The translations under genes were made by a program, and so were the position numbers. The notes below the pieces were generated by a model. It worked only from the letters and a program-made list of their open reading frames with translations. It had not been told where the DNA came from and did not search any database. 64,000 nt of DNA, taken from the NCBI RefSeq assembly GCF_002005145.1, contig NZ_CP019698.1:1550001-1614000 (forward strand). Reading direction: 5' to 3'. Numbering within the stretch: the stretch's first letter is position 1; every line of letters starts with the position of its first letter. This DNA is from Desulforamulus ferrireducens (GTDB taxonomy: Bacteria; Bacillota; Desulfotomaculia; Desulfotomaculales; Desulfotomaculaceae). This document shows, one piece after another, positions 1 through 64,000 of the stretch.

Positions 1-1
1 A

Positions 2-1459
2 ATTCCCCGGGGAGTACTAACCATCAAAGAACTGCCAGGTATCGGACCCAGCAGAGCCAGGAAGCTATATCAGGAATTAGGTGTCAAGAGCCTGGATGAA
101 TTGGAATTGGCAGCCAAGGAAAGAAAAATACGTGACCTCAAGGGTTTTAGTGCTAAACTGGAATGGGATATTCTTAACGGCATTGATATGGTGCGTAACA
201 GACAGGGCAGAACCAGGTTGTCTGTGGCAAGGGAACTGGCAGCAGAATTTATCAGCTTCATCAAGCTGTTACCTGGTGTAAAACAGGTGGATATGACCGG
301 CAGTACCCGTCGTTGGAAGGAGACAGTGGGTGATCTGGATTTGTTAGCGGCGGCTGAGGAGCCAGCATATCCTTTGGATGCCCTGGCCACCCATCCCAGG
401 GTCAAGGAAGTAATTGAGAGACAGAGCAATCGTATCCGGGTTTATACCTGGTGGGGCTTGTCCGTGGACCTACAGGTGGTACCACCGGAGGAGTACATCC
501 CCACTCTCCATCGTAATACAGGCTGTAAGGAGCATTATGCGAAATTACAGGAGATTGCCCAAGACAAGGGACTAACCCTTAATCATCATGGCCTTACCAA
601 AGGCTGTGGTGAGGAGGTACTGGCTCTGCAGAACGAAAATGACATTTATCATGCTCTGGGCATGTCTTATATCCCCCCGGAACTGAGAGAAAACAGGGGT
701 GAAGTGGAAGCAGCCTTGAAAGATGATTTACCCAATTTAATTGAAGTGTCAGATATCAAGGGTGATTTGCATATACATACTACCTGGAGCGATTCTGCCC
801 TGGAACTTAGCGAGGTAGCTAACTACTGTCGGAATAAGGGCTATGCCTATGCTGCCATAACTGATCACTCTCGCTCCTTAAAGATTGCCAATGGCCTGGA
901 GGTTTCTCGCCTTCTGGAACAGCACCAAATTATTCGGGAAATGAACAAAGAGTTTGAGGATTTTACCTTGCTCACAGGGGTAGAAATGGATATACTGCCC
1001 AACGGAGATTTAGACTATCCCGATGAGCTACTGGAGCAAATGGATGTGGTCATTGGTTCAGTTCACACAGCCTTTAAGCAAAGTAAAAAGGAAATTACCC
1101 AACGAATCATGAAGGCCATGGAAAATGAGCATGTGGACATTATTGCCCATTTAACGGGTCGCATCCTGGGACGTAGGGAGTCCTATGCTGTGGATGTGGA
1201 AGCTTTAATTGAAACCGCGGCTAAAACAGGCACCATACTGGAAATCAACTCTTCCCCGGATCGGCTGGATATTAACGAGGACTATGCCCGCCTGGCCAGG
1301 GATATGGGTGTTAAGATTAGTATCAATACCGATGCCCATGATACCAGACGTCTGGATGAAATCATCTACGGTGTAGCGGTGGCTCGCCGGGCTTGGCTGG
1401 AACCTCATGATGTGGTAAATACCTATGACCTGGAAGAATTGCGTGAGGTGTTGCGTTGA
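2..1459 (+). CDS. polX: DNA polymerase/3'-5' exonuclease PolX (5' end missing)
   Basis: Family X DNA polymerase fused to a PHP phosphoesterase domain, acting in gap-filling base-excision repair. The reading frame is open back to base 2, so the gene starts outside the window; the TTG at 101 is internal. The first visible codons give a helix-hairpin-helix (LPGIGPSRA), then the nucleotidyltransferase core (GSTRR...GDLDLL, about nt 299-343). The PHP domain follows, with the metal-binding HIHTTWSD (about nt 770) and later His/Asp motifs (TDHSR, GSVHTAF, NTDAHD). About 485 codons are present of a usual 570 or so, so only the N-terminal part is lost. The stop overlaps the next start by one base, implying co-transcription with the glycosylase gene. 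The family call is firm. Confidence 0.93.
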
Positions 1460-2034
1460 TGTTAAGGCCACTGCCCGTAGAGTTTTATAACCGGGATACC
1501 ACCCAGGTGGCCAAAGAACTGCTGGGCACCCTGTTGGTGCATAACTCACCGGAGGGCCTGACCCTGGGAAAAATAGTGGAAACCGAGGCATATCTGCAGG
1601 GTGATCCCGCCTGTCATGCTGCCCGGGGTATGACACCGCGTAACAGTGTCATGTTTGGACCACCGGGACGGGCTTATGTTTATTTTACCTATGGTATGCA
1701 TTATTGCTTTAACGCTGTCACTGCTCCCGAAGGGGTGGGAGAGGCGGTGTTAATTAGGGCGGTGGAACCCCTGGAGGGGCTGGATTTAATGCGCCGACGC
1801 CGGGGCAGAGAACGCCTGCACGAGCTTTGTGCGGGACCGGCCCGATTGGTACAAGCCTTTGGTATCACCAAAGAGCATAATAAGGCCGATTTAACCAAGG
1901 GAGCATTATTTATTGCCCCCTCCCAGGAACCACCACCGGAAATTTATACTACCACGCGGATTGGCATTAAGGAAGGAGCCGAACTGCCCTTGCGGTTTTA
2001 TATTAAAGGCAACAAGTTTATTTCTAAAAAGTAA
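1459..2034 (+). CDS. 3-methyladenine DNA glycosylase (AAG/MPG family)
   Basis: Base-excision repair glycosylase that removes alkylated purines. The 191-residue protein has the AAG-fold signatures [10 protein letters not shown], then [14 protein letters not shown] and [13 protein letters not shown], and later [12 protein letters not shown] and LCAGPARL, in the normal order and at normal length. The ATG at 1459 overlaps the polX TGA by one base; an in-frame TTG at 1456 is an alternative start. Translational coupling to polX puts two base-excision repair enzymes in one operon. Confidence 0.92.
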
Positions 2035-2094
2035 GTGTTGGTAGAGTCAATAAACTAGCAAGCTAAAGCGGCATACTGAAAGGGGATTATCATC

Positions 2095-3045
2095 ATGAAA
2101 TTAAAAGAAATATACGATCTTGTTGTTAAAATGGGAATTGAGCACGATCCAAGGGGTTTGGAGGTAGTGCAAAAACAGCTGGCCCGGGAAAAAAAGAAGA
2201 TTGAGGATTTAAAAGAGGAAGAAAGAAAAGAAGTGGACCCGGATCGCTACTTTAACCCCTACAGCGATACCAGGGTACTTTATGGTGATTTAGACCGTGA
2301 GATAAAGAGAATACTTGTTGGCATAGATATGGAAATAGGCGAAGTGGTTTTAGCCGACCGTCTGGGTGAAAAGGGACAACCAATTGATTTAATTATGGCT
2401 CACCACCCCGAAGGGAAAGCCACCGCCGGACTTTATGATGTAATGCACCTGCAGGAGGATTTATTGCATCAATTAGGTGTGCCCATTAACGTGGCCGAGG
2501 GCATTATGGCTTCCCGCATTGGAGAGGTTCGCCGGGGACTGATGCCTGTCAACCACAACCGGGCAGTGGATGCCGCCAGATTACTGGACATCCCCTTTAT
2601 GTGTTGCCATACCCCTGCGGATAATATGGTTACGGAATATGTACAAAGAAAAATAGATGAGGGGAACTGTGAGACCCTGGGTGATGTTGTTAAGGTACTA
2701 AAGGCCATCCCCGAGTACGCTGAAGCTGTCAAAACCGGAGCCGGTCCCACCATTGTGGTAGGTTCCAAGGAGCGTCGGGCTGGCAAGGTGTTTGTGGATA
2801 TGACCGGTGGCACCAGTGGTTCTCAGGATGCCTATGCCAAGTTAGCCATGGCCGGCGTGGGTACTCTGGTGGTCATGCATATCAGTGAAAACCATCGCAA
2901 AGAGGCTGAAAAGCAGCATGTTAATGTCATTATTGCCGGCCATATGGCCAGTGATTCCCTAGGCATGAACTTGATCCTGGATGAAATCGCCAAGCAGGGG
3001 GTAGAAATCCTTACTTGCTCTGGTTTAATCAGAATCCCAAGATAA
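2095..3045 (+). CDS. NIF3-like (NGG1p-interacting factor 3 family) protein
   Basis: A 316-residue soluble protein resembling NIF3/YbgI-type metal-binding proteins, whose biochemical role is poorly defined. Seen in the sequence: a charged N-terminal segment (about residues 20-50) not typical of short NIF3 proteins; RILVGIDMEIGEVVLADRL followed by LIMAHHPEGK, resembling the NIF3 metal site; and near the C-terminus a His/Asp cluster (VVMHISENHRKEA and IIAGHMASDSLGMN). The start ATG has AAAGGGG upstream. It lies 60 bp after the glycosylase and 51 bp before the U32 peptidase on the same strand, so it may share their transcript. Family assignment is from motif resemblance only. Confidence 0.62.
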   Translation: MKLKEIYDLVVKMGIEHDPRGLEVVQKQLAREKKKIEDLKEEERKEVDPDRYFNPYSDTRVLYGDLDREIKRILVGIDMEIGEVVLADRLGEKGQPIDLIMAHHPEGKATAGLYDVMHLQEDLLHQLGVPINVAEGIMASRIGEVRRGLMPVNHNRAVDAARLLDIPFMCCHTPADNMVTEYVQRKIDEGNCETLGDVVKVLKAIPEYAEAVKTGAGPTIVVGSKERRAGKVFVDMTGGTSGSQDAYAKLAMAGVGTLVVMHISENHRKEAEKQHVNVIIAGHMASDSLGMNLILDEIAKQGVEILTCSGLIRIPR

Positions 3046-3096
3046 TCCGCTGGTGGCACTGCTACCTGACTGGAACAGTGAAAGGAGTTAACCTCC

Positions 3097-5640
3097 ATGA
3101 CCCATCAACCCGAGTTGCTGGCGCCGGCAGGAAGCTGGGAAGCCCTAGTGGCCGCGGTGCAAAACGGTGCCGATGCCGTTTATTTAGGCGGCAAACTCTT
3201 TAACGCCAGGCATGGCGCCAGCAATTTTGACAATAAAGAAATGGCCAGGGCTGTGGAATACGCCCATATCCGTGGGGTTAGAATTTATGTCACGGTTAAT
3301 ATCCTATTAGCCAATCATGAGTTGGAGGAAGCCCTGGGCTTCCTCCACTTCCTACATAACACCGGAGTGGATGCTGTCATCCTGCAGGACCTGGGTTTAG
3401 CCAAGTTAGCCAAGGAAACCCTTCCTGAACTAACCCTGCATGCCAGTACTCAGATGACTGTACACAATACTGCCGGTGTAAAGTTAATGCAGCAATCTGG
3501 TTTCGACCGGATTGTTTTGGCCAGGGAACTGGAGCTGGGGGAAATTGCCTCGATCAAGAGGGAGACCGGAGCGGATTTAGAGGCCTTTATCCACGGTGCC
3601 CTTTGTGTCTGTTATTCTGGCCAGTGTTTGATGTCCAGTCTTATAGGCGGCCGCAGTGGCAACCGGGGTAAGTGTGCCCAACCCTGTCGGCTGCAGTACC
3701 AATTGGTGGACCAGCGAGGACGGAGTTTGGCAGACCCCGGACAGGTGGGTGAGTATTTACTAAGTCCCCGGGATATTAACACCAGTGCTCATATTCCCCA
3801 ACTGATAGCCGCAGGAATTAATTCCTTCAAAATTGAAGGGCGCATGAAAAGGCCTGAGTATGTGGCTACGGTGGTGCGTATTTATCGAAATTTAATTGAC
3901 CGAGCCTTAGCGGACAGGGAAGGCTTCTACGTGGAAACAAAGGAAGCCAGAGACCTGGCGCAAATTTTTAACCGAGATTTTAGCCCGGGCTATTTTCTTG
4001 GTAATCCCGGCAAGGACCTCATGAGCTATAAACGTCCCAATAACCGTGGCGTGCGGTTAGGGCGTGTTAAGGGGTATAATGCCAAACATAAAACCGTGGA
4101 GATTTTACTGGAAGAACCCCTGCAACTGGGAGATGGCATTGAAGTATGGGTCAGTGCAGGTGGCCGTACGGGGATTGAAGTCAGCCAGATGCTGGTGCAC
4201 GGTAAACCTGTGGAATATGCTGCCGCCGGTACCCTGGTGGGCTTAGCCATACCAGGAAAAATTCGTCCCGGCGACCGTGTTTTTAAAACCCATGATGCCA
4301 TGTTAATGGAGCGGGCCAGAGAAACCTTTACTTCCAGTAAAGAAACTAAAAAAATTCCCTTGCATTTCTTTGTCAGGGCGAAAATAGACGAACCCATGTA
4401 CTTGCGCGTCACCGATGACACAGGGCTAAGCGCCGAAGGCTACAGTGAGGAGGTTGGCCAGGAGGCGGTAAAAAGACCTCTCACCAGGGAGTTCTTACAG
4501 GAGCAACTGGACAGATTGGGTAATACCCCCTTTGCCCTTGCTGAGTTGGAGGTTGATTTACAGGGCCAGGTCATTCTGCCCATGCGGGAAATCAATGAAC
4601 TGCGCCGACGGGTCTTGGCGGAGTTGGAGCAAAAAAGAGCCAGAGCCCATCGTCGTTCCGGTGTGGCGGAACACATTTTTAGGGAACGTCTGAGACATTC
4701 CCTGGAGGAACTTACCTCAGCTGCTGTAAAAAGAACCCAGCCTCAATTGGCGGTAAATGTTACTGACTTTACCTCGTTGGAGGCGGCAGTTAGCTATGGC
4801 GCCAATATTGTTTATTTCGGCGGTGAGAGTTACCGTTCCAAGGGTATGATCAAACCCAAGGAATTACAGGCTGGTCTGGAATTTTGCCGTAAAAATGGTG
4901 TGGACCTGGTGCTTAATTCCCCAAGGATACTGCATGATCAGGAGCTAAAGTCCTTTCTTAAGCTGCTGGAAGGAGTCAAAGAACTGCCACTGGCAGGTGT
5001 ACTGGTGGGGAATTTAGGGTTGCTTAAGGTAATTCGGGATTACACGGACAAACCGGTGATTGGAGATTTTACCCTTAATGTCTTTAATACTGCTACGTTG
5101 CATTATTTAAAAGAGCAAGGGGCAAAACGGGCGGTATTATCACCGGAACTAACCCTGCGGCAAATTCAGGAGCTGGCTGCTGCCGCCCCGCTGCCCTTGG
5201 AAACCATAGTACATGGTTCATTACCGCTGATGAACACCAAATATTGTCCGGTGGGCAGTGTGCTGGGTGGTTTTAGTACCGGGAAAAGATGTTCTGGTCC
5301 CTGTCAAAGCAAAATTTATGGCCTCAAGGATCGCCTGGGTTTGATTTTCCCCATCGAGGTGGACCAGTATTGCCGTATGCACCTGTTTAACGCCAAGGAT
5401 TTGTGTGTCATTGAGGATGTACCAGCCTTACTGGATGCCGGTATCTCTGTGCTGCGCATTGAGGCGAAAAATAAAGATCATGGTTATGTGGCCAAAACCG
5501 TTAACCATTACCATAAAGCCATTATTCGCTACCAACGGGGGATTAGGGACGAACGAAAGGACAAAGAGGCTAAAGAGGATTTGAGTGAACTTAATGCCTC
5601 TGGTATTACCAAAGGACATTATTATCGTGGAGTAATTTAA
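3097..5640 (+). CDS. Peptidase U32 family protein (long form)
   Basis: Long U32 'collagenase-like' protein of 847 residues. The N-terminal U32 module begins ELLAPAGSWEALVAAVQNGADAVY. The family signature with clustered cysteines lies around residues 165-200 (EAFIHGALCVCYSGQC, then SGNRGKCAQPC), followed by INSFKIEGRMKRPEYV. The middle part matches the DUF3656-type linker, and a second U32-like half ends with ETIVHGSLPLM and another Cys group. Characterised relatives (RlhA, TrhP) hydroxylate rRNA or tRNA bases, so an RNA-modifying role is as plausible as proteolysis. AAAGGAG precedes the ATG. The stop is 10 bp before the mutS2 start, so the two are probably one operon. Confidence 0.88.
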   Translation: MTHQPELLAPAGSWEALVAAVQNGADAVYLGGKLFNARHGASNFDNKEMARAVEYAHIRGVRIYVTVNILLANHELEEALGFLHFLHNTGVDAVILQDLGLAKLAKETLPELTLHASTQMTVHNTAGVKLMQQSGFDRIVLARELELGEIASIKRETGADLEAFIHGALCVCYSGQCLMSSLIGGRSGNRGKCAQPCRLQYQLVDQRGRSLADPGQVGEYLLSPRDINTSAHIPQLIAAGINSFKIEGRMKRPEYVATVVRIYRNLIDRALADREGFYVETKEARDLAQIFNRDFSPGYFLGNPGKDLMSYKRPNNRGVRLGRVKGYNAKHKTVEILLEEPLQLGDGIEVWVSAGGRTGIEVSQMLVHGKPVEYAAAGTLVGLAIPGKIRPGDRVFKTHDAMLMERARETFTSSKETKKIPLHFFVRAKIDEPMYLRVTDDTGLSAEGYSEEVGQEAVKRPLTREFLQEQLDRLGNTPFALAELEVDLQGQVILPMREINELRRRVLAELEQKRARAHRRSGVAEHIFRERLRHSLEELTSAAVKRTQPQLAVNVTDFTSLEAAVSYGANIVYFGGESYRSKGMIKPKELQAGLEFCRKNGVDLVLNSPRILHDQELKSFLKLLEGVKELPLAGVLVGNLGLLKVIRDYTDKPVIGDFTLNVFNTATLHYLKEQGAKRAVLSPELTLRQIQELAAAAPLPLETIVHGSLPLMNTKYCPVGSVLGGFSTGKRCSGPCQSKIYGLKDRLGLIFPIEVDQYCRMHLFNAKDLCVIEDVPALLDAGISVLRIEAKNKDHGYVAKTVNHYHKAIIRYQRGIRDERKDKEAKEDLSELNASGITKGHYYRGVI

Positions 5641-5650
5641 GGAGTTGTCT

Positions 5651-8017
5651 ATGGAAATAATGCGGGGATCTGACCCCACTTTAAGACGCTTAGAATTTGA
5701 TAAAGTATTAGAACGGGTGGCCGCCTTTGCCCAGTCCGAGTTGGGACGGCAAAGGGTACGGGAACTGGTGCCCAGCACCAATCTGTTAGAAATCAAGCGC
5801 TGGCAGGCTGAAACCACTGAGGGTAGAGAAATGATGCGTTTGGAACCCCTGACGGAATTAAGCGGTTGGCATGACGTTCGGGAACCCCTCAAACGGGCAG
5901 CCCGTTTTGCCGTACTGTCGGCGGAGGAACTTTTTGCCGTGGGGGAAACCCTGGCAGCCTCCCGGCAAATTAAGAAGTTTTTTAGTGAAAGAACCGATCG
6001 CTATCCCTTAATGGCTGAAATTGCTGAAGCCCTGACTAATCAAGGGCAGTTAGAGAAAGACATTCTCAGGGCAATCTTACCCGGCGGGGAGATTGCTGAT
6101 GATGCATCTCCGGAATTACAGCAAATACGCCGGGGGATCAGTAGGTCCCAAAATCGTATCAGGGAACGTATGGAAGGCATCATCCGCTCCAGTGAAAACC
6201 TGAAATATTTACAAGAACCTATCATCACCATTCGTAATGACCGCTATGTGGTACCGGTAAAACAGGAATATCGAAACCAAATACCTGGCATTGTCCATGA
6301 CCAGTCGGCCAGTGGTGCTACCCTGTTTATCGAGCCCATGCCGGTGGTGGAGGCCAATAATGAAGTACGCCAGCTGATGGCCAAGGAAAAACAGGAGATT
6401 CAACGCATACTGGCTGAATTATCCAAGGGTGTCAGTGCTGTGGCGGAGGAAATTGCCACAGCCTTAGAAGCACTGGGTGAACTGGACTTTATTATGGCCA
6501 GAGCCCGGTATAGTTTGCAGATTAACGCCTGGAGTCCCAGAATTATCGAAGGAGCAATGCTAGATATCAAAAAGGGACGGCACCCCTTACTACCGGGTGA
6601 AGCGGTGCCCGCCACCATTTCCCTGGGGAAGCATTTTAAAACCCTGGTGATCACCGGCCCCAACACGGGAGGCAAGACTGTCACGCTCAAAACAGTGGGA
6701 CTTTTTGCCCTGATGACCCAGGCTGGCTTACACATTCCGGCGGAGGCAGGTACGGAAATGGGAGTTTTCCGTAATGTCTTTGCGGATATCGGCGATGAAC
6801 AAAGCATTGAACAATCCCTCAGTACCTTTTCCTCCCACATGACTAATATTGTGAGAATTCTCGCTCAGGTAGGCGAAGGGTCTTTGGTCTTGCTGGATGA
6901 GTTAGGAGCGGGTACTGATCCCACCGAAGGGGCTGCCCTGGCCAGGGCGATTTTGGAGAAACTGCACAGCCGTGGGGCTTGTACCATCGCTACCACCCAT
7001 TACAGTGAATTAAAGAACTATGCCTATACCACGCCTGGGGTGGAAAATGCCAGTGTGGAATTTGATGTGGAAACCCTACGACCCACCTACCGCCTGCTCA
7101 TTGGCCGGCCCGGTCGCAGTAATGCCTTTGAAATATCCCTTAGACTGGGTTTAACCCCGGATATTATTGACAAAGCGCGTAGTTTCTTGACCACAGAGCA
7201 GGTTCAGGTGGCTGATTTAATCAACAAATTGGAGCAAACTCAGCAGGCTGCCGAGCGTGATAGGGAGGAAGCGGCAAACCTGCGCAGGGAAAGTGAGCAG
7301 CTACAGGAAAGATACCGCAAGCTGGAGGAAGAACTGCGGTCTAAGAAGGAAAGTATTTTAGCCAAGGCCCAAGAAGAAGCCAATAAGCTGGTGCGGCAAG
7401 CCCGTCTGGAAGCCGAAGAAGCCATCAAGGAATTAAGAACCAAGCTGGCGAAAGAAAGCGGTAAACAACGGGAGGAAGCCATTCAGCAAGCTCGTAGTAA
7501 ACTACAGCAGGTTACTTCTCAAGTGGCAGCTAAAGTTCCGGAACGGACAGCAGCCGGGGATATTCCCCGAGAGGTTAAACCAGGTGAAGAGGTATTCCTG
7601 CCTAAATATAACCAGAAGGCCTTTGTACTCAGTGTTTCCGGCAACAATGTGCAGGTACAGGTGGGTATTATGAAACTAACCGTATCCCTCAAGGATCTGC
7701 GTAGAGTCAAGGAAACCAGAGTTACCTCCGGGGAAAGTAAAGTAGGCAAGGTTCTTATGGATAAAGCACAAAGCATTGGCACCAGTTTAGATCTTCGGGG
7801 TATGACTGCTGATGAGGCCCTGCTGGAAATAGAAAAATACTTGGACGATGCTTTTTTAGCCGGCTTGAGCAGTGTTATCTTAATCCATGGCAAAGGTACC
7901 GGAGCACTACGGGCGGCTGTACAACGGGAATTAAAAAACCATCCTCGGGTAAAATCTTTCCGTTTAGGAGAGGCTGGCGAAGGTGGTGCCGGAGCCACGG
8001 TGGTTAACTTAAAATAG
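5651..8017 (+). CDS. mutS2: Endonuclease MutS2 / ribosome-rescue factor RqcU
   Basis: MutS2 family ATPase of 788 residues, close to the usual 780-790. Domains in order: MutS core and clamp, ATPase with Walker A GPNTGGKT (about residue 337) and Walker B LLDELGAGTDP, a long Glu/Lys/Gln-rich coiled coil (about residues 520-640), a KOW-like segment, and a C-terminal Smr nuclease domain (SLDLRGMTADEAL, then ILIHGKGTGALR). In Firmicutes this protein suppresses recombination and splits collided ribosomes. The ATG at 5651 is preferred because AAGGAG lies 6 bases upstream; an in-frame TTG at 5645 sits too close to it. Last gene before a terminator. Confidence 0.96.
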   Translation: MEIMRGSDPTLRRLEFDKVLERVAAFAQSELGRQRVRELVPSTNLLEIKRWQAETTEGREMMRLEPLTELSGWHDVREPLKRAARFAVLSAEELFAVGETLAASRQIKKFFSERTDRYPLMAEIAEALTNQGQLEKDILRAILPGGEIADDASPELQQIRRGISRSQNRIRERMEGIIRSSENLKYLQEPIITIRNDRYVVPVKQEYRNQIPGIVHDQSASGATLFIEPMPVVEANNEVRQLMAKEKQEIQRILAELSKGVSAVAEEIATALEALGELDFIMARARYSLQINAWSPRIIEGAMLDIKKGRHPLLPGEAVPATISLGKHFKTLVITGPNTGGKTVTLKTVGLFALMTQAGLHIPAEAGTEMGVFRNVFADIGDEQSIEQSLSTFSSHMTNIVRILAQVGEGSLVLLDELGAGTDPTEGAALARAILEKLHSRGACTIATTHYSELKNYAYTTPGVENASVEFDVETLRPTYRLLIGRPGRSNAFEISLRLGLTPDIIDKARSFLTTEQVQVADLINKLEQTQQAAERDREEAANLRRESEQLQERYRKLEEELRSKKESILAKAQEEANKLVRQARLEAEEAIKELRTKLAKESGKQREEAIQQARSKLQQVTSQVAAKVPERTAAGDIPREVKPGEEVFLPKYNQKAFVLSVSGNNVQVQVGIMKLTVSLKDLRRVKETRVTSGESKVGKVLMDKAQSIGTSLDLRGMTADEALLEIEKYLDDAFLAGLSSVILIHGKGTGALRAAVQRELKNHPRVKSFRLGEAGEGGAGATVVNLK

Positions 8018-8027
8018 CCAGAGCAAG

Positions 8028-8066
8028 GGTGCTGTCGTAAGGGCAGCACCTTATTTATTGTTTTAT
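8028..8066 (+). terminator. Intrinsic terminator after mutS2
   Basis: GGTGCTG (8028-8034) pairs with CAGCACC (8044-8050) around a 9-nt loop, followed by a T-rich tract. It lies 10 bp after the mutS2 stop and separates that operon from cyd. Confidence 0.85.
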
Positions 8067-8098
8067 AAAAATGTAAGAATTTTACTCGCTCCTTGTCA

Positions 8099-8127
8099 TT
8101 GACAGAAGTAACCGGAAGGTTTATATT
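8099..8127 (+). promoter_or_regulatory. Sigma-A-type promoter of the cyd operon
   Basis: TTGACA (8099-8104), a 17-bp spacer and TATATT (8122-8127): a near-consensus vegetative promoter. Transcription would start near 8134, inside the palindrome that follows, leaving a leader of about 155 nt before cydA. Confidence 0.75.
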
Positions 8128-8130
8128 GAA

Positions 8131-8155
8131 AATGTATACTAAATTAGTATACATT
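8131..8155 (+). promoter_or_regulatory. Perfect 25-bp palindrome, likely repressor operator for cydABDC
   Basis: Two 12-bp arms, AATGTATACTAA and TTAGTATACATT, are exact reverse complements around a single A. The site starts 4 bp after the -10 box and covers the expected transcription start, the usual place for a repressor. It is AT-rich with no T-run, so it is not a terminator. It does not match the Rex, Fur or PerR consensus sequences as I know them; the cognate regulator is not identified and is not encoded next to it. Confidence 0.7.
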
Positions 8156-8289
8156 AATTTTTCCTTACAAATGGTGGACTAAATTATAAACTCACTTTTT
8201 CTGCGACAAATAAGGTGCTAGGATTATTTAAACAGAAAGGGGGACGCACCAAACTTTTCCATTAATTGATTGGAGGGGGAAGGCAAAAC

Positions 8290-9678
8290 ATGAGTGAACT
8301 TTTACTGGCCAGATGGCAGTTTGGCATTACTTCCATGTATCACTTTATCTTCGTGCCACTAACCTTAGGTCTGTCTGTTTTAGTGGCCATTATGGAAACT
8401 ATGTATGTGCGCACGGGCAATGACATTTACAAAAAAATGACTAAATTTTTTGGTAAACTATTTTTAATTAACTTTGCCATGGGTGTTGTCACTGGTATTG
8501 TGCAGGAATTTCACTTTGGCATGAACTGGTCGGAGTATTCCCGTTTTGTGGGAGATATTTTTGGTGCTCCCTTAGCTATTGAAGCATTATTGGCTTTCTT
8601 CTTGGAGTCTACTTTTCTGGGCATTTGGATTTTTGGTTGGGATAAACTACCTAAAAAGCTGCATGCCTTGAGTATTTGGTTGGTAGCCATAGGCAGCAAT
8701 TTATCAGCCCTGTGGATTCTTATTGCCAACTCTTTTATGCAGCAGCCGGTTGGTTATGTACTGCGTAACGGCAGGGCTGAAATGAACGATTTCTTGGCCC
8801 TGATAACCAATCCCCACGTATTTTATCAGTTTCCCCACACCGTCTTAGCTGGTTTCTGCACCGGTGCCTTTTTTGTTCTGGGTATCAGTGCCTATCACCT
8901 GTTGCGGAAAAATCAGGTGGAATTATTCCGTCGCTCTTTAAACATTGCCCTGGTGTTTGGTTTTATCAGTGTACTGCTGGTGACCGCCGTTGGACACACC
9001 CAGGGTCAGTATTTGGTAAAAACGCAACCCATGAAAATGGCAGCGGCAGAGGCCCATTGGGAAACCGCCGATCCTGCTCCCCTTAACCTGTTGGCAGTGG
9101 TGGATGAGGAAAATCAGCGAAACTCCTTTGAAATAGCCGTTCCTGGCGTGTTAAGCTTTATGTCCTATAACAGCTTTAGTGGCGAGGTCAAGGGTTTAAG
9201 GGATTTACAGGTGGAAGCCGAGGCTCAATACGGGCCTGGTAATTACATTCCCCCGGTAACCTCGATTTTCTGGAGCTTCCGTATCATGGTGGGAGCCGGT
9301 ACCTGGATGGTATTACTGACCATGATCGCCATGTACCTGTGGAAAAAGGGTAAACTAACCGACAAGCCTCTGGTACTCAGGGCCCTCCTTTGGAGTATTC
9401 CGGTGCCCTATTTGGCTAATTTTGCTGGTTGGTATATGGCCGAAGTGGGCCGGCAGCCCTGGATGGTCTACGGATTACAAAAGGTAGAGGATGCCGTATC
9501 ACCTGCCGTAACCTCCGGAGAAATTTTAACAACCATGATTGGCTTTACGGTTATTTACGGTCTACTGGCTGTGGCAGATTTCTATCTGCTGGTGAAATTT
9601 ATTAAACAAGGGCCGGATGAACCTGTCACTGTCGGCTCTCTGGAACCTGCCACCAAGGAGGTGTCCTTATGGACTTAA
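8290..9678 (+). CDS. cydA: Cytochrome bd oxidase subunit I
   Basis: Membrane quinol oxidase subunit carrying the hemes, 462 residues. The start MSELLLARWQFGITSMYHF places a His at residue 18, equivalent to the high-spin heme ligand of E. coli CydA. WGRxQ-type and GRQPW motifs (EVGRQPWMVYG) and the QFPHT segment with the second heme His are present. The periplasmic Q-loop is short, as in the Bacillus-type S subfamily. The ATG at 8290 is chosen because GGAGGGGG lies about 11 bases upstream; the longer TTG start at 8266 would place the ribosome site inside the gene. First gene of cydABDC; it overlaps cydB by 10 bp. It reduces O2 to water with quinol. Confidence 0.96.
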   Translation: MSELLLARWQFGITSMYHFIFVPLTLGLSVLVAIMETMYVRTGNDIYKKMTKFFGKLFLINFAMGVVTGIVQEFHFGMNWSEYSRFVGDIFGAPLAIEALLAFFLESTFLGIWIFGWDKLPKKLHALSIWLVAIGSNLSALWILIANSFMQQPVGYVLRNGRAEMNDFLALITNPHVFYQFPHTVLAGFCTGAFFVLGISAYHLLRKNQVELFRRSLNIALVFGFISVLLVTAVGHTQGQYLVKTQPMKMAAAEAHWETADPAPLNLLAVVDEENQRNSFEIAVPGVLSFMSYNSFSGEVKGLRDLQVEAEAQYGPGNYIPPVTSIFWSFRIMVGAGTWMVLLTMIAMYLWKKGKLTDKPLVLRALLWSIPVPYLANFAGWYMAEVGRQPWMVYGLQKVEDAVSPAVTSGEILTTMIGFTVIYGLLAVADFYLLVKFIKQGPDEPVTVGSLEPATKEVSLWT

Positions 9679-10673
9679 ATACTCTTTGGTTTATTCTAGT
9701 AACTGTATTGTTTATTGGTTTCTTCTTCCTGGAAGGTTTTGATTATGGAGTAGGCATACTTTTGCCCTTCCTGGGGCGCGATGATATAGAAAGACGGGTT
9801 ATCATAAATAGTATCGGTCCGGTCTGGGATGGCAATGAAGTTTGGCTGATCACGGCTGGGGGTGCTTTATTTGCTGCCTTTCCCAATTGGTATGCCACCC
9901 TATTTAGTGGTTTTTACCTGGCCTTGTTTGTTATCCTGCTCGGCTTAATTGTTCGCGGCGTTGCCTTTGAGTTTCGCAGCAACGACCGCAGCCCCGCCTG
10001 GCGTAAGCTCTGGGATAATATGATTTTTATCGGCAGTTTCCTTTCTGCCTTGCTCTGGGGTGTGGCAGTTACCAACCTGCTCAAGGGAGTGCCCATCGAT
10101 GCCAATATGCAATATGTAGGTGGCTTCTGGAACCTGTTAACACCCTATACCCTGGTGGGGGGGCTGACCACATTACTGGTATTTACTTTACACGGAGCCC
10201 TGTTCCTTACCCTGAAGACTACCGGTGACTTAGTAGAACGTGCCAGACTGGTGGCAACCAGGGTTGGCTTGTTGGCCATACCGATGGTGCTAATTTTAGC
10301 CCTGTTAACCTACTCTAACACCGATTTATTTACCAAGCCCGGTGCTGCACTGGTTCTTATAGCTTCCGCTGTATTTCTGGTACTGTCCTGGCTGTTGGTC
10401 AGGATAGGTCGGTCTGGCTGGGCTTTTATTAGTAATGGTTTAACCATTGTGCTGTTTACTATTGCCATGTTCTGGGGCCTATTCCCTCGGGTGATGGTTT
10501 CCAACTTAAACCCCGATTGGAGTCTAACCATTTATAATGCTTCCTCCAGTCCCTATACTTTAAAGGTTATGACGGTGGTAGCCCTAACTATGGTACCCAT
10601 CGTGCTGTTGTACCAGGCTTGGACCTATTGGGTCTTCCGACAGCGGGTGTCGGATAAACACCTACATTACTAA
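9669..10673 (+). CDS. cydB: Cytochrome bd oxidase subunit II
   Basis: Second membrane subunit of the bd oxidase, 334 residues with about eight or nine hydrophobic helices. It shows the family start (LWFILVTVLFIGFFFLEGFD) and GPVWDGNEVWLITAGGALFAAFP, the most conserved CydB stretch. The ATG lies inside the last codons of cydA behind AAGGAGG, indicating translational coupling and equal expression of the two subunits. Normal length, no defect visible. Confidence 0.96.
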   Translation: MDLNTLWFILVTVLFIGFFFLEGFDYGVGILLPFLGRDDIERRVIINSIGPVWDGNEVWLITAGGALFAAFPNWYATLFSGFYLALFVILLGLIVRGVAFEFRSNDRSPAWRKLWDNMIFIGSFLSALLWGVAVTNLLKGVPIDANMQYVGGFWNLLTPYTLVGGLTTLLVFTLHGALFLTLKTTGDLVERARLVATRVGLLAIPMVLILALLTYSNTDLFTKPGAALVLIASAVFLVLSWLLVRIGRSGWAFISNGLTIVLFTIAMFWGLFPRVMVSNLNPDWSLTIYNASSSPYTLKVMTVVALTMVPIVLLYQAWTYWVFRQRVSDKHLHY

Positions 10674-10684
10674 TTAGAGAGTGC

Positions 10685-10713
10685 AAACGGGGCAAAACTT
10701 TGCCCCGTTTTGG
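10685..10713 (+). terminator. Strong hairpin between cydB and cydD
   Basis: A perfect 12-bp stem (AAACGGGGCAAA at 10685-10696, its complement at 10699-10710) with a 2-nt loop and a short T tract. It starts 12 bp after the cydB stop and only 27 bp before cydD. It probably acts as a partial terminator that lowers cydDC relative to cydAB, or protects the cydAB mRNA end. Confidence 0.75.
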
Positions 10714-10739
10714 TTATGCCTTGGGGAGGATTATGAATA

Positions 10740-12464
10740 ATGCTGGACAAGCGACTATTGGGGGAAGCCAAAAAGGTTCGTTTTTACTTAGCTCTGACAG
10801 TTGGTCTAGGATTGGCCACCGGGCTGTTAATTGTCTGGCAGGCGGCCAATCTGGCGAGCATTATTAATGATGTTTTCTTGCTGAACCAGACCTTGTCTCA
10901 GGTCTGGCACAGTTTGTTGCTTTTATTGGCAGTTATCCTGCTACGGGCCCTACTAAGTTGGTTTACCGAGGTGATGGCTCAGCGAGCTGCCGCTCAAATT
11001 AAAGCTTCCTTACGTCGACAACTACTGCAACATTTGCTAGCTCTGGGACCTGTGCATGCCCGGGGGGAACGAACCGGTGAGCTAGTGAATCTGTTGACAG
11101 AAGGCATAGAGGTTCTGGATGATTATTTTGCTCAGTATTTACCGAAGTTGGTTTTAGCCGCCCTTATTCCTATACTGATTCTGTTTTTTGTCTTTCCCAT
11201 TGACTTAACTTCCGGCCTGATTTTACTTTTCACCGCTCCTTTAATACCTTTCTTCATGATCCTAATTGGTAAATGGGCTGATCACCTGACAAAGAGGCAA
11301 TGGGTGATCATGAGTCGCATGAGTGCCCATTTTTTAGATGTTTTACAGGGGCTAACCACTTTAAAGTTTTTTGGTCGTAGCAAAGATCAAGCCCGGGTGA
11401 TTGCCAGGATCAGCGATGATTTTCGCAAAACCACCCTGGGAGTCTTAAGAGTAGCCTTTTTATCGGCCTTGGTATTGGAATTGCTCTCCACCATCAGTAC
11501 CGCCCTGATGGCAGTGACCCTGGGGCTGCGTTTGGTTTATGACAGGATACCCTTTCAGGAGGCTTTCTTTCTCCTATTGTTAGCGCCAGAATTTTATTTG
11601 CCCTTAAGAAATTTAGGGAGCCAGTTTCATGGGTCTATGTCAGGAGTCAATGTTGCTAACAGAATTTTTGAGGTGTTATCCCTACCCTTGCCCAGGGAGG
11701 AGGGGGGGCAAGGGGTTCCCAGAGGTGGGTTACATCTTGAATTGCAAGATGTGACATTCTCCTATGCCGGTGCGAATCAGCCGGCTCTGGCCAGTTGCTC
11801 CTTTGCCTTGTTGCCAGGGCAGGTGGTGGCTTTGGTAGGACCCAGTGGTGCCGGTAAAACCACACTGGCTCAACTATTATTACGTTTTATTGAACCAGAA
11901 AGGGGGACCATTAAAGTAGGTGGCATTCCCCTGTCACAAATAAATGCCGCAGAATGGCGTAATCAAGTGGCTTTTTTACCCCAGCACCCTTATCTTTTTT
12001 ACGGTACAGTGGCAGACAATATTTTGCTGGGTCGCCCAGAGGCAACGCTAGCAGAGGTGATGGAAGCTGCCAAACTGGCAGGGGCCCATCAATTTATCAG
12101 TGAGTTGCCACAGGGTTATCAAACACCGGTGGGAGAAGGGGGTATACGTCTTAGCGGAGGTGAGGCGCAACGCTTAGCCATCGCTCGGGCATTTTTAAAG
12201 AATGCACCGTTGTTAATTTTAGATGAAGCCACCACTGGTTTAGATCCTGCCAACGAGCAGGCGGTACAGGAAGCCCTCCATAGTTTGATGCAGGGACGTA
12301 CTGTGTTAGTGATTGCCCACCGGATGTCAACCATCTATCAAGCGGACCATATCCTGGTGATGGAGCAAGGACGCATTGTGGAGCAGGGGCGTCATGAACA
12401 ATTGTTGGCTAAACATGGACTATATTACCGGCTGGTTGCAGCTTACCGGGGTGAAACCGCATGA
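10740..12464 (+). CDS. cydD: Cysteine/glutathione-type ABC exporter subunit CydD
   Basis: Half of the heterodimeric ABC exporter needed to assemble cytochrome bd; E. coli CydDC exports thiols. 574 residues: an N-terminal six-helix transmembrane domain (about 15-310) and a nucleotide-binding domain with Walker A GPSGAGKTT (about residue 366), signature LSGGEAQRLAIARA (about 471) and Walker B LLILDEATTGLD. GGGGAGGA precedes the ATG at 10740; another ATG at 10733 is out of frame. It overlaps cydC by 4 bp. Assignment to cydD rather than a generic exporter rests on position after cydAB. Confidence 0.92.
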   Translation: MLDKRLLGEAKKVRFYLALTVGLGLATGLLIVWQAANLASIINDVFLLNQTLSQVWHSLLLLLAVILLRALLSWFTEVMAQRAAAQIKASLRRQLLQHLLALGPVHARGERTGELVNLLTEGIEVLDDYFAQYLPKLVLAALIPILILFFVFPIDLTSGLILLFTAPLIPFFMILIGKWADHLTKRQWVIMSRMSAHFLDVLQGLTTLKFFGRSKDQARVIARISDDFRKTTLGVLRVAFLSALVLELLSTISTALMAVTLGLRLVYDRIPFQEAFFLLLLAPEFYLPLRNLGSQFHGSMSGVNVANRIFEVLSLPLPREEGGQGVPRGGLHLELQDVTFSYAGANQPALASCSFALLPGQVVALVGPSGAGKTTLAQLLLRFIEPERGTIKVGGIPLSQINAAEWRNQVAFLPQHPYLFYGTVADNILLGRPEATLAEVMEAAKLAGAHQFISELPQGYQTPVGEGGIRLSGGEAQRLAIARAFLKNAPLLILDEATTGLDPANEQAVQEALHSLMQGRTVLVIAHRMSTIYQADHILVMEQGRIVEQGRHEQLLAKHGLYYRLVAAYRGETA

Positions 12465-14194
12465 AGGTATTTTTTCGCTTAGTAAAATTAGTAGCCCCCC
12501 AGTGGCAGCGTATGCTGTGGGCAATACTGCTGGGCTGCCTAACCGTTGGTAGTAATGTAGGCCTACTCATCACCTCCGCTTACCTGATCTCCAAGGCAGC
12601 ATTACACCCTTCGGTGGCGGAATTAATGGTGGCCATTGTGGGAGTGAGGTTTTTTGGCATAGCCAGGGCTGTCTTTCGCTATTTGGAACGCTATTTCTCC
12701 CACGATGTTACCTTTCGGCTTCTTAGCCGCCTGAGGGTGTGGTTCTACCAGGCTTTAGAACCGTTAGCACCAGCTAGTTTACAAAATTACCGCAGTGGTG
12801 ACTTGTTAAGCCGCATAGTGGCGGATGTTGAGGTATTAAAAAATTTCTATTTGCGGGTTTTAGCACCGCCCCTGGTAGCGGTGTTAATCCTGATGCTCAT
12901 GCTTATTTTCTATGGTCAATTTGACCATAGCTTAGCCTATGTATATTTATTTTTCTTTGTGCTGGCTGGAGTGCTCCTACCCCTGGGGGTAAGGCAATTA
13001 GGAGCGGGTAGGGGACGGCAATTGGTGGCGGCCAGAGCGGAGATCAATACTAAGTTGGTGGACAGTATCCAGGGCATGACAGAAATAATTGCCTATGGAC
13101 AAAGGCAAGCTGTCGAGGAAAGTATCAAGCAAAGTAACGAGAGGCTGATAAAATTGCAGGGCCAGACTGCCGGTTTGTCTGCCTTGACTAATTCTCTAAG
13201 CAGTTTGTTTATGCACTTGGCCCTGTGGTTCATGCTGGTATTGTCTATACCACTGGTTACCGCCGGCCAAATTAACGGTGTTTATTTGGCTGTCTTGGCT
13301 TTAGGAGTACTTAGCAGCTTTGAAGCAGTGGGGGCTTTACCTATGACCTTTCACTATTTAGAGGAGAGCCTGGCTGCTGGCAAACGTCTATTTCACATAA
13401 CCTCTAATCGGCCAACGGTCAGTACCCGCGAGACAACAAAGGTAACTCCCCCAAATTTTGGCCTGCGCTTTGAGGGACTAAGTTTTAGCTATGATGGTCA
13501 TACCTACGCCCTGCGGGATATTAACTTTACTATTCCCCAGGGAGGTCGGGTGGCTGTGGTGGGCCCCAGTGGTGCAGGTAAAAGCACCCTGGTAAACTTA
13601 CTCTTACGTTTTTGGGACTATGAGCAGGGGGCCATTTATCTAGGTGAGCAAAACATTAAAGAACTTTCTACCCAGTCCATGTCAGATCTAGTGGCAGTTG
13701 TATCCCAGCGAACCCATCTTTTCAACGCCACCATTCGGGAAAATCTTTTACTGGCTAAACCCACAGCCAGCGAGGAAGAAATGGCAGCAGTCATACGCCG
13801 GGCTCGCTTGGAGGATTTTATCCGGGAATTACCGGACGGTTACCAAACCTATATTGGGGAAGGTGGCTTTAAGCTTTCCGGTGGCCAACGACAGCGCTTA
13901 GCCATCGCCAGGGCGCTGTTAAAGGACGCTCCAATTCTAATACTGGATGAAGCCACCTCCGGCTTGGATGCGGTAACAGAGCAGGAGGTGTTGACCGCCA
14001 TCTTTGATTTGATGCAGGGTCGCACCTGCTTGATGATAACCCATCGCTTGACGGGTTTAGAAAAAATGGATCAAATACTGGTGCTGTCCGCAGGACGCTT
14101 GGTTGAACAAGGCAGTCATCAGGAACTTTTACGTAACCAGGGACTTTTTTATGAGATGTGGCAGTTGTCCAGGCAAACCATTGCCAACTTATAG
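12461..14194 (+). CDS. cydC: ABC exporter subunit CydC
   Basis: Partner of CydD, 577 residues, with a transmembrane domain (about 15-300), Walker A GPSGAGKST (about 367), signature LSGGQRQRLAIARA (about 472) and DEATSGLD (about 495). The ATGA overlap with cydD indicates strict co-translation, as expected of a heterodimer. Last gene of the cyd operon, ending in a hairpin shared with the convergent EVE gene. Confidence 0.92.
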   Translation: MKVFFRLVKLVAPQWQRMLWAILLGCLTVGSNVGLLITSAYLISKAALHPSVAELMVAIVGVRFFGIARAVFRYLERYFSHDVTFRLLSRLRVWFYQALEPLAPASLQNYRSGDLLSRIVADVEVLKNFYLRVLAPPLVAVLILMLMLIFYGQFDHSLAYVYLFFFVLAGVLLPLGVRQLGAGRGRQLVAARAEINTKLVDSIQGMTEIIAYGQRQAVEESIKQSNERLIKLQGQTAGLSALTNSLSSLFMHLALWFMLVLSIPLVTAGQINGVYLAVLALGVLSSFEAVGALPMTFHYLEESLAAGKRLFHITSNRPTVSTRETTKVTPPNFGLRFEGLSFSYDGHTYALRDINFTIPQGGRVAVVGPSGAGKSTLVNLLLRFWDYEQGAIYLGEQNIKELSTQSMSDLVAVVSQRTHLFNATIRENLLLAKPTASEEEMAAVIRRARLEDFIRELPDGYQTYIGEGGFKLSGGQRQRLAIARALLKDAPILILDEATSGLDAVTEQEVLTAIFDLMQGRTCLMITHRLTGLEKMDQILVLSAGRLVEQGSHQELLRNQGLFYEMWQLSRQTIANL

Positions 14195-14204
14195 GATAAA
14201 GAAC

Positions 14205-14229
14205 GCCGGGGGAGTATAGATCCCCCGGC
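14205..14229. terminator. Bidirectional hairpin between cydC and the EVE gene
   Basis: GCCGGGGGA (14205-14213) pairs with TCCCCCGGC (14221-14229) around a 7-nt loop, between two convergent genes. T tracts on either side are weak, so termination efficiency is uncertain. Confidence 0.65.
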
Positions 14230-14243
14230 AGCAGATATTTCTA

Positions 14244-14663
14244 TTAGGTAACTGGGTCAGTTTTGGCCATATGATGTATCAGTGTCCAGTGTTCCTCGGA
14301 AACCGGCATGACAGAAAGCCTTGGTTGATGAACCAGTTCCCAGGCTCCAAAGACGGGATTGGCTTTTATTTCCTTAAGTGTCACCGGTCTGTCCAAAGGG
14401 TAACGGGGTGACACATCTACCACTATGTAGCGGGGGTCCTGTTCCTCAGGATCAGGATAGGCGGTGGCTACCACTTCAGCCACACCAACGATGGCTTTTT
14501 CCTTACCGGTATGATAAATAAATACTAAATCCCCTAACTCCATGGCACGCATATATTTAAGTGCTTTGAAGTTCCTCACACCATCCCAACGATCCCGACT
14601 CAACCTCGCTAAATCTGCGTAACTATAACAGTTTGGTTCTGTCTTCGCCAACCAATAGGCCAT
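14244..14663 (-). CDS. EVE domain protein (PUA-like fold)
   Basis: A 139-residue single-domain protein of the EVE family, which binds modified bases in RNA or DNA. Family hallmarks: MAYWLAKTEPNCYSY at the N-terminus (compare the WLxKxEP motif), DRWDGVRNFKALKYMRAM, then GDLVFIYHTGKEKAIVGVAEV. The ATG at 14663 has AAAGGA 9 bases upstream; longer starts up to 14747 would add an uncharacteristic basic extension. It stands alone, convergent with cydC. No modification-dependent nuclease is fused or adjacent. Confidence 0.9.
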   Translation of the reverse strand: MAYWLAKTEPNCYSYADLARLSRDRWDGVRNFKALKYMRAMELGDLVFIYHTGKEKAIVGVAEVVATAYPDPEEQDPRYIVVDVSPRYPLDRPVTLKEIKANPVFGAWELVHQPRLSVMPVSEEHWTLIHHMAKTDPVT

Positions 14664-14846
14664 GGCAATCATCCTTTCTCTTTTCACAAAGCATAAAATT
14701 GATGAAAGTATAACAAAATTCCGCCTGCGTCCTAAAAGACTAGGCACAAGCCAAGTTTTTCTAATATTTTAACAGACTCCACAAACACTTATGTGCTCCC
14801 CTGTAGCTGGTTAAAATAAGAGAACTAAAACAGCGGGGGAATAGAA

Positions 14847-16253
14847 ATGGAAATTGATCTAACCTTGGGATTTAGTACCTTGGAGAATGAGGTGGATAAT
14901 CAGGTGTTGCCTTTAACAGGGCAAATTCCCCACTGGTTATCCGGAACCCTCATTCGCAACGGCGCAGCTAAATTTGAGGTGGGAGAAGAACAATATCAAC
15001 ACTGGTTTGATGGCTTGGCTATGTTACACAGGTTTTCCTTCCAGCGGGGAGAAATTGTCTATAGTAATAAGTTCCTGAGGGGAAAAACCTTTAACCGGGC
15101 CATGGCTGCCGGGCGGATTGTCTATCCCGAATTTGCCACTATGCCAAACCGCTCCCGGCTGGGGAAAATATATTTAAATGCCAGTCAGCAGTTTACCGAT
15201 AATGCCAGTGTTAATGTTACTAAAACAGATGGTCGTTTTCTGGCTATGACTGAAACGCCGCCTCGGGTGGAGTTTGACCCCACCACCCTGAGGACCATTG
15301 GCCAATTTAACTACCATGACAAAATTAGCGGTCAGCTGACCACGGTACATCCCCATTATGATTATCAGCGGCAAGAGGAAATCAACTATATTACAAGATT
15401 TTCTATTAGCAGTTCCTACAACATTTACCGGATCAAAAAGGGCAGTGCTCAAAGGCAACTAATTACCTCTGTGCCTGTCAAATATGCCTCTTACATGCAC
15501 AGTTTTGCTATCACGGAAAATCACATTATTTTAGCGCAATTTCCTTTAATTATCAATCACTATAAACTGCTGTTAACGGGGACACCCTTTGTGCAAAATT
15601 TACAGTGGCAACCGGAGAGGGGAACGATTTTTCTAGTGGTGCATAAAGACAGTGGGCGGGTAAAGGGGTATTTTCAAGCCGAGGCGTTTTTTGCCTTTCA
15701 TCACATTAACGCCTTTGAGGTGTCAGGAGATTTGGTGGTGGATATAGTGGCCTATCCCGATGCCTCCATAATGACAGCCCTTTATTTAGAAAAGCTAAGG
15801 ATGAAAAATCCTCAGCTGCCAAGGGCGGAAATTCGCCGCTATTACATTAATTTTACCAGCCCATATGCTGACTATCGCCTGTTGTCCCAGGATTTCCTAG
15901 AGTTTCCCCGCATTAATTATCGACATTACAATGGCAAAGAGTATTGCATTGTTTATGGATTAAGTGACCATTATGCCAATGGTGTAAATAATAAACTGGT
16001 GAAATTGGATACGCAAAAGAGCAAAACTCTCAGCTGGTACAGTGATCACCAGTATCCCAGTGAGCCGGTCTTTGTACCGGCTCCGGAAGCAGAAAGGGAA
16101 GATGAAGGTGTGGTTTTATCGGTGGTATTAGATACCCAAGCAAAATGTTCTTTTTTATTAGTCCTGGATGCCTTAAGCTTTAAGGAGATGGCCAGGGCAC
16201 AAATTCCCCATCCCATCCCCTTTACCTCCCACGGCCAATATTTTGAAAATTAA
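14847..16253 (+). CDS. Carotenoid oxygenase (RPE65/CCD family)
   Basis: A 468-residue non-heme iron oxygenase of the carotenoid cleavage family, predicted soluble. The four His iron ligands of the seven-bladed propeller can be placed: H168 (HPHYD), H218 (MHSFAIT), H285 (FHHINAFE) and H462 near the C-terminus (SHGQYF). The N-terminus LSGTLIRNGAAKFEVG resembles the family start (GxxxRNGP). CGGGGGA precedes the ATG. The enzymes normally split carotenoid, stilbene or related double bonds with O2. It is monocistronic, between cytochrome bd and a glucosaminidase. No carotenoid biosynthesis gene is visible in the window, so the substrate is unknown. Lateral acquisition is possible but not shown. Confidence 0.85.
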   Translation: MEIDLTLGFSTLENEVDNQVLPLTGQIPHWLSGTLIRNGAAKFEVGEEQYQHWFDGLAMLHRFSFQRGEIVYSNKFLRGKTFNRAMAAGRIVYPEFATMPNRSRLGKIYLNASQQFTDNASVNVTKTDGRFLAMTETPPRVEFDPTTLRTIGQFNYHDKISGQLTTVHPHYDYQRQEEINYITRFSISSSYNIYRIKKGSAQRQLITSVPVKYASYMHSFAITENHIILAQFPLIINHYKLLLTGTPFVQNLQWQPERGTIFLVVHKDSGRVKGYFQAEAFFAFHHINAFEVSGDLVVDIVAYPDASIMTALYLEKLRMKNPQLPRAEIRRYYINFTSPYADYRLLSQDFLEFPRINYRHYNGKEYCIVYGLSDHYANGVNNKLVKLDTQKSKTLSWYSDHQYPSEPVFVPAPEAEREDEGVVLSVVLDTQAKCSFLLVLDALSFKEMARAQIPHPIPFTSHGQYFEN

Positions 16254-16359
16254 TTTTTGTCCATATTGGCAGGGTTCCTTGCCTTGCATGGCTAATATTT
16301 AACCAGTTAATTAATTACTAAAAATATTTAATCTTGAAAGGATGAGGGAGATACTGTAC

Positions 16360-17712
16360 TTGCATAGGATCAAAAAGACCCTGGCTTTATTACTCTGCGG
16401 CTCCTTCTTGGCTATTGGTTCTATTGCGTCTCCGGCCAGTGCCGATTATCAGGCCAACATTGTCGTAAATAATACGCCAGTTGTGATCCCTGCCGGAGAT
16501 CAACCGGCGGTTATTATTAATAACCGCACCTTTGTACCTTTGCGTATCATCAGTGAAAATTTAGGCGCTAACGTTAATTGGTTAAATGAAAGTAAACAGG
16601 TAATTATCACCACACCCCAGGGTACAGCCACAACCATCCCCCAACGGGGAAAAGCCAGCGATGTGCAAATAGTGGTAGATGGGGAAGTTATTCCGGTTTC
16701 TCCGGGGGATGGACAGCCCTTTATTGCCAAAGGACGTACCATGGTGCCCCTGCGTTTAGTGGGGGAGGCTTTAGGTTGTTATGTGGAGTGGCAGCAAGCC
16801 ACACGCACCGTAAACATAACCAGTCAACTGGCTGAGCCCGAGGTGGAACCAGAATTGCCGCAAGAACCAACCATACCAGAGACACCAGAACAGCAAAACC
16901 CTGAATCTGTGCCAGGGCTTTCATCATCGGACATGGCCTTGTTGAAAGAATTAGCGGCCCATAAAACCAACCTGCGTTTGATAGATAAATCCATTATTAA
17001 TTCCGAGGACTTACTTACTTTGGATGCTGGGGTTTTTACCCCGGAGCAAATGGCCTTACTTAAAACCTATCGGGATCAATTAAGTAAGTACCCTGACCAG
17101 ATAACTCTGCCAGACGGTACAGTGATTAATATGGCCGAGCTGTCTATCTTTGGTGACTCTGTGGCCACTGTGGAACAGCTTGAAGCATGGCTGAAAGATA
17201 AATTAAGGAATGAGGAACGCTTAGGTCGACAGGTAATACCGGTGCCCGACAATATAGCGGAACTTTACTTAAGAATTGGCGCAGAATATGGTATTCGGGG
17301 AGATCTCGCCTTTGCCCAGGCAGCTAAAGAAACCCGCTATTGGCAGTTTACCGGTGATGTGCAACCTTGGCAGAATAACTATTGCGGCCTGTGGGCCACC
17401 GGTAGTCCTTTGACTGGCAAAGAGTCCCATAACGGAGCAGATCCCTCCTTAGTACGTTTCGAAGAAGGGGTGCATGGAGCCATTTTTGCCACCCCGGAAG
17501 TGGGTGTTGAGGCCCATATCCAGCACTTGTATGCCTATGCTACGAAAAAATCTTTACCCAAGGGTAAGGTCTTAGTGGATCCGCGCTTTAGCCTGGTTAC
17601 CCCAGGCATAGCTCCCACCTGGTTAAAACTCAACGCCCGCTGGGCTGTACCTGGTACCACCTATGGACAAAGCATAATCTATGATTACTGGTTACCTGCC
17701 TTACAAAAATAA
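16360..17712 (+). CDS. Secreted glucosaminidase with copper amine oxidase-like N-terminal domain
   Basis: Exported cell-wall hydrolase. A signal peptide (HRIKKTLALLLCGSFLAIGS) ends near ASADYQ, followed by the stalk domain named after copper amine oxidase N-termini (two repeats with FVPLRIISENLGANVNW and MVPLRLVGEALGCYVEW). A Pro/Glu linker comes next, then an endo-beta-N-acetylglucosaminidase domain over about the last 160 residues (YLRIGAEYGIRGDLAFAQAAKETRYW). I prefer the TTG at 16360, 9 bases after GAGGGAG; the ATG at 16342 directly abuts its only upstream purine tract but would give the same mature protein. Roughly 450 residues, followed by a strong terminator. Confidence 0.87.
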   Translation: MHRIKKTLALLLCGSFLAIGSIASPASADYQANIVVNNTPVVIPAGDQPAVIINNRTFVPLRIISENLGANVNWLNESKQVIITTPQGTATTIPQRGKASDVQIVVDGEVIPVSPGDGQPFIAKGRTMVPLRLVGEALGCYVEWQQATRTVNITSQLAEPEVEPELPQEPTIPETPEQQNPESVPGLSSSDMALLKELAAHKTNLRLIDKSIINSEDLLTLDAGVFTPEQMALLKTYRDQLSKYPDQITLPDGTVINMAELSIFGDSVATVEQLEAWLKDKLRNEERLGRQVIPVPDNIAELYLRIGAEYGIRGDLAFAQAAKETRYWQFTGDVQPWQNNYCGLWATGSPLTGKESHNGADPSLVRFEEGVHGAIFATPEVGVEAHIQHLYAYATKKSLPKGKVLVDPRFSLVTPGIAPTWLKLNARWAVPGTTYGQSIIYDYWLPALQK

Positions 17713-17730
17713 ACCTTTGCCCATGTAAAA

Positions 17731-17758
17731 TCCCGTGCCTAAGAGCACGGGATTTTTT
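17731..17758. terminator. Bidirectional terminator between glucosaminidase and superoxide dismutase genes
   Basis: TCCCGTGC (17731-17738) pairs with GCACGGGA (17745-17752), with AAAA before and TTTTTT after, so it can work on both strands. Its T-run overlaps the stop codon region of the convergent dismutase gene. Confidence 0.88.
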
Positions 17759-18227
17759 ACACGGCACGAACAACTCCACAGGCCAGTCGTTTACCAGCGT
17801 CACCGGCAGGTTGAGTTCGGTAATCATCCGGGCTTTGATGGATGATTACCGAGTGACCAATGGCCTGGGATACGGTGAATTTATTAGTAAAGAAAAACAT
17901 TTTGGCATAACCGTTGTTAGAAAACAGTACAGGAAAATCACCGGCATGATTGCCGTGGGGTTGCTGATATGGATTCCAATGTTCTCCCGCTGCTTGAAAG
18001 GGATTAGCGGGATCGCCGATGGCACAAGTACCATTGACGTGCATGTGAAAACCATGGGGGCCGATGGGGGCCTGGCCGTTTTGGGCAGGTTGATAGGGGG
18101 GTAAGCCATAAATTTCTGCGGCTACCCAAGTTCCCCCAGGTACGTCTTGGAAATATACCAAGCCAGTTAGCTGTGGTGCCAGAGGACCACCATGTATCTC
18201 GGCTACGGCCATGTTACAGTGCATCAT
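17757..18227 (-). CDS. Cu,Zn superoxide dismutase family protein
   Basis: A 156-residue SOD_Cu domain. All metal ligands are present: copper His61, His63 (HGFHMHVNG), bridging His83 (AGEHWNP), zinc His91, His94 and Asp97 (NHAGDFP), and copper His130 (HSVIIH). The disulfide pair Cys68-Cys150 and the substrate-guiding Arg147 (GKRLACGV) are kept, so it should be active. No signal peptide is visible from the chosen ATG (18227, AAGGAG 9 bases upstream), which suggests a cytoplasmic or spore location, unlike most bacterial Cu,Zn enzymes. The frame continues upstream to 18368 but without a start supported by a ribosome site. Convergent to the glucosaminidase gene. Confidence 0.9.
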   Translation of the reverse strand: MMHCNMAVAEIHGGPLAPQLTGLVYFQDVPGGTWVAAEIYGLPPYQPAQNGQAPIGPHGFHMHVNGTCAIGDPANPFQAAGEHWNPYQQPHGNHAGDFPVLFSNNGYAKMFFFTNKFTVSQAIGHSVIIHQSPDDYRTQPAGDAGKRLACGVVRAV

Positions 18228-18375
18228 ATCTACCAGCTCCTTAATTTTTTTGTATATATACCATTTTATGTCAGGACTGTTAAGATGGTTATTACAGCAT
18301 GGATCCACTGGTAGAAACTCCATGTAAAAGGGGGCAGGAAAAAAAGCCCCTGATACGTAATTAATCATAGTGGTC

Positions 18376-18415
18376 CCTTAAGCTGTGAACCAGGCTTAAG
18401 GTTTATATTTTTTTT
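18376..18415 (+). terminator. Hairpin with T-run upstream of the sigma factor gene
   Basis: CCTTAAGC (18376-18383) pairs with GCTTAAGG (18394-18401), followed by TTTATATTTTTTTTC. It resembles an intrinsic terminator pointing toward the sigma gene, but no plus-strand gene ends nearby. It may block antisense transcription through the dismutase gene or attenuate the sigma transcript. Confidence 0.5.
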
Positions 18416-18555
18416 CTTAACAGTGTCACCTTTTTTACCCTTACTCGGTCAATAAGATGAATCCATAATCTTCAACAGTTGCGCAACGAAAGGGGGGTGG
18501 CACCATCAACACGCCGGCGGTTTTAACGGGTGCCGTTACTACCTGTGGGGAGAAG

Positions 18556-19050
18556 ATGGAAAGAGATTTTCAACAACTATTTAAAGAACATTATTATATG
18601 TTAGTACGCCAGGCTGCCTTTGTCCTGGGGGATCCCACCGCTGCAGAGGATGTGGCTCAAGAGGCTTTTGTCCGTCTGCATCGTACCGGTGTTAAAAAGG
18701 TTGATAATCCAGCAGCTTGGTTAACCAAAGTGACCAACAATCTTTGTTTTGATTTTCTGCGCAGTGAAGGAAGTCGACGCCGGAGAGAGGAAAAATATGC
18801 TCAACCAGCAGAACTCACGACCCTCACATCCTCTACGGAAAATATAGTAATGGATAAAGAAGAGGTACGTTTGGTGCAAAAAGCCCTGGGAAAGCTTCAA
18901 CCGCGGGACCGCATGGTTTTAGTAATGAAGTTTTCGGGCTACAGTTATGATGAGATTGCAGCCACGGTTGAACTTAATAAAAGTTCAGTAGGTACCATTT
19001 TGGCTCGGGCCCGTGAACGTTTTAAACGCGAGTATGAAGGATTGTCCTAA
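18556..19050 (+). CDS. ECF-type RNA polymerase sigma factor
   Basis: A 164-residue sigma-70 family protein with only regions 2 and 4. Region 2 includes DPTAAEDVAQEAFVRLHR and NPAAWLTKVTNNLCFDFLR (core binding and -10 recognition); region 4 (about 105-160) has LQPRDRMVLVMKFSGYSYDEIA plus a helix-turn-helix (KSSVGTILARARERFKREY). GGGGAGAAG precedes the ATG. The next gene is a zinc-finger anti-sigma factor beginning 19 bp after its stop, so this is an ECF sigma/anti-sigma pair; the linked ABC exporter suggests a cell-envelope stress response. The regulon is not known. Confidence 0.9.
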   Translation: MERDFQQLFKEHYYMLVRQAAFVLGDPTAAEDVAQEAFVRLHRTGVKKVDNPAAWLTKVTNNLCFDFLRSEGSRRRREEKYAQPAELTTLTSSTENIVMDKEEVRLVQKALGKLQPRDRMVLVMKFSGYSYDEIAATVELNKSSVGTILARARERFKREYEGLS

Positions 19051-19069
19051 ATGCCCAGGAGGTGACAAC

Positions 19070-20194
19070 ATGCATTGTCCGAACAGAGGAACTTGGCAAG
19101 CCTACTTAGATTTTGAAATTATGGAAAAAGAAAGGGAAATCCTTGAGCAACATGCAGCAAATTGTCTTCTTTGTCAGCAGACCATAGAAGAATTGCGGCA
19201 GTTGGAGCAATGGACTTCTCGGTGTTTAACTGATTATCAACAAAAAATTGAAGAACAGATACCCGATAATACACAGAGATACCCCATAGCAGAACTAAAA
19301 CAAGAAAGTAAAAAGTCATTTATTAGGAGAGATATGTGGATGAGCAGGAGTATTAAAAAATGGGTTGCGATTGCCGCATCCGTTACAGTATTAACAGGCT
19401 TAATGACCTTTTCACCGGTACAGCAAGCGGTGGCAGATTTTCTATCCATTTTCCGGGTACATAAGATCCAGACTGTGCAAATCAACCCGGATGACTTGCA
19501 AAATATGGCTAGAGCCATTGAAACCAAGGTTGGTGAAATTGATTTACAACAGTTCGGCAAGGTAGAGATTATCAAAAAGCAAGAACAGGTAAAATTATCT
19601 GTGGAGCAAGCCGGAAAACAACTACCCTTTACATTGAAACAACCGTCCTATCTTCCTGCAGGACATAAACTGGCAGAGCGTGTCTCGTTATACAGTGAAG
19701 GTCAGGCTGAGTTTAAGCTCAATGTACAGCAAGCAAATTCACTGCTGAAGGGCTTAGGAGCCAAAACACTGCTCCCTGAATCTTTAGATGGCAAGGCCTT
19801 TAATGTCCACGTGCCGGCCGGTATCCAACTGGATTATTTAAAGGATGAGAGACAACGGGCGTTCACCCTAACCCAGTTCAGTTCACCAGAGTTAATTGTC
19901 CCAGATGATGTAGACCCCCGGGATCTGAGAGCAGCTTTGCTCGATCTACCCATTTTACCCTCTGATCTGAGAAGTCAGTTGGCCAGCATTGAGGATTGGC
20001 AAAACACCATGATTATTCCTGATACCGGTGAGGGTGATATTGAAAAACTAAGCGTCAATGGCAATGAGGCCATTTATGGAAAGTATAAGAATGGCTGGGG
20101 TAGCCTATTCTGGGTAGATAAGGGAGTCATTTTCCAACTGAATGGTAACTTAGAGCGTGAAGAAATCATCAGGATTGCGGAATCCCTATCTTAA
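19070..20194 (+). CDS. Membrane anti-sigma factor with N-terminal zinc finger
   Basis: A 374-residue protein predicted to hold the preceding sigma factor inactive. An N-terminal anti-sigma zinc-finger motif (HAANCLLC, His-x3-Cys-x2-Cys) lies at about residues 27-35. One transmembrane helix follows near residues 98-118 (VAIAASVTVLTGLMTF), then a large extracytoplasmic domain of unknown fold that could be the sensor. The ATG at 19070 has AGGAGGTGA upstream; an in-frame ATG at 19013 lies inside the sigma gene and lacks a good ribosome site. Same operon as the sigma factor and ABC transporter. Confidence 0.85.
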   Translation: MHCPNRGTWQAYLDFEIMEKEREILEQHAANCLLCQQTIEELRQLEQWTSRCLTDYQQKIEEQIPDNTQRYPIAELKQESKKSFIRRDMWMSRSIKKWVAIAASVTVLTGLMTFSPVQQAVADFLSIFRVHKIQTVQINPDDLQNMARAIETKVGEIDLQQFGKVEIIKKQEQVKLSVEQAGKQLPFTLKQPSYLPAGHKLAERVSLYSEGQAEFKLNVQQANSLLKGLGAKTLLPESLDGKAFNVHVPAGIQLDYLKDERQRAFTLTQFSSPELIVPDDVDPRDLRAALLDLPILPSDLRSQLASIEDWQNTMIIPDTGEGDIEKLSVNGNEAIYGKYKNGWGSLFWVDKGVIFQLNGNLEREEIIRIAESLS

Positions 20195-20212
20195 TTAATG
20201 GAGAGAGACAAA

Positions 20213-21154
20213 TTGTTAGCAATAGAAACCCATAGACTCACAAAAACCTATCAGGGACTGGGGGGCTGCCGGGAGATTTCCCTGGCAGTTCCCCAGGGCG
20301 CTGTTTTCGGCTTATTGGGCCCTAACGGTGCTGGCAAAAGTACCTTGGTAAAAATGCTGGTTGGTCTGCTGCAACCAACCTCCGGTGAGGCCAATATTCT
20401 GGGCAAATCCATTAGGGATGCTGCCTCTCGTCAAAAGGTCGGCTTTTTACCGGAAAATTTTCGCTACCATGATTGGTTAACCGGGGAGGATCTGTTACGC
20501 TTTCATGCCTCCTTGTTTAAACTACCTGCCCGTGAAATTAACCAACGAATTGCAGAGGTTTTAGATATGATCGGCTTAACCGAACACAGGCATAAGCGGG
20601 TGGGTAATTATAGTAAGGGTATGCAGCAGCGCATCGGTTTAGGTTGTGCATTGTTGCCAGATCCGGAATTAATATTTTTGGATGAACCTACCTCTGCCCT
20701 TGATCCCATTGGTCGGAAAGTGGTAAGAGATTTAATTGCTAATCTTCAGCAGCAGGGGAAGACAGTATTCATTAATAGTCATTTGCTTAGCGAATTAGAG
20801 AGCATTTGTGATCACATCGCCATTATTAAAGAGGGCAATTTACTCTTTCAAGGTAATTGGCGGGAATTAACGCAGCGCCAGGTACGAGTAAAAATCGTCT
20901 TAGGACGATTAGGAGAGGGGAAAAATCTAGCAGAAGTACTGCCGAGCCAATACCAAGTGCTCTCCCATCAGGTAACAGATATTAAGGGTAGGGATGAGTA
21001 TTTGCTTGGCTGTTCCAGTGAGGAGGATATTCCTTATTTAGTTAATTCCTTGACTGTTGTGGGTTACCCCATTTTTGAAATAACCCAAGTAACCGATTCC
21101 CTGGAAAAGATATTTTTAGATTATGTCAGTAACCCTGGCTGGGAAGGAAGGTAG
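20213..21154 (+). CDS. ABC transporter ATP-binding protein
   Basis: ATPase subunit of an ABC-2 type exporter, about 313 residues. Walker A GPNGAGKST, signature NYSKGMQQRIGLG, Walker B LIFLDEPTSALDP and a switch His (NSHLLSE) are intact, followed by a C-terminal extension of about 90 residues typical of antibiotic or lipid exporters. The TTG at 20213 is preferred because GGAGAG lies 7 bases upstream; the ATG at 20198 has no ribosome site and would add five residues. It is 3 bp upstream of the permease gene and follows the anti-sigma gene closely, so it is likely co-regulated. Substrate not identifiable. Confidence 0.9.
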   Translation: MLAIETHRLTKTYQGLGGCREISLAVPQGAVFGLLGPNGAGKSTLVKMLVGLLQPTSGEANILGKSIRDAASRQKVGFLPENFRYHDWLTGEDLLRFHASLFKLPAREINQRIAEVLDMIGLTEHRHKRVGNYSKGMQQRIGLGCALLPDPELIFLDEPTSALDPIGRKVVRDLIANLQQQGKTVFINSHLLSELESICDHIAIIKEGNLLFQGNWRELTQRQVRVKIVLGRLGEGKNLAEVLPSQYQVLSHQVTDIKGRDEYLLGCSSEEDIPYLVNSLTVVGYPIFEITQVTDSLEKIFLDYVSNPGWEGR

Positions 21155-21157
21155 TTC

Positions 21158-22018
21158 ATGTTTACCATCGCCCGGTTAACATTTTTAGAGGTTTTTCGTA
21201 AAAAGGTTTTTTCCATTACAGTACTTCTGTCGGTGCTGTTTCTATTTTTATATGGTGTAGCCTTGGATTATACTGCCCAGGAAATGTTGCGGCTAAAGGC
21301 ACTCCAGGACGGCGATTTGTTGGTGCAGCAAATCATAGGTAATCAATTGCTGGGAATGGGACTGTATTTCTCTTCTTTTTTAATTGCACTCTTAGCTCTG
21401 ATGGCCAGTGTAGGTGCCATTTCCAGTGAAATTGAGAATGGCCTGTTACATGCCATTGTTTCTAAACCCATTTTAAGACGGGAGATTATACTGGGTAAAT
21501 TGCTAGGTTATGGTGTAATGCTAGCGGTCTATGCGGTTTTTCTCTACGCAGCCATTTTATTGTTAAATTGGCATTACACTCCAGGTGTTTTTAGTTTATC
21601 CAGCGCCGGCAATATATTATCCGGGGCACTGATTTTTATTCTCCAGCCCATCTTGTTGCTAAGTTTGGCTATGGTTTTTAGTACTTTATTAAGGACTATG
21701 ACAGCGGGTATTCTTTCCATTATTTTATATGGTTTAGGCATGGTAGGGGGCTTTTTAGAACAACTGGGCAGTGCCATCAACAATATTACCTTAATTAATA
21801 TTGGTATCGGCAGCAGTTTGTTGATGCCCAGTGATGCTTTATTTAGAATGTTGATAGCAGAAGTGACCGGCAATGCAGCAAATCCCTTGGCCATTCTTTC
21901 CATGGGGCCCTTTGGTGTATCTACTCCTCCCAGTAATGCCATGCTTGTATATGTGATCTTGTATATCTTGGTATGTATCTTGTTATCCCTTAGGTTCTTT
22001 GGCCAAAAGGATTTATAG
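21158..22018 (+). CDS. ABC-2 type transporter permease
   Basis: A 286-residue membrane protein with about six hydrophobic segments. The N-terminal pattern FTIARLTFLEVFRKKVFSI and the central ISSEIENGLLHAIVSKPILRREIILGK are typical of ABC-2 permeases of the NatB/GldF kind. The ATG follows GGAAGGAAGG and starts right after the ATPase stop. It forms the exporter with that ATPase. Last gene of the sigma/anti-sigma operon, closed by a long hairpin. Confidence 0.88.
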   Translation: MFTIARLTFLEVFRKKVFSITVLLSVLFLFLYGVALDYTAQEMLRLKALQDGDLLVQQIIGNQLLGMGLYFSSFLIALLALMASVGAISSEIENGLLHAIVSKPILRREIILGKLLGYGVMLAVYAVFLYAAILLLNWHYTPGVFSLSSAGNILSGALIFILQPILLLSLAMVFSTLLRTMTAGILSIILYGLGMVGGFLEQLGSAINNITLINIGIGSSLLMPSDALFRMLIAEVTGNAANPLAILSMGPFGVSTPPSNAMLVYVILYILVCILLSLRFFGQKDL

Positions 22019-22063
22019 TTCAAGTAAAAATCCCTGGTTTAGTCCAGGGGTTTTTACTTGAAC
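22018..22063 (+). terminator. Long hairpin terminator after the ABC permease gene
   Basis: Two 20-nt arms (22018-22037 and 22044-22063) pair fully apart from one G-T wobble, with a 6-nt loop. The first arm begins on the last base of the permease stop codon; TTTTT lies within the 3' arm. Confidence 0.82.
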
Positions 22064-22127
22064 AGGCTGTTGTACAATGGTGTATAAATGTTCCATCCAA
22101 AAATTCGACATAATATTGTACAATTGG

Positions 22128-22156
22128 TTGACTTGGTGATAGCTCTATACTATTAT
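22128..22156 (+). promoter_or_regulatory. Promoter of the lysine-riboswitch transcript
   Basis: TTGACT (22128-22133), a 17-bp spacer and TATTAT (22151-22156). The predicted start near 22163 leaves about 30 nt before the riboswitch aptamer. Confidence 0.7.
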
Positions 22157-22194
22157 AAAGATAAAACTAAATAATGCCTCATCTTAAATAGAGG

Positions 22195-22374
22195 TGAGGT
22201 AGAGGTCGCGGAGTATTAAGAGTATCCAGGAGGAGACGGGGAAAATCTATGAGCCCTGGGGAAAGGAATATCCGCCGAAGCGTTTGAGTTTCCCACTCAA
22301 ATAGCTGGGGTTGCATCGAATAGGTGCAGCACTGTCACAGGAAACCGCCTAATTTTCCTGTGGAGAACTATCTT
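22195..22374 (+). promoter_or_regulatory. Lysine riboswitch (L-box)
   Basis: The conserved core of the lysine aptamer can be followed: GGTAGAGGTCGCGG near 22198, TTAAGAGTA at 22216-22224, GGGGAAAGG at 22257-22265, GCCGAAG at 22274-22280, GTTGCATCGAA near 22310, CACTGTCA near 22331 and GAGAACTATCTT at 22363-22374. The 5' GGTAG can close the P1 helix with the 3' CTATC. It sits between a promoter and an NhaC-family carrier gene. Lysine binding should favour the downstream terminator and shut off the transporter. The call is from recognised consensus blocks, not a covariance model. Confidence 0.9.
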
Positions 22375-22396
22375 ACTAGCAAGGGAGGAGGGGCAT

Positions 22397-22444
22397 TTGT
22401 CTGAGTAGACAACTGGTGTAATGGCTAGTTGTTTTTTGTTTGTT
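22397..22444 (+). terminator. Riboswitch expression platform (terminator and competing hairpin)
   Basis: ACAACT (22409-22414) pairs with AGTTGT (22427-22432) just before TTTTTTGTTTGTTTT, a candidate terminator. A competing hairpin TTGTCT/AGACAA (22397-22402 with 22407-22412) shares bases with it, so the two are mutually exclusive. This is the expected layout of a transcription-attenuating lysine riboswitch. Confidence 0.65.
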
Positions 22445-22476
22445 TTAAATCAAATCTAGGATAAGGAGTATATAAC

Positions 22477-24024
22477 ATGGAATATCAATGGCTATCCGTC
22501 GTTCCTCCCTTATTGGCCATTGGTCTAGCACTATTGACCAAGCGGGTTTTACCTTCCCTGGCTGTGGGGATTATATCCGGAGCATTTATTTTAAGCAATT
22601 ATCAACCAGTGGCCACTGTAAGCAAAACCTTTGGTATCTTAACAGAAAAGCTTACTGATAGTTGGAATCTATCTATCTTAGGCTTTTTAGTAATTCTTGG
22701 TGTACTGGTGCATTTGGTTACCGTTGCCGGCGGCTCCGCCGCCTATGGAAAATGGGCCGCCACCAAGATAAAATCACGGGTCGGGGCCCAATTGGCAACT
22801 GTCTTTTTAGGTCTTTTAATTTTTATTGATGATTATTTTAATAGCTTAACGGTTGGTACTGTTATGCGTCCCTTAACAGATAAATACAAGATCTCCCGGG
22901 CTAAGTTGGCCTACATCCTGGACGCCACCGCAGCACCCATCTGTATAATTGCACCGGTGTCCAGTTGGGTAGCGACAATTATGTCCACCATGGGTGATAA
23001 GTTTAAAGCCACTAATGTTACCTTAGAACCCTTTTCCGCCTTTATAATGACCGTTCCCTTTAATCTTTACGCCTGGCTCACCATTATCATGATGTTAATC
23101 ATATGTGTGAGCAAAATTGAATTTGGTCCCATGGCCGAGCACGAAAGAAAGGCACTGGTAGAGGGGGATGTGGGTGGTTTAGCAATTGGGGATAAAGCAA
23201 CTAACGAAGTTAGCAGCAAAGGAACTGTCTATGATTTGCTGATTCCCATTGCCGGATTGGTTGTTTTTGTTTTAATAGCCATGATCTATACAGGTGGGTA
23301 TTTTGCTGGTGGTATGTCTGTACTGGATGCCATTAAAAACACCGATGCTGCAAAATCCTTACTTTATGGTGGCTTGGCAGCTTTACTCCTAAGTTTATTG
23401 TTGTTCTTGCCCAGGGGAGTGGTGACTGTTAATCAATTACCCAAGGCTGTATATGCCGGTTTTCTGTCTATGCTGCCTGCTAACCTGATCTTGATTTTTG
23501 CCTGGACCATTGGTGGCGTCATTAGTGAATTAGGTACCGGCGTATTCCTGGCCAATCAACTGGGAGACAAATTACCCTTCTGGGCTTACCCGGCACTGGC
23601 TTTCATTCTCTCTGGTTTTATGGCCTTTGCCACAGGTACTTCCTGGGGAACCTTTGCCATAATGATTCCCATCGCTATAGATTTGGCTCTGGTGGTAGAA
23701 CCTAATTTATTGATAATTTTGATGGCCTCTGTTCTGGCCGGTGCTGTTTACGGGGATCATTGCTCACCCATTTCCGATACTACTATCTTGTCCTCCACCG
23801 GGGCAGCCTGTAAGCATATTGACCATGTGAATACTCAATTGCCCTATGCCAGCCTGGTTGGTAGTATTTGTTTTGTGGGATATATCCTAGCGTCTTTCTT
23901 AACAAGGGTTACATCCAGTGTCTTTGTCAATGCCGGCGTCACTTTGCTTGTATGTATAGGAATATTAGTTTTAGCCATGAACATGCTTAATCGGCGTACC
24001 CAATCCCAAGCGGAAGAGGCTTAA
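22477..24024 (+). CDS. NhaC-family antiporter, probable lysine transporter (LysW type)
   Basis: A 515-residue integral membrane protein with about 12 hydrophobic segments. Family features are the N-terminal SVVPPLLAIGLALLTKRVLPSL, LIFIDDYFNSLTVGTVMRP, LDATAAPICIIAPVSSW and GDHCSPISDTTILSSTGA. By sequence alone this would be called a Na+/H+ antiporter of the NhaC superfamily. The lysine riboswitch directly upstream argues that it imports or exchanges lysine, as proposed for riboswitch-controlled NhaC relatives named LysW. A start ATG with AAGGAG upstream is clear. Monocistronic, ending in a perfect 19-bp hairpin. Confidence 0.88.
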   Translation: MEYQWLSVVPPLLAIGLALLTKRVLPSLAVGIISGAFILSNYQPVATVSKTFGILTEKLTDSWNLSILGFLVILGVLVHLVTVAGGSAAYGKWAATKIKSRVGAQLATVFLGLLIFIDDYFNSLTVGTVMRPLTDKYKISRAKLAYILDATAAPICIIAPVSSWVATIMSTMGDKFKATNVTLEPFSAFIMTVPFNLYAWLTIIMMLIICVSKIEFGPMAEHERKALVEGDVGGLAIGDKATNEVSSKGTVYDLLIPIAGLVVFVLIAMIYTGGYFAGGMSVLDAIKNTDAAKSLLYGGLAALLLSLLLFLPRGVVTVNQLPKAVYAGFLSMLPANLILIFAWTIGGVISELGTGVFLANQLGDKLPFWAYPALAFILSGFMAFATGTSWGTFAIMIPIAIDLALVVEPNLLIILMASVLAGAVYGDHCSPISDTTILSSTGAACKHIDHVNTQLPYASLVGSICFVGYILASFLTRVTSSVFVNAGVTLLVCIGILVLAMNMLNRRTQSQAEEA

Positions 24025-24040
24025 ATTTAGCTGATATATT

Positions 24041-24080
24041 ACAGTCTAAGAACCCTAACTGGTTAGGGTTCTTAGACTGT
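24041..24080. terminator. Perfect 19-bp inverted repeat after the NhaC gene
   Basis: The arms 24041-24059 and 24062-24080 are exact complements with a 2-nt loop. No T-run follows directly (the nearest is about 10 nt on), so it may stabilise the mRNA end or terminate weakly in both directions. Confidence 0.65.
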
Positions 24081-24170
24081 CTTAGGATATTTTTTATGCT
24101 AATTATTGAAAGATGGGCCTTTTAGAGTTAAAATCTTTACTAGCTAATTTATATAAAGAGGTAATTAAAA

Positions 24171-25097
24171 ATGGCAAATGCAACACAGGCTGGCATAGCC
24201 TCTGAAAGCACCTCCCGTTCCTGGGTGGGTTTTTTTCATTTATTTATTGTATATATTGTTTGGGGCAGTACCTATTTAGCCATTCGGGTGGCTGTTATGG
24301 ATGGCGGAGGGTTTCCGCCTTTTACCCTGGGGGCCATGCGCTTGTTATTGGCTGGGCCGATCCTGCTGCTTGCTGCCTTCTTATTACGAAATCCTATAAA
24401 AATAACCAGGGACGAATTTAAAGTTTTAGCCGGCTCAGGTTTATTTTTGTGGATTGGTGCCAATGGCCTGGTCATGTGGGCCGAGCAGTTTGCAGATTCT
24501 GCCTATACCGCTCTATTATTAGCCACTGTTCCCATGTGGGTAGCTTTAATGGAGGCCATTCTTGATCGAAAGATACCCTCTAAGCAATTTATTGGATCGT
24601 TAGTATTGGGTTTTCTGGGCATTGGTATTTTATCTGCCCCAGTGTTGCTCAAGGGTACTTCATCTGCAGATGTGTTAAGTGTGATCTTTCTTTTACTGGC
24701 TCCCATTAGTTGGGGTATTGGCTCCCTTTGGCAGCGTAGAAAGCCTGTTTCCCTTAACCCCATGGTAAGCTCCGGTTATCAACAAATTGCAGGTGGAGTG
24801 GGCTTTGCTCTGCTGGCCATTGTCATGGGCGAACCTTTGCCAACCCCATCACCGGAAGCGTGGGTTGCTTTTGCTTATCTCCTGATTTTTGGTTCTTTAT
24901 TAACCTTTACTTCATATATAATGGCATTACGTTTGTTACCCACTGGTATCGTGATGACCTATGCCTATGTAAATCCGGTGGTAGCGGTATTTTTAGGATG
25001 GCTGATCCTACAGGAACCGGTAACCCATTGGACACTCCTGGGAACTGCCTTGGTTTTATTAGGTGTGGCAGGATCTTTCCGAGCGCAAAAAACGTAA
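24171..25097 (+). CDS. EamA-family (DMT superfamily) transporter
   Basis: A 308-residue inner-membrane protein with ten predicted helices arranged as two EamA repeats (about 20-150 and 165-300). Typical stretches are IVYIVWGSTYLAIRVAV, GAMRLLLAGPILLLAAFLL, and in the second repeat LLPTGIVMTYAYVNPVVAVFLGWLILQEP. Such carriers export amino acids or metabolites; the substrate cannot be read from sequence. The ATG follows GAGGTAATTAAAA. It lies downstream of the lysine carrier but has its own gap and hairpin between, so co-regulation is not implied. Confidence 0.9.
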   Translation: MANATQAGIASESTSRSWVGFFHLFIVYIVWGSTYLAIRVAVMDGGGFPPFTLGAMRLLLAGPILLLAAFLLRNPIKITRDEFKVLAGSGLFLWIGANGLVMWAEQFADSAYTALLLATVPMWVALMEAILDRKIPSKQFIGSLVLGFLGIGILSAPVLLKGTSSADVLSVIFLLLAPISWGIGSLWQRRKPVSLNPMVSSGYQQIAGGVGFALLAIVMGEPLPTPSPEAWVAFAYLLIFGSLLTFTSYIMALRLLPTGIVMTYAYVNPVVAVFLGWLILQEPVTHWTLLGTALVLLGVAGSFRAQKT

Positions 25098-25108
25098 AAC
25101 TCATGAAA

Positions 25109-25146
25109 AAAACCGGCATACCGTGAAATCACGTATGCCGGTTTTG
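25109..25146. terminator. Bidirectional terminator between eamA and the PBP gene
   Basis: A 16-bp stem with one bulged C and an AAAT loop, flanked by A-rich sequence on the left and TTTTGCTTT on the right. It serves both convergent genes. Confidence 0.85.
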
Positions 25147-25148
25147 CT

Positions 25149-27638
25149 TTAATTATATGCACGAATTTTTTCTTGCAGAGCTTCCTTAACCCTGGCCGCT
25201 TTTCTGGTATTATTTTTTATTTCTTGCTCAAATCGTTGATAACCGGTGGTTCCAGGCAACCAACTGTCGGAATTATTGCTATTAGCGTTCTTTTCTTCGC
25301 CATTATTCTCTTGAGGGTCCGGTTGATTGACCGGTATATCCGGTATCTTGTATTTTTCTGCAGCGGTTGGATCTATGCCATCTGGTGTGTGCAATGTACA
25401 GGTCTTTTGGGGTGCCCGTATAGCAAAGTCCGCTACATTAGAAGGGACGCTGTAAGGTAGTTTTACCACCGATTTAGTTATGCGTTCCGGACAATAGTCA
25501 TTAGGTAGCTCACCGGTGATAGCGCAAACATCCATAAGTTGGTGAGTATTATCTACCTCTGTGGGGACAGTACCTTCGGCAAATAAATCCGTAACCATAT
25601 GATCGCTAGGGGTATTAGGCCCTGGTAGCAGGCCGGATTTACTGTCTACCGTGGCAGTAACAATGCCACTGGGTCTGGTGAACTGACGGACTGGTACGTC
25701 AGCCAGAGCCTTACTGGCAATTTCCTTCCAGATCATGGCCGGATAGATACCGCCATAGGAATGGGGCATAGCCTTAGGTGTATCATGGCCCATCCATACT
25801 GCACCCACCAGTTCTGGTGTATACCCTACAAACCAGGTATCCTTTCCGTCATCAGTGGTACCGGTTTTACCAGCTACCGGCCGGTTACCTAGGTTGGCTC
25901 TGGTACCAGTACCAGATTGCACAACGGAGCGCATCATATCGGTAATCAGGTAGGCGGTGGTGGCTTTCATTGCCCGTCTTTGCTCAATCTGGAATTCATC
26001 AAGAATTGTACCGTCGCTACTTTCCACCTTAATGATAGCGTGCGGTTTTACATAAATGCCTTGGTTAGCAAAGGCACCATAGGCTCCAACCATGTCCAGG
26101 GGAACAACACCGTTACTAATACCACCTAAAGCCATGGCCAACCCATCCCTGTCGGCATCCAGGGTGGTGATGCCAATCCCTTGGGCAAATTTTACGGCTT
26201 GTTCAATGCCCACACTATTAAGTAGCTGGATGGCTGCTATATTAACAGAGCTGGTCATGGCTGCTCGCAAGGTAATCAAACCCCGGAAGCCCCCATCGGA
26301 GTTCCTGGGGGAATAAGAACCGTAGCTTTGTGGGTAATCATCAATAATGGAAGCCGGTCCCAGGCCATTATATTCAATGGCAGGTCCATATGCCACGATG
26401 GGCTTGATGGCAGAGCCTGGCTGGCGGCCAATCTTTCTGCCCATATAGGATTGATATTGCGTAGCCCTGTTGAGCTCTCGTTGAAATTTATGCTCTCTCC
26501 CGCCAACAATAGCCCTTAAATAACCAGTGCCTGGTTCCATAAAGATGGCAGCAGCTTGTGGTTGAATTATACCATTACTGTCTACAGTTGACTTGGGGAA
26601 ATTATTCGGGTTAGCCAGTGCCGCTTCTGCTATTTTTTGTATTTTTGGGTCAAGGGTGGTGTATACTTTTAAGCCACCTTTGTAAACCATATCCTCTCCG
26701 TATTTCTGCACTAGTTTTTCTGTTACATAGTCAACGAAGTAGGGATAGGGGTACTTAGCAGATTGCATCTTTGTTCCATCTGGCAGAGGTTTGGCAGCTG
26801 CCTCTTTACGCTGCTCCTCCGTAATTATGCCTACATCCCTCATTCTGAGTAGCACATTGTTACGCCGGTTGAGGGTTAATTCATAATCCTTTTGATTTTG
26901 TTGTTCTATCTTTTGCTGCTCACCCTTAGCTTTTTGTTGCTCATCCTCTCCGTCTATTGATTCCGCGCTGTGCAGATAGCGGGAATAAGCGGAGGGAGCT
27001 TGGGGGATACCTGCTAAAAAGGCTGCTTCATCCAAAGTTAGCTCATCTTTCTTTAAATCCTTGCCAAAATAGGTTTGGGCAGCAGCTTGAATACCATAGG
27101 CACCTTCACCAAAGTAAATTCTATTGAGGTACATTTCAAAAATTTCATCTTTGGTAAAATGTCTTTCCATTTGTAAAGTAAGGACAATTTCTTGCATTTT
27201 CCTTTTTAAGGTTTGTTCGGGAGTTAAATAAGACAATTTCACCAACTGCATGGTAATGGTACTAAAACCCTCGCGAATGCCACCGGCTGCAACGTTCCTA
27301 TATAATGCCCGGCCAAAACTGCGGAAATTGATACCGTGGTGTTCATAAAATCTTTCGTCTTCTGTGGCCAAAAATGCTTCTTTAACCACGGTGGGAACTT
27401 CACTCAGTTTTATAGACTCCCTGTTTTCAGCACCAATGCGAGTAACAAAATTTCCGTCCTTATCATAAATAGTGGTTGGATGAGAGACTTCCAGTGCCTT
27501 TGGGTTAAAGGCCGGCATGTCAGAAATAGCATAGGCAAAGTAACCTAAAGAAGCAAGTCCACCTACAAGAACTAAAAATGCTGTTATTACTAAGATTAAG
27601 CGTCCAGGTCTAAGCCTTCGGATTTTCCGTTTAGACAA
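25149..27638 (-). CDS. Penicillin-binding protein 1A (bifunctional transglycosylase/transpeptidase)
   Basis: Class A PBP of 829 residues that polymerises and cross-links peptidoglycan. A basic cytoplasmic N-terminus and one transmembrane helix (about 12-36) anchor it. The GT51 domain follows with ATEDERFYEHHGI near residue 93. The transpeptidase domain has the catalytic Ser409-x-x-Lys412 (GSAIKP), Ser464-Val-Asn466 (SVN) and Lys591-Thr-Gly593 (KTGTTDD), all intact. A Gln/Lys-rich insertion near residues 230-250 and an Asn/Glu-rich tail are low-complexity additions. The TTG start at 27638 has AGGAGG 9 bases upstream. Transcribed alone and divergently from tyrS. Confidence 0.95.
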   Translation of the reverse strand: MSKRKIRRLRPGRLILVITAFLVLVGGLASLGYFAYAISDMPAFNPKALEVSHPTTIYDKDGNFVTRIGAENRESIKLSEVPTVVKEAFLATEDERFYEHHGINFRSFGRALYRNVAAGGIREGFSTITMQLVKLSYLTPEQTLKRKMQEIVLTLQMERHFTKDEIFEMYLNRIYFGEGAYGIQAAAQTYFGKDLKKDELTLDEAAFLAGIPQAPSAYSRYLHSAESIDGEDEQQKAKGEQQKIEQQNQKDYELTLNRRNNVLLRMRDVGIITEEQRKEAAAKPLPDGTKMQSAKYPYPYFVDYVTEKLVQKYGEDMVYKGGLKVYTTLDPKIQKIAEAALANPNNFPKSTVDSNGIIQPQAAAIFMEPGTGYLRAIVGGREHKFQRELNRATQYQSYMGRKIGRQPGSAIKPIVAYGPAIEYNGLGPASIIDDYPQSYGSYSPRNSDGGFRGLITLRAAMTSSVNIAAIQLLNSVGIEQAVKFAQGIGITTLDADRDGLAMALGGISNGVVPLDMVGAYGAFANQGIYVKPHAIIKVESSDGTILDEFQIEQRRAMKATTAYLITDMMRSVVQSGTGTRANLGNRPVAGKTGTTDDGKDTWFVGYTPELVGAVWMGHDTPKAMPHSYGGIYPAMIWKEIASKALADVPVRQFTRPSGIVTATVDSKSGLLPGPNTPSDHMVTDLFAEGTVPTEVDNTHQLMDVCAITGELPNDYCPERITKSVVKLPYSVPSNVADFAIRAPQKTCTLHTPDGIDPTAAEKYKIPDIPVNQPDPQENNGEEKNANSNNSDSWLPGTTGYQRFEQEIKNNTRKAARVKEALQEKIRAYN

Positions 27639-27728
27639 ATCTTTGAACCTCCTTAGTTAAGAATGAAAGGCCAACGATAAGAGAATTATAACATAACATT
27701 GTAATACTATAGTAGTGATTTTGCTTTC

Positions 27729-27757
27729 TTGTCACTTTGTAGGGGCTTTGGTATAAT
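27729..27757 (+). promoter_or_regulatory. Promoter of tyrS
   Basis: TTGTCA (27729-27734), 17-bp spacer, TATAAT (27752-27757). The leader to the tyrS start is only about 55 nt, too short for a T-box, so tyrS here seems not to be T-box controlled. Confidence 0.78.
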
Positions 27758-27819
27758 TAAAAAGATTGTGAATACCTTTTATTTCCTATGTATAGTTCTG
27801 AAAGGAGACCAGTTTCCCG

Positions 27820-29043
27820 ATGCTAGATGTAGAAAAACAACTGGAAATTATCAAGAGAGGTACTGCCGAGATTGTTCCTGAAGATGAATTGGTAGAGAAA
27901 TTAAAAAAATCAGTTACCAATAATAAGCCCTTACATATAAAACTAGGGCTGGATCCCTCTGCTCCTGATATTCACCTTGGCCACACGGTGGTGCTGCAAA
28001 AACTCAGACAGTTTCAGGAATTAGGGCATATTGTTACCCTTATCTTGGGAGATTTCACTGGTCGGATTGGCGATCCCACTGGTAAAACGGAAGCTAGAAA
28101 ACAACTAACAGAGGAAGAAGTATTGGCTAACGCCAGAACCTATGAAAAACAAATTTTTAAGATTCTCGATCCTCAAAAAACCATAGTTAAATTTAATAGT
28201 ACTTGGCTAGCACAATTAAAATTTGAAGATGTGATCCGTTTGGCAGCAACCACCACTGTGGCCCGGATGTTAGAACGTGAAGACTTTTCCAAACGTTATC
28301 GTGAAAACCTTCCCATTAGTATACATGAATTTTTCTACCCGTTAATGCAGGGCTATGATTCTGTTGCGCTGGAAGCAGACATAGAATTGGGTGGCACCGA
28401 CCAAAAATTTAATCTCTTAATGGGTCGCACACTACAAAAGGAATTTGGACAAGAACCTCAGATAGCATTAATGATGCCCATTTTAGAAGGATTAGATGGG
28501 GTCAACAAGATGAGTAAGAGCTTGGGTAACTACATCGGTATCGATGAGCCACCCCAGGAAATGTACGGTAAAACTATGTCCTTGCCGGATGAATTAATGG
28601 TTCGCTACTTTGAATTGGTTACTCCCGTTCCCTTAGAGGAAGTTAAAGCTATTGCTAAAGGACTGGAGGAAGGCAACCTTCACCCCAGGGATGTTAAAAT
28701 GCGGCTGGCCAGGGAAATTGTAACCTTCTATCACGGGGAAGAGGCTGCCTTGGAAGCCGAAGAGCATTTTAAAAAGGTCTTCCAAAAGAGGGAACTACCG
28801 GACGAAATTGAAACCTTTGAAGTTACAGCGGATCTTTATGAAGATGGGATGGTTTCTTTACCACGCTTACTTACCCAAGCAAAACTAGTCTCCAGCAACA
28901 GTGAGGCCAGAAGGCTAATTAAAGAGGGAGCAGTTAAGATAGATGGTGAAAAGGCAACAGACCCTAATATGCGTTTTGTTCCTGTCAATGATATGATTAT
29001 CAGAGCCGGCAAGCGCCGTTTTGCCAAACTGGTAGTAAAATAA
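27820..29043 (+). CDS. tyrS: Tyrosyl-tRNA synthetase
   Basis: Class I aminoacyl-tRNA synthetase of 407 residues charging tRNA-Tyr. The HIGH-type motif is His52-Leu-Gly-His55 and the KMSKS loop is at residues 230-234 ([10 protein letters not shown]). An S4 RNA-binding domain occupies the last 60 residues ([14 protein letters not shown]). The pattern and length fit the TyrZ-like (type 2) branch of bacterial TyrRS. AAAGGAGA precedes the ATG. It is followed by a hairpin that overlaps the yunB ribosome site. Confidence 0.96.
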
Positions 29044-29075
29044 CAGACAAATAGTACTTGTTTAACACCTTTTGC

Positions 29076-29117
29076 TTCACCTCCACATATAGATAAGAAT
29101 GTGGAGGTGAATTTTTT
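29076..29117 (+). terminator. Terminator-like hairpin carrying the yunB ribosome binding site
   Basis: TTCACCTCCACAT (29076-29088) pairs perfectly with ATGTGGAGGTGAA (29099-29111), followed at once by TTTTTT. The 3' arm contains GGAGGTG, the ribosome site of yunB, so folding would both end tyrS transcription and hide the yunB start. Confidence 0.8.
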
Positions 29118-29760
29118 GTTCAAGAAGAGAAGACAAGTGCCCCGAACAGTGTACTTAATGCCTATTTTGGCTGTTATGGTGGGGTTATTTTTTTTAGTTG
29201 ACAGCTTGCTACAGCCAACCCTGTTTACTATTGCTAAAGCAAAAGCTATTCATTTGGCTACAGATATTATGAACCAAACGGTACATGACAACCTTACCAA
29301 GCAGCAATTATCTTACCAAGACATTATAAATATTCATAAGGATGAGAAAGGAAAAATTGTGATGGTACAGGCTGATACCATCAGAATTAATAAAATATCT
29401 AATGAAATCACATTGAAAGTGCAGCAAGCTTTAAGGGATATAAATGAACAAAAAATTGGCATTCCACTGGGACAATTATTTGGTTTTCATTTACTGGCTG
29501 CCCTCGGACCAGAGTTTAATGTTAGAATGATTCCTGTGGGAGTTATTCGTGTTGATATTATTGACAAGTTTGAAGGAGCGGGTATTAACCAAACCAGACA
29601 TCTGATTTGGCTAGATCTTAGTTCGGAATTTCAAATAGCCATTCCATTATATAAAGAGGTCTTTATCGTAAATACCAAGGTACCGTTGGCCGAAAGCATT
29701 ATTGTAGGAGATGTTCCTCCTGCGCTGGTAACCATGCGAGGTGGAGTAATAGGGAATTAG
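29116..29760 (+). CDS. yunB: Sporulation protein YunB
   Basis: A 214-residue protein with a basic N-terminus (FKKRRQVPRTVYLM), one transmembrane helix (PILAVMVGLFFLVDSLL) and an extracytoplasmic domain beginning TIAKAKAIHLATDIMNQTV, typical of YunB, which is made in the mother cell and needed for full sporulation in Bacillus. TTG at 29116 is chosen: GGAGGTG ends 6 bases upstream. The GTG at 29101 would put this site inside the gene. Its presence supports a spore-forming host. Confidence 0.85.
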   Translation: MFKKRRQVPRTVYLMPILAVMVGLFFLVDSLLQPTLFTIAKAKAIHLATDIMNQTVHDNLTKQQLSYQDIINIHKDEKGKIVMVQADTIRINKISNEITLKVQQALRDINEQKIGIPLGQLFGFHLLAALGPEFNVRMIPVGVIRVDIIDKFEGAGINQTRHLIWLDLSSEFQIAIPLYKEVFIVNTKVPLAESIIVGDVPPALVTMRGGVIGN

Positions 29761-29893
29761 GAATCCAAAAACAATACATTTTCTGAGAATATTACGACGA
29801 AAAAGGAGAATAATACCTTTAACTTAGAGAACTAAGGGTGTTAAGGTTGTTTTAATTTTATCCAAGAAAAGTAGAAATGCCAGAAAATAGTTC

Positions 29894-29922
29894 TTGCACA
29901 AACAAATTGAAGATGGTATTAT
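29894..29922 (+). promoter_or_regulatory. Ribosomal RNA operon promoter
   Basis: TTGCAC (29894-29899), 17-bp spacer, TATTAT (29917-29922), about 350 bp before 16S. No better -35/-10 pair is evident in the leader. Confidence 0.65.
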
Positions 29923-30270
29923 AACAAATGTCGCCGCAAGGTGATGGAACAAAACAGGATATGTTACCAGAAACTCACACTTGCAAAACTGTGAGAGACA
30001 TGGTAAGATAAAATTCCGGTCGCGAGGCCGGGAAAACACAAAAAGTTGTTTGGCTCGTCAGAAGCGAGACAAACCTTGGTCTTTGAAAACTAAACAGGGA
30101 TGATGGATGAACAACAGGTCAAGCAAAAGTCAAGCGGTGACGCTTGAAACTATGATGACCACAAACATCCTCGTCAAGCGTTATGTAACGCTAGCGAGTA
30201 ATTCCAATAATGAATCCCCTAAAGGGGACGAGAGAACAAGAGCTAATCAAGCTCCTGAAATATTTAATAT
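29923..30270 (+). other. rRNA operon leader
   Basis: Untranslated leader between the promoter and 16S. It holds small hairpins (CCGG stem near 30017-30031; GTTTG/CAAAC stem at about 30048-30074) and a boxA-like CTTTGAAAACTAAACAGG near 30082, usual for rRNA antitermination and processing. No open reading frame is convincing here, and none of the 7-nt TTCGA repeats of the rest of the operon appears in it. Confidence 0.6.
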
Positions 30271-31890
<1,620 letters not shown>

Positions 31891-31893
31891 AGA

Positions 31894-31915
31894 TTCTCGA
31901 AGTTCGATATTCGAA
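31894..31915 (+). repeat. Short TTCGA heptad block (spacer copy 1)
   Basis: Three units (TTCTCGA, AGTTCGA, TATTCGA) plus one A, 8 nt after the 3' end of 16S. Same orientation as the 5' arms elsewhere. Confidence 0.8.
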
Positions 31916-31969
31916 CAGAGAAATCCAAGGTCGATCATTCATCATCTTACTGTTTAGTTTTGAGAGACC

Positions 31970-32005
31970 TTCTCGAAGTTCGAGGTTCGAAATTCGAAGT
32001 TCGAA
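31970..32005 (+). repeat. TTCGA heptad block (spacer copy 2)
   Basis: Exactly five units beginning TTCTCGA, plus one A. It is complementary to copy 3 and the two can form a long stem enclosing about 100 nt of the spacer. Confidence 0.85.
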
Positions 32006-32105
32006 AAAGAACCAAAACTTCAGAGGAAAAACATTCAACCAGTAATTACCGGTTGAATAACAAAGTCTCTTAATATAAAATGATAACTCCGAGGCTGATT
32101 CGAGT

Positions 32106-32140
32106 TCGAACCTCGAACTTCGAAAATCGAACCTCGAGAA
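32106..32140 (+). repeat. TTCGA heptad block, inverted (spacer copy 3)
   Basis: Five units in the complementary orientation (TCGAANN), ending TCGAGAA. It can pair with spacer copy 2 or with the block right after 23S (35591-35625); the latter pairing would make a stem bringing the two ends of 23S together. Confidence 0.85.
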
Positions 32141-32713
32141 ACGTTCCTTGAAAACTGAACAGCGAACAAGTAAAGCGTCGTAAATTACAATTTTGCAGGA
32201 AACTCAAACATGAGTAACCGAGCGAAAGAATTGGTCAAGAAGAAAAGGGCATACGGTGGATGCCTTGGCGCTATGGGCCGAAGAAGGGCGCGGTAAGCTG
32301 CGAAAAGCTACGGGGAGCTGCAAGCAAGCCTTGATCCGTAGATACCCGAATGGGGCAACCCGGCGGAGCAAACCTCCGTCACCCTATGCTGAACACATAG
32401 GCATAGAGGAGGGCACCCGGGGAACTGAAACATCTAAGTACCCGGAGGAAAAGAAAGAAACATCGAACCCCTCAGTAGCGGCGAGCGAACAGGGGCGAGC
32501 CTAAACCAGATTTCTTCGGAAATCTGGGGTTGCGGGACCCTCATCACGTGAAGACTAGACCTAGCCGAAGACACCTGGAAAGGTGCTGCACAGAAGGTAA
32601 AACACCTGTAGGCGAAAGGTCGAAATTTGCAGAGGAAATCCCAAGTACCGCAGGACACGTGAAACCCTGTGGGAATCCGGGGGGACCACCCCCCAAGGCT
32701 AAATACCCATAGC

Positions 32714-32753
<40 letters not shown>

Positions 32754-33245
32754 CACCCCGGGAGGGGAGTGAAAAAGAACCTGAAACCGTATGCTTACAA
32801 GCTGTCAGAGCACGGTTAAAGTGTGATGGCGTACTTTTTGTAGAACGGACCGGCGAGTTACATCTAACGTGCAGGTTAAGTTGTGAAAGACGGAGCCATA
32901 GCGAAAGCGAGTCTTAATAGGGCGCAATGTACGTTGGAGTAGACCCGAAACCTGGTGATCTACCCATGTCCAGAGTGAAGCTTTAGTAAAATAAAGTGGA
33001 GGCTCGAACCGACCTTCGTTGAAAAGGAGGCGGATGAGGTGTGGGTAGGGGTGAAATGCCAATCGAACCAGGAGATAGCTGGTTCTCCCCGAAATAGCTT
33101 TAGGGCTAGCCTCGGTTTGAGGTATACGGAGGTAGAGCACTGAATGGGCTAGGGGCCTTCACGGGTTACCGAACCCAATCAAACTCCGAATGCCGTAATA
33201 CCATAACCGGGAGTCAGACTGCGGGTGCTAAGATTCGTAGTCAAG

Positions 33246-33281
<36 letters not shown>

Positions 33282-33434
33282 GACATGCTAAGTGGAAAAG
33301 GATGTGGGGTTGCAGAGACAACCAGGATGTTGGCTTAGAAGCAGCCACCATTTAAAGAGTGCGTAATAGCTCACTGGTCAAGTGGCCCTGCGCCGAAAAT
33401 GAAACGGGGCTAAGCATGACACCGAAGCTTTGGA

Positions 33435-33871
33435 TTCTCGAGGTTCGATGTTCGAGATTCGATGTTCGAAAGGAGAACTCACATGATAAAAGATTATCAT
33501 GACCTAGAAGTGTATAAAAGAGGATATAAACTGGCTCTTGAAATACACAAATCAACAAAGAGTTTTCCACAGCATGAGATGTATGAGATAGGGAGCCAAT
33601 TAAGACGTGCAGCTGTATCAATACCTCTGAATATTGCTGAGGGATATGGCAGAAAGAACTATGTAGACGATTTTAAAAGGTTCTTAATAAATGCACTTGG
33701 TTCTTGTAATGAAGTTGCAGTGCTATTAGATATGATTAAGGATTTAGGATATATCTCTGAAGAGTACGAGGTACTAAAAGAGGAATACGATCATCTAGGC
33801 AGGCAGCTTAACAGATTAATACAAACATGGAAATAATCGAATTTCGAACTTCGAATATCGAACTTCGAGAA
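33435..33871 (+). other. 23S rRNA intervening sequence (helix 45)
   Basis: A 437-nt insertion between CACCGAAGCTTTGGA and TGGTAGGGGAGCGTTC, that is in the tip of helix 45, a known site for intervening sequences in other bacteria. Its ends are inverted heptad arms: 33435-33469 (TTCTCGA plus four NNTTCGA) and 33837-33871 (five TCGAANN units), each exactly 35 nt. The arms would form a stem that RNase III could cut, leaving 23S as two fragments. It encodes one small protein. Confidence 0.92.
33483..33836 (+). CDS. 23S rRNA intervening sequence protein (four-helix bundle, S23 family)
   Basis: A 117-residue protein of the family encoded inside 23S intervening sequences of Leptospira, Coxiella and others. 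Hallmarks: DYHDLEVYKRGYKLALEIH at the start, SQLRRAAVSIPLNIAEGYGR in the middle and FLINALGSCNEVAVLLDM, forming four helices. Function is unknown; crystallised homologues are pentameric helical bundles with a basic face suited to RNA. The ATG at 33483 has AAAGGAGA 6-7 bases upstream, so a real translation signal exists within the rRNA gene. Its stop ends where the 3' heptad arm begins. Codon use is AT-richer than the surrounding rRNA. Confidence 0.92.
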   Translation: MIKDYHDLEVYKRGYKLALEIHKSTKSFPQHEMYEIGSQLRRAAVSIPLNIAEGYGRKNYVDDFKRFLINALGSCNEVAVLLDMIKDLGYISEEYEVLKEEYDHLGRQLNRLIQTWK

Positions 33872-34331
33872 TGGTAGGGGAGCGTTCCTAGTTCGTAGAA
33901 GTCGTACCGAAAGGAGCGGTGGAGGACTAGGAAGTGAGAATGCCGGTATGAGTAAGCGAAAAGGCAGGTGAGAATCCTGCCCGCCGAAAACCTAAGGTTT
34001 TCTGGGGAAGGTTCGTCCGCCCAGAGTAAGTCGGGACCTAAGCCGAGGCCGCAAGGCGTAGGCGATGGACAATCGGTTGAGAATCCGATACCACCAATAA
34101 CCGTTTGAGGATGGAGTGACGCAGGAGGGTAGGTTAAGCCAGCGGTTGGAAAAGCTGGTCCAAGCCGGTAGGGAGTGTGGTAGGCAAATCCGCCACACGT
34201 AATCCTGAGAGGTGACGGGGAGCGAAAAATAGTAGCGAAGTAACTGATCCCAAACTGCCAAGAAAAGCTTCTAACTAGGTAAATTGGTGCCCGTACCGTA
34301 AACCGACACAGGTAGGTGGGGTGAAAATCCT

Positions 34332-34363
<32 letters not shown>

Positions 34364-34586
34364 CGGCAAAATGACCCCGTAACTTCGGGAGAAGGGGTGC
34401 CTCGTTATCGTGAAAGAAAAGCTTCTGGAGCGAGAAGAGGCCGCAGAGAAAAGGCCCAAGCGACTGTTTACCAAAAACACAGGTCCCTGCTAAAGCGAAA
34501 GCTGACGTATAGGGGCTGACGCCTGCCCGGTGCTGGAAGGTTAAGGGGAAATGTTAGCGGAAGCGAAGCATAGAACCGAAGCCCCA

Positions 34587-34637
<51 letters not shown>

Positions 34638-34922
34638 AGGTAAGTTCTGACCCGCACGAAAGGCGTAACGATTTGGGCACTGTCTCAACGAGGGGCTCGG
34701 TGAAATTGTAATGACGGTGAAGATGCCGTCTACCTGCGACAGGACAGAAAGACCCCGTGGAGCTTTACTGTAGCTTGACATTGGGTTTTGGTATTTGATG
34801 TACAGGATAGGTGGGAGACTTGGAAATCGGGACGCCAGTTTCGATGGAGTCGCCGTTGGGATACCACCCTTTAGATATTGAAATTCTAACTTAATGCCTT
34901 GAAGCAGGTATAAGGACAGTGT

Positions 34923-34955
<33 letters not shown>

Positions 34956-34961
34956 CAAAAG

Positions 34962-35008
<47 letters not shown>

Positions 35009-35112
35009 GTTAGAGTGCAAAGGCAAAAGGGAGCTTGACAGCGAGACCAACAAGTCGAGCTGGTACGAAAGTAGGGCTTAGTGATCCGGCGGTTCTGAGT
35101 GGAAGGGCCGTC

Positions 35113-35165
<53 letters not shown>

Positions 35166-35166
35166 C

Positions 35167-35262
<96 letters not shown>

Positions 35263-35267
35263 TACGT

Positions 35268-35310
<43 letters not shown>

Positions 35311-35337
35311 TCGCAGGCGCAGGAAACTTGAGAAGAG

Positions 35338-35369
<32 letters not shown>

Positions 35370-35590
35370 GATCACTGGAGTACCAGCTATCGTGCCAACG
35401 GTAGCGCTGGGTAACTATATCCGGACGGGATAAGTGCTGAAAGCATCTAAGCACGAAGCCCCCTTCAAGATGAGGTTTCCCACTACGCAAGTAGGTAAGA
35501 TCCCATGCAGACTACGTGGTAGATAGGCCGGGTGTGTAAGCACAGTAATGTGTTGAGCTGACCGGTACTAATAGATCGAGGTCTTGACCA

Positions 35591-35625
35591 AATTCGATGT
35601 TCGAAGTTCGAGATTCGAAGTTCGA
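35591..35625 (+). repeat. TTCGA heptad block after 23S
   Basis: Five units (AATTCGA, TGTTCGA, AGTTCGA, GATTCGA, AGTTCGA) beginning at the very 3' end of 23S. Complementary to spacer copy 3. Confidence 0.85.
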
Positions 35626-35704
35626 ACGGAAGATACGACGAGATTACTTAAAAGCTGTTCAGTTTTCAGGGAATGCGTAATTTTTGAATGAAGATAAGAC
35701 CCCA

Positions 35705-35753
35705 AAAAGCCGACGGCCGATGGCTGAAGGCCGATGGCCAAACAAGAAAAGCC
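35705..35753 (+). repeat. GGCC heptad block between 23S and 5S
   Basis: Seven consecutive 7-nt units, four ending GGCC or GGCT and two ending AGCC (GACGGCC, GATGGCT, GAAGGCC, GATGGCC and others), with one decayed unit in phase. A second heptad family with a different core from TTCGA. Confidence 0.75.
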
Positions 35754-35817
35754 AAAAACCTGCAATCTAAGGCACACTGCCTAGAAAGCAGCACACTATC
35801 ACAACAGCACAAAAATT

Positions 35818-35933
35818 TCTGGTGGCGATACCGGAGGGGGTACACCTGTTCCCATCCCGAACACAGCAGTTAAGTCCTCCAGGGCCGATGGTACTTGGGG
35901 CGCAAGCCCCTGGGAGAGTAGGTCGTCGCCAGA
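35818..35933 (+). rRNA. rrf: 5S ribosomal RNA
   Basis: About 116 nt. The ends TCTGGTGGCGA and TCGTCGCCAGA pair as the terminal stem. Internal conserved parts TTCCCATCCCGAACACAGCAGTTAAG (split 35850-35875) and GGGAGAGTAGG are typical of Firmicute 5S. No tRNA genes follow. Confidence 0.93.
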
Positions 35934-35942
35934 GTAATTTTT

Positions 35943-35980
35943 AAAGCCTAGTAGTTAGGATAAACTGCTAGGCTTTAGTA
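35943..35980 (+). terminator. Terminator of the rRNA operon
   Basis: AAAGCCTAGTAGTT (35943-35956) pairs with AACTGCTAGGCTTT (35963-35976) with one wobble and a 6-nt loop. The T tract after it is poor, but the position right after 5S supports the call. Confidence 0.75.
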
Positions 35981-36010
35981 TATTATGTATATCTTAATGA
36001 AGAAAGGATA

Positions 36011-36038
36011 AAAGGCCACTGGCAAATATCCAATGACC
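36011..36038 (+). repeat. Decayed GGCC heptad block
   Basis: Four 7-nt units (AAAGGCC, ACTGGCA, AATATCC, AATGACC) keep the spacing but have lost most of the core. Weak on its own; listed because of the clear copies nearby. Confidence 0.4.
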
Positions 36039-36071
36039 AGACCCAAGATTACCTAAAAGGTCCCTTATCCT

Positions 36072-36737
36072 CTAATCTGTAATACTAACATTCTTAAGTT
36101 CTTTTACATATGCTTCATGAACATAAACCTGCATTATTTTGTTATCTTTCATAAATCTAAATATGCCATTATCAAAATCTGTACCAATTTCTTTAAAGAA
36201 GATACCCTCATAAGCTACTTCTTTTGTATGTACAAAACTTAAACTGTAGCCTTCTCCTTCTTTAATTAAGTAGGCACGAACACCTTTTTCAAATCTATTT
36301 TGTTGGGCTTTAATGTCACGTGCCACGGAAACAACATGGAGATCTATAAAAGGAATTTCCCTTAACAAAACATTGATTAAGGAACCCTTAGTAATCTGTT
36401 CCCAACGACTTTGGACTGATTGACCGATAATAATCTGAGTAATTTGTTTTTCCCTGGCCACTTCGGCTATTACTTTAGGTACAGGTCGCTTTTCATTGTC
36501 CTTAATAATAAATTCTTCCACACCATTTTCTTCTGCTAATTGCTTCCACCTGCTAATATAATCTGATCTTTCTGCGTCCAATTCGTCAAGGGGTAATGGA
36601 TCTATGGTTAGTACATAAAGAGGGCAATCCAGCATGTTTGCAATCTTACAGCCCCTTTTGATAAGGCGTTCTCCATTGGGGCCATAGTATATACAGACAA
36701 GAATTTTTTCATCCATTCTGGTTCTATGTATTTTCAA
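36072..36737 (-). CDS. Universal-stress-protein-like protein (KdpD-type Usp domain)
   Basis: A 221-residue cytoplasmic protein. Residues about 9-145 resemble the Usp domain found in KdpD sensors (ILVCIYYGPNGERLIKRG at the start, then VAREKQITQIIIGQSVQSRWEQITKGS). The C-terminal 75 residues have no family I recognise. The TTG start at 36737 is supported by GAGGTGA 7 bases upstream; the GTG at 36758 would add seven residues and include that site. It is divergent from the mrp operon with 240 bp between, so a role in ion or osmotic sensing is plausible but unproven. Confidence 0.72.
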   Translation of the reverse strand: MKIHRTRMDEKILVCIYYGPNGERLIKRGCKIANMLDCPLYVLTIDPLPLDELDAERSDYISRWKQLAEENGVEEFIIKDNEKRPVPKVIAEVAREKQITQIIIGQSVQSRWEQITKGSLINVLLREIPFIDLHVVSVARDIKAQQNRFEKGVRAYLIKEGEGYSLSFVHTKEVAYEGIFFKEIGTDFDNGIFRFMKDNKIMQVYVHEAYVKELKNVSITD

Positions 36738-36977
36738 TTTCAGCTCACCTCGCTCCACTTGGGTTTGTTAAAGGATAACTATCATAATTATATTATAGAA
36801 AGCACCAGAGAGACTTTAGTTATTATATAATGTACTCGTAAAAAATTCAATTATGATTATACTATTAAGAAACCACACAATATCCATAATGGGTGAAATG
36901 TTATATAATATTATTATAGTATTAAATAAGCATAATGTGTAAAATAGAGAAAACCATAGAAAGGGGATCAATTACTG

Positions 36978-39344
36978 TTGCATTTGCTTTATTTTACTCT
37001 GCTAGTTCCTTTCATAATGGCCCTATTAGTTCCCTTACTTTATAAATATGTGCCTCGTATACATACTGGTTGGTTTGTGTTAGTGGTACCCATTGGAATA
37101 TTTTTATATATGATCGAACTTATCCCGATGATAGCAAAAGGAAAAATACTGGTTAGTTCAGTTCCTTGGATTCCTAGCTTAGGGATAAATTATAGCGTCT
37201 ATGTGGATGGCTTAGCTTTAATATTTGGTTTACTTATTTCTGGTATAGGAGCACTGGTAGTCCTATATTCCGTGTACTACATGTCCAAAAAGCGCGAAGC
37301 CTTGCATAACTTTTATGTTTATTTGTTAATATTTATGGGGGCCATGCTTGGAGTAGTATTTTCTGATAACATCATTGTTTTATACATGTTTTGGGAATTA
37401 ACCAGTATAGCATCTTTTTTATTAATAGCTTATTGGTACCAACGTAAACAATCTCGTTATGGGGCACAAAAATCTCTAGTTATTACGATATTTGGCGGAT
37501 TAGCACTGTTGGCAGGATTAATACTGTTGTCAGTCATGACAAATACCTATAGCATTAGGGAAATAATTACAGCAGATCTAAGGGGACACCAATTGTTTTT
37601 ACCTGCTATGTTATTAATCCTCATTGGTGCCTTTACAAAATCTGCCCAATTTCCCTTTCATATATGGCTGCCCGATGCCATGGAGGCTCCAACCCCGATT
37701 AGTGCCTATTTACATTCGGCCACTATGGTTAAAGCGGGTATATATTTGGTAGCTCGTTTCACTCCTGTGTTCGGTGGTACTATTGAATGGTTTTGGTTAG
37801 TTACAGGTACTGGAATTATAACATTGCTTTGGGGTTCTTTTTCGGCAGTTAAGCAAAATGACTTAAAGGCTATGCTGGCCTTTTCTACAATTAGCCAATT
37901 GGGCTTAATCATATGTCTGTTAGGTATAGGTTCCTCTCTCTACGTCACCACCGCAGTATTTGCGGCTTTGTTCCACTTAATCAACCATTCTACATTTAAA
38001 GGATGTTTGTTTATGGTGGTGGGGATTGTCGACCACGAAACTGGGACCCGTGATATTCGAAAATTAGGCGGTTTGATGAGCCTGATGCCGATAACCTTTA
38101 CTTTAATGATTATTGGTAGTTTTTCCATGGCCGGACTTCCACCCTTTAATGGTTTCCTTAGTAAGGAGTTATTTTTTACAGGTGTTTTAGAAGCGTCTAA
38201 GTTAAATATGTATTATTTGGATACATGGGGTATTGTATTACCTATCCTAGCTTGGATTGCCAGTATATTTACCTTTATATACAGCATGATTTTGGTGCTA
38301 AAGACATTTACCGGCAAATATAAGCTAAGTAAATACGAGATAAAAGTACATGAAGCTCCTTTAGGAATGCTAATCTCACCAATGTTTTTAGCGATATTGA
38401 TACTTTTGTTTTTCTTTTTCCCTAATACTATTGCTAATAATCTTCTTCAGCCAGCCATGAGTGCAATATTGCCAGGTCTATTAGATGGGGTTGGCATAGA
38501 AAATAATATTAAAATTTGGCATGGTTGGACAACAGAAGTGTTTATGACACTTGGGGTCGTAGTGGTGGGAATGCTATTGTATGCTTCCTTAAATAAGTGG
38601 TCATGGATATATGAGTATCTGCCGGCAAAAATGAGCTTTAATTATCTTTATGATCGAGGATTAGTTGGCATGGAAAAGCTTGCCTCCCAAATTACCAAGA
38701 AGTATATGACGGGAATTGTCCGTGACTATTTGCTTTATATATTTATTTTCTTTGTGCTGGTTGTCGGTGGTTCTCTGGTGTTATTAAATAACTTTACCTA
38801 TCATCCTGCCGATAATGGATCAGTTAGTGCTTATGAAGTTGTACTGATGTTGGTAATTATTGGTGCTGCAGTTTTAGTTATGTTGACTAAGTCTCGCTTA
38901 ACAGCAGTTATTGGATTAGGTGTTATCGGCTTTGTGGTAGCAATATTCTTTGTGATCTTTAGAGCACCTGATTTGGCTCTAACACAATTAGTGGTGGAGA
39001 CAGTAACGGTTGCTTTATTTATGCTATGTTTTTATCATCTTCCTGAACTGGGTAAAGAAACAGAGGGAGCTGGTTTTCGAACAGCAAACCTGATTGTTTC
39101 CTTAGGGGTAGGGATAGTGGTTACACTTGTGGCCATATCAGCCCAGAGTAATGCTTTGTTTGACTCTATTTCTTCTTTTTATGAAGATTCTTACCAGCTG
39201 GCAGGGGCTCGTAATATAGTTAATGCCATACTTGTAGATTTCAGAGGTTTTGATACAATGCTTGAGATATTGGTACTAACCATTGCCGGTTTTGGTGTCT
39301 ACTCCTTGATAAAACTGCCTTTGCATAGGAGGAATAATAGATGA
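36978..39344 (+). CDS. mrpA: Mrp Na+/H+ antiporter subunit A
   Basis: Largest subunit of the multi-protein Mrp antiporter, 788 residues, related to complex I subunit NuoL. The N-terminal proton-channel part has YMFWELTSIASFLLI, TKSAQFPFHIWLPDAMEAPTPISAYLHSATMVKAG and LAFSTISQLGLI. The C-terminal MrpA-specific region includes FRAPDLALTQLVVETVTVALF. The TTG start follows AAAGGGG by 11 bases; a second TTG two codons on is possible. First of seven genes packed with overlaps or a few bases between. The complex exchanges cytoplasmic Na+ for H+. Confidence 0.95.
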   Translation: MHLLYFTLLVPFIMALLVPLLYKYVPRIHTGWFVLVVPIGIFLYMIELIPMIAKGKILVSSVPWIPSLGINYSVYVDGLALIFGLLISGIGALVVLYSVYYMSKKREALHNFYVYLLIFMGAMLGVVFSDNIIVLYMFWELTSIASFLLIAYWYQRKQSRYGAQKSLVITIFGGLALLAGLILLSVMTNTYSIREIITADLRGHQLFLPAMLLILIGAFTKSAQFPFHIWLPDAMEAPTPISAYLHSATMVKAGIYLVARFTPVFGGTIEWFWLVTGTGIITLLWGSFSAVKQNDLKAMLAFSTISQLGLIICLLGIGSSLYVTTAVFAALFHLINHSTFKGCLFMVVGIVDHETGTRDIRKLGGLMSLMPITFTLMIIGSFSMAGLPPFNGFLSKELFFTGVLEASKLNMYYLDTWGIVLPILAWIASIFTFIYSMILVLKTFTGKYKLSKYEIKVHEAPLGMLISPMFLAILILLFFFFPNTIANNLLQPAMSAILPGLLDGVGIENNIKIWHGWTTEVFMTLGVVVVGMLLYASLNKWSWIYEYLPAKMSFNYLYDRGLVGMEKLASQITKKYMTGIVRDYLLYIFIFFVLVVGGSLVLLNNFTYHPADNGSVSAYEVVLMLVIIGAAVLVMLTKSRLTAVIGLGVIGFVVAIFFVIFRAPDLALTQLVVETVTVALFMLCFYHLPELGKETEGAGFRTANLIVSLGVGIVVTLVAISAQSNALFDSISSFYEDSYQLAGARNIVNAILVDFRGFDTMLEILVLTIAGFGVYSLIKLPLHRRNNR

Positions 39345-39763
39345 AGCCCAATGATGTGATTTTGCAAACGGTAACTAAAGTCGTTACTTTTATTATCCTT
39401 ACCTTTGCAGTTTATTTATTCTTGGCTGGGCACCATGAACCAGGTGGGGGGTTCATTGGTGGTCTAGTTATTACCTCCGGGTTAACACTTCTTTATCTTG
39501 CCTTTGATATTGAATCAGTGCGTCAAGGGGTTCCTGTGGACTTTAAAATTGTTGCCGCCGTAGGGGTGTTTATTGCAGTTGCAACCGGTATGGGATCTTT
39601 ATTATTTGATAGTCCATTTCTGAGCCAAACCTATGGTTATTACAACCTACCTATCTTTGGTGAGACTGAGTTGGCAACGGCGGTATTATTTGATTTAGGC
39701 GTAGCTCTAGCGGTTGTCGGAACAGGGGTTACCATAATTCTAAGTATAAGTGGGGATGCCTAG
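39341..39763 (+). CDS. mrpB: Mrp antiporter subunit B
   Basis: A 140-residue membrane protein with four hydrophobic segments. The MnhB signature GHHEPGGGFIGGLVITSGLTLLYL is near residue 29. The ATG overlaps the mrpA stop by 4 bp after AGGAGG, so translation is coupled. Confidence 0.94.
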   Translation: MKPNDVILQTVTKVVTFIILTFAVYLFLAGHHEPGGGFIGGLVITSGLTLLYLAFDIESVRQGVPVDFKIVAAVGVFIAVATGMGSLLFDSPFLSQTYGYYNLPIFGETELATAVLFDLGVALAVVGTGVTIILSISGDA

Positions 39764-39765
39764 AT

Positions 39766-40104
39766 ATGGAAACTTTAATGGCTATACTAATTGGCGTATT
39801 ATTTACTGTGGGAGTTTATTTGCTGTTATCTAAAAATTTCTTAAGAATTATCCTGGGCACCTCAATTTTAGCCCATGGAACCCATCTCTTGATAATTACC
39901 ATGGGAGGACTAAAAAAAGGCATGCCTCCTATAATCAGTGGTAAGAATGTAGCCTATACTGATCCCTTACCACAAGCGCTTATTCTAACTGCCATCGTGA
40001 TTAATTTTGCTGTGACAGCGCTTTTTTTGGTATTGGCCTACCGAAGTTATCAAGAACTAGGTACTGACAACATTGAGAAAATAAGGAGTATTGCGGATGA
40101 ATAA
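39766..40104 (+). CDS. mrpC: Mrp antiporter subunit C
   Basis: A 112-residue NuoK-like subunit with three helices. LILTAIVINFAVTALFLVLAYR near the C-terminus matches the conserved third helix, and SILAHGTHLLIITMGG the second. It starts 2 bp after mrpB and overlaps mrpD by 8 bp. Confidence 0.94.
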   Translation: METLMAILIGVLFTVGVYLLLSKNFLRIILGTSILAHGTHLLIITMGGLKKGMPPIISGKNVAYTDPLPQALILTAIVINFAVTALFLVLAYRSYQELGTDNIEKIRSIADE

Positions 40105-41578
40105 CCTAGTGATTTTACCATTACTTATTCCACTATTAGCAGGAATTATCTTGGTAATCTTTAGGCAGAACATCCTGCTACAAAGATGGTTAAGTATGGT
40201 GGCTATTTTATCCACCGGAGGAGTTGCCTCCTATCTGTTACAGATGGTTTCTGATTATGGAATCCAAACACTGGCGATAGGAGGGTGGGAGGCGCCCTTT
40301 GGGATTATTTTTGTGCTAGATATGTTTGCGGGGCTACTTATTCTAACCACCAGTATTGTAAGCTTAGGGTGTATATTATATGCCTTTAACTCAATTGGCT
40401 CAGAGAGGGAGCAATTTTATTTTTATCCCTTTATGCTGTTCCTAATTACCGGAGTTAATGGTTCCTTTTTGACCGGGGACATATTTAACCTTTTCGTATG
40501 CTTTGAGGTTATGCTAATTTCTTCCTATGTTTTAATCTCATTAGGGGGAACTAAGGTACAACTTAGGCAATCAATTAAATATATAGTAATTAATATTATG
40601 TCATCAACCATGTTTCTTTTAGGAATTGCCTACCTGTATGCCATTACAGGCACTTTAAACCTGGCTCACCTATCTGTTCGTATTGCTGAAGTGGGGCAAG
40701 AGGGCATGTTAACTACAGTGGCTATTTTATTTCTAACTGTTTTCAGTTTGAAAGCAGCCCTGTTTCTTTATTTTTGGCTGCCAGGATCCTACGGGGCTCC
40801 TCCCACTGCCATTGGAGCAATATTTGGTGCGTTGTTGACGAAGGTTGGAGTTTATGCCCTGTTTCGCATGTTTACCTTGATTTTTTATCACCAACCAGAG
40901 ATAACACACATGTTACTGGGGATGATGGCTGCTATTACCATGATTTTAGGGGGGCTCGGGGCAATCTGCCATTGGGATATTAGAAAAATAATAGCATATA
41001 ATGTGATTATTGCCGTTGGTTTTATTGTCTCAGGATTAGCTGTATTTACAGCTACGGCTGTTACAGGGGGTATTTATTATTTAATACATGACATGATTGG
41101 CAAAGCGCTTCTTTTCCTGTTAGGCGGGACAATAATTGGCATTACTGGCACCGGTAAACTAAAGGAGATGAGTGGGCTTATAAGGAACCATCCACTTTTG
41201 GGCTGGATGTTCTTTATTACTGTACTGGCCTTAGCGGGTATACCACCATTAAGTGGTTTTATTGGCAAAGTACTGGTAATCAAGGGCACAATGGAAATGG
41301 AGTTTTACTGGCTAACAGTGGTAGGTTTATTGTCAAGTTTAATGGTTTTATATTCTGTTATGAAGATCTTCATCAATGTTTTTTGGGGAGAGACTTATTT
41401 AAGTAAGGATAAAGAAAAAGGAACTACTTATGGCTTGCTATTTCCCTGTGTTCTACTGACAACGGTGAGTATTGCTCTAGGATTAGGGGTTGAGGGGATT
41501 ACTTGTTATATTGAACAAGCTGCAAATGGTTTAATGAACCCGGATATTTACATTAAAGCAGTACTCAAGAGCATCTAA
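40097..41578 (+). CDS. mrpD: Mrp antiporter subunit D
   Basis: A 493-residue NuoM/N-like membrane subunit. Motifs: DIFNLFVCFEVMLISSYVLI with the essential Glu, then a Lys-bearing helix (TVFSLKAALFLYFWLPGSYGAPPTAIGAIFG), and FITVLALAGIPPLSGFIGKVLV. The ATG at 40097 is preferred: AAGGAG lies 10 bases upstream. It overlaps the mrpC 3' end by 8 bp. Confidence 0.94.
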   Translation: MNNLVILPLLIPLLAGIILVIFRQNILLQRWLSMVAILSTGGVASYLLQMVSDYGIQTLAIGGWEAPFGIIFVLDMFAGLLILTTSIVSLGCILYAFNSIGSEREQFYFYPFMLFLITGVNGSFLTGDIFNLFVCFEVMLISSYVLISLGGTKVQLRQSIKYIVINIMSSTMFLLGIAYLYAITGTLNLAHLSVRIAEVGQEGMLTTVAILFLTVFSLKAALFLYFWLPGSYGAPPTAIGAIFGALLTKVGVYALFRMFTLIFYHQPEITHMLLGMMAAITMILGGLGAICHWDIRKIIAYNVIIAVGFIVSGLAVFTATAVTGGIYYLIHDMIGKALLFLLGGTIIGITGTGKLKEMSGLIRNHPLLGWMFFITVLALAGIPPLSGFIGKVLVIKGTMEMEFYWLTVVGLLSSLMVLYSVMKIFINVFWGETYLSKDKEKGTTYGLLFPCVLLTTVSIALGLGVEGITCYIEQAANGLMNPDIYIKAVLKSI

Positions 41579-41608
41579 GATGCTTATTAGATAGAGAGGG
41601 TGATCACC

Positions 41609-42085
41609 TTGCCTAGCCAGGTTCTCTTGAATTTGTTTATTGCATTTTTATGGATGTTTCTTCAAGATGAGTGGAGATTTTTAACTTTTTTGAGCGGTTA
41701 TTTGGTTGGGCTGGCTTTAATTTTTCTTATGCGTAGATTCTTTACTTCAGTATTTTACGTTACAAGATTAACTGCCTTGATTAAGCTGATAATAATATTT
41801 ATTAAAGAGTTAGTATTATCTAGTATTTTGGTTATCAAGCAAATACTGCGTCCCAAATTATACATTACGCCTGGTATATTTAAGCTAAAGACAGAACTAA
41901 GAGGAAATTGGGAAATTACTACTTTAATGCTATTATTGACATTAACACCCGGTTCTGTGGTGATGGAGGTAGTACCAGAAGATAATCTATGCTATATTCA
42001 TGTGATGGACGTCCCTGAATCTAGGGATGCTGTGATAAGTGCTACAAAAACCTTTGAAAAAGCCATTATGGAGGTTACTCGCTGA
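41609..42085 (+). CDS. mrpE: Mrp antiporter subunit E
   Basis: A 158-residue MnhE family subunit with two or three N-terminal helices and a cytoplasmic C-terminal domain carrying LLTLTPGSVVMEV, the most conserved stretch. The TTG at 41609 follows GAGGGTGATCACC, a classic ribosome site; the GTG at 41600 sits within it. The stop overlaps mrpF by one base. Confidence 0.92.
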   Translation: MPSQVLLNLFIAFLWMFLQDEWRFLTFLSGYLVGLALIFLMRRFFTSVFYVTRLTALIKLIIIFIKELVLSSILVIKQILRPKLYITPGIFKLKTELRGNWEITTLMLLLTLTPGSVVMEVVPEDNLCYIHVMDVPESRDAVISATKTFEKAIMEVTR

Positions 42086-42369
42086 TGTTTGAAGGGATTC
42101 TTCTTATATGTTTGTTCTTTTTGTCTGTTTCGATCTTGGTGGGTTTATACCGGGTTATCAAAGGACCTTCCATGCCTGATCGGGTTATGGCCCTGGACAC
42201 CATAGGAATTAACATCATTGCCGGGGTAGCTATTTTTTCTATTTTGCTAAATACCCAGGATTATTTTGATATTATTTTATTAATTGGTATTCTATCCTTT
42301 ATCGGTACGATCTCCTTTTCCAAATTTATTGAAAGGGGATATATTATTGAGTATAAGCGTGATTATTAA
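42085..42369 (+). CDS. mrpF: Mrp antiporter subunit F
   Basis: A 94-residue, three-helix subunit with the conserved YRVIKGPSMPDRVMALDTIG near residue 22. TGATG coupling to mrpE. It overlaps mrpG by 23 bp. Confidence 0.93.
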   Translation: MFEGILLICLFFLSVSILVGLYRVIKGPSMPDRVMALDTIGINIIAGVAIFSILLNTQDYFDIILLIGILSFIGTISFSKFIERGYIIEYKRDY

Positions 42370-42736
42370 AATTATTGTAACAGTGCTAATCCTCACAGGC
42401 ACCGTGTTAAGTATATTAAGTGCCTATGGCATTTTGCGCTTGCCAGATGTATATACCCGTACCCATGCGGCCACTAAAAGTACCACTTTGGGGGTTCTCT
42501 GTACCTTATTAGGAACTTTTCTTTATTTCTGGTATACACAGGGTATGGTTAGTATACGCCTCATATTAGGTATATTTTTCGTATTTATAACAGCGCCGGT
42601 GGCTGGGCATTTAATATGCCGGGCAGCATATCGTTCTGGTGTAAAATTGGCGCCAGAAAGTATCCAGGATGACCTGAAGGAATTAGTTGATCAAGAGCAA
42701 AATGAAAAGCGGAAGTCTGATGGGCAGAATAATTAA
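42347..42736 (+). CDS. mrpG: Mrp antiporter subunit G
   Basis: A 129-residue, three-helix subunit with the MnhG signature YGILRLPDVYTRTHAATKSTTLG and FFVFITAPVAGHLICRAAY. The TTG at 42347 lies about 8 bases after AAAGGGGA, within the mrpF reading frame; the frame extends to 42284 without a supported start. It completes the seven-gene operon. Confidence 0.92.
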   Translation: MSISVIIKIIVTVLILTGTVLSILSAYGILRLPDVYTRTHAATKSTTLGVLCTLLGTFLYFWYTQGMVSIRLILGIFFVFITAPVAGHLICRAAYRSGVKLAPESIQDDLKELVDQEQNEKRKSDGQNN

Positions 42737-42807
42737 AAATCACTTGTTATAGAGCCCCTGGAATGATAACATTTTATTGCGCCAAGTAATACTGTACTTG
42801 CTTCAAT

Positions 42808-42839
42808 AAACCTTATCTTTATTGGGATAGGGTTTTTAA
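42808..42839 (+). terminator. Terminator of the mrp operon
   Basis: AAACCTTATC (42808-42817) pairs with GATAGGGTTT (42826-42835) with one wobble, followed by TTTAAT. It lies about 70 bp after mrpG and 23 bp before the pyrophosphatase start. Confidence 0.75.
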
Positions 42840-42861
42840 TATTTAAATAGAGGAGAGAGAA

Positions 42862-44481
42862 ATGACAGCCTTAGTATTTGGACATAAGAACCCTGACACT
42901 GATTCAGTTACATCTTCCATCGCCTTTTCCAACTTAAAAAATATGCTCGGTTACAATACAAAGCCCTGTATTCTCGGATGTATTAGTAAGGAAAGTAAGT
43001 TTGTACTGGATTACTTTAAGGTGCCGGTACCTTTAGAAATAAAAAATGTAAAAACCCAAGTAAGGGATTTAAATTATGATGTTGTGCCTGGTATCAAGCC
43101 CGATGTCTCGATATTATCTGCCTATAATTTAATGGAAAGACTTAATTTGAAAACACTTCCCATCGTTAACGAGCATAACCGCCTATTGGGCATTATTACT
43201 ATGAAAGACATCGCTATGGAATTGATTACAGGTGACTTTTATAGGCTACATACCTCCATAACAAATATTATTAATGATTTGCAAGGAAATTTACTGGTTA
43301 ATAATATAACAGATAAAACACTGGATGGCAGAATATCGGTAATTGCTTATTACCATAAAACGATCCTCGGCTCAATTGGTCAGGATGACATTATTATTGT
43401 AGGTGACCGTTATGACATTATAGAATATGCCTTAAGCACATCCGTCAAGGCAATCATTCTTACCAATGTAACTGATTTACCTCAAAAATATATAGATATG
43501 GCTGAGGAAAAAAACATCCCTATTATTTCAGTTGGCTTGGATACCTATACAACTGCTAAGTTAATTAGTCAGTGTAATTATGTTTCTTCCATTATGAAGC
43601 AAAAAGGGATTGTCAAGTTTAACGAAAACCAGTATTTAGATGAGATTAAAGAAGAGATGATGGCAACTCAATATAGAAATTACCCGGTAGTTAAAGAGGA
43701 TAATATTTTATTGGGTTTTATTAATAAAAAACACATTATATCCCCGGGCAAGAAGAAGGTGCTCTTGGTAGACCATAACGAGTATGCCCAAAGTGCCGAT
43801 GGCTTGGCAGAGGCAGAGATTTTAGAAATTGTTGATCACCATAAAATTGGCGACATAGCCACCTCCGTGCCCATAGCCTTTAGAAATATGCCTGTGGGTA
43901 GTACTTGTACCATTATTTTCGAAATGTATAGGGAAAATAATATTGACTTAACTTGGGAAATGGCAGGGTTGCTTTTATCTGGCATAATTTCGGATACCCT
44001 ATTGTTTAAATCACCTACTACCACGGAAAGGGACCGCTTAGCTGTCCATAGTTTAAACTCTATTTTAGGCCTGGATTTAGAACAATTTGCCATGGAAATG
44101 TTTAAGGTCGGTACCTCATTAGAGGGTAGTTCCGTTGAAGAAATTTTCTATAAGGATTTTAAGGAATTTAGCCTGGAAGAATATAAGATGGGGATATCTC
44201 AGGTATTTACCCTTGATATTGAGGATGTTTTTAATAGGGAAAGACAATTTACCGAATTTGTGTCAGAAACCCACAGGAATAAAGGGTATTTCTTAACTCT
44301 CTTGGTAGTCACCGATATACTAAAAGAGGGTTCCTATCTACTGTATATGACAGAAAACAATAGTTTGATCTCCACTGCCTTTCAGGTTAGCTCCCAACAG
44401 GGGGTATTTGTGCCAGGTTTAGTTTCCAGAAAAAAACAAGTCGTTCCCAGACTTTTGGAAGCCTATAACATGATTCGCTAA
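42862..44481 (+). CDS. Manganese-dependent inorganic pyrophosphatase with CBS and DRTGG domains
   Basis: Family II pyrophosphatase (DHH superfamily), 539 residues, splitting pyrophosphate to drive biosynthesis. The catalytic start GHKNPDTDS has His8, Asp12 and Asp14 as metal ligands; the DHH motif is at 325-327 (VDHHKIGD). A regulatory insert of about 250 residues lies between the first motif and the DHH: CBS domain, DRTGG-like domain, CBS domain. Such CBS inserts bind AMP or ADP (inhibitory), ATP or diadenosine polyphosphates in characterised clostridial enzymes. The C-terminal DHHA2 domain contains SRKKQ, a substrate-binding motif. It has its own position after the mrp terminator with GGAGAGAG before the ATG. 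Confidence 0.94.
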   Translation: MTALVFGHKNPDTDSVTSSIAFSNLKNMLGYNTKPCILGCISKESKFVLDYFKVPVPLEIKNVKTQVRDLNYDVVPGIKPDVSILSAYNLMERLNLKTLPIVNEHNRLLGIITMKDIAMELITGDFYRLHTSITNIINDLQGNLLVNNITDKTLDGRISVIAYYHKTILGSIGQDDIIIVGDRYDIIEYALSTSVKAIILTNVTDLPQKYIDMAEEKNIPIISVGLDTYTTAKLISQCNYVSSIMKQKGIVKFNENQYLDEIKEEMMATQYRNYPVVKEDNILLGFINKKHIISPGKKKVLLVDHNEYAQSADGLAEAEILEIVDHHKIGDIATSVPIAFRNMPVGSTCTIIFEMYRENNIDLTWEMAGLLLSGIISDTLLFKSPTTTERDRLAVHSLNSILGLDLEQFAMEMFKVGTSLEGSSVEEIFYKDFKEFSLEEYKMGISQVFTLDIEDVFNRERQFTEFVSETHRNKGYFLTLLVVTDILKEGSYLLYMTENNSLISTAFQVSSQQGVFVPGLVSRKKQVVPRLLEAYNMIR

Positions 44482-44570
44482 CAGAAAGGGGAGTGGCGCG
44501 TAACTTCAGTCATGTGACACTCCCATACTTGTCTTCATCTTTTGGTCCTTAGGCCCTTTTGCCGTTAGCT

Positions 44571-44605
44571 ATCGGCCATCGGCCATCAGCCGTCGGCCTT
44601 CGGCT
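44571..44605 (+). repeat. GGCC heptad block, left of a gene-free gap
   Basis: Five in-phase 7-nt units (ATCGGCC, ATCGGCC, ATCAGCC, GTCGGCC, TTCGGCT). The 20 bases before it look like decayed units. Confidence 0.82.
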
Positions 44606-44766
44606 TGGTTGGATTAAACATGGTACTCGTAATACATTCCCATGGAGAAGGGATTATAAGAGCCTCTCCGCTGAGAGGGGGCTGGCCGCGAAGGGGTGAG
44701 TTAGGCAGGGTTTTTGCCCACTCCTCTGGCGGTTACGCCACCACCTATACGATAGGGAGGTTCTTA
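44606..44766 (+). other. Gene-free segment between two GGCC heptad blocks
   Basis: About 160 nt with a small CCTCTC/GAGAGG hairpin (near 44654). An open frame crosses it (44605-44811), but its right part is translated repeat and I see no family resemblance, so I do not call a gene. The whole gap 44482-44868 otherwise holds nothing recognisable. Confidence 0.5.
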
Positions 44767-44815
44767 AAAGGCCAATGGCCAAAGGCTAAAGGCCAAAAGC
44801 CAATGGCCTAAGGCC
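44767..44815 (+). repeat. GGCC heptad block, right of the gap
   Basis: Seven perfect-phase 7-nt units (AAAGGCC, AATGGCC, AAAGGCT, AAAGGCC, AAAAGCC, AATGGCC, TAAGGCC). It can pair imperfectly with the block at 44571-44605. Confidence 0.85.
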
Positions 44816-44868
44816 AATCCTTTAAAGCCGAAACGGCCAGTTGCACCTCATTGACTAATTGCGCAAAT

Positions 44869-45540
44869 TTAGTTTAGATAGGAGTCCACCTGTTTTTCAA
44901 TGGTTTGGATTTCTTCTTCTGTTAAGGGCCTATTGAGAAAATCTACCAAAGCTTTCACAGAGGCCCCAATGGCAATACGTCTAACGTCTACATCCACTTT
45001 CTTTTCTACCGGCGCAGTGGCAGTAGTATATTTTGCTGATGGTAAGCCGGGGCTTAGATTAGCAGCCATCTTATCTAGTTCAGCAAGTGGGTCATAAGAA
45101 AGCTGCTCTCGCTCATTATCATCATGGTAAGAAGCAGAGTGATCTGCCAAGGGTTTATCTGACCAGGGTAGATCATTGGTTTGAGGTGCCGCAGTATTAC
45201 CTGTATTAATATTAGAGAAAGTTTCTTCCATCTCTAAAATAGGTGCGCTGGCAAGCTCGTTCTTTTTTTGTTCTCTTTTCACCCGAGCCCTTTCTTTTTT
45301 TAAAATATAGTCAGCAAAGGCCTGAGATATTTCTTCCTCTAACTGGAAAAGCTCTGCTTTATGTTGTTCAAGAAAGATATGATTTTCAGGATTGCATTTT
45401 TCAACTATTTCTATGAACTCTAACTGGTTAGCTATTAAAGCCTGCAAAGAGGGAGATACTTTAATCTTTACCCGAGCTAAATCCTTATCATACTGGTGTC
45501 CGGATGGTGATAATGCAACTTCTAAATTGTTTTTTGCCAT
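44869..45540 (-). CDS. Hypothetical protein, charged, cytoplasmic
   Basis: A 223-residue protein without a family I recognise. No signal peptide or membrane helix. Residues about 25-95 look helical and charged (QLEFIEIVEKCNPENHIFLE, then EEEISQAFADYILKKERARV). A low-complexity middle (about 100-165) is rich in Asn, Asp, Ser and Pro, and a compact C-terminal part ends LNRPLTEEEIQTIEKQVDSYL. The ATG at 45540 has AGGAGTG 6 bases upstream. It is divergent from the YkgJ-type gene and borders the GGCC repeat gap. Confidence 0.7.
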   Translation of the reverse strand: MAKNNLEVALSPSGHQYDKDLARVKIKVSPSLQALIANQLEFIEIVEKCNPENHIFLEQHKAELFQLEEEISQAFADYILKKERARVKREQKKNELASAPILEMEETFSNINTGNTAAPQTNDLPWSDKPLADHSASYHDDNEREQLSYDPLAELDKMAANLSPGLPSAKYTTATAPVEKKVDVDVRRIAIGASVKALVDFLNRPLTEEEIQTIEKQVDSYLN

Positions 45541-45705
45541 GAAATTCACTCCTAAATCTGTCTTATGAACAATAAATATTATATCAATTTACCAGATAAA
45601 TACAATGAAATTAGATTTAAGCAGTAGCTTATCTAATGATGATAACTTTTAAATTAATCTCATGTTATAATATTAGCTAGAGAATAAAATCACAAGGAGT
45701 TATAT

Positions 45706-46428
45706 ATGACAAATTTAAAACTAAAAGATACCTTTAGATTTTCCTGTCATGATGGACTGGCCTGTTTCAAACAATGCTGTAGGGACATCAATATATTTCT
45801 TACCCCCTATGATGTGATAAGGATGAAAGGTAAATTAGGTCTGTCATCCGGGGAGTTTTTAGCCCAATACACCCATGTTTTAAGAGCCCCGGGGTCAGGA
45901 TTTCCGGTGGTAATTTTAAAAATGCGGGAGGATAATTTGGTTTGTCCTTTTATTACTGATTATGGCTGCCAAATTTATGATGTGCGACCCTGGTCATGCC
46001 GTATGGCGCCAGTGGAAGTGCGAGGAGATGGCCTATATGGCATAGCTTTTGAAAGTTCCCACTGCCATGGTCTTAAAGAAAGCAAGGAATGGACAGTGGA
46101 GGAGTGGATGAGTAATCAAGGTCTAAGTGATTACAATGAACCGGAGGAATTATTTGGACAAATCCCTCTGCAAATAAAACCCTCGGGCAACCCCAGCTTA
46201 GATAAGGTTGTCATGGACATGATCTTAATCGGTTGTTATGATATTGATCGCTTTAGGAGCCTTATAAAGGATCATCCTATATCTGAACAATCTCCAGAAG
46301 AGTTGCTGACAGCGCTGGATGATGATGTGGCCTTAATGAAATTTGCCTTTAGTTGGTTACCTGGTCAGCTAAATGATAAAAATAAGATAGTAGAACTCAA
46401 GCAAATCCTTAGTAAAGGGACAAAATAG
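45706..46428 (+). CDS. YkgJ-type cysteine cluster protein (UPF0153/CxxCxxCC family)
   Basis: A 240-residue protein with the Zn/Fe-binding cysteine cluster of the YkgJ family: Cys14, Cys20, Cys24 and Cys25 (CHDGLACFKQCC), then CPFITDYGCQIYDVRPWSCR further on, which completes the usual CxIYxxRPxxCR signature. The C-terminal 120 residues are less conserved. The cluster type and the function are not established. AAGGAG precedes the ATG. Convergent with the first hydrogenase operon, separated by a terminator. Confidence 0.87.
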   Translation: MTNLKLKDTFRFSCHDGLACFKQCCRDINIFLTPYDVIRMKGKLGLSSGEFLAQYTHVLRAPGSGFPVVILKMREDNLVCPFITDYGCQIYDVRPWSCRMAPVEVRGDGLYGIAFESSHCHGLKESKEWTVEEWMSNQGLSDYNEPEELFGQIPLQIKPSGNPSLDKVVMDMILIGCYDIDRFRSLIKDHPISEQSPEELLTALDDDVALMKFAFSWLPGQLNDKNKIVELKQILSKGTK

Positions 46429-46431
46429 AAA

Positions 46432-46460
46432 GAGGGCTTGCAAAATGCAAGCCCTCAATT
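46432..46460. terminator. Bidirectional terminator between ykgJ-type gene and hydA1
   Basis: GAGGGCTTGCA (46432-46442) and TGCAAGCCCTC (46446-46456) form a perfect 11-bp stem with an AAA loop, flanked by A-rich and T-rich sides. It serves both convergent genes. Confidence 0.85.
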
Positions 46461-46462
46461 TA

Positions 46463-48244
46463 TTAATGATGATCATCGCTGGGAACTCTATCCGGTAAGC
46501 CTTCGGGTTTTCTATAAACGCCGCGAGGAATATAATGGGTATGCAGCAATTTATGAGATTTTTCGCCCAGGGGCTCACCCAAGAATTCTTCGTAAATAGC
46601 TTTGATAGCCGGGTTTTCGTGGGATTTGCGAATGGGCATCTCCTCATCAGCTTTATAAATACCGCTAATACGCTTGAGACGAACTTCCAGGTTGGTGGGA
46701 ATAGGCTGACCACCGCCACCAATGCAACCGCCGGGGCAGCACATGATTTCAATAAAGTGATAATCAGCTTCACCAGCCCGGATCTTATCTAACAGCTTAC
46801 GTGCATTACCCAGGGTATGGGCCACAGCAACTTTTACTTCCAAATCGCCAACCTTTAAGGTGGCTTCCTTAATGCCTTCCATACCACGAACCGGGGTTAG
46901 GTTGATGTCGGGCATAGGTTCCTTGGTGATTACTTCGTAAACAGTACGTACGGCAGCTTCCATTACGCCGCCGGTGGCGCCGAAGATAACTGCAGCACCG
47001 GTGGACAGCCCCATGGGAGCATCATATTCTTCTTCGGGCAGGTTATCCCAGTCAATGCCGATTTCACGTAACATCCGGCCCAACTCACGGGTTGTCAGGA
47101 CCACATCTACATCCTGATAACCGCTGTCAGTTAGTTCATCACGCTGGGCTTCGAACTTCTTAGCGGTGCAAGGCATGATGGATACGCTGTAAATATTGGC
47201 GGGATCAATGCCTTTCTTCTCAGCATAGAAGGTCTTAGCCAAAGCACCAAACATTTGTTGCGGTGATTTACAGGTGGAAAGGTGAGCTAACAGGTCTGGA
47301 TAATACATTTCAATGTATTTAATCCAGCCAGGGCTGCAGGAAGTAATCATGGGCAGCACGCCACCTTCGGTGACACGCTTAATGAACTCATTGCCTTCTT
47401 CAATGATGGTAAGGTCGGCAGTGAAGTCAGTATCCATGACACTGTCAAAACCTAAACGGCGTAGAGCAGCAACCATTTTACCAGTACCAATTGTGCCAGG
47501 CTCCAGACCAAATTCCTCTGCAATGGCTACGCGAACAGCAGGGGCAGTTTGCACTACCACATGCTTATTAGGATCATCCAAAGCACGCCATACCTTGCCG
47601 GTATCATCTACCTCGGTAATAGCACCGGTGGGACATACTAAGGAACACTGACCGCACATAGCACAGTTTACATCAATGAGACCTTGGTTAAAGGGCGGGG
47701 CAACAATGGTTTCAAAGCCACGGTTAACAGCACTGATGCACTTAACTCCCTGTACCTTTTCGCAGACGGCTACGCAGCGACGGCAGAGGATACATTTACG
47801 TGGATCACGAACGATGGAGGGGGAGGAATTGTCAATATCGTCTTTGCCATGACTTTGCGCCGGTCTCACAAAGCGAACTTCCTTCAGTCCCATTGCTTCG
47901 GATAAGGATTGTAATTCACAGTTATTATTACGCAAGCAGGTGTTGCACTCCTGCGGGTGGTTAGATTGGATTAACTCCAGGGTCATCTTGCGGGAAGCTC
48001 TCACGGCAGCAGAGTTGGTTTTTACAACCATGCCTTCTGCAACGGGAGCTACGCAGGCAGCCTGGAGGGCCCGTGCGCCTACCACTTCAACCACACAAAT
48101 ACGGCAGGCGCCAATGGCATTAATATCCTTCATGTAGCAAAGGGTAGGGATATTGATGCCAATTTTTTTAGCAGCTTCCAGGATAGTTGAACCTTGTTCA
48201 ACTTCAACTTTTATATTGTCAATGGTTAGTGTTACAGTTGCCAT
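46463..48244 (-). CDS. hydA: [FeFe] hydrogenase catalytic subunit, NAD-linked trimeric type (operon 1)
   Basis: 593-residue catalytic subunit. N-terminal [2Fe-2S] Cys36, 47, 50 and 64; His-ligated cluster His96, Cys100, 103 and 109; two [4Fe-4S] sets Cys151/154/157/161 and 194/197/200/204. The H-cluster is bound by Cys303 (TSCSPGW), Cys359 (MPCTAKK), Cys503 and Cys507 (CCPGGCIGGGG); a small-subunit domain follows. Residue 304 is Ser where many [FeFe] enzymes have the proton-relay Cys. It lacks the extra C-terminal [2Fe-2S] domain of the second copy. GGAGGG precedes the ATG. Third gene of hydCBA; it exchanges electrons between H2 and the NADH/ferredoxin modules. Maturation genes hydEFG are not in the window. 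Confidence 0.94.
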   Translation of the reverse strand: MATVTLTIDNIKVEVEQGSTILEAAKKIGINIPTLCYMKDINAIGACRICVVEVVGARALQAACVAPVAEGMVVKTNSAAVRASRKMTLELIQSNHPQECNTCLRNNNCELQSLSEAMGLKEVRFVRPAQSHGKDDIDNSSPSIVRDPRKCILCRRCVAVCEKVQGVKCISAVNRGFETIVAPPFNQGLIDVNCAMCGQCSLVCPTGAITEVDDTGKVWRALDDPNKHVVVQTAPAVRVAIAEEFGLEPGTIGTGKMVAALRRLGFDSVMDTDFTADLTIIEEGNEFIKRVTEGGVLPMITSCSPGWIKYIEMYYPDLLAHLSTCKSPQQMFGALAKTFYAEKKGIDPANIYSVSIMPCTAKKFEAQRDELTDSGYQDVDVVLTTRELGRMLREIGIDWDNLPEEEYDAPMGLSTGAAVIFGATGGVMEAAVRTVYEVITKEPMPDINLTPVRGMEGIKEATLKVGDLEVKVAVAHTLGNARKLLDKIRAGEADYHFIEIMCCPGGCIGGGGQPIPTNLEVRLKRISGIYKADEEMPIRKSHENPAIKAIYEEFLGEPLGEKSHKLLHTHYIPRGVYRKPEGLPDRVPSDDHH

Positions 48245-48265
48245 ATGCCTTTTCCCTCCTATCCT

Positions 48266-49975
48266 CTAGGATTTTAGGCCTTTACGGGGCATTTTACAAA
48301 CTCCCGCCGGGCAGGTTTTATCTTTAATATGAGCTTCATACTCATCTTTAAAATAACGTATGGTGCTGAGGATGGGGTTCGGAGCAGTCTGGCCCAAACC
48401 ACAAAGAGCAGAAGCTTTAATGGAGTTGGCCAGTTCAATTAACAGTTCCAAATCGCCTTCCTTGCCTAAACCTTTGGTAATGCGTTCGAGGATCTCCAGC
48501 ATCCTCTTGGTTCCGATACGGCAGGGGGTACATTTACCGCAGGATTCGTCCTGAGTGAAACCTAAATAGAATTTGGCTAAATCTACCATACAGGTTCCTT
48601 CATCCACGATAATCATACCGCCGGAACCTACGATAGAGCCTAGAGCAGACAGGTTTTCATAATCAATGGGAGTGTCTAGGTAAGCGGCCGGGATACAACC
48701 ACCGGAGGGACCGCCGGTTTGAGCAGCCTTAAATGCTTTACCACCTGGAACACCGCCACCGATATCTTCAACCATTTCACGTAGGGTTAGACCCAAGGGA
48801 ATTTCTACCAGACCGGTATTATTAATCTTACCGGCCAGAGTAAATACTTTAGTGCCTTTACTCTTTTCGGTACCCATGGATGCGTACCATTCGCCGCCCT
48901 TAAGAATAATGGGGCAGATATTGGCATAGGTTTCTACGTTGTTAAGCAGGGTGGGTTTTTCAAACAATCCGGAAACAGCAGGGAAGGGGGGACGGGGACG
49001 AGGCTCGCCACGACGACCTTCGATGGAAGCTAGCAGTGCTGTTTCTTCACCACAAACGAAAGCTCCGGCACCTACACGGATTTCAATATCAAAGCTAAAG
49101 TCTGTACCCAGGATATTGTCGCCCAATAGATTAAGCTCTCTGGCCCGGGTCAGTGCCTTAGTAAAGTGATCAATAGCTCTGGGATATTCTAAACGAATAT
49201 AGGCAAAACCTTTATTGGCGCCCACAGCATAACCGGCTATGGTCATAGCCTCAATAACGGAATAGGGATCATCCTCCAAGACAGAGCGATCCATAAAGGC
49301 ACCTGGGTCACCTTCGTCACCGTTGACCACTACATATTTTTGGTCTGCCTTTTGATCTAAGACAAATTGCCACTTAACACCTGTGGGGAAACCAGCACCG
49401 CCACGACCACGCAAGCCGGATTTCTTAACCTCATCCACTACCTGTTGTGGGGTCATCTCTTGTAGTACTTTAGCCAGCGCTTTATAACCGTCCATGGCAA
49501 TGTATTCTTCAATGGAGGTTTGATTGATTAAACCACAGTTTCTTAGGGCTACACGTTGTTGCTTTTTAAAGAAGGTCATGTCAGATTTACGAGGTTGCAC
49601 AGAGCCGTCTGCAGCGTGATAGCATAAGCGCTCAACAAATTTACCTTCTTTTAGATGGGAGCTAACTATTTCCTCAGCATCTTCCGGTTGTACCCGGCAG
49701 TAATAATAACCCTCGGGGAAAACTGTTATGACAGGACCCATTTCACAGGTACCCATACAGCCGGTTACTACTACTTTAACAGAATCTTGTAAACCCTGGC
49801 TTTCTACTGCTTTTTGTAAAGCTTCAAGGGTGTTTTGACAACCAATGGATAAACATCCGGTACCACCACAGACTAGCACATGGTATTTAAAGTTATCGGA
49901 GGGTTCTTCACCCAGACGTAATTTAATTGATTCCTTGGTAGTTGCTCTTAATAATTCGAGTTCAGCAAAATTCAT
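48266..49975 (-). CDS. hydB: Hydrogenase diaphorase subunit, NuoF-like (operon 1)
   Basis: 569-residue flavoprotein that binds FMN and NAD(H). An N-terminal thioredoxin-like [2Fe-2S] domain has Cys36, 41, 73 and 77. The NuoF core has GLRGRGGAGFPTG, NGDEGDPGAFMDR and GAGAFVCGEETALL; the [4Fe-4S] site has ESCGKCTPCRIGT with a later Cys (ALCGLGQ). It ends at GVCKMPRKGLKS without the two-cluster ferredoxin domain carried by the operon 2 homologue. The ATG at 49975 follows GGGAGGTGA; the frame start at 50005 lacks a ribosome site. It sits 21 bp before hydA1. Confidence 0.93.
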   Translation of the reverse strand: MNFAELELLRATTKESIKLRLGEEPSDNFKYHVLVCGGTGCLSIGCQNTLEALQKAVESQGLQDSVKVVVTGCMGTCEMGPVITVFPEGYYYCRVQPEDAEEIVSSHLKEGKFVERLCYHAADGSVQPRKSDMTFFKKQQRVALRNCGLINQTSIEEYIAMDGYKALAKVLQEMTPQQVVDEVKKSGLRGRGGAGFPTGVKWQFVLDQKADQKYVVVNGDEGDPGAFMDRSVLEDDPYSVIEAMTIAGYAVGANKGFAYIRLEYPRAIDHFTKALTRARELNLLGDNILGTDFSFDIEIRVGAGAFVCGEETALLASIEGRRGEPRPRPPFPAVSGLFEKPTLLNNVETYANICPIILKGGEWYASMGTEKSKGTKVFTLAGKINNTGLVEIPLGLTLREMVEDIGGGVPGGKAFKAAQTGGPSGGCIPAAYLDTPIDYENLSALGSIVGSGGMIIVDEGTCMVDLAKFYLGFTQDESCGKCTPCRIGTKRMLEILERITKGLGKEGDLELLIELANSIKASALCGLGQTAPNPILSTIRYFKDEYEAHIKDKTCPAGVCKMPRKGLKS

Positions 49976-49997
49976 ATATTTCACCTCCCTGGAGGTA

Positions 49998-50477
49998 TTA
50001 TTCATATTTGGCTAATACTTCGCTTACTTTTTCTGCTGTCATACGAGGATAGACCTCGCCGTTAACAGTTAAGACAGGTGCAATACCACAGGCACCTAAA
50101 CATCTGACTAAATCCAGGCTAAAGCGGCGATCTTCGGTGGTATTACCGGCTTTGATGCCCATTTCTTTTTCCAGCATGGCTTGCACTTCGGGAGCACCCT
50201 TTACGTAGCAAGCTGTACCGAGACACAGATTCACGCTATGTCTACCTCTGGGACGCAGGCTGAATGCCGCATAGAAAGTGGCAACCCCGTAAACGTCACT
50301 TAGGGGAACACCCAGTTCCTCAGCGGTTTTTATTAATAAATCCTTTGGCAAATAGCCGTGTACTTCCTGGATGGCAGCCATCACAACAATGAGGCCGTTA
50401 GGATTGCCCTTATATTGAGCAAATAATGCATCCAGCTTTTTATCTTGGTCGCAATTGCATTTGCACTCTGCACCCAT
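49998..50477 (-). CDS. hydC: Hydrogenase subunit, NuoE-like (operon 1)
   Basis: 159-residue thioredoxin-fold [2Fe-2S] subunit. Cluster cysteines lie in LCLGTACYVKGA and CLGACGIAP. YGVATFYAAFSLRPRG matches the NuoE core. A Cys-rich N-terminus (ECKCNCDQDKK) is unusual and could bind metal. The ATG at 50477 has AAAGGAGG upstream. First gene of the operon; it passes electrons within the HydBC module. Confidence 0.93.
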   Translation of the reverse strand: MGAECKCNCDQDKKLDALFAQYKGNPNGLIVVMAAIQEVHGYLPKDLLIKTAEELGVPLSDVYGVATFYAAFSLRPRGRHSVNLCLGTACYVKGAPEVQAMLEKEMGIKAGNTTEDRRFSLDLVRCLGACGIAPVLTVNGEVYPRMTAEKVSEVLAKYE

Positions 50478-50564
50478 GCAATGTTTCCTCCTTTCGAAGG
50501 TTTACTAGTTGTGCACCCCTGAGGGCTTGTTTCAAAAACTGTTAGGTTGTACTGCGATTCCGTG

Positions 50565-50601
50565 GAAAGAAAGGTAGCATCTATATTTAGTTTTGCTACC
50601 T
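50565..50601 (-). promoter_or_regulatory. Hairpin in the leader of hydrogenase operon 1
   Basis: AGGTAGCA and TGCTACCT (50594-50601 and 50572-50579 read on the minus strand) form an 8-bp stem followed by TTTCTTTCC. The rest of the 304-bp gap 50478-50781 has no gene. The hairpin could be an attenuator or part of a structured leader; no known riboswitch class was recognised. Confidence 0.45.
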
Positions 50602-50781
50602 GCCACCAAACCCCGAAAAATCAGTAGTCAAACTTTTCAGATGCTGTGTACCACCACCTTCCGCCATAAAAAAATTTCCCGGCTATAAAGAATTAACCGA
50701 AAGGTAAATTCAAATAATAGTGTTGAAATGAGTATTAAAATTTCTGAATATGTGTTTGGTATCTATACATTGCAAGACGCT

Positions 50782-50985
50782 TTAGGAAAGGCAAATAAGT
50801 TGGCCGTATTGGTCGAAGGATGGGCGTAGTTCATTTTTCACGGGAGTTTCTACATAAACATATTGCTCATAGGCGTCAATACATGGTTCAAACTTTGGTA
50901 CATTTTCAACTTGTTCTCTGGTGATGGAGTATTTGGCAATGTTAGTAACGCGAATTTGCCCGTTAATCAGTTGTTGAGTAAGCAA
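50782..50985 (-). CDS. Small hypothetical protein between the hydrogenase operons
   Basis: A 67-residue soluble protein with no recognised family. It has a hydrophilic middle and an aromatic C-terminal part (DAYEQYVYVETPVKNELRPS). The TTG at 50985 is supported by GGAGGTG 6 bases upstream; the ATG at 51000 overlaps that site. The strong ribosome site argues that it is real. It may be part of the hydrogenase locus, reading in the same direction. Confidence 0.6.
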   Translation of the reverse strand: MLTQQLINGQIRVTNIAKYSITREQVENVPKFEPCIDAYEQYVYVETPVKNELRPSFDQYGQLICLS

Positions 50986-51128
50986 CTGTCGCACCTCCAT
51001 TCATATTCTATTATTTCCCATTAGTTAAAACTGTCTGACAAATGACAAAATTGAAAATTTAGTAAAATAAGTGCTACTTCTTAAAACATTATAAATATTC
51101 AAACAATTTTAACTATGATAATTCTAAC

Positions 51129-51201
51129 CTAGAACGTTCGGGAGCGTCAAGTAGTTTTGAAACTATTTTGCTGGCAAAATTTCGACAGAAAATAGTTCTA
51201 G
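51129..51201. repeat. Nested inverted repeat in the 51.0-51.25 kb gap
   Basis: CTAGAAC (51129-51135) and GTTCTAG (51195-51201) bound a segment containing AACTATTTT/AAAATAGTT (51161-51169, 51189-51197) and TTTTGC/GCAAAA. The symmetric ends suggest a small mobile-element remnant or a regulatory structure. No gene is inside. Confidence 0.4.
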
Positions 51202-51247
51202 TGAAGACAAGCATTAATTATGTAGAAATAACATGAAAACGGTGGAG

Positions 51248-51706
51248 TTAAAAATACTCCACCGTAACATGTTTACCTTTGCTTTTAAGGATTTCTACCA
51301 ATTCCCGGGCTAATCTGCTTTTCACTATGGGTTTAGCAGGTAAGCTGAGACTGCGTTGGGACTTATTTACGGCCATACCAATCAAAAAGGATATTGATGT
51401 AGCTTCTGTTAAGGATGATGCCAGGATTTGTGCATCACTTTGTATTGTAGAAGCTACTGGTTGACCTTGATTGTTAAAGATGTCTAATACCTCACTTAAG
51501 ATAACTGTACCGTCGGTAACCAACAGTAAATCATTGACGCTATCCAACTTTTGATCCGGGGGTAAGACATTGGCGACCATGTTGGCGGTACTGGAACCAC
51601 AAATAATTTTCTTACCAGGTTCTTTTAAGAACATGGAGACCATTCTTTCGTCATCTTCAGGATATTTTGCCGGTCCTATAAGCAAAGTCAAATGTTTGTT
51701 GTTCAT
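51248..51706 (-). CDS. Stand-alone C-terminal domain of hydrogenase-associated SpoIIE-type phosphatase
   Basis: A 152-residue protein. KIICGSSTANMVANVL, LLLVTDGTVILSEVLDIF and the ending LARELVEILKSKGKHVTVEYF resemble, from memory, the C-terminal part of SpoIIE-family phosphatases encoded near clostridial [FeFe] hydrogenases. Only this part is present: there is no PP2C Asp-Gly metal motif, so it should not be a phosphatase. The ATG at 51706 has GGTG 6 bases upstream; ATG 51712 and TTG 51718 are alternatives. It lies 7 bp from a hairpin-free gap after hydA2, in the same direction, so it may be transcribed with operon 2. Confidence 0.55.
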   Translation of the reverse strand: MNNKHLTLLIGPAKYPEDDERMVSMFLKEPGKKIICGSSTANMVANVLPPDQKLDSVNDLLLVTDGTVILSEVLDIFNNQGQPVASTIQSDAQILASSLTEATSISFLIGMAVNKSQRSLSLPAKPIVKSRLARELVEILKSKGKHVTVEYF

Positions 51707-51782
51707 TTTCATCACCAAGTATATTTTATCATAAAAAAGTGGGTACTAACTACAGTTAGTACCCGATTTAATATTATTTAAG

Positions 51783-53759
51783 TTAGGAGCAGCAGCCACA
51801 ACTGCAACCGCACTTGGCTTTAATGGATTCGATGGCGTTATCTGCGGTTACATGGAGAATTTCATCGTTTAATTTAATGGAAATGCCTTCGCCGCAGCTT
51901 TCTAAGCAGAAGACACCTTTAATTTTAACTGGTAAACTAGCTAGTTTTTCAACCACAGCCAGAGAACCCTTCTTCATGCAGCCTTCACCAAGGCAAACTG
52001 TGATTTCTGGACCTTCGCCTTCTTTAATGACGATCTCGTTACCAGCAATGCGTTTTCTGGGTTGATAATGGGTGTGGAGATCATGGTGTGTTTCATGGTT
52101 GCAGCAACCGTTCCAATACTTTTCAAAGATTTTATCAAGATCTTCGTTATCTTGGGCTTTGTGCAGCTCTAGTTTGGCGTCAATGTTATAGATTTCCTTA
52201 GACCTGGCTAAGCGATGTTCGCCATCGTTTTGGAAGGGTTGACCGCCGCCGCCTACACAACCACCGGGACAAGCCATTACTTCAACGGCGTGTACAGTTA
52301 GTTCACCGGATTTAATTTTCTGGATGAGAGCTTCAGCTGCTGCCAAGCCATTGACAATGGCCAGCGTTAGCTTATTATCGCCTACCTCAAGGCTGGCAAT
52401 CTTAGTATCTTCCATGCCACGGGTAAACTCTACGTCAACACGTCCTTCGGCATTGAGGAGTTTACCAGCCACATAACGTACCACTGATTCCATAACGCCA
52501 CCGGTGGCACCGAAGATTACACCGGAACCGGTTCCTTGCTGCATAGGTTGGTCAAACTCGGAGTCTTCCAGGTTGCTGAAAATAATACCGGCTTCCCGGA
52601 AGAGACGAGCTGCTTCCACAGTAGTTAAAACAGCATCTATATCATAGGAACCTTCGGTCATAAACTCGGGGCGCTTGGCCTCGTATTTCTTAGCTGTGCA
52701 AGGCATGATGGAAACAACGAACAAATCCTCAGGTGCTACGCCTAAATCCTTGGCATATTTCTTCTTCAATAAGGAACCGAACATCTGCTGAGGTGAACGA
52801 CAGGAAGAAAGGTTATTCAGCAGATCAGGATGGAATTGTTCGGCGTATTTAACCCAACCAGGGCAGCAGGAGGTAAAGAGGGGCAGGTTTTCCCCTTTGA
52901 CCAGACGGCCCAGGAATTCGTTGGATTCTTCAATGGTAGTCATGTCAGCGGTAAATACTGTGTCGAATACCTTATCAAAACCGACTTTACGTAAAGCGGC
53001 CACAATTTTCTTGGTAACATCCACTGAACCAAGGCCAAATTCTTCACCTAATGCAGCCCGGGGAGCGGGAGCAATCTGGCAAATAACTGTTTTCTTGGGA
53101 TCGCGGATGGCAGCCCAAACCTCTTGAATGGAGGAGGAGTTAGAGGTTAAAGCGCCGCATGGGCATACAGCAATACACTGGCCGCAATTGATGCAGGCAG
53201 ACTCTGCCAAAGGTTGATCCATGGCAGCCACAATTTCGGTTTTGGAACCGCGATTTTTAAAGTCCCAAACACCGATGCCTTGTTTTTCTTTGCAGACACG
53301 TACACAAAGTCCGCATAAAATGCATTTATTAGGATCACGTACCACAGATAAACTGGAGGTGTCCAGAGGCAGCATCTGGCTACGGTTGGGATAACGTAAA
53401 CGCTTAATGCCGTAATCACTGGCATATTGCTGGAGTTTGCAAGCGCCACTGGATTCACAAGTGGTACATTCACGGTCGTGGTTGGCCAGTAATAACTCCA
53501 GAACCATTTTACGAACCTGATTTACTCGCTCGGAGTTTGTATAAACTACCATGCCATCAACAGGAGCAGTGGAGCAGGAGGCCTGAATGCCCATCCGTTC
53601 AATCTCTACTACACACAGACGGCAAGCACCAACTACGGTTAATTCCGGATGGTAGCAAAGGGTAGGGATCTCAATACCTGCTTTGCGTGCCACTGCTAGA
53701 ATATTCTTTTCATCAGTGAAATCTATAATTTGACCATTAATGGTTATTTTACCACTCAT
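51783..53759 (-). CDS. hydA: [FeFe] hydrogenase catalytic subunit with extra C-terminal [2Fe-2S] domain (operon 2)
   Basis: 658 residues. Cluster ligands: [2Fe-2S] Cys35, 46, 49 and 62; His94, Cys98, 101 and 107; [4Fe-4S] Cys146/149/152/156 and 189/192/195/199. The H-cluster uses Cys298 (TSCCPGW, with the proton-relay Cys299 present), Cys353 (MPCTAKK), Cys497 and Cys501 (ACPGGCVGGGG). A C-terminal thioredoxin-like [2Fe-2S] domain (Cys589, 594, 618 and 622) precedes a Cys-rich tail CGCSCGCC. This is the layout of electron-bifurcating HydA. The ATG at 53759 starts the domain; the frame runs to 53837 without a supported start. Confidence 0.94.
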   Translation of the reverse strand: MSGKITINGQIIDFTDEKNILAVARKAGIEIPTLCYHPELTVVGACRLCVVEIERMGIQASCSTAPVDGMVVYTNSERVNQVRKMVLELLLANHDRECTTCESSGACKLQQYASDYGIKRLRYPNRSQMLPLDTSSLSVVRDPNKCILCGLCVRVCKEKQGIGVWDFKNRGSKTEIVAAMDQPLAESACINCGQCIAVCPCGALTSNSSSIQEVWAAIRDPKKTVICQIAPAPRAALGEEFGLGSVDVTKKIVAALRKVGFDKVFDTVFTADMTTIEESNEFLGRLVKGENLPLFTSCCPGWVKYAEQFHPDLLNNLSSCRSPQQMFGSLLKKKYAKDLGVAPEDLFVVSIMPCTAKKYEAKRPEFMTEGSYDIDAVLTTVEAARLFREAGIIFSNLEDSEFDQPMQQGTGSGVIFGATGGVMESVVRYVAGKLLNAEGRVDVEFTRGMEDTKIASLEVGDNKLTLAIVNGLAAAEALIQKIKSGELTVHAVEVMACPGGCVGGGGQPFQNDGEHRLARSKEIYNIDAKLELHKAQDNEDLDKIFEKYWNGCCNHETHHDLHTHYQPRKRIAGNEIVIKEGEGPEITVCLGEGCMKKGSLAVVEKLASLPVKIKGVFCLESCGEGISIKLNDEILHVTADNAIESIKAKCGCSCGCCS

Positions 53760-53790
53760 CACGTCACACCCTTTCTCAGTATCCAAGCAT

Positions 53791-55674
53791 TTACCTGATA
53801 ATGATGGAACCAAACTTGCATTTTTCCATGCAAGCACCGCACTTCAGGCAAAGTTCTACATTGATAACGTGGGGCTGCTTCTTATCACCGGTGATGGCGT
53901 TAGCAGGACATACTCTGGCGCATACGGTACATCCTTTGCATTTTTCCGGATCAATGTAGTATTCCTTCAAGGCCTGACAGGCACCGGCAGGACATTTCTT
54001 GTCTCTGACGTGGGCAAGATATTCGTCTCTGAAGTAACGGAGAGTGGTTAAAACCGGGTTAGGAGCGGTTTTACCAAGGCCGCAAAGGGAACCGGCTTTT
54101 ACGTTTTGGGCCAGTTCTTCCAACAGAACTAGATCGTCTTCGGTACCTTTGCCTTCTGTAATCTTGGTTAAGAGGGCCAAGAGTTGTTTAGTACCTTCCC
54201 GACATGGTACACACTTGCCACAGGATTCGTTTTGCACAAAGCCCATAAAGAACTTGGCAGTTTCTACCATACAGGTATCTTCGCCCATAACAACCAAGCC
54301 GCCGGAACCGACCATGGCGCCAACTTTCAATAGTTCATCATAGTCCAGAGGTAAATCCAGATTTTCTTCGGTTAAGCAACCACCAGAGGGTCCACCGATT
54401 TGTACGGATTTGTATTTCTTACCGTCTCTTAAGCCGCCACCAATATCAAAAACAACTTCTCTTAATGTCATACCCATTGGTACTTCCACCAGACCGGTGT
54501 TTTGCACCTGACCTGCCAGAGCAAAGGTTTTTGTACCAGCACTGGTGGCTGTTCCGTAACTCTTAAATAGGGCAGCACCGTTGTTAATAATGTAGCGCAG
54601 GTTAGCTAAGGTTTCTACGTTGTTAATAATGGTAGGACAGCCCCATAAGCCCTTAACGGCAGGGAAGGGTGGACGTGGACGGGGCATACCGCGTTCGCCT
54701 TCAATGGAAGCGATGAGAGCTGTTTCTTCACCGCAAACAAAGGCGCCGGCACCTTCTTTAATATGGATCTTAAAGTTAAAGCCAGTGCCCAGGATATTTT
54801 CGCCTAACAGACCATGGGCTTCTGCATCGGCAATAGCTTTACGCATACGTTTAATGGCCAGTGGATACTCAGCCCGTGCGTAAATATAACCTTCATCAGC
54901 ACCGATGGCAAAACCGGCGATCATCATACCTTCCAGTACAGAGTGGGGGTTACCTTCCATTACGGAACGATCCATAAAGGCGCCCGGGTCACCTTCATCA
55001 CCGTTGCAGATGACATATTTTTTGGGGCCTGGTTGTGCAGCAGCAAAGGACCATTTACGTCCAGTGGGGAAGCCACCGCCACCACGACCACGGAGACCTG
55101 ATTCGGTTATTTCTTTAATAACAGTCTCAGGAGTCATTTCTTGCAGAACTTTACTTAGGGCACGATAACCCCGGTGAGCAATGTAATCATAAATATTTTC
55201 GGGGTCAATACGGCCACAATATCTTAAGGTTACACGTACCTGACGTTTGTAGAAGGGGTTTTCGTCCTGGGTAGTGATTTTTTCGCCAGTATTGGGATCT
55301 TCGTATAGCAAACGTTCAATAACGCCATTATTTACTACGGTAGTATTTACAATTTCTTCAACATCTTCTTCTTTTACTTTACAGTACAAAAGTCCTGAAG
55401 GTTCAAAGCGGACCAACGGACCCATTTGACAAAAGCCGTGGCAGCCACTCTTGGTAACGCCAACATTATCATGACCTACCTCTTCAACCAGGTCGACTTC
55501 CACAAGAAGACCTTTTTCTTTAACCATCTTTACTAAGGCATCATATACCTTTAAAGAACCATTAGCTACGCAACCTGTTCCGGCACAGACCAAGATGCGT
55601 GATTTATACTGTTCCAGAGCAGCTTTTGCCTTTTCACTTAGTTTTTTCAGATCTTCATGAGTTTTGATTAGCAT
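53791..55674 (-). CDS. hydB: Hydrogenase diaphorase subunit, NuoF-like with ferredoxin domain (operon 2)
   Basis: 627 residues. An N-terminal thioredoxin-like [2Fe-2S] domain (CAGTGC, later GCHGFC), the FMN/NADH-binding core (GLRGRGGGGFPTG, NGDEGDPGAFMDR, CGEETALI), the [4Fe-4S] site ESCGKCVPCREGT, and a C-terminal two-cluster ferredoxin domain (CKGCTVCARVCP and CLKCGACMEKC). This full set matches HydB of characterised bifurcating hydrogenases, which couple H2 to NAD+ and ferredoxin together. AAGGGGGG lies 6 bases before the ATG. It is 31 bp upstream of hydA2. Confidence 0.94.
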   Translation of the reverse strand: MLIKTHEDLKKLSEKAKAALEQYKSRILVCAGTGCVANGSLKVYDALVKMVKEKGLLVEVDLVEEVGHDNVGVTKSGCHGFCQMGPLVRFEPSGLLYCKVKEEDVEEIVNTTVVNNGVIERLLYEDPNTGEKITTQDENPFYKRQVRVTLRYCGRIDPENIYDYIAHRGYRALSKVLQEMTPETVIKEITESGLRGRGGGGFPTGRKWSFAAAQPGPKKYVICNGDEGDPGAFMDRSVMEGNPHSVLEGMMIAGFAIGADEGYIYARAEYPLAIKRMRKAIADAEAHGLLGENILGTGFNFKIHIKEGAGAFVCGEETALIASIEGERGMPRPRPPFPAVKGLWGCPTIINNVETLANLRYIINNGAALFKSYGTATSAGTKTFALAGQVQNTGLVEVPMGMTLREVVFDIGGGLRDGKKYKSVQIGGPSGGCLTEENLDLPLDYDELLKVGAMVGSGGLVVMGEDTCMVETAKFFMGFVQNESCGKCVPCREGTKQLLALLTKITEGKGTEDDLVLLEELAQNVKAGSLCGLGKTAPNPVLTTLRYFRDEYLAHVRDKKCPAGACQALKEYYIDPEKCKGCTVCARVCPANAITGDKKQPHVINVELCLKCGACMEKCKFGSIIIR

Positions 55675-55686
55675 CTAGATCCCCCC

Positions 55687-56178
55687 TTAATTATCGGTGA
55701 CTGCGGTTTTCAATTTCTTGATTACTTCTAATATGCCATCCGGAGTCATTTGACCGTGAACTTCTTCATCGGCAACCACTACCGGAGCCAAGCCGCAGGC
55801 GCCTAGGCAGGAGACCGTTTCAAGAGTGAACATTAGGTCATCGGAGGTGGGTTTGTCTGCTGTTAAGCCTAATTCTTTACGAACAGCCATCATGATTGGC
55901 TCAGAACCCCGTACGTGACAAGCTGTTCCGTCGCAAACACGAATGATATATTTGCCCTTAGGAATTAGAGAAAACTGGGAATAGAATGTTGCTACACCTA
56001 AAACAGTGGCAGGAGAAATTCCGATAGCTGTGGCTATGTAAGTTAGCACTTCTTTAGGTAGATAGCCATAAACAGCCTGTGTTTCTTGCAATATTGCGAT
56101 CAGGTGCGAAACTTTGGCTTCATGCGATTCAATAATCTGTTGTACTTGTAAAAACTTTATCTCTTTATTTTCCATCAT
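55687..56178 (-). CDS. hydC: Hydrogenase subunit, NuoE-like (operon 2)
   Basis: 163-residue [2Fe-2S] thioredoxin-fold protein. Cysteines in VCDGTACHVRG and SCLGACGLAP bind the cluster; GVATFYSQFSLIPKG is the NuoE core. Adjacent ATGs at 56178 and 56175 follow AAAGGGGGG; the second has the better spacing (6 bases). First gene of hydCBA operon 2, 12 bp before hydB2. Confidence 0.93.
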   Translation of the reverse strand: MMENKEIKFLQVQQIIESHEAKVSHLIAILQETQAVYGYLPKEVLTYIATAIGISPATVLGVATFYSQFSLIPKGKYIIRVCDGTACHVRGSEPIMMAVRKELGLTADKPTSDDLMFTLETVSCLGACGLAPVVVADEEVHGQMTPDGILEVIKKLKTAVTDN

Positions 56179-56551
56179 AAACCCCCCTTTGGTGTAAAAA
56201 GCCCAACTTATACTGTTTTACTTTTTATGAGGAACTCATGAATCACCTCTTTCTATGGAATAAATTTTGTGCAATAGCTTAGTTTGGCGTATTTTTATTT
56301 ATATAACTATGCTATTGATATAGCGAAAAAACTTTGATATATCTAGCAAATGCATTAGTAAATTATGTACAAATGATTAGACAACTAATTAAAAACCAAA
56401 ATACGCCTTTAGTAAATGACACAAACGGATTATAATGTCAATAGAAGAAGAAATTTGGAGTAAATAGGAGATAAATTAGTGTAAATAACTATCGTTGCCG
56501 AAATTGTTTTTAAAGGTTAAACATTCTGAATATATTATAGGCTTGTAAATA
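56179..56551. other. Divergent regulatory gap between hydC2 and the nadE region
   Basis: About 370 bp, AT-rich, no gene. It must hold the promoter of hydrogenase operon 2 (minus strand), which I could not fix with confidence. On the plus strand a weak promoter, TTTAGT (56408-56413), 17 bp, TATAAT (56431-56436), could serve nadE. No known redox-regulator palindrome was seen. Confidence 0.4.
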
Positions 56552-56788
56552 TTGGATTGTCAATTAAAGTTTAAGAAAACTCGCAATAAACGTACAAAAT
56601 ATTGTACAAATAGAGATAATAGTATAACTATAGAAACTAGCGTAAACAGTGAAACAAATCAGACAATAGTGAAAATTAAATCTATTAAATTTATTGAATA
56701 TCTTTCATTTGTGAAGTTTTTCTCCATATTGCTTTTGGTTTGCACGTTATACGCAGTATATGATATGATGATTTTATCAATGGCCTAA
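56552..56788 (+). CDS. Possible small membrane protein
   Basis: A 78-codon frame from a TTG. The N-terminal half is Lys/Asn/Thr-rich, and a hydrophobic C-terminal segment (SFVKFFSILLLVCTLYAVYDMM) could span the membrane. No clear ribosome site precedes it and no family is recognised, so it may be a chance frame in AT-rich DNA. It ends 6 bp before nadE, which is compatible with a shared transcript. Confidence 0.3.
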   Translation: MDCQLKFKKTRNKRTKYCTNRDNSITIETSVNSETNQTIVKIKSIKFIEYLSFVKFFSILLLVCTLYAVYDMMILSMA

Positions 56789-56794
56789 GGGGGC

Positions 56795-57532
56795 TTGTCC
56801 AACGACATGAAGGATATTGCAGATAAACTAACTCGCTGGATTAAGGAAGAGGTTGAAAAGGCCGGTGCTAAGGGGGCCGTAGTGGGATTAAGCGGAGGGA
56901 TTGATTCTGCTTGTGTTGCTGCTTTATGTAAGAGGGCTTTTCCAGATTCAGTCCTGGGTGTGATTTTACCCTGTTATAGTAATCCACAGGACGCTATCCA
57001 TGGTAGACTGGTTGCCGAGACCTTCTCCATACCTTATGAGGAAATTGTATTGGATGAACCCTTCGACTGGTTTGTTCATCGTTTTACAGGTCAAGACTAT
57101 GATGTGACCAGTTGTGAGCTAACAATTGCCAACATCAAACCCAGATTAAGAATGATTACCTTATATTATTTTGCGGCTAAACATAATTATTTAGTTGTAG
57201 GCACGGAAAACAAAGCAGAACGTGTGGTTGGTCACTATACCAAATATGGAGATGGTGGGGTAGATATAAAGCCCTTGGCTAACTTATTAAAGTTTCAAGT
57301 AAAAGAATTGGCTAAGGAATTAGGAGTTCCCCAGTGCATTATTGATAAAGCACCCAGTGCCGGGTTGTGGTTTGGTCATTGTGATGAACAGGAAATGGGT
57401 TTCACTTACAAAGACTTAGATAGGTATATTATGAATGGTGATGTACCAGAACCTGTTAAGAAAGCCATACAAGATTTGGAAAGGAAAAGAGCGCATAAGA
57501 GGCATATGCCACCTATTCCCCCGGAATTTTAA
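56795..57532 (+). CDS. nadE: NH3-dependent NAD+ synthetase
   Basis: A 245-residue enzyme making NAD+ from deamido-NAD+, ATP and ammonia. The PP-loop GLSGGIDSAC is at residues 31-40; GTENKAERVVGHYTKYGDGGVDIKPLANLLKFQVKELAKELG is the family core (residues about 146-187). There is no N-terminal glutaminase domain, so ammonia is the donor. The TTG at 56795 is very close to AAGGGGG; ATG at 56807 is the alternative and would remove four residues. It lies next to NAD-dependent hydrogenases, though on the other strand. Confidence 0.93.
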   Translation: MSNDMKDIADKLTRWIKEEVEKAGAKGAVVGLSGGIDSACVAALCKRAFPDSVLGVILPCYSNPQDAIHGRLVAETFSIPYEEIVLDEPFDWFVHRFTGQDYDVTSCELTIANIKPRLRMITLYYFAAKHNYLVVGTENKAERVVGHYTKYGDGGVDIKPLANLLKFQVKELAKELGVPQCIIDKAPSAGLWFGHCDEQEMGFTYKDLDRYIMNGDVPEPVKKAIQDLERKRAHKRHMPPIPPEF

Positions 57533-57553
57533 TTATTATATTATTTTAAAATA

Positions 57554-57597
57554 AAGCTAGGTTATACTCAGTCCGCTGGGTAAAACCAAGCTTTTTT
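57554..57597 (+). terminator. Terminator after nadE
   Basis: AAGCTAGGTT and AACCAAGCTT (one mismatch) plus an inner ACTCAG/CTGGGT stem, followed by TTTTTT. It lies 20 bp after the nadE stop. Confidence 0.8.
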
Positions 57598-57629
57598 AAA
57601 GTTCTTATATTATAGAAAGAAGGTTGTTT

Positions 57630-58361
57630 ATGTCCGGTCATTCCAAATGGGCTACAATTAAACGAAAAAAGGCCAAAAATGATTCCCAGAGAGGAAAACT
57701 TTTCACTAGACTGTCGAAGGAAATCATTATTGCTGCCAGGAATGGCGGTGCTGACCCTGCTGGCAATATGCGACTGAAAAGTGCCATCGAAAAGGCCAAG
57801 GCAGCCAATATACCCAATGAAAATATTCAACGGGCCATCCAAAAAGGTATTGGCGGTGGTGAAGGAGCAAATTTTGAGGAGTTTAGCTATGAGGGATATG
57901 GTCCAGGCGGAGTAGCCATCTTACTGGATGTAGCTACCGATAATAGGAACCGTACAGCCGGAGAGGTTCGCCACATTTTATCCAAACACGGCGGTAACCT
58001 GGGTGAAACAGGTTGCGTCAGTTGGATGTTTAAGAAACAGGGTATTATTATTATTGACAGAACCGAAACCAAGCTTAATGAAGATGAAATTATGCTGGCC
58101 GCTTTAGAAGCCGGTGCAGAAGATGTAAAGGTTGAAGATGATAGTTTTGAAATTATCACCGCACCGGAGAACCTGACGGCGGTGGAGTCATCCCTGACTG
58201 AACAGGGTATTCCGGTTGCCGAGGCTGAAATAACTATGATTCCGCAAACCACGATCAAACTTCAGGGTGAAGAGGCGGAAAAAATGGTAAAGCTGATCGA
58301 AATGTTAGAAGATAATGATGATGTGCAGGCAGTCTATACTAATTTTGAGCAAGAAGAATAG
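57630..58361 (+). CDS. yebC: YebC/PmpR family protein
   Basis: A 243-residue protein with the canonical start MSGHSKWATIKRKKAKND, then GRGGE-type IAARNGGADPAGNMRLKSAIEKAKAANIPNENIQRAIQKG, and an acidic C-terminal domain. The family was described as DNA-binding transcription regulators; more recent work on relatives (TACO1, YebC) supports a role in translation of proline stretches. The ATG at 57630 with AGAAGG upstream matches the family start; the TTG at 57624 is too long. Conserved neighbour of ruvCAB. Confidence 0.95.
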   Translation: MSGHSKWATIKRKKAKNDSQRGKLFTRLSKEIIIAARNGGADPAGNMRLKSAIEKAKAANIPNENIQRAIQKGIGGGEGANFEEFSYEGYGPGGVAILLDVATDNRNRTAGEVRHILSKHGGNLGETGCVSWMFKKQGIIIIDRTETKLNEDEIMLAALEAGAEDVKVEDDSFEIITAPENLTAVESSLTEQGIPVAEAEITMIPQTTIKLQGEEAEKMVKLIEMLEDNDDVQAVYTNFEQEE

Positions 58362-58372
58362 ATGCTTATTTT

Positions 58373-58400
58373 GCCGGGTAAATCCCGGCTTTTGTATTTT
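58373..58400 (+). terminator. Terminator after yebC
   Basis: GCCGGG (58373-58378) pairs with CCCGGC (58384-58389), loop TAAAT, then TTTTGTATTTTT. Confidence 0.8.
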
Positions 58401-58446
58401 TGGCATGAAGCATGGTTATACTAATTGGTTAAAAGGAGTGATTAGT

Positions 58447-59058
58447 ATGACTTGCAACATGTCTGGACCAGTTAGGGCAATGCTGGCAGTACTGGTAGTG
58501 TTATTGCTATTTGCTGGTTTATATTTTCTTAACAACAATGAATTACTGGATAATTTCACTATACAACAGGTATTAGCCCAACCGGCAGCTCAATTGCAAG
58601 AGATGGTTATCAGAGAGGAAAAGGTACATATCTGTGGTGATGTACAAGAGGTGGCCAGAAGAACGGTGGGTTCCCTCAACATTAAAACTGAACAGGAATT
58701 AAAAGAGTACTATGAGGCTAAGGGATTTGCTGTGGTAAGATTGGAAAATACTTTTTTAGCCCAGACCAAGGTCAATGACTTTTGTAATTACCACAACTCC
58801 TTTCGGCATCTGGGCATACATAACAGTAAGTTAGCCATCTTTCAAGGCCCCCTTGGTTACAATCAAAAATTAATTAGTTTAGAAGAAAACATTGATGTTA
58901 ACACATTACATCCAGGTCTACAGGTAAAGCTACAACAAGCCATGGATTTTTTTCAAATGACCCCGGAAACACAAGCTATGTTAAGATATGAGTTGGAGTT
59001 TGCCAATGAAGATGGCTTGTATGCCGCCTTAGAGAATTTAGATGAACTGCAGGAATGA
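58447..59058 (+). CDS. BofC-like protein
   Basis: A 203-residue protein with an N-terminal membrane anchor (AMLAVLVVLLLFAGLYFL, about residues 11-28) and an extracytoplasmic part. Residues 58-110 (KVHICGDVQEVARRTVG, later YYEAKGFAVV) and the following segment (HLGIHNSKLAIFQGPLGYNQKLI) resemble the BofC fold, which in Bacillus checks sigma-K activation in sporulation. Gene order yebC, bofC-like, ruv, queA, tgt is the same as in Bacillus, which strengthens the call. AAAAGGAG precedes the ATG at 58447; the frame extends to 58315 inside yebC without a supported start. Confidence 0.62.
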   Translation: MTCNMSGPVRAMLAVLVVLLLFAGLYFLNNNELLDNFTIQQVLAQPAAQLQEMVIREEKVHICGDVQEVARRTVGSLNIKTEQELKEYYEAKGFAVVRLENTFLAQTKVNDFCNYHNSFRHLGIHNSKLAIFQGPLGYNQKLISLEENIDVNTLHPGLQVKLQQAMDFFQMTPETQAMLRYELEFANEDGLYAALENLDELQE

Positions 59059-59133
59059 CACTACCAAATATTATGCCAAGAGAACAGCAGTTTGTAGTAT
59101 AATATTCCCAGTAACATAAACTGGGGGCTAAAA

Positions 59134-59625
59134 ATGATCATACTAGGAATTGACCCTGGTACTGCCATCACAGGCTTTGGTGTGGTAGAAGCCAGGGGTA
59201 ACAGTTATAAACCCATCACTTATCATTGTCTCAGGACAGGTCCGGAGTTGCCCTTGGCTTCTCGTCTCAAGCATCTTTACCAGGGGATTAGCGATATCAT
59301 TACCCAATATAAACCTGATTGTATGGCAGTGGAGGAATTGTTTTTTAATAAAAACGCTCGAACGGCACTGGCTGTAGGTCATGCCCGGGGTATTGCCCTG
59401 CTAGCCGGCGCGAACGCTGGTTTACCTGTGGCAGAATATACGCCATTACAGGTTAAACAAGCAGTAACGGGCTATGGTAAAGCTGATAAACAACAGGTTC
59501 AATTTATGGTTAAGACCTTGTTAGGACTGCAAGAAATTCCTAAACCAGATGATGTGGCTGATGCTTTGGCAATTGCTATTTGCCACGCCCACTGGAGTTC
59601 ATCACTGGGAGGTAGATTAAAGTGA
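59134..59625 (+). CDS. ruvC: Holliday junction resolvase RuvC
   Basis: A 163-residue RNase H-fold endonuclease that cuts Holliday junctions. Catalytic acids: Asp7 (LGIDPGTAITGFG), Glu67 or 68 (AVEELFF) and the C-terminal Asp pair (PDDVADALAIAICHAH). It starts ruvCAB and overlaps ruvA by 4 bp. Confidence 0.96.
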   Translation: MIILGIDPGTAITGFGVVEARGNSYKPITYHCLRTGPELPLASRLKHLYQGISDIITQYKPDCMAVEELFFNKNARTALAVGHARGIALLAGANAGLPVAEYTPLQVKQAVTGYGKADKQQVQFMVKTLLGLQEIPKPDDVADALAIAICHAHWSSSLGGRLK

Positions 59626-60218
59626 TTGCCTATATTAAAGGAAGCTTAGCCACAGCAGGTGCCGGCTGGGCCATTATCGAAACCCATGGAATAGGTTATC
59701 ATCTGCAAATTCCCCTGACAACTCCCATGCCCGGTAGAGGTCAGGAGATTAAACTGCACACCTATATGGCTGTAAGGGAAGACGGTATTCAATTATATGG
59801 TTTTGCCGCAGAGGAACAACGGGACTGTTTTTTAGCTTTGCTGGACGTGGCGGGGGTTGGTCCCAAGGTTGCTTTGGCAGTCCTTTCTACTTTATCCCCC
59901 AATCAACTTAGGGGTGTAATTATTGACAATGACGTTAACCAACTGGTGAAAGTACCAGGGGTAGGTAAAAAAACGGCCCAGAGAATTATCTTAGAATTAA
60001 AGGATAAGTTAAAGGCTTCCCTCGCTGGACCAGTGGATTATGTACCAGAAGTACCAACCCAGGGAGCAATTGGCGATGCTCTGGCAGCCTTGGTGGCACT
60101 GGGTTATTCCCCAAGTGAGGCTAGGGAGGCTGTCACTAAGGCACAGTCTAAAGATGCTCAGCAAGACGTCTCTGCTTTAATTAAATTGGCTCTCAAAGAA
60201 TTGACCCCACTTAAATAA
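59622..60218 (+). CDS. ruvA: Holliday junction branch migration protein RuvA
   Basis: A 198-residue DNA-binding subunit. OB domain ([13 protein letters not shown]...[15 protein letters not shown]), two helix-hairpin-helix motifs ([17 protein letters not shown] and [22 protein letters not shown]) and a C-terminal RuvB-contact domain ([16 protein letters not shown]). GTG start with GGGAGG upstream, coupled to ruvC. Confidence 0.96.
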
Positions 60219-60231
60219 ACGGGAGGTTGTC

Positions 60232-61266
60232 ATGACCGAAAGACTGGTATCGGCTGTCATACAAAACGAAGATAACGACTTGGAAACCAGCCTGCGTCCC
60301 CAAAAGTTAAAAGAGTATATTGGTCAACATAAGGCTAAGGAAACCATTGCCATTTTTATTGAAGCAGCCAGGAGAAGGGGGGAGCCTTTGGACCATGTGC
60401 TGCTTTTTGGACCACCAGGCTTGGGTAAAACCACCCTTAGTAATATTATTGCCAACGAAATGGGAGTAAACATTCGTACCACATCAGGACCAGCCATTGA
60501 ACGCCAAGGTGATTTAGCAGCCATCCTCACTAACCTTAATGCGGGAGATGTCTTGTTTATTGATGAAATACATCGACTAAGCAGGGCAGTGGAGGAAATT
60601 TTGTATCCTGCCATGGAGGATTTTGCACTGGATATTGTGTTAGGGAAGGGTCCCGGCGCTCGCTCCATTCGCCTTGATTTGCCTAAGTTTACCTTGATTG
60701 GTGCCACCACCAGGGCTGGTATGTTGGCCTCACCTCTGCGGGATCGCTTTGGCATTATCAGCCGCTTGGAGTATTACCAACCGGAAGATTTAACCAAGAT
60801 TATTTTACGGGCAGCCAGTATTTTAAACGTGCCCATTGATTTGTCCGGAGCAGAGGAAATAGCCCGGCGTTCCCGGGGTACTCCCAGAATAGCTAACCGA
60901 TTGCTTAAACGTGTACGAGACTTTGCCCAGGTGCGGGCCCAGGGAGAGATTACAGCGGATGTAGCAGCCAGGGCTTTGGCCTTCTTTGAGGTTGATCCCT
61001 TAGGTTTGGATCATTCTGACCGCACGCTGCTCCTGGCTGTGATAGAAAAGTTTAATGGTGGACCGGTGGGCTTAGATACCATAGCCGCTGCCATCAGTGA
61101 AGAAACGGAAACAGTGGAAGATGTTATAGAACCCTTTTTAATGCAAATGGGTTTTCTCAGTAGAACGCCCAGAGGCCGAGTAGTTACACCCGCGGCCTAC
61201 AGACATTTAGGGATTCCATTGAATAAGGAAGACACTGCTCAACCGGAGCAAAGAACCTTGTTTTAA
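60232..61266 (+). CDS. ruvB: Holliday junction branch migration ATPase RuvB
   Basis: A 344-residue AAA+ motor. [13 protein letters not shown], Walker [10 protein letters not shown], Walker B FIDEIHRL, sensor GATTRAG and arginine-finger region SPLRDRFG are all present, with the C-terminal winged helix ([11 protein letters not shown]...[10 protein letters not shown]). CGGGAGG precedes the ATG. It drives branch migration with RuvA. Confidence 0.97.
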
Positions 61267-61319
61267 CGAGCTGTAACCAGGATATAATTAAATTAATAAT
61301 TAAAGGAATGTCAGCAAAA

Positions 61320-61871
61320 ATGGAAAGAATACTATTACACACCTGTTGTGGTCCCTGTTCAATTTACCCGCTGGCTAGCCTGCGCGAGAAGGGTTTTGAA
61401 GTAATGGGGTTGTTTTATAATCCCAATATTCACCCCTATACAGAATTTAAAAAAAGAAGGGATCAGTTAGAAGACTATGCCAGGCAGCAGAACTGGCATG
61501 TTATTTTTGATGACGAATATCGCCTGGAGGAATATCTCCAGGAGGTGGTACACCGGGAAGCCCGACGCTGCCAGCTGTGTTATCACATGCGCCTGAAGAG
61601 AGCCGCCCAAGTGGCGAAAAAAGGGAACTTTGCTGCTTTTACCACCACCCTGTTGGTCAGCCCCTTTCAGAATCACAATTTAATTAAAGAGATAGGTGAA
61701 AATCTGGCAGAACAGTACGGAGTACCTTTCTATTACGAGGATTTTCGCCCGGGCTTTAAAGAAGCAACAGCCAAGTCAAAGGAATTGGCCATGTATCGTC
61801 AGCAGTATTGCGGTTGTATTTATAGTGAAAGGGATCGGTATTACCGACAGTCTAAAAAAACTCCTAAGTAA
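61320..61871 (+). CDS. queH: Epoxyqueuosine reductase QueH
   Basis: A 183-residue enzyme performing the last step of queuosine synthesis in tRNA. Paired cysteines LLHTCCGPCSIYPL near the N-terminus, CQLCYHMRL in the middle and YCGCIYSERDRY at the C-terminus bind the iron-sulfur and adjacent metal site. FTTTLLVSPFQNHNLIKEIG is a family block. ATG at 61320 lies 11 bases after AAAGGA; the ATG at 61308 directly abuts it. Placed right before queA and tgt, giving three of the queuosine genes together. Confidence 0.93.
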   Translation: MERILLHTCCGPCSIYPLASLREKGFEVMGLFYNPNIHPYTEFKKRRDQLEDYARQQNWHVIFDDEYRLEEYLQEVVHREARRCQLCYHMRLKRAAQVAKKGNFAAFTTTLLVSPFQNHNLIKEIGENLAEQYGVPFYYEDFRPGFKEATAKSKELAMYRQQYCGCIYSERDRYYRQSKKTPK

Positions 61872-61886
61872 CAGGGAGGGATAAAT

Positions 61887-62111
61887 ATGACACCTTTGGC
61901 ATCCATGGCTAAGTTACTTATCATGTTTGGGATTTTTATGGTGGTCATCGGGGCACTAATGTTACTAGCGGGTAAGATACCTGGCTTGGGGAAATTGCCA
62001 GGAGACATCTATGTTCAGAAGGGTAACTTTACATTTTACTTTCCCGTAGTGACTTCCATAATTTTGAGCATTCTTCTTACCCTGGTGTTGAGTTTTGTAT
62101 TTAGACGCTAA
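61887..62111 (+). CDS. DUF2905 family membrane protein
   Basis: A 74-residue protein with two transmembrane helices and the DUF2905 core GKIPGLGKLPGDIYVQKGNFTFYFP between them. Function unknown. It is common next to ruvB/queA in Firmicutes. GGGAGGGA precedes the ATG; 15 bp after queH. Confidence 0.88.
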   Translation: MTPLASMAKLLIMFGIFMVVIGALMLLAGKIPGLGKLPGDIYVQKGNFTFYFPVVTSIILSILLTLVLSFVFRR

Positions 62112-62253
62112 GTAAAAAATGGTAATTGCTAGCAGGAAATGGTCAGATATTGTCGAATCAATTTTGAGTTGACCTTGCCAGTATGTGGTTATATAATAGG
62201 AAAGATTTTGCAATACTATCCACAATGTTGAAATATTAAAGGAGAGCCACATT

Positions 62254-64000
<1,747 letters not shown>

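Follow-up and report, generated by a model that had tools for sequence, protein, structure and literature searches.

Heptamer repeats are described from bacteria in two settings: (i) the intervening sequence (IVS) of Coxiella burnetii 23S rRNA, which has two or three GACAGAT heptamers, depending on the strain, together with a degenerate one at its 5' end and is called selfish (PMC4990558), and (ii) intergenic arrays, including GGGNATC in Xanthomonas and GGGGA(C/T)T in Nostoc (PMC4692102), TAACTGA in the Beggiatoaceae (PMC4679880) and further heptamers in the SPADE survey (PMC6344855). For the function of the intergenic heptamers, these papers either give no answer (SPADE: 'no clear clue') or propose G-quadruplexes or translational control (PMC4692102, PMC4679880, PMC6344855). 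A PF05635-family protein of Xanthomonas is a homopentamer with a toroidal structure (PMC4990558). This family is not named in the passages on heptamers of these papers (PMC4692102, PMC4679880, PMC6344855), and titles and abstract openings in an open-access library give no general link between heptamer arrays and PF05635, the nearest account being that of the Coxiella IVS (PMC4990558).

The GGCC arrays considered here are, like the Xanthomonas heptamers, phased intergenic 7-nt units; the latter occur as paired convergent copies in which four units are preferred (PMC4692102). The arrays are noted in a 64-kb stretch of DNA, here termed the window (C1:1550001-1614000), of a one-contig 3.24-Mb genome (G000), and the features of this stretch are listed in Table 1. 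Within the window, the only five-unit stretches with at least 17 of 20 core matches are those that start at 35708, at 44567 and 44574, and at 44770, 44777 and 44784; 20 Markov-2 simulations of the window yield none. The GGCC arrays are also recovered when period 7 is scanned for without a preset core (five units, three constant columns), a scan that returns nothing in 10 simulations. The arrays are divided by spacer into the subtypes GGCCGAN, GGCCAAN and GGCCTAN and their reverse complements.

An earlier note on this DNA listed four GGCC blocks, and its observation is confirmed in part: the arrays are real, and two of the four blocks are as described. The five-unit block reported at 44571-44605 and the seven-unit block reported at 44767-44815 have five and seven phased cores, respectively, and are, as the earlier note did not remark, opposite arms of one element. 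The block reported at 35705-35753 is indeed a phased GGCC array between the 23S (ends at 35591) and 5S (starts at 35818) rRNA genes, but it has five cores, not seven; in the frame of the earlier note, units 6 and 7 are AAACAAG and only AAAAGCC, respectively. This array is solo, with no partner left arm found beside it in the window. The fourth block, described as decayed, is abandoned, with 12 of 16 core matches over four units where chance alone is expected to provide 2.6 such cases per 64 kb. Elsewhere in the window, a lysine riboswitch (RF00168) is noted at 22192-22378.

Table 1. Repeat arrays, element interior and gene of the 64-kb window (window coordinates).
Feature	Position	Strand	Remarks
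Left TTCGA arm, geneless 16S element	30340..30377	.	apical loop near 16S rRNA 5' end
Right TTCGA arm, geneless 16S element	30419..30456	.	period-7 scan
Left TTCGA arm, geneless 16S-23S spacer element	31970..32007	.	
Right TTCGA arm, geneless 16S-23S spacer element	32102..32140	.	
Left TTCGA arm, 23S element	33433..33472	.	period-7 scan
PF05635/TIGR02436 gene in 23S rRNA (protein P0001)	33462..33836	+	assigned to TTCGA arms
Right TTCGA arm, 23S element	33833..33872	.	period-7 scan
TTCGA array at 23S 3' end	35588..35628	.	no partner arm assigned
GGCC heptad array	35708..35739	.	five cores; spacers GAC, GAT, GAA, GAT; type A right-hand arm
'Decayed' block	36011..36038	.	chance level
Left arm, non-coding GGCC element	44574..44605	.	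five cores, type A (GGCC-NTC)
Non-coding interior, conserved, hairpin-rich	44606..44766	+	used as search query
Right arm, non-coding GGCC element	44770..44815	.	seven cores, chiefly type B (GGCC-AAN), ending in a type C spacer
Remnant, type A right arm (AGCCGAAACGGCC)	44826..44838	.	then tail resembling those beside other copies, by eye

Genome-wide, the GGCC arrays recur: the strict pattern GGCC-N3-GGCC-N3-GGCC is found at 39 places in the 3.24-Mb genome and the reversed control pattern at none. Arrays are present in both orientations in 26 of the 34 GGCC stretches examined, with the left type first in 26/26, and in a single orientation in the remaining eight. The modal array has five cores and is ~32 nt long (33/87 arrays, window included), while 24 of the 87 have 8-10 cores, several of which are two arms side by side. 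Many copies have a geneless, conserved and hairpin-rich interior of ~160 nt between the arms. The interior query gives 29 hits in the 34 stretches plus the window, of which the 22 that cover more than 110 positions are aligned, and the consensus RNA fold of these 22 copies is weak. The GGCC elements of G000 are short, multicopy and non-coding and have terminal inverted repeats, traits that are also those of MITEs. By contrast, they differ from CRISPR-like arrays in that their spacers are 3 nt long and of few types, compared to unique spacers of ~25 nt or more. Next to one end of many GGCC elements (many among L050-L083) is a GTGTCGC...GCGACAC-type hairpin with T's after it, which in the window is at 44488-44524, ~40 nt from the GGCC element; the other end often bears a tail that, read outward, is ATACGCATCATCCCCTAATTGCGCAAC.

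The PF05635 homologs of the same genome number four. Three of the genes, one of them shortened, are in 23S rRNA and sit between inverted TTCGA arrays, while the only one outside rRNA (L018) sits between inverted GGCC arrays; thus, each core surrounds its own copy of one protein family. L018 is located between glyA and a phosphatase/rpiB gene (names from ORF reading) and has no rRNA match. Its protein matches PF05635 (4.8e-33) and TIGR02436 (4.7e-32), with PF22296 (bAvd) below the cut-off (E 0.025), and the GGCC-flanked and TTCGA-flanked proteins are 61% identical. TIGR02436 is the 'four helix bundle protein' family and PF05635 the '23S rRNA-intervening sequence protein' family, and the structural relatives PDB 2gsc and 2rld have five chains each. 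The earlier note regarded the two cores as unrelated, which is too strong, as GCCGANG and TTCGANG share CGANG, read in opposite orientation relative to the gene. A reading of purine-rich 5' arms as repeated Shine-Dalgarno signals was also considered and given up, as it is at odds with the GGCC coding copy.

Compared to the defining traits of an IVS, L018 has the PF05635 protein and inverted, stem-capable terminal arms (matching at 30 of 33 positions), and the GGCC elements of the window are non-coding. Location in rRNA is a trait of the TTCGA elements of the window and not of L018 or the dispersed GGCC arrays. The site of the 23S element of the window is an apical loop (model position 1218), which we take to be helix 45. 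A similar placement is observed in RNase P RNA. In L127 (1229-2003), an apical loop of the RNase P RNA gene, presumably P12, holds a whole four-helix-bundle element that has heptad arms, with RF00010 positions 1-367 spread over 775 nt. In L137 (929-1703), the RNase P RNA is stretched to the same length, the two loci being from two genomes of one genus.

In the explanation that we favor, and regard as probable, the GGCC arrays form the termini of a family of small elements that are transposon-like (IVS-like), the arms of which are predicted to be bound by a PF05635 pentamer. The anatomy of the elements and their association with the gene are observed directly, as are precise ends and target duplications in one genome of the same order. 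Two forms of the element are present: (i) a coding copy, which carries only the PF05635 four-helix-bundle gene between inverted arms of about five units, and (ii) non-coding copies, which have the same arms and a conserved interior and are dispersed, at sites that are occupied or empty between congeners. In the proposed mechanism, the PF05635 protein (a homopentamer in a solved relative) would bind one arm, probably with one subunit per heptad, and would read core and spacing to mark or pair the two ends. The protein would serve the element that encodes it and also, in trans, the non-coding elements. The element itself does not encode the enzyme that cuts the DNA, presumably a transposase provided from elsewhere. 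Where the insertion is in an rRNA or RNase P RNA gene, the arms would lengthen an existing hairpin, such that the insertion can be tolerated and, as published for the Coxiella IVS, excised by RNase III.

The association of paired arms with the gene is surveyed at 90 loci, 84 of which are PF05635 and six of which score best as bAvd. Most (86/90) are from the phylum of the window, chiefly from 299 surveyed genomes, 57 of them with a match (bAvd included), and four are from named genomes of other phyla. A fixed test, which requires the gene to be flanked on either side by periodic arrays in inverted orientation, identifies paired inverted period-7 arms at 49 of the 84 PF05635 loci (one not evaluable), compared to 0/74 and 2/75 for control windows shifted off the gene upstream and downstream, respectively. 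The 49 passing loci include near-identical copies from single genomes and represent 39 distinct arm pairs. Paired arms are not detected at 35 of the 84 loci (34 failed and the one not evaluable), none of the six bAvd loci passes, and the same fixed test at periods 5, 6, 8, 9 and 10 gives no pass among the 89 evaluable loci. Among 26 fresh loci from other genomes of the class, which were outside the building of the test, 17 pass at period 7 and one at period 8, with no pass at periods 4-6 or 9-13; loci that pass at period 14 do so by the doubled unit, and one passes only at 14. Plasmid loci, mostly cyanobacterial (16 loci sampled of 32 hits), pass at period 7 in 11 cases; L174 passes at periods 6, 7 and 8, while L185 has 8-bp-periodic arms and passes only at 8. 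Slightly different scoring, with plasmid loci included, gives 62/106 loci at period 7. The earlier note suggested that heptad arrays are a general class in which the cores, and perhaps the cognate proteins, differ, and the survey (49/84) and its replication (17/26) support this. The putative cognate proteins of different cores are paralogues of one family, not unrelated families.

Certain four-helix-bundle genes of cyanobacterial plasmids (L171, L177, L182) have cas genes as neighbors on both sides, either cas6 and cas4 or cas10 and cmr3, and the cas10 locus (L177) fails the paired-arm test. A phage link is not apparent, with P0001 having no match in 50,697 phage records.

Neutral simple repeats, generated by polymerase slippage with a 7-nt preference and unrelated to the protein, are a very improbable source of these arrays. 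Slippage is mentioned for heptamers (PMC4679880), and unit number does differ between copies of one element. However, slippage does not account for paired inverted arrays at one gene family and their near absence from the shifted windows, for imperfect units in which the cores are constant, or for a period of 11 that is limited to one protein clade.

The relation of core to protein is in line with the suggestion of the earlier note that different cores may have different cognate proteins: each core flanks its own PF05635 paralogue and, while heptad cores vary widely between loci, core similarity grows with protein identity (Mantel r 0.31 for 48 loci, near-copies L092 and L137 left out; p 0.001, the minimum reachable with 1000 permutations). 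A core is held in common by 78% of the 36 protein pairs that are 60-80% identical and by 4-12% of those below 50%. The AGNAGTC core of two cyanobacterial plasmid loci (L176, L180) also occurs in the phylum of the window, at loci whose proteins are 69-74% identical to theirs. Units of 11 bp occur at L123, L126 and L135, the proteins of which form one 100/100 branch of a protein tree (97 rows, with few columns for that size); the switch to period 11 is a single event, which is to be set against the favored explanation. The tree includes a well-supported clade of nine armless PF05635 proteins (L112, L113, L128, L138, L140, L141, L143, L146 and L157), possibly a domesticated branch, and the bAvd clade is likewise without arms.

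Arm length has a median of 32 nt (IQR 30-36; 78 arms), equivalent to five cores and four spacers, with a lower bound that is biased by under-representation of short arms because the estimate starts from 33-nt seeds. The match between five cores and a five-subunit ring is suggestive only. As arms and gene that descend as one element would track without any binding, the tracking is evidence of cohesion, not of recognition; judged from sequence, it may reflect shared travel, with cognate binding a prediction. A general 'end code' of bacterial mobile elements is advanced more tentatively, as a proposal that falls somewhat short of an even chance: at both ends of an element, a five-subunit ring of the four-helix-bundle protein would bind five phased 7-bp units (11-bp in one clade), each subunit taking one unit, core and spacing would co-evolve with the protein, and the widespread intergenic heptamer arrays of bacteria would largely be such ends, whether alive or orphaned.

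Sites that are occupied in one congener and empty in another are exemplified by the glyA-rpiB site, which has a full element in G000, a decayed remnant in G001, a solo arm in G005 and an array with another core in G004. The site is empty in G002, G003, G006 and G007 and cut off by a contig end in G008. The element at 44574-44838 of the window is absent from G001 and G008, the only congeners in which this position is comparable, with 46-49 bp between the aligned genes compared to 385 in G000.

The abundance of dispersed arrays goes, if loosely, with the cognate gene. Among 10 genomes of the family, the three that have a TTCGA-flanked gene contain 95, 107 and 29 TTCGA arrays, compared to 0-4 in the remaining seven, two of which are incomplete. 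GGCC arrays number 39 in G000 and 9, 4, 3, 2 and 2 in five other family genomes, among which the reversed control gives six hits in G003 and one in G009. GGCCGAN triplets are found in 4/299 genomes and more than once only in G000. AGNAGTC arrays are found in 19/299 genomes, including all six in which one or both arms of the gene contain such units (identified by eye: G020, G106, G199, G240, G285 and G301; G199 failed the paired test). The 13 occurrences among the other 293 genomes comprise 12 without a PF05635 match and one, G120 (23 hits), that has genes with other cores. Thus, arrays persist without the protein, and those without the gene are relics or arose by another route.

Precise ends are described from G363, a genome of the same order as G000, in which contigs break inside a repeated element that carries the four-helix-bundle gene. 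The element has 21 right ends with 21 different flanks and seven left ends, which diverge at GTAAC. Six of the seven left flanks end in eight bases that start one right flank, as in a target duplication, and no flank matches of length 6, 7, 9 or 10 are found. The G363 element is thereby represented by at least 20 insertions with precise ends. It is assembled from a left and a right half, with no single contig among those read spanning it; both halves contain part of the gene, where they overlap, and, thus, the element appears to hold only that gene. The heptads are, by eye, just inside a terminal repeat, GTWACTAYTCAGG.

A related arrangement is noted in G369, where the element is also multicopy (L246-L249) and little more than the first half of the four-helix-bundle gene, if that, is left. 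Both ends are kept in three of these four copies, with an 8-bp duplication that is perfect in one, 7/8 in the second and missing from the third. By eye, these copies look 8-bp periodic. The G363 and G369 elements have an outer repeat, GTAACTAYTCAGG, in common, though their genes and inner repeats differ. With a distinct terminal repeat external to the heptads, a transposase need not recognize the heptads themselves; a transposase is not seen in the G363 and G369 stretches examined. The other 39 distinct arm pairs have no excess of duplications outside the arms, with at least 8 bp in 2/39 compared to 3.8% expected.

The outer repeat suggests an alternative in which the elements are MITE-like and mobilized in trans by an unrelated transposase that reads the outer repeats, with the heptads and the gene as cargo of another role. 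The occurrence of one outer repeat in elements with different genes and inner repeats, the 8-bp duplications, the plentiful non-coding copies and the gene being missing from 12 of the 19 genomes with AGNAGTC arrays are consistent with such cargo. We consider this alternative unlikely, as it is the arms, not the outer repeat, that are common across the set: at one mismatch or fewer, GTAACTAYTCAGG is found outside the G363 and G369 copies at two loci (L117 and L231) in 723 kb of fetched loci, while the arms go with the gene, its clade and its spacing.

Also unlikely is a device that operates at the RNA level, in which the arms form a transcribed hairpin that is acted on by the protein or by RNase III for excision, stability or autoregulation. 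The gene is on the rRNA strand in 27/27 rRNA-borne loci (several of which are copies in one genome), the insertion sites in 23S, 16S and RNase P RNA are apical loops, and excision by RNase III is published for the Coxiella IVS (PMC4990558). The variable columns also match in register at 0.56-0.63 compared to 0.40-0.44 off register, a difference that is partly alignment bias. By contrast, mismatches between the arms on the coding strand are G.U in 64 cases and A.C in 60 (26:18 in rRNA and 38:42 elsewhere), with no significant excess; thus, pairing of the transcript is not visibly selected, and selection for RNA pairing by this measure is unsupported. In addition, many GGCC elements are geneless and located outside structural RNA genes.

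With the arrays read as element ends and the PF05635 protein as the partner that goes with them, core and spacing become swappable in a binding test, and a testable answer is offered to the question of why seven-base repeats abound between bacterial genes. The IVS elements are also widened from an rRNA oddity to a transposon-like group that is found between genes, in RNase P RNA and between plasmid cas genes. If the predicted binding is true, the protein would represent a novel type of nucleic-acid-binding protein, one that reads arrays. TRAP, which binds NAG repeats, and En/Spm TnpA, which binds subterminal repeats, provide a working analogy of an oligomer or end-binding protein that reads a short-repeat array, with no homology claimed. 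IS66-type MITEs have GTAA ends and 8-bp duplications. Going by these general traits, the G363 and G369 elements are similar in that they start with GTAAC and make 8-bp duplications but differ in that they carry a four-helix-bundle gene (cut short in G369) and subterminal arrays. The bAvd proteins (PF22296), accessory to diversity-generating retroelements, are a related family, to which six weak PF05635 matches prove to belong, with heptad arms at 0/6; homology of 4DWL and 2GSC is suggested in PMC10053308.

The Coxiella burnetii 23S IVS (S23p/IVP) is similar to the elements described here in its protein family, terminal inverted repeats and helix 45 site (PMC4990558). By contrast, arrays are on both sides in most of the armed loci described here, the cores differ, non-coding copies are dispersed, and many of the elements are outside rRNA, whether intergenic, in RNase P RNA or between the genes of operons.
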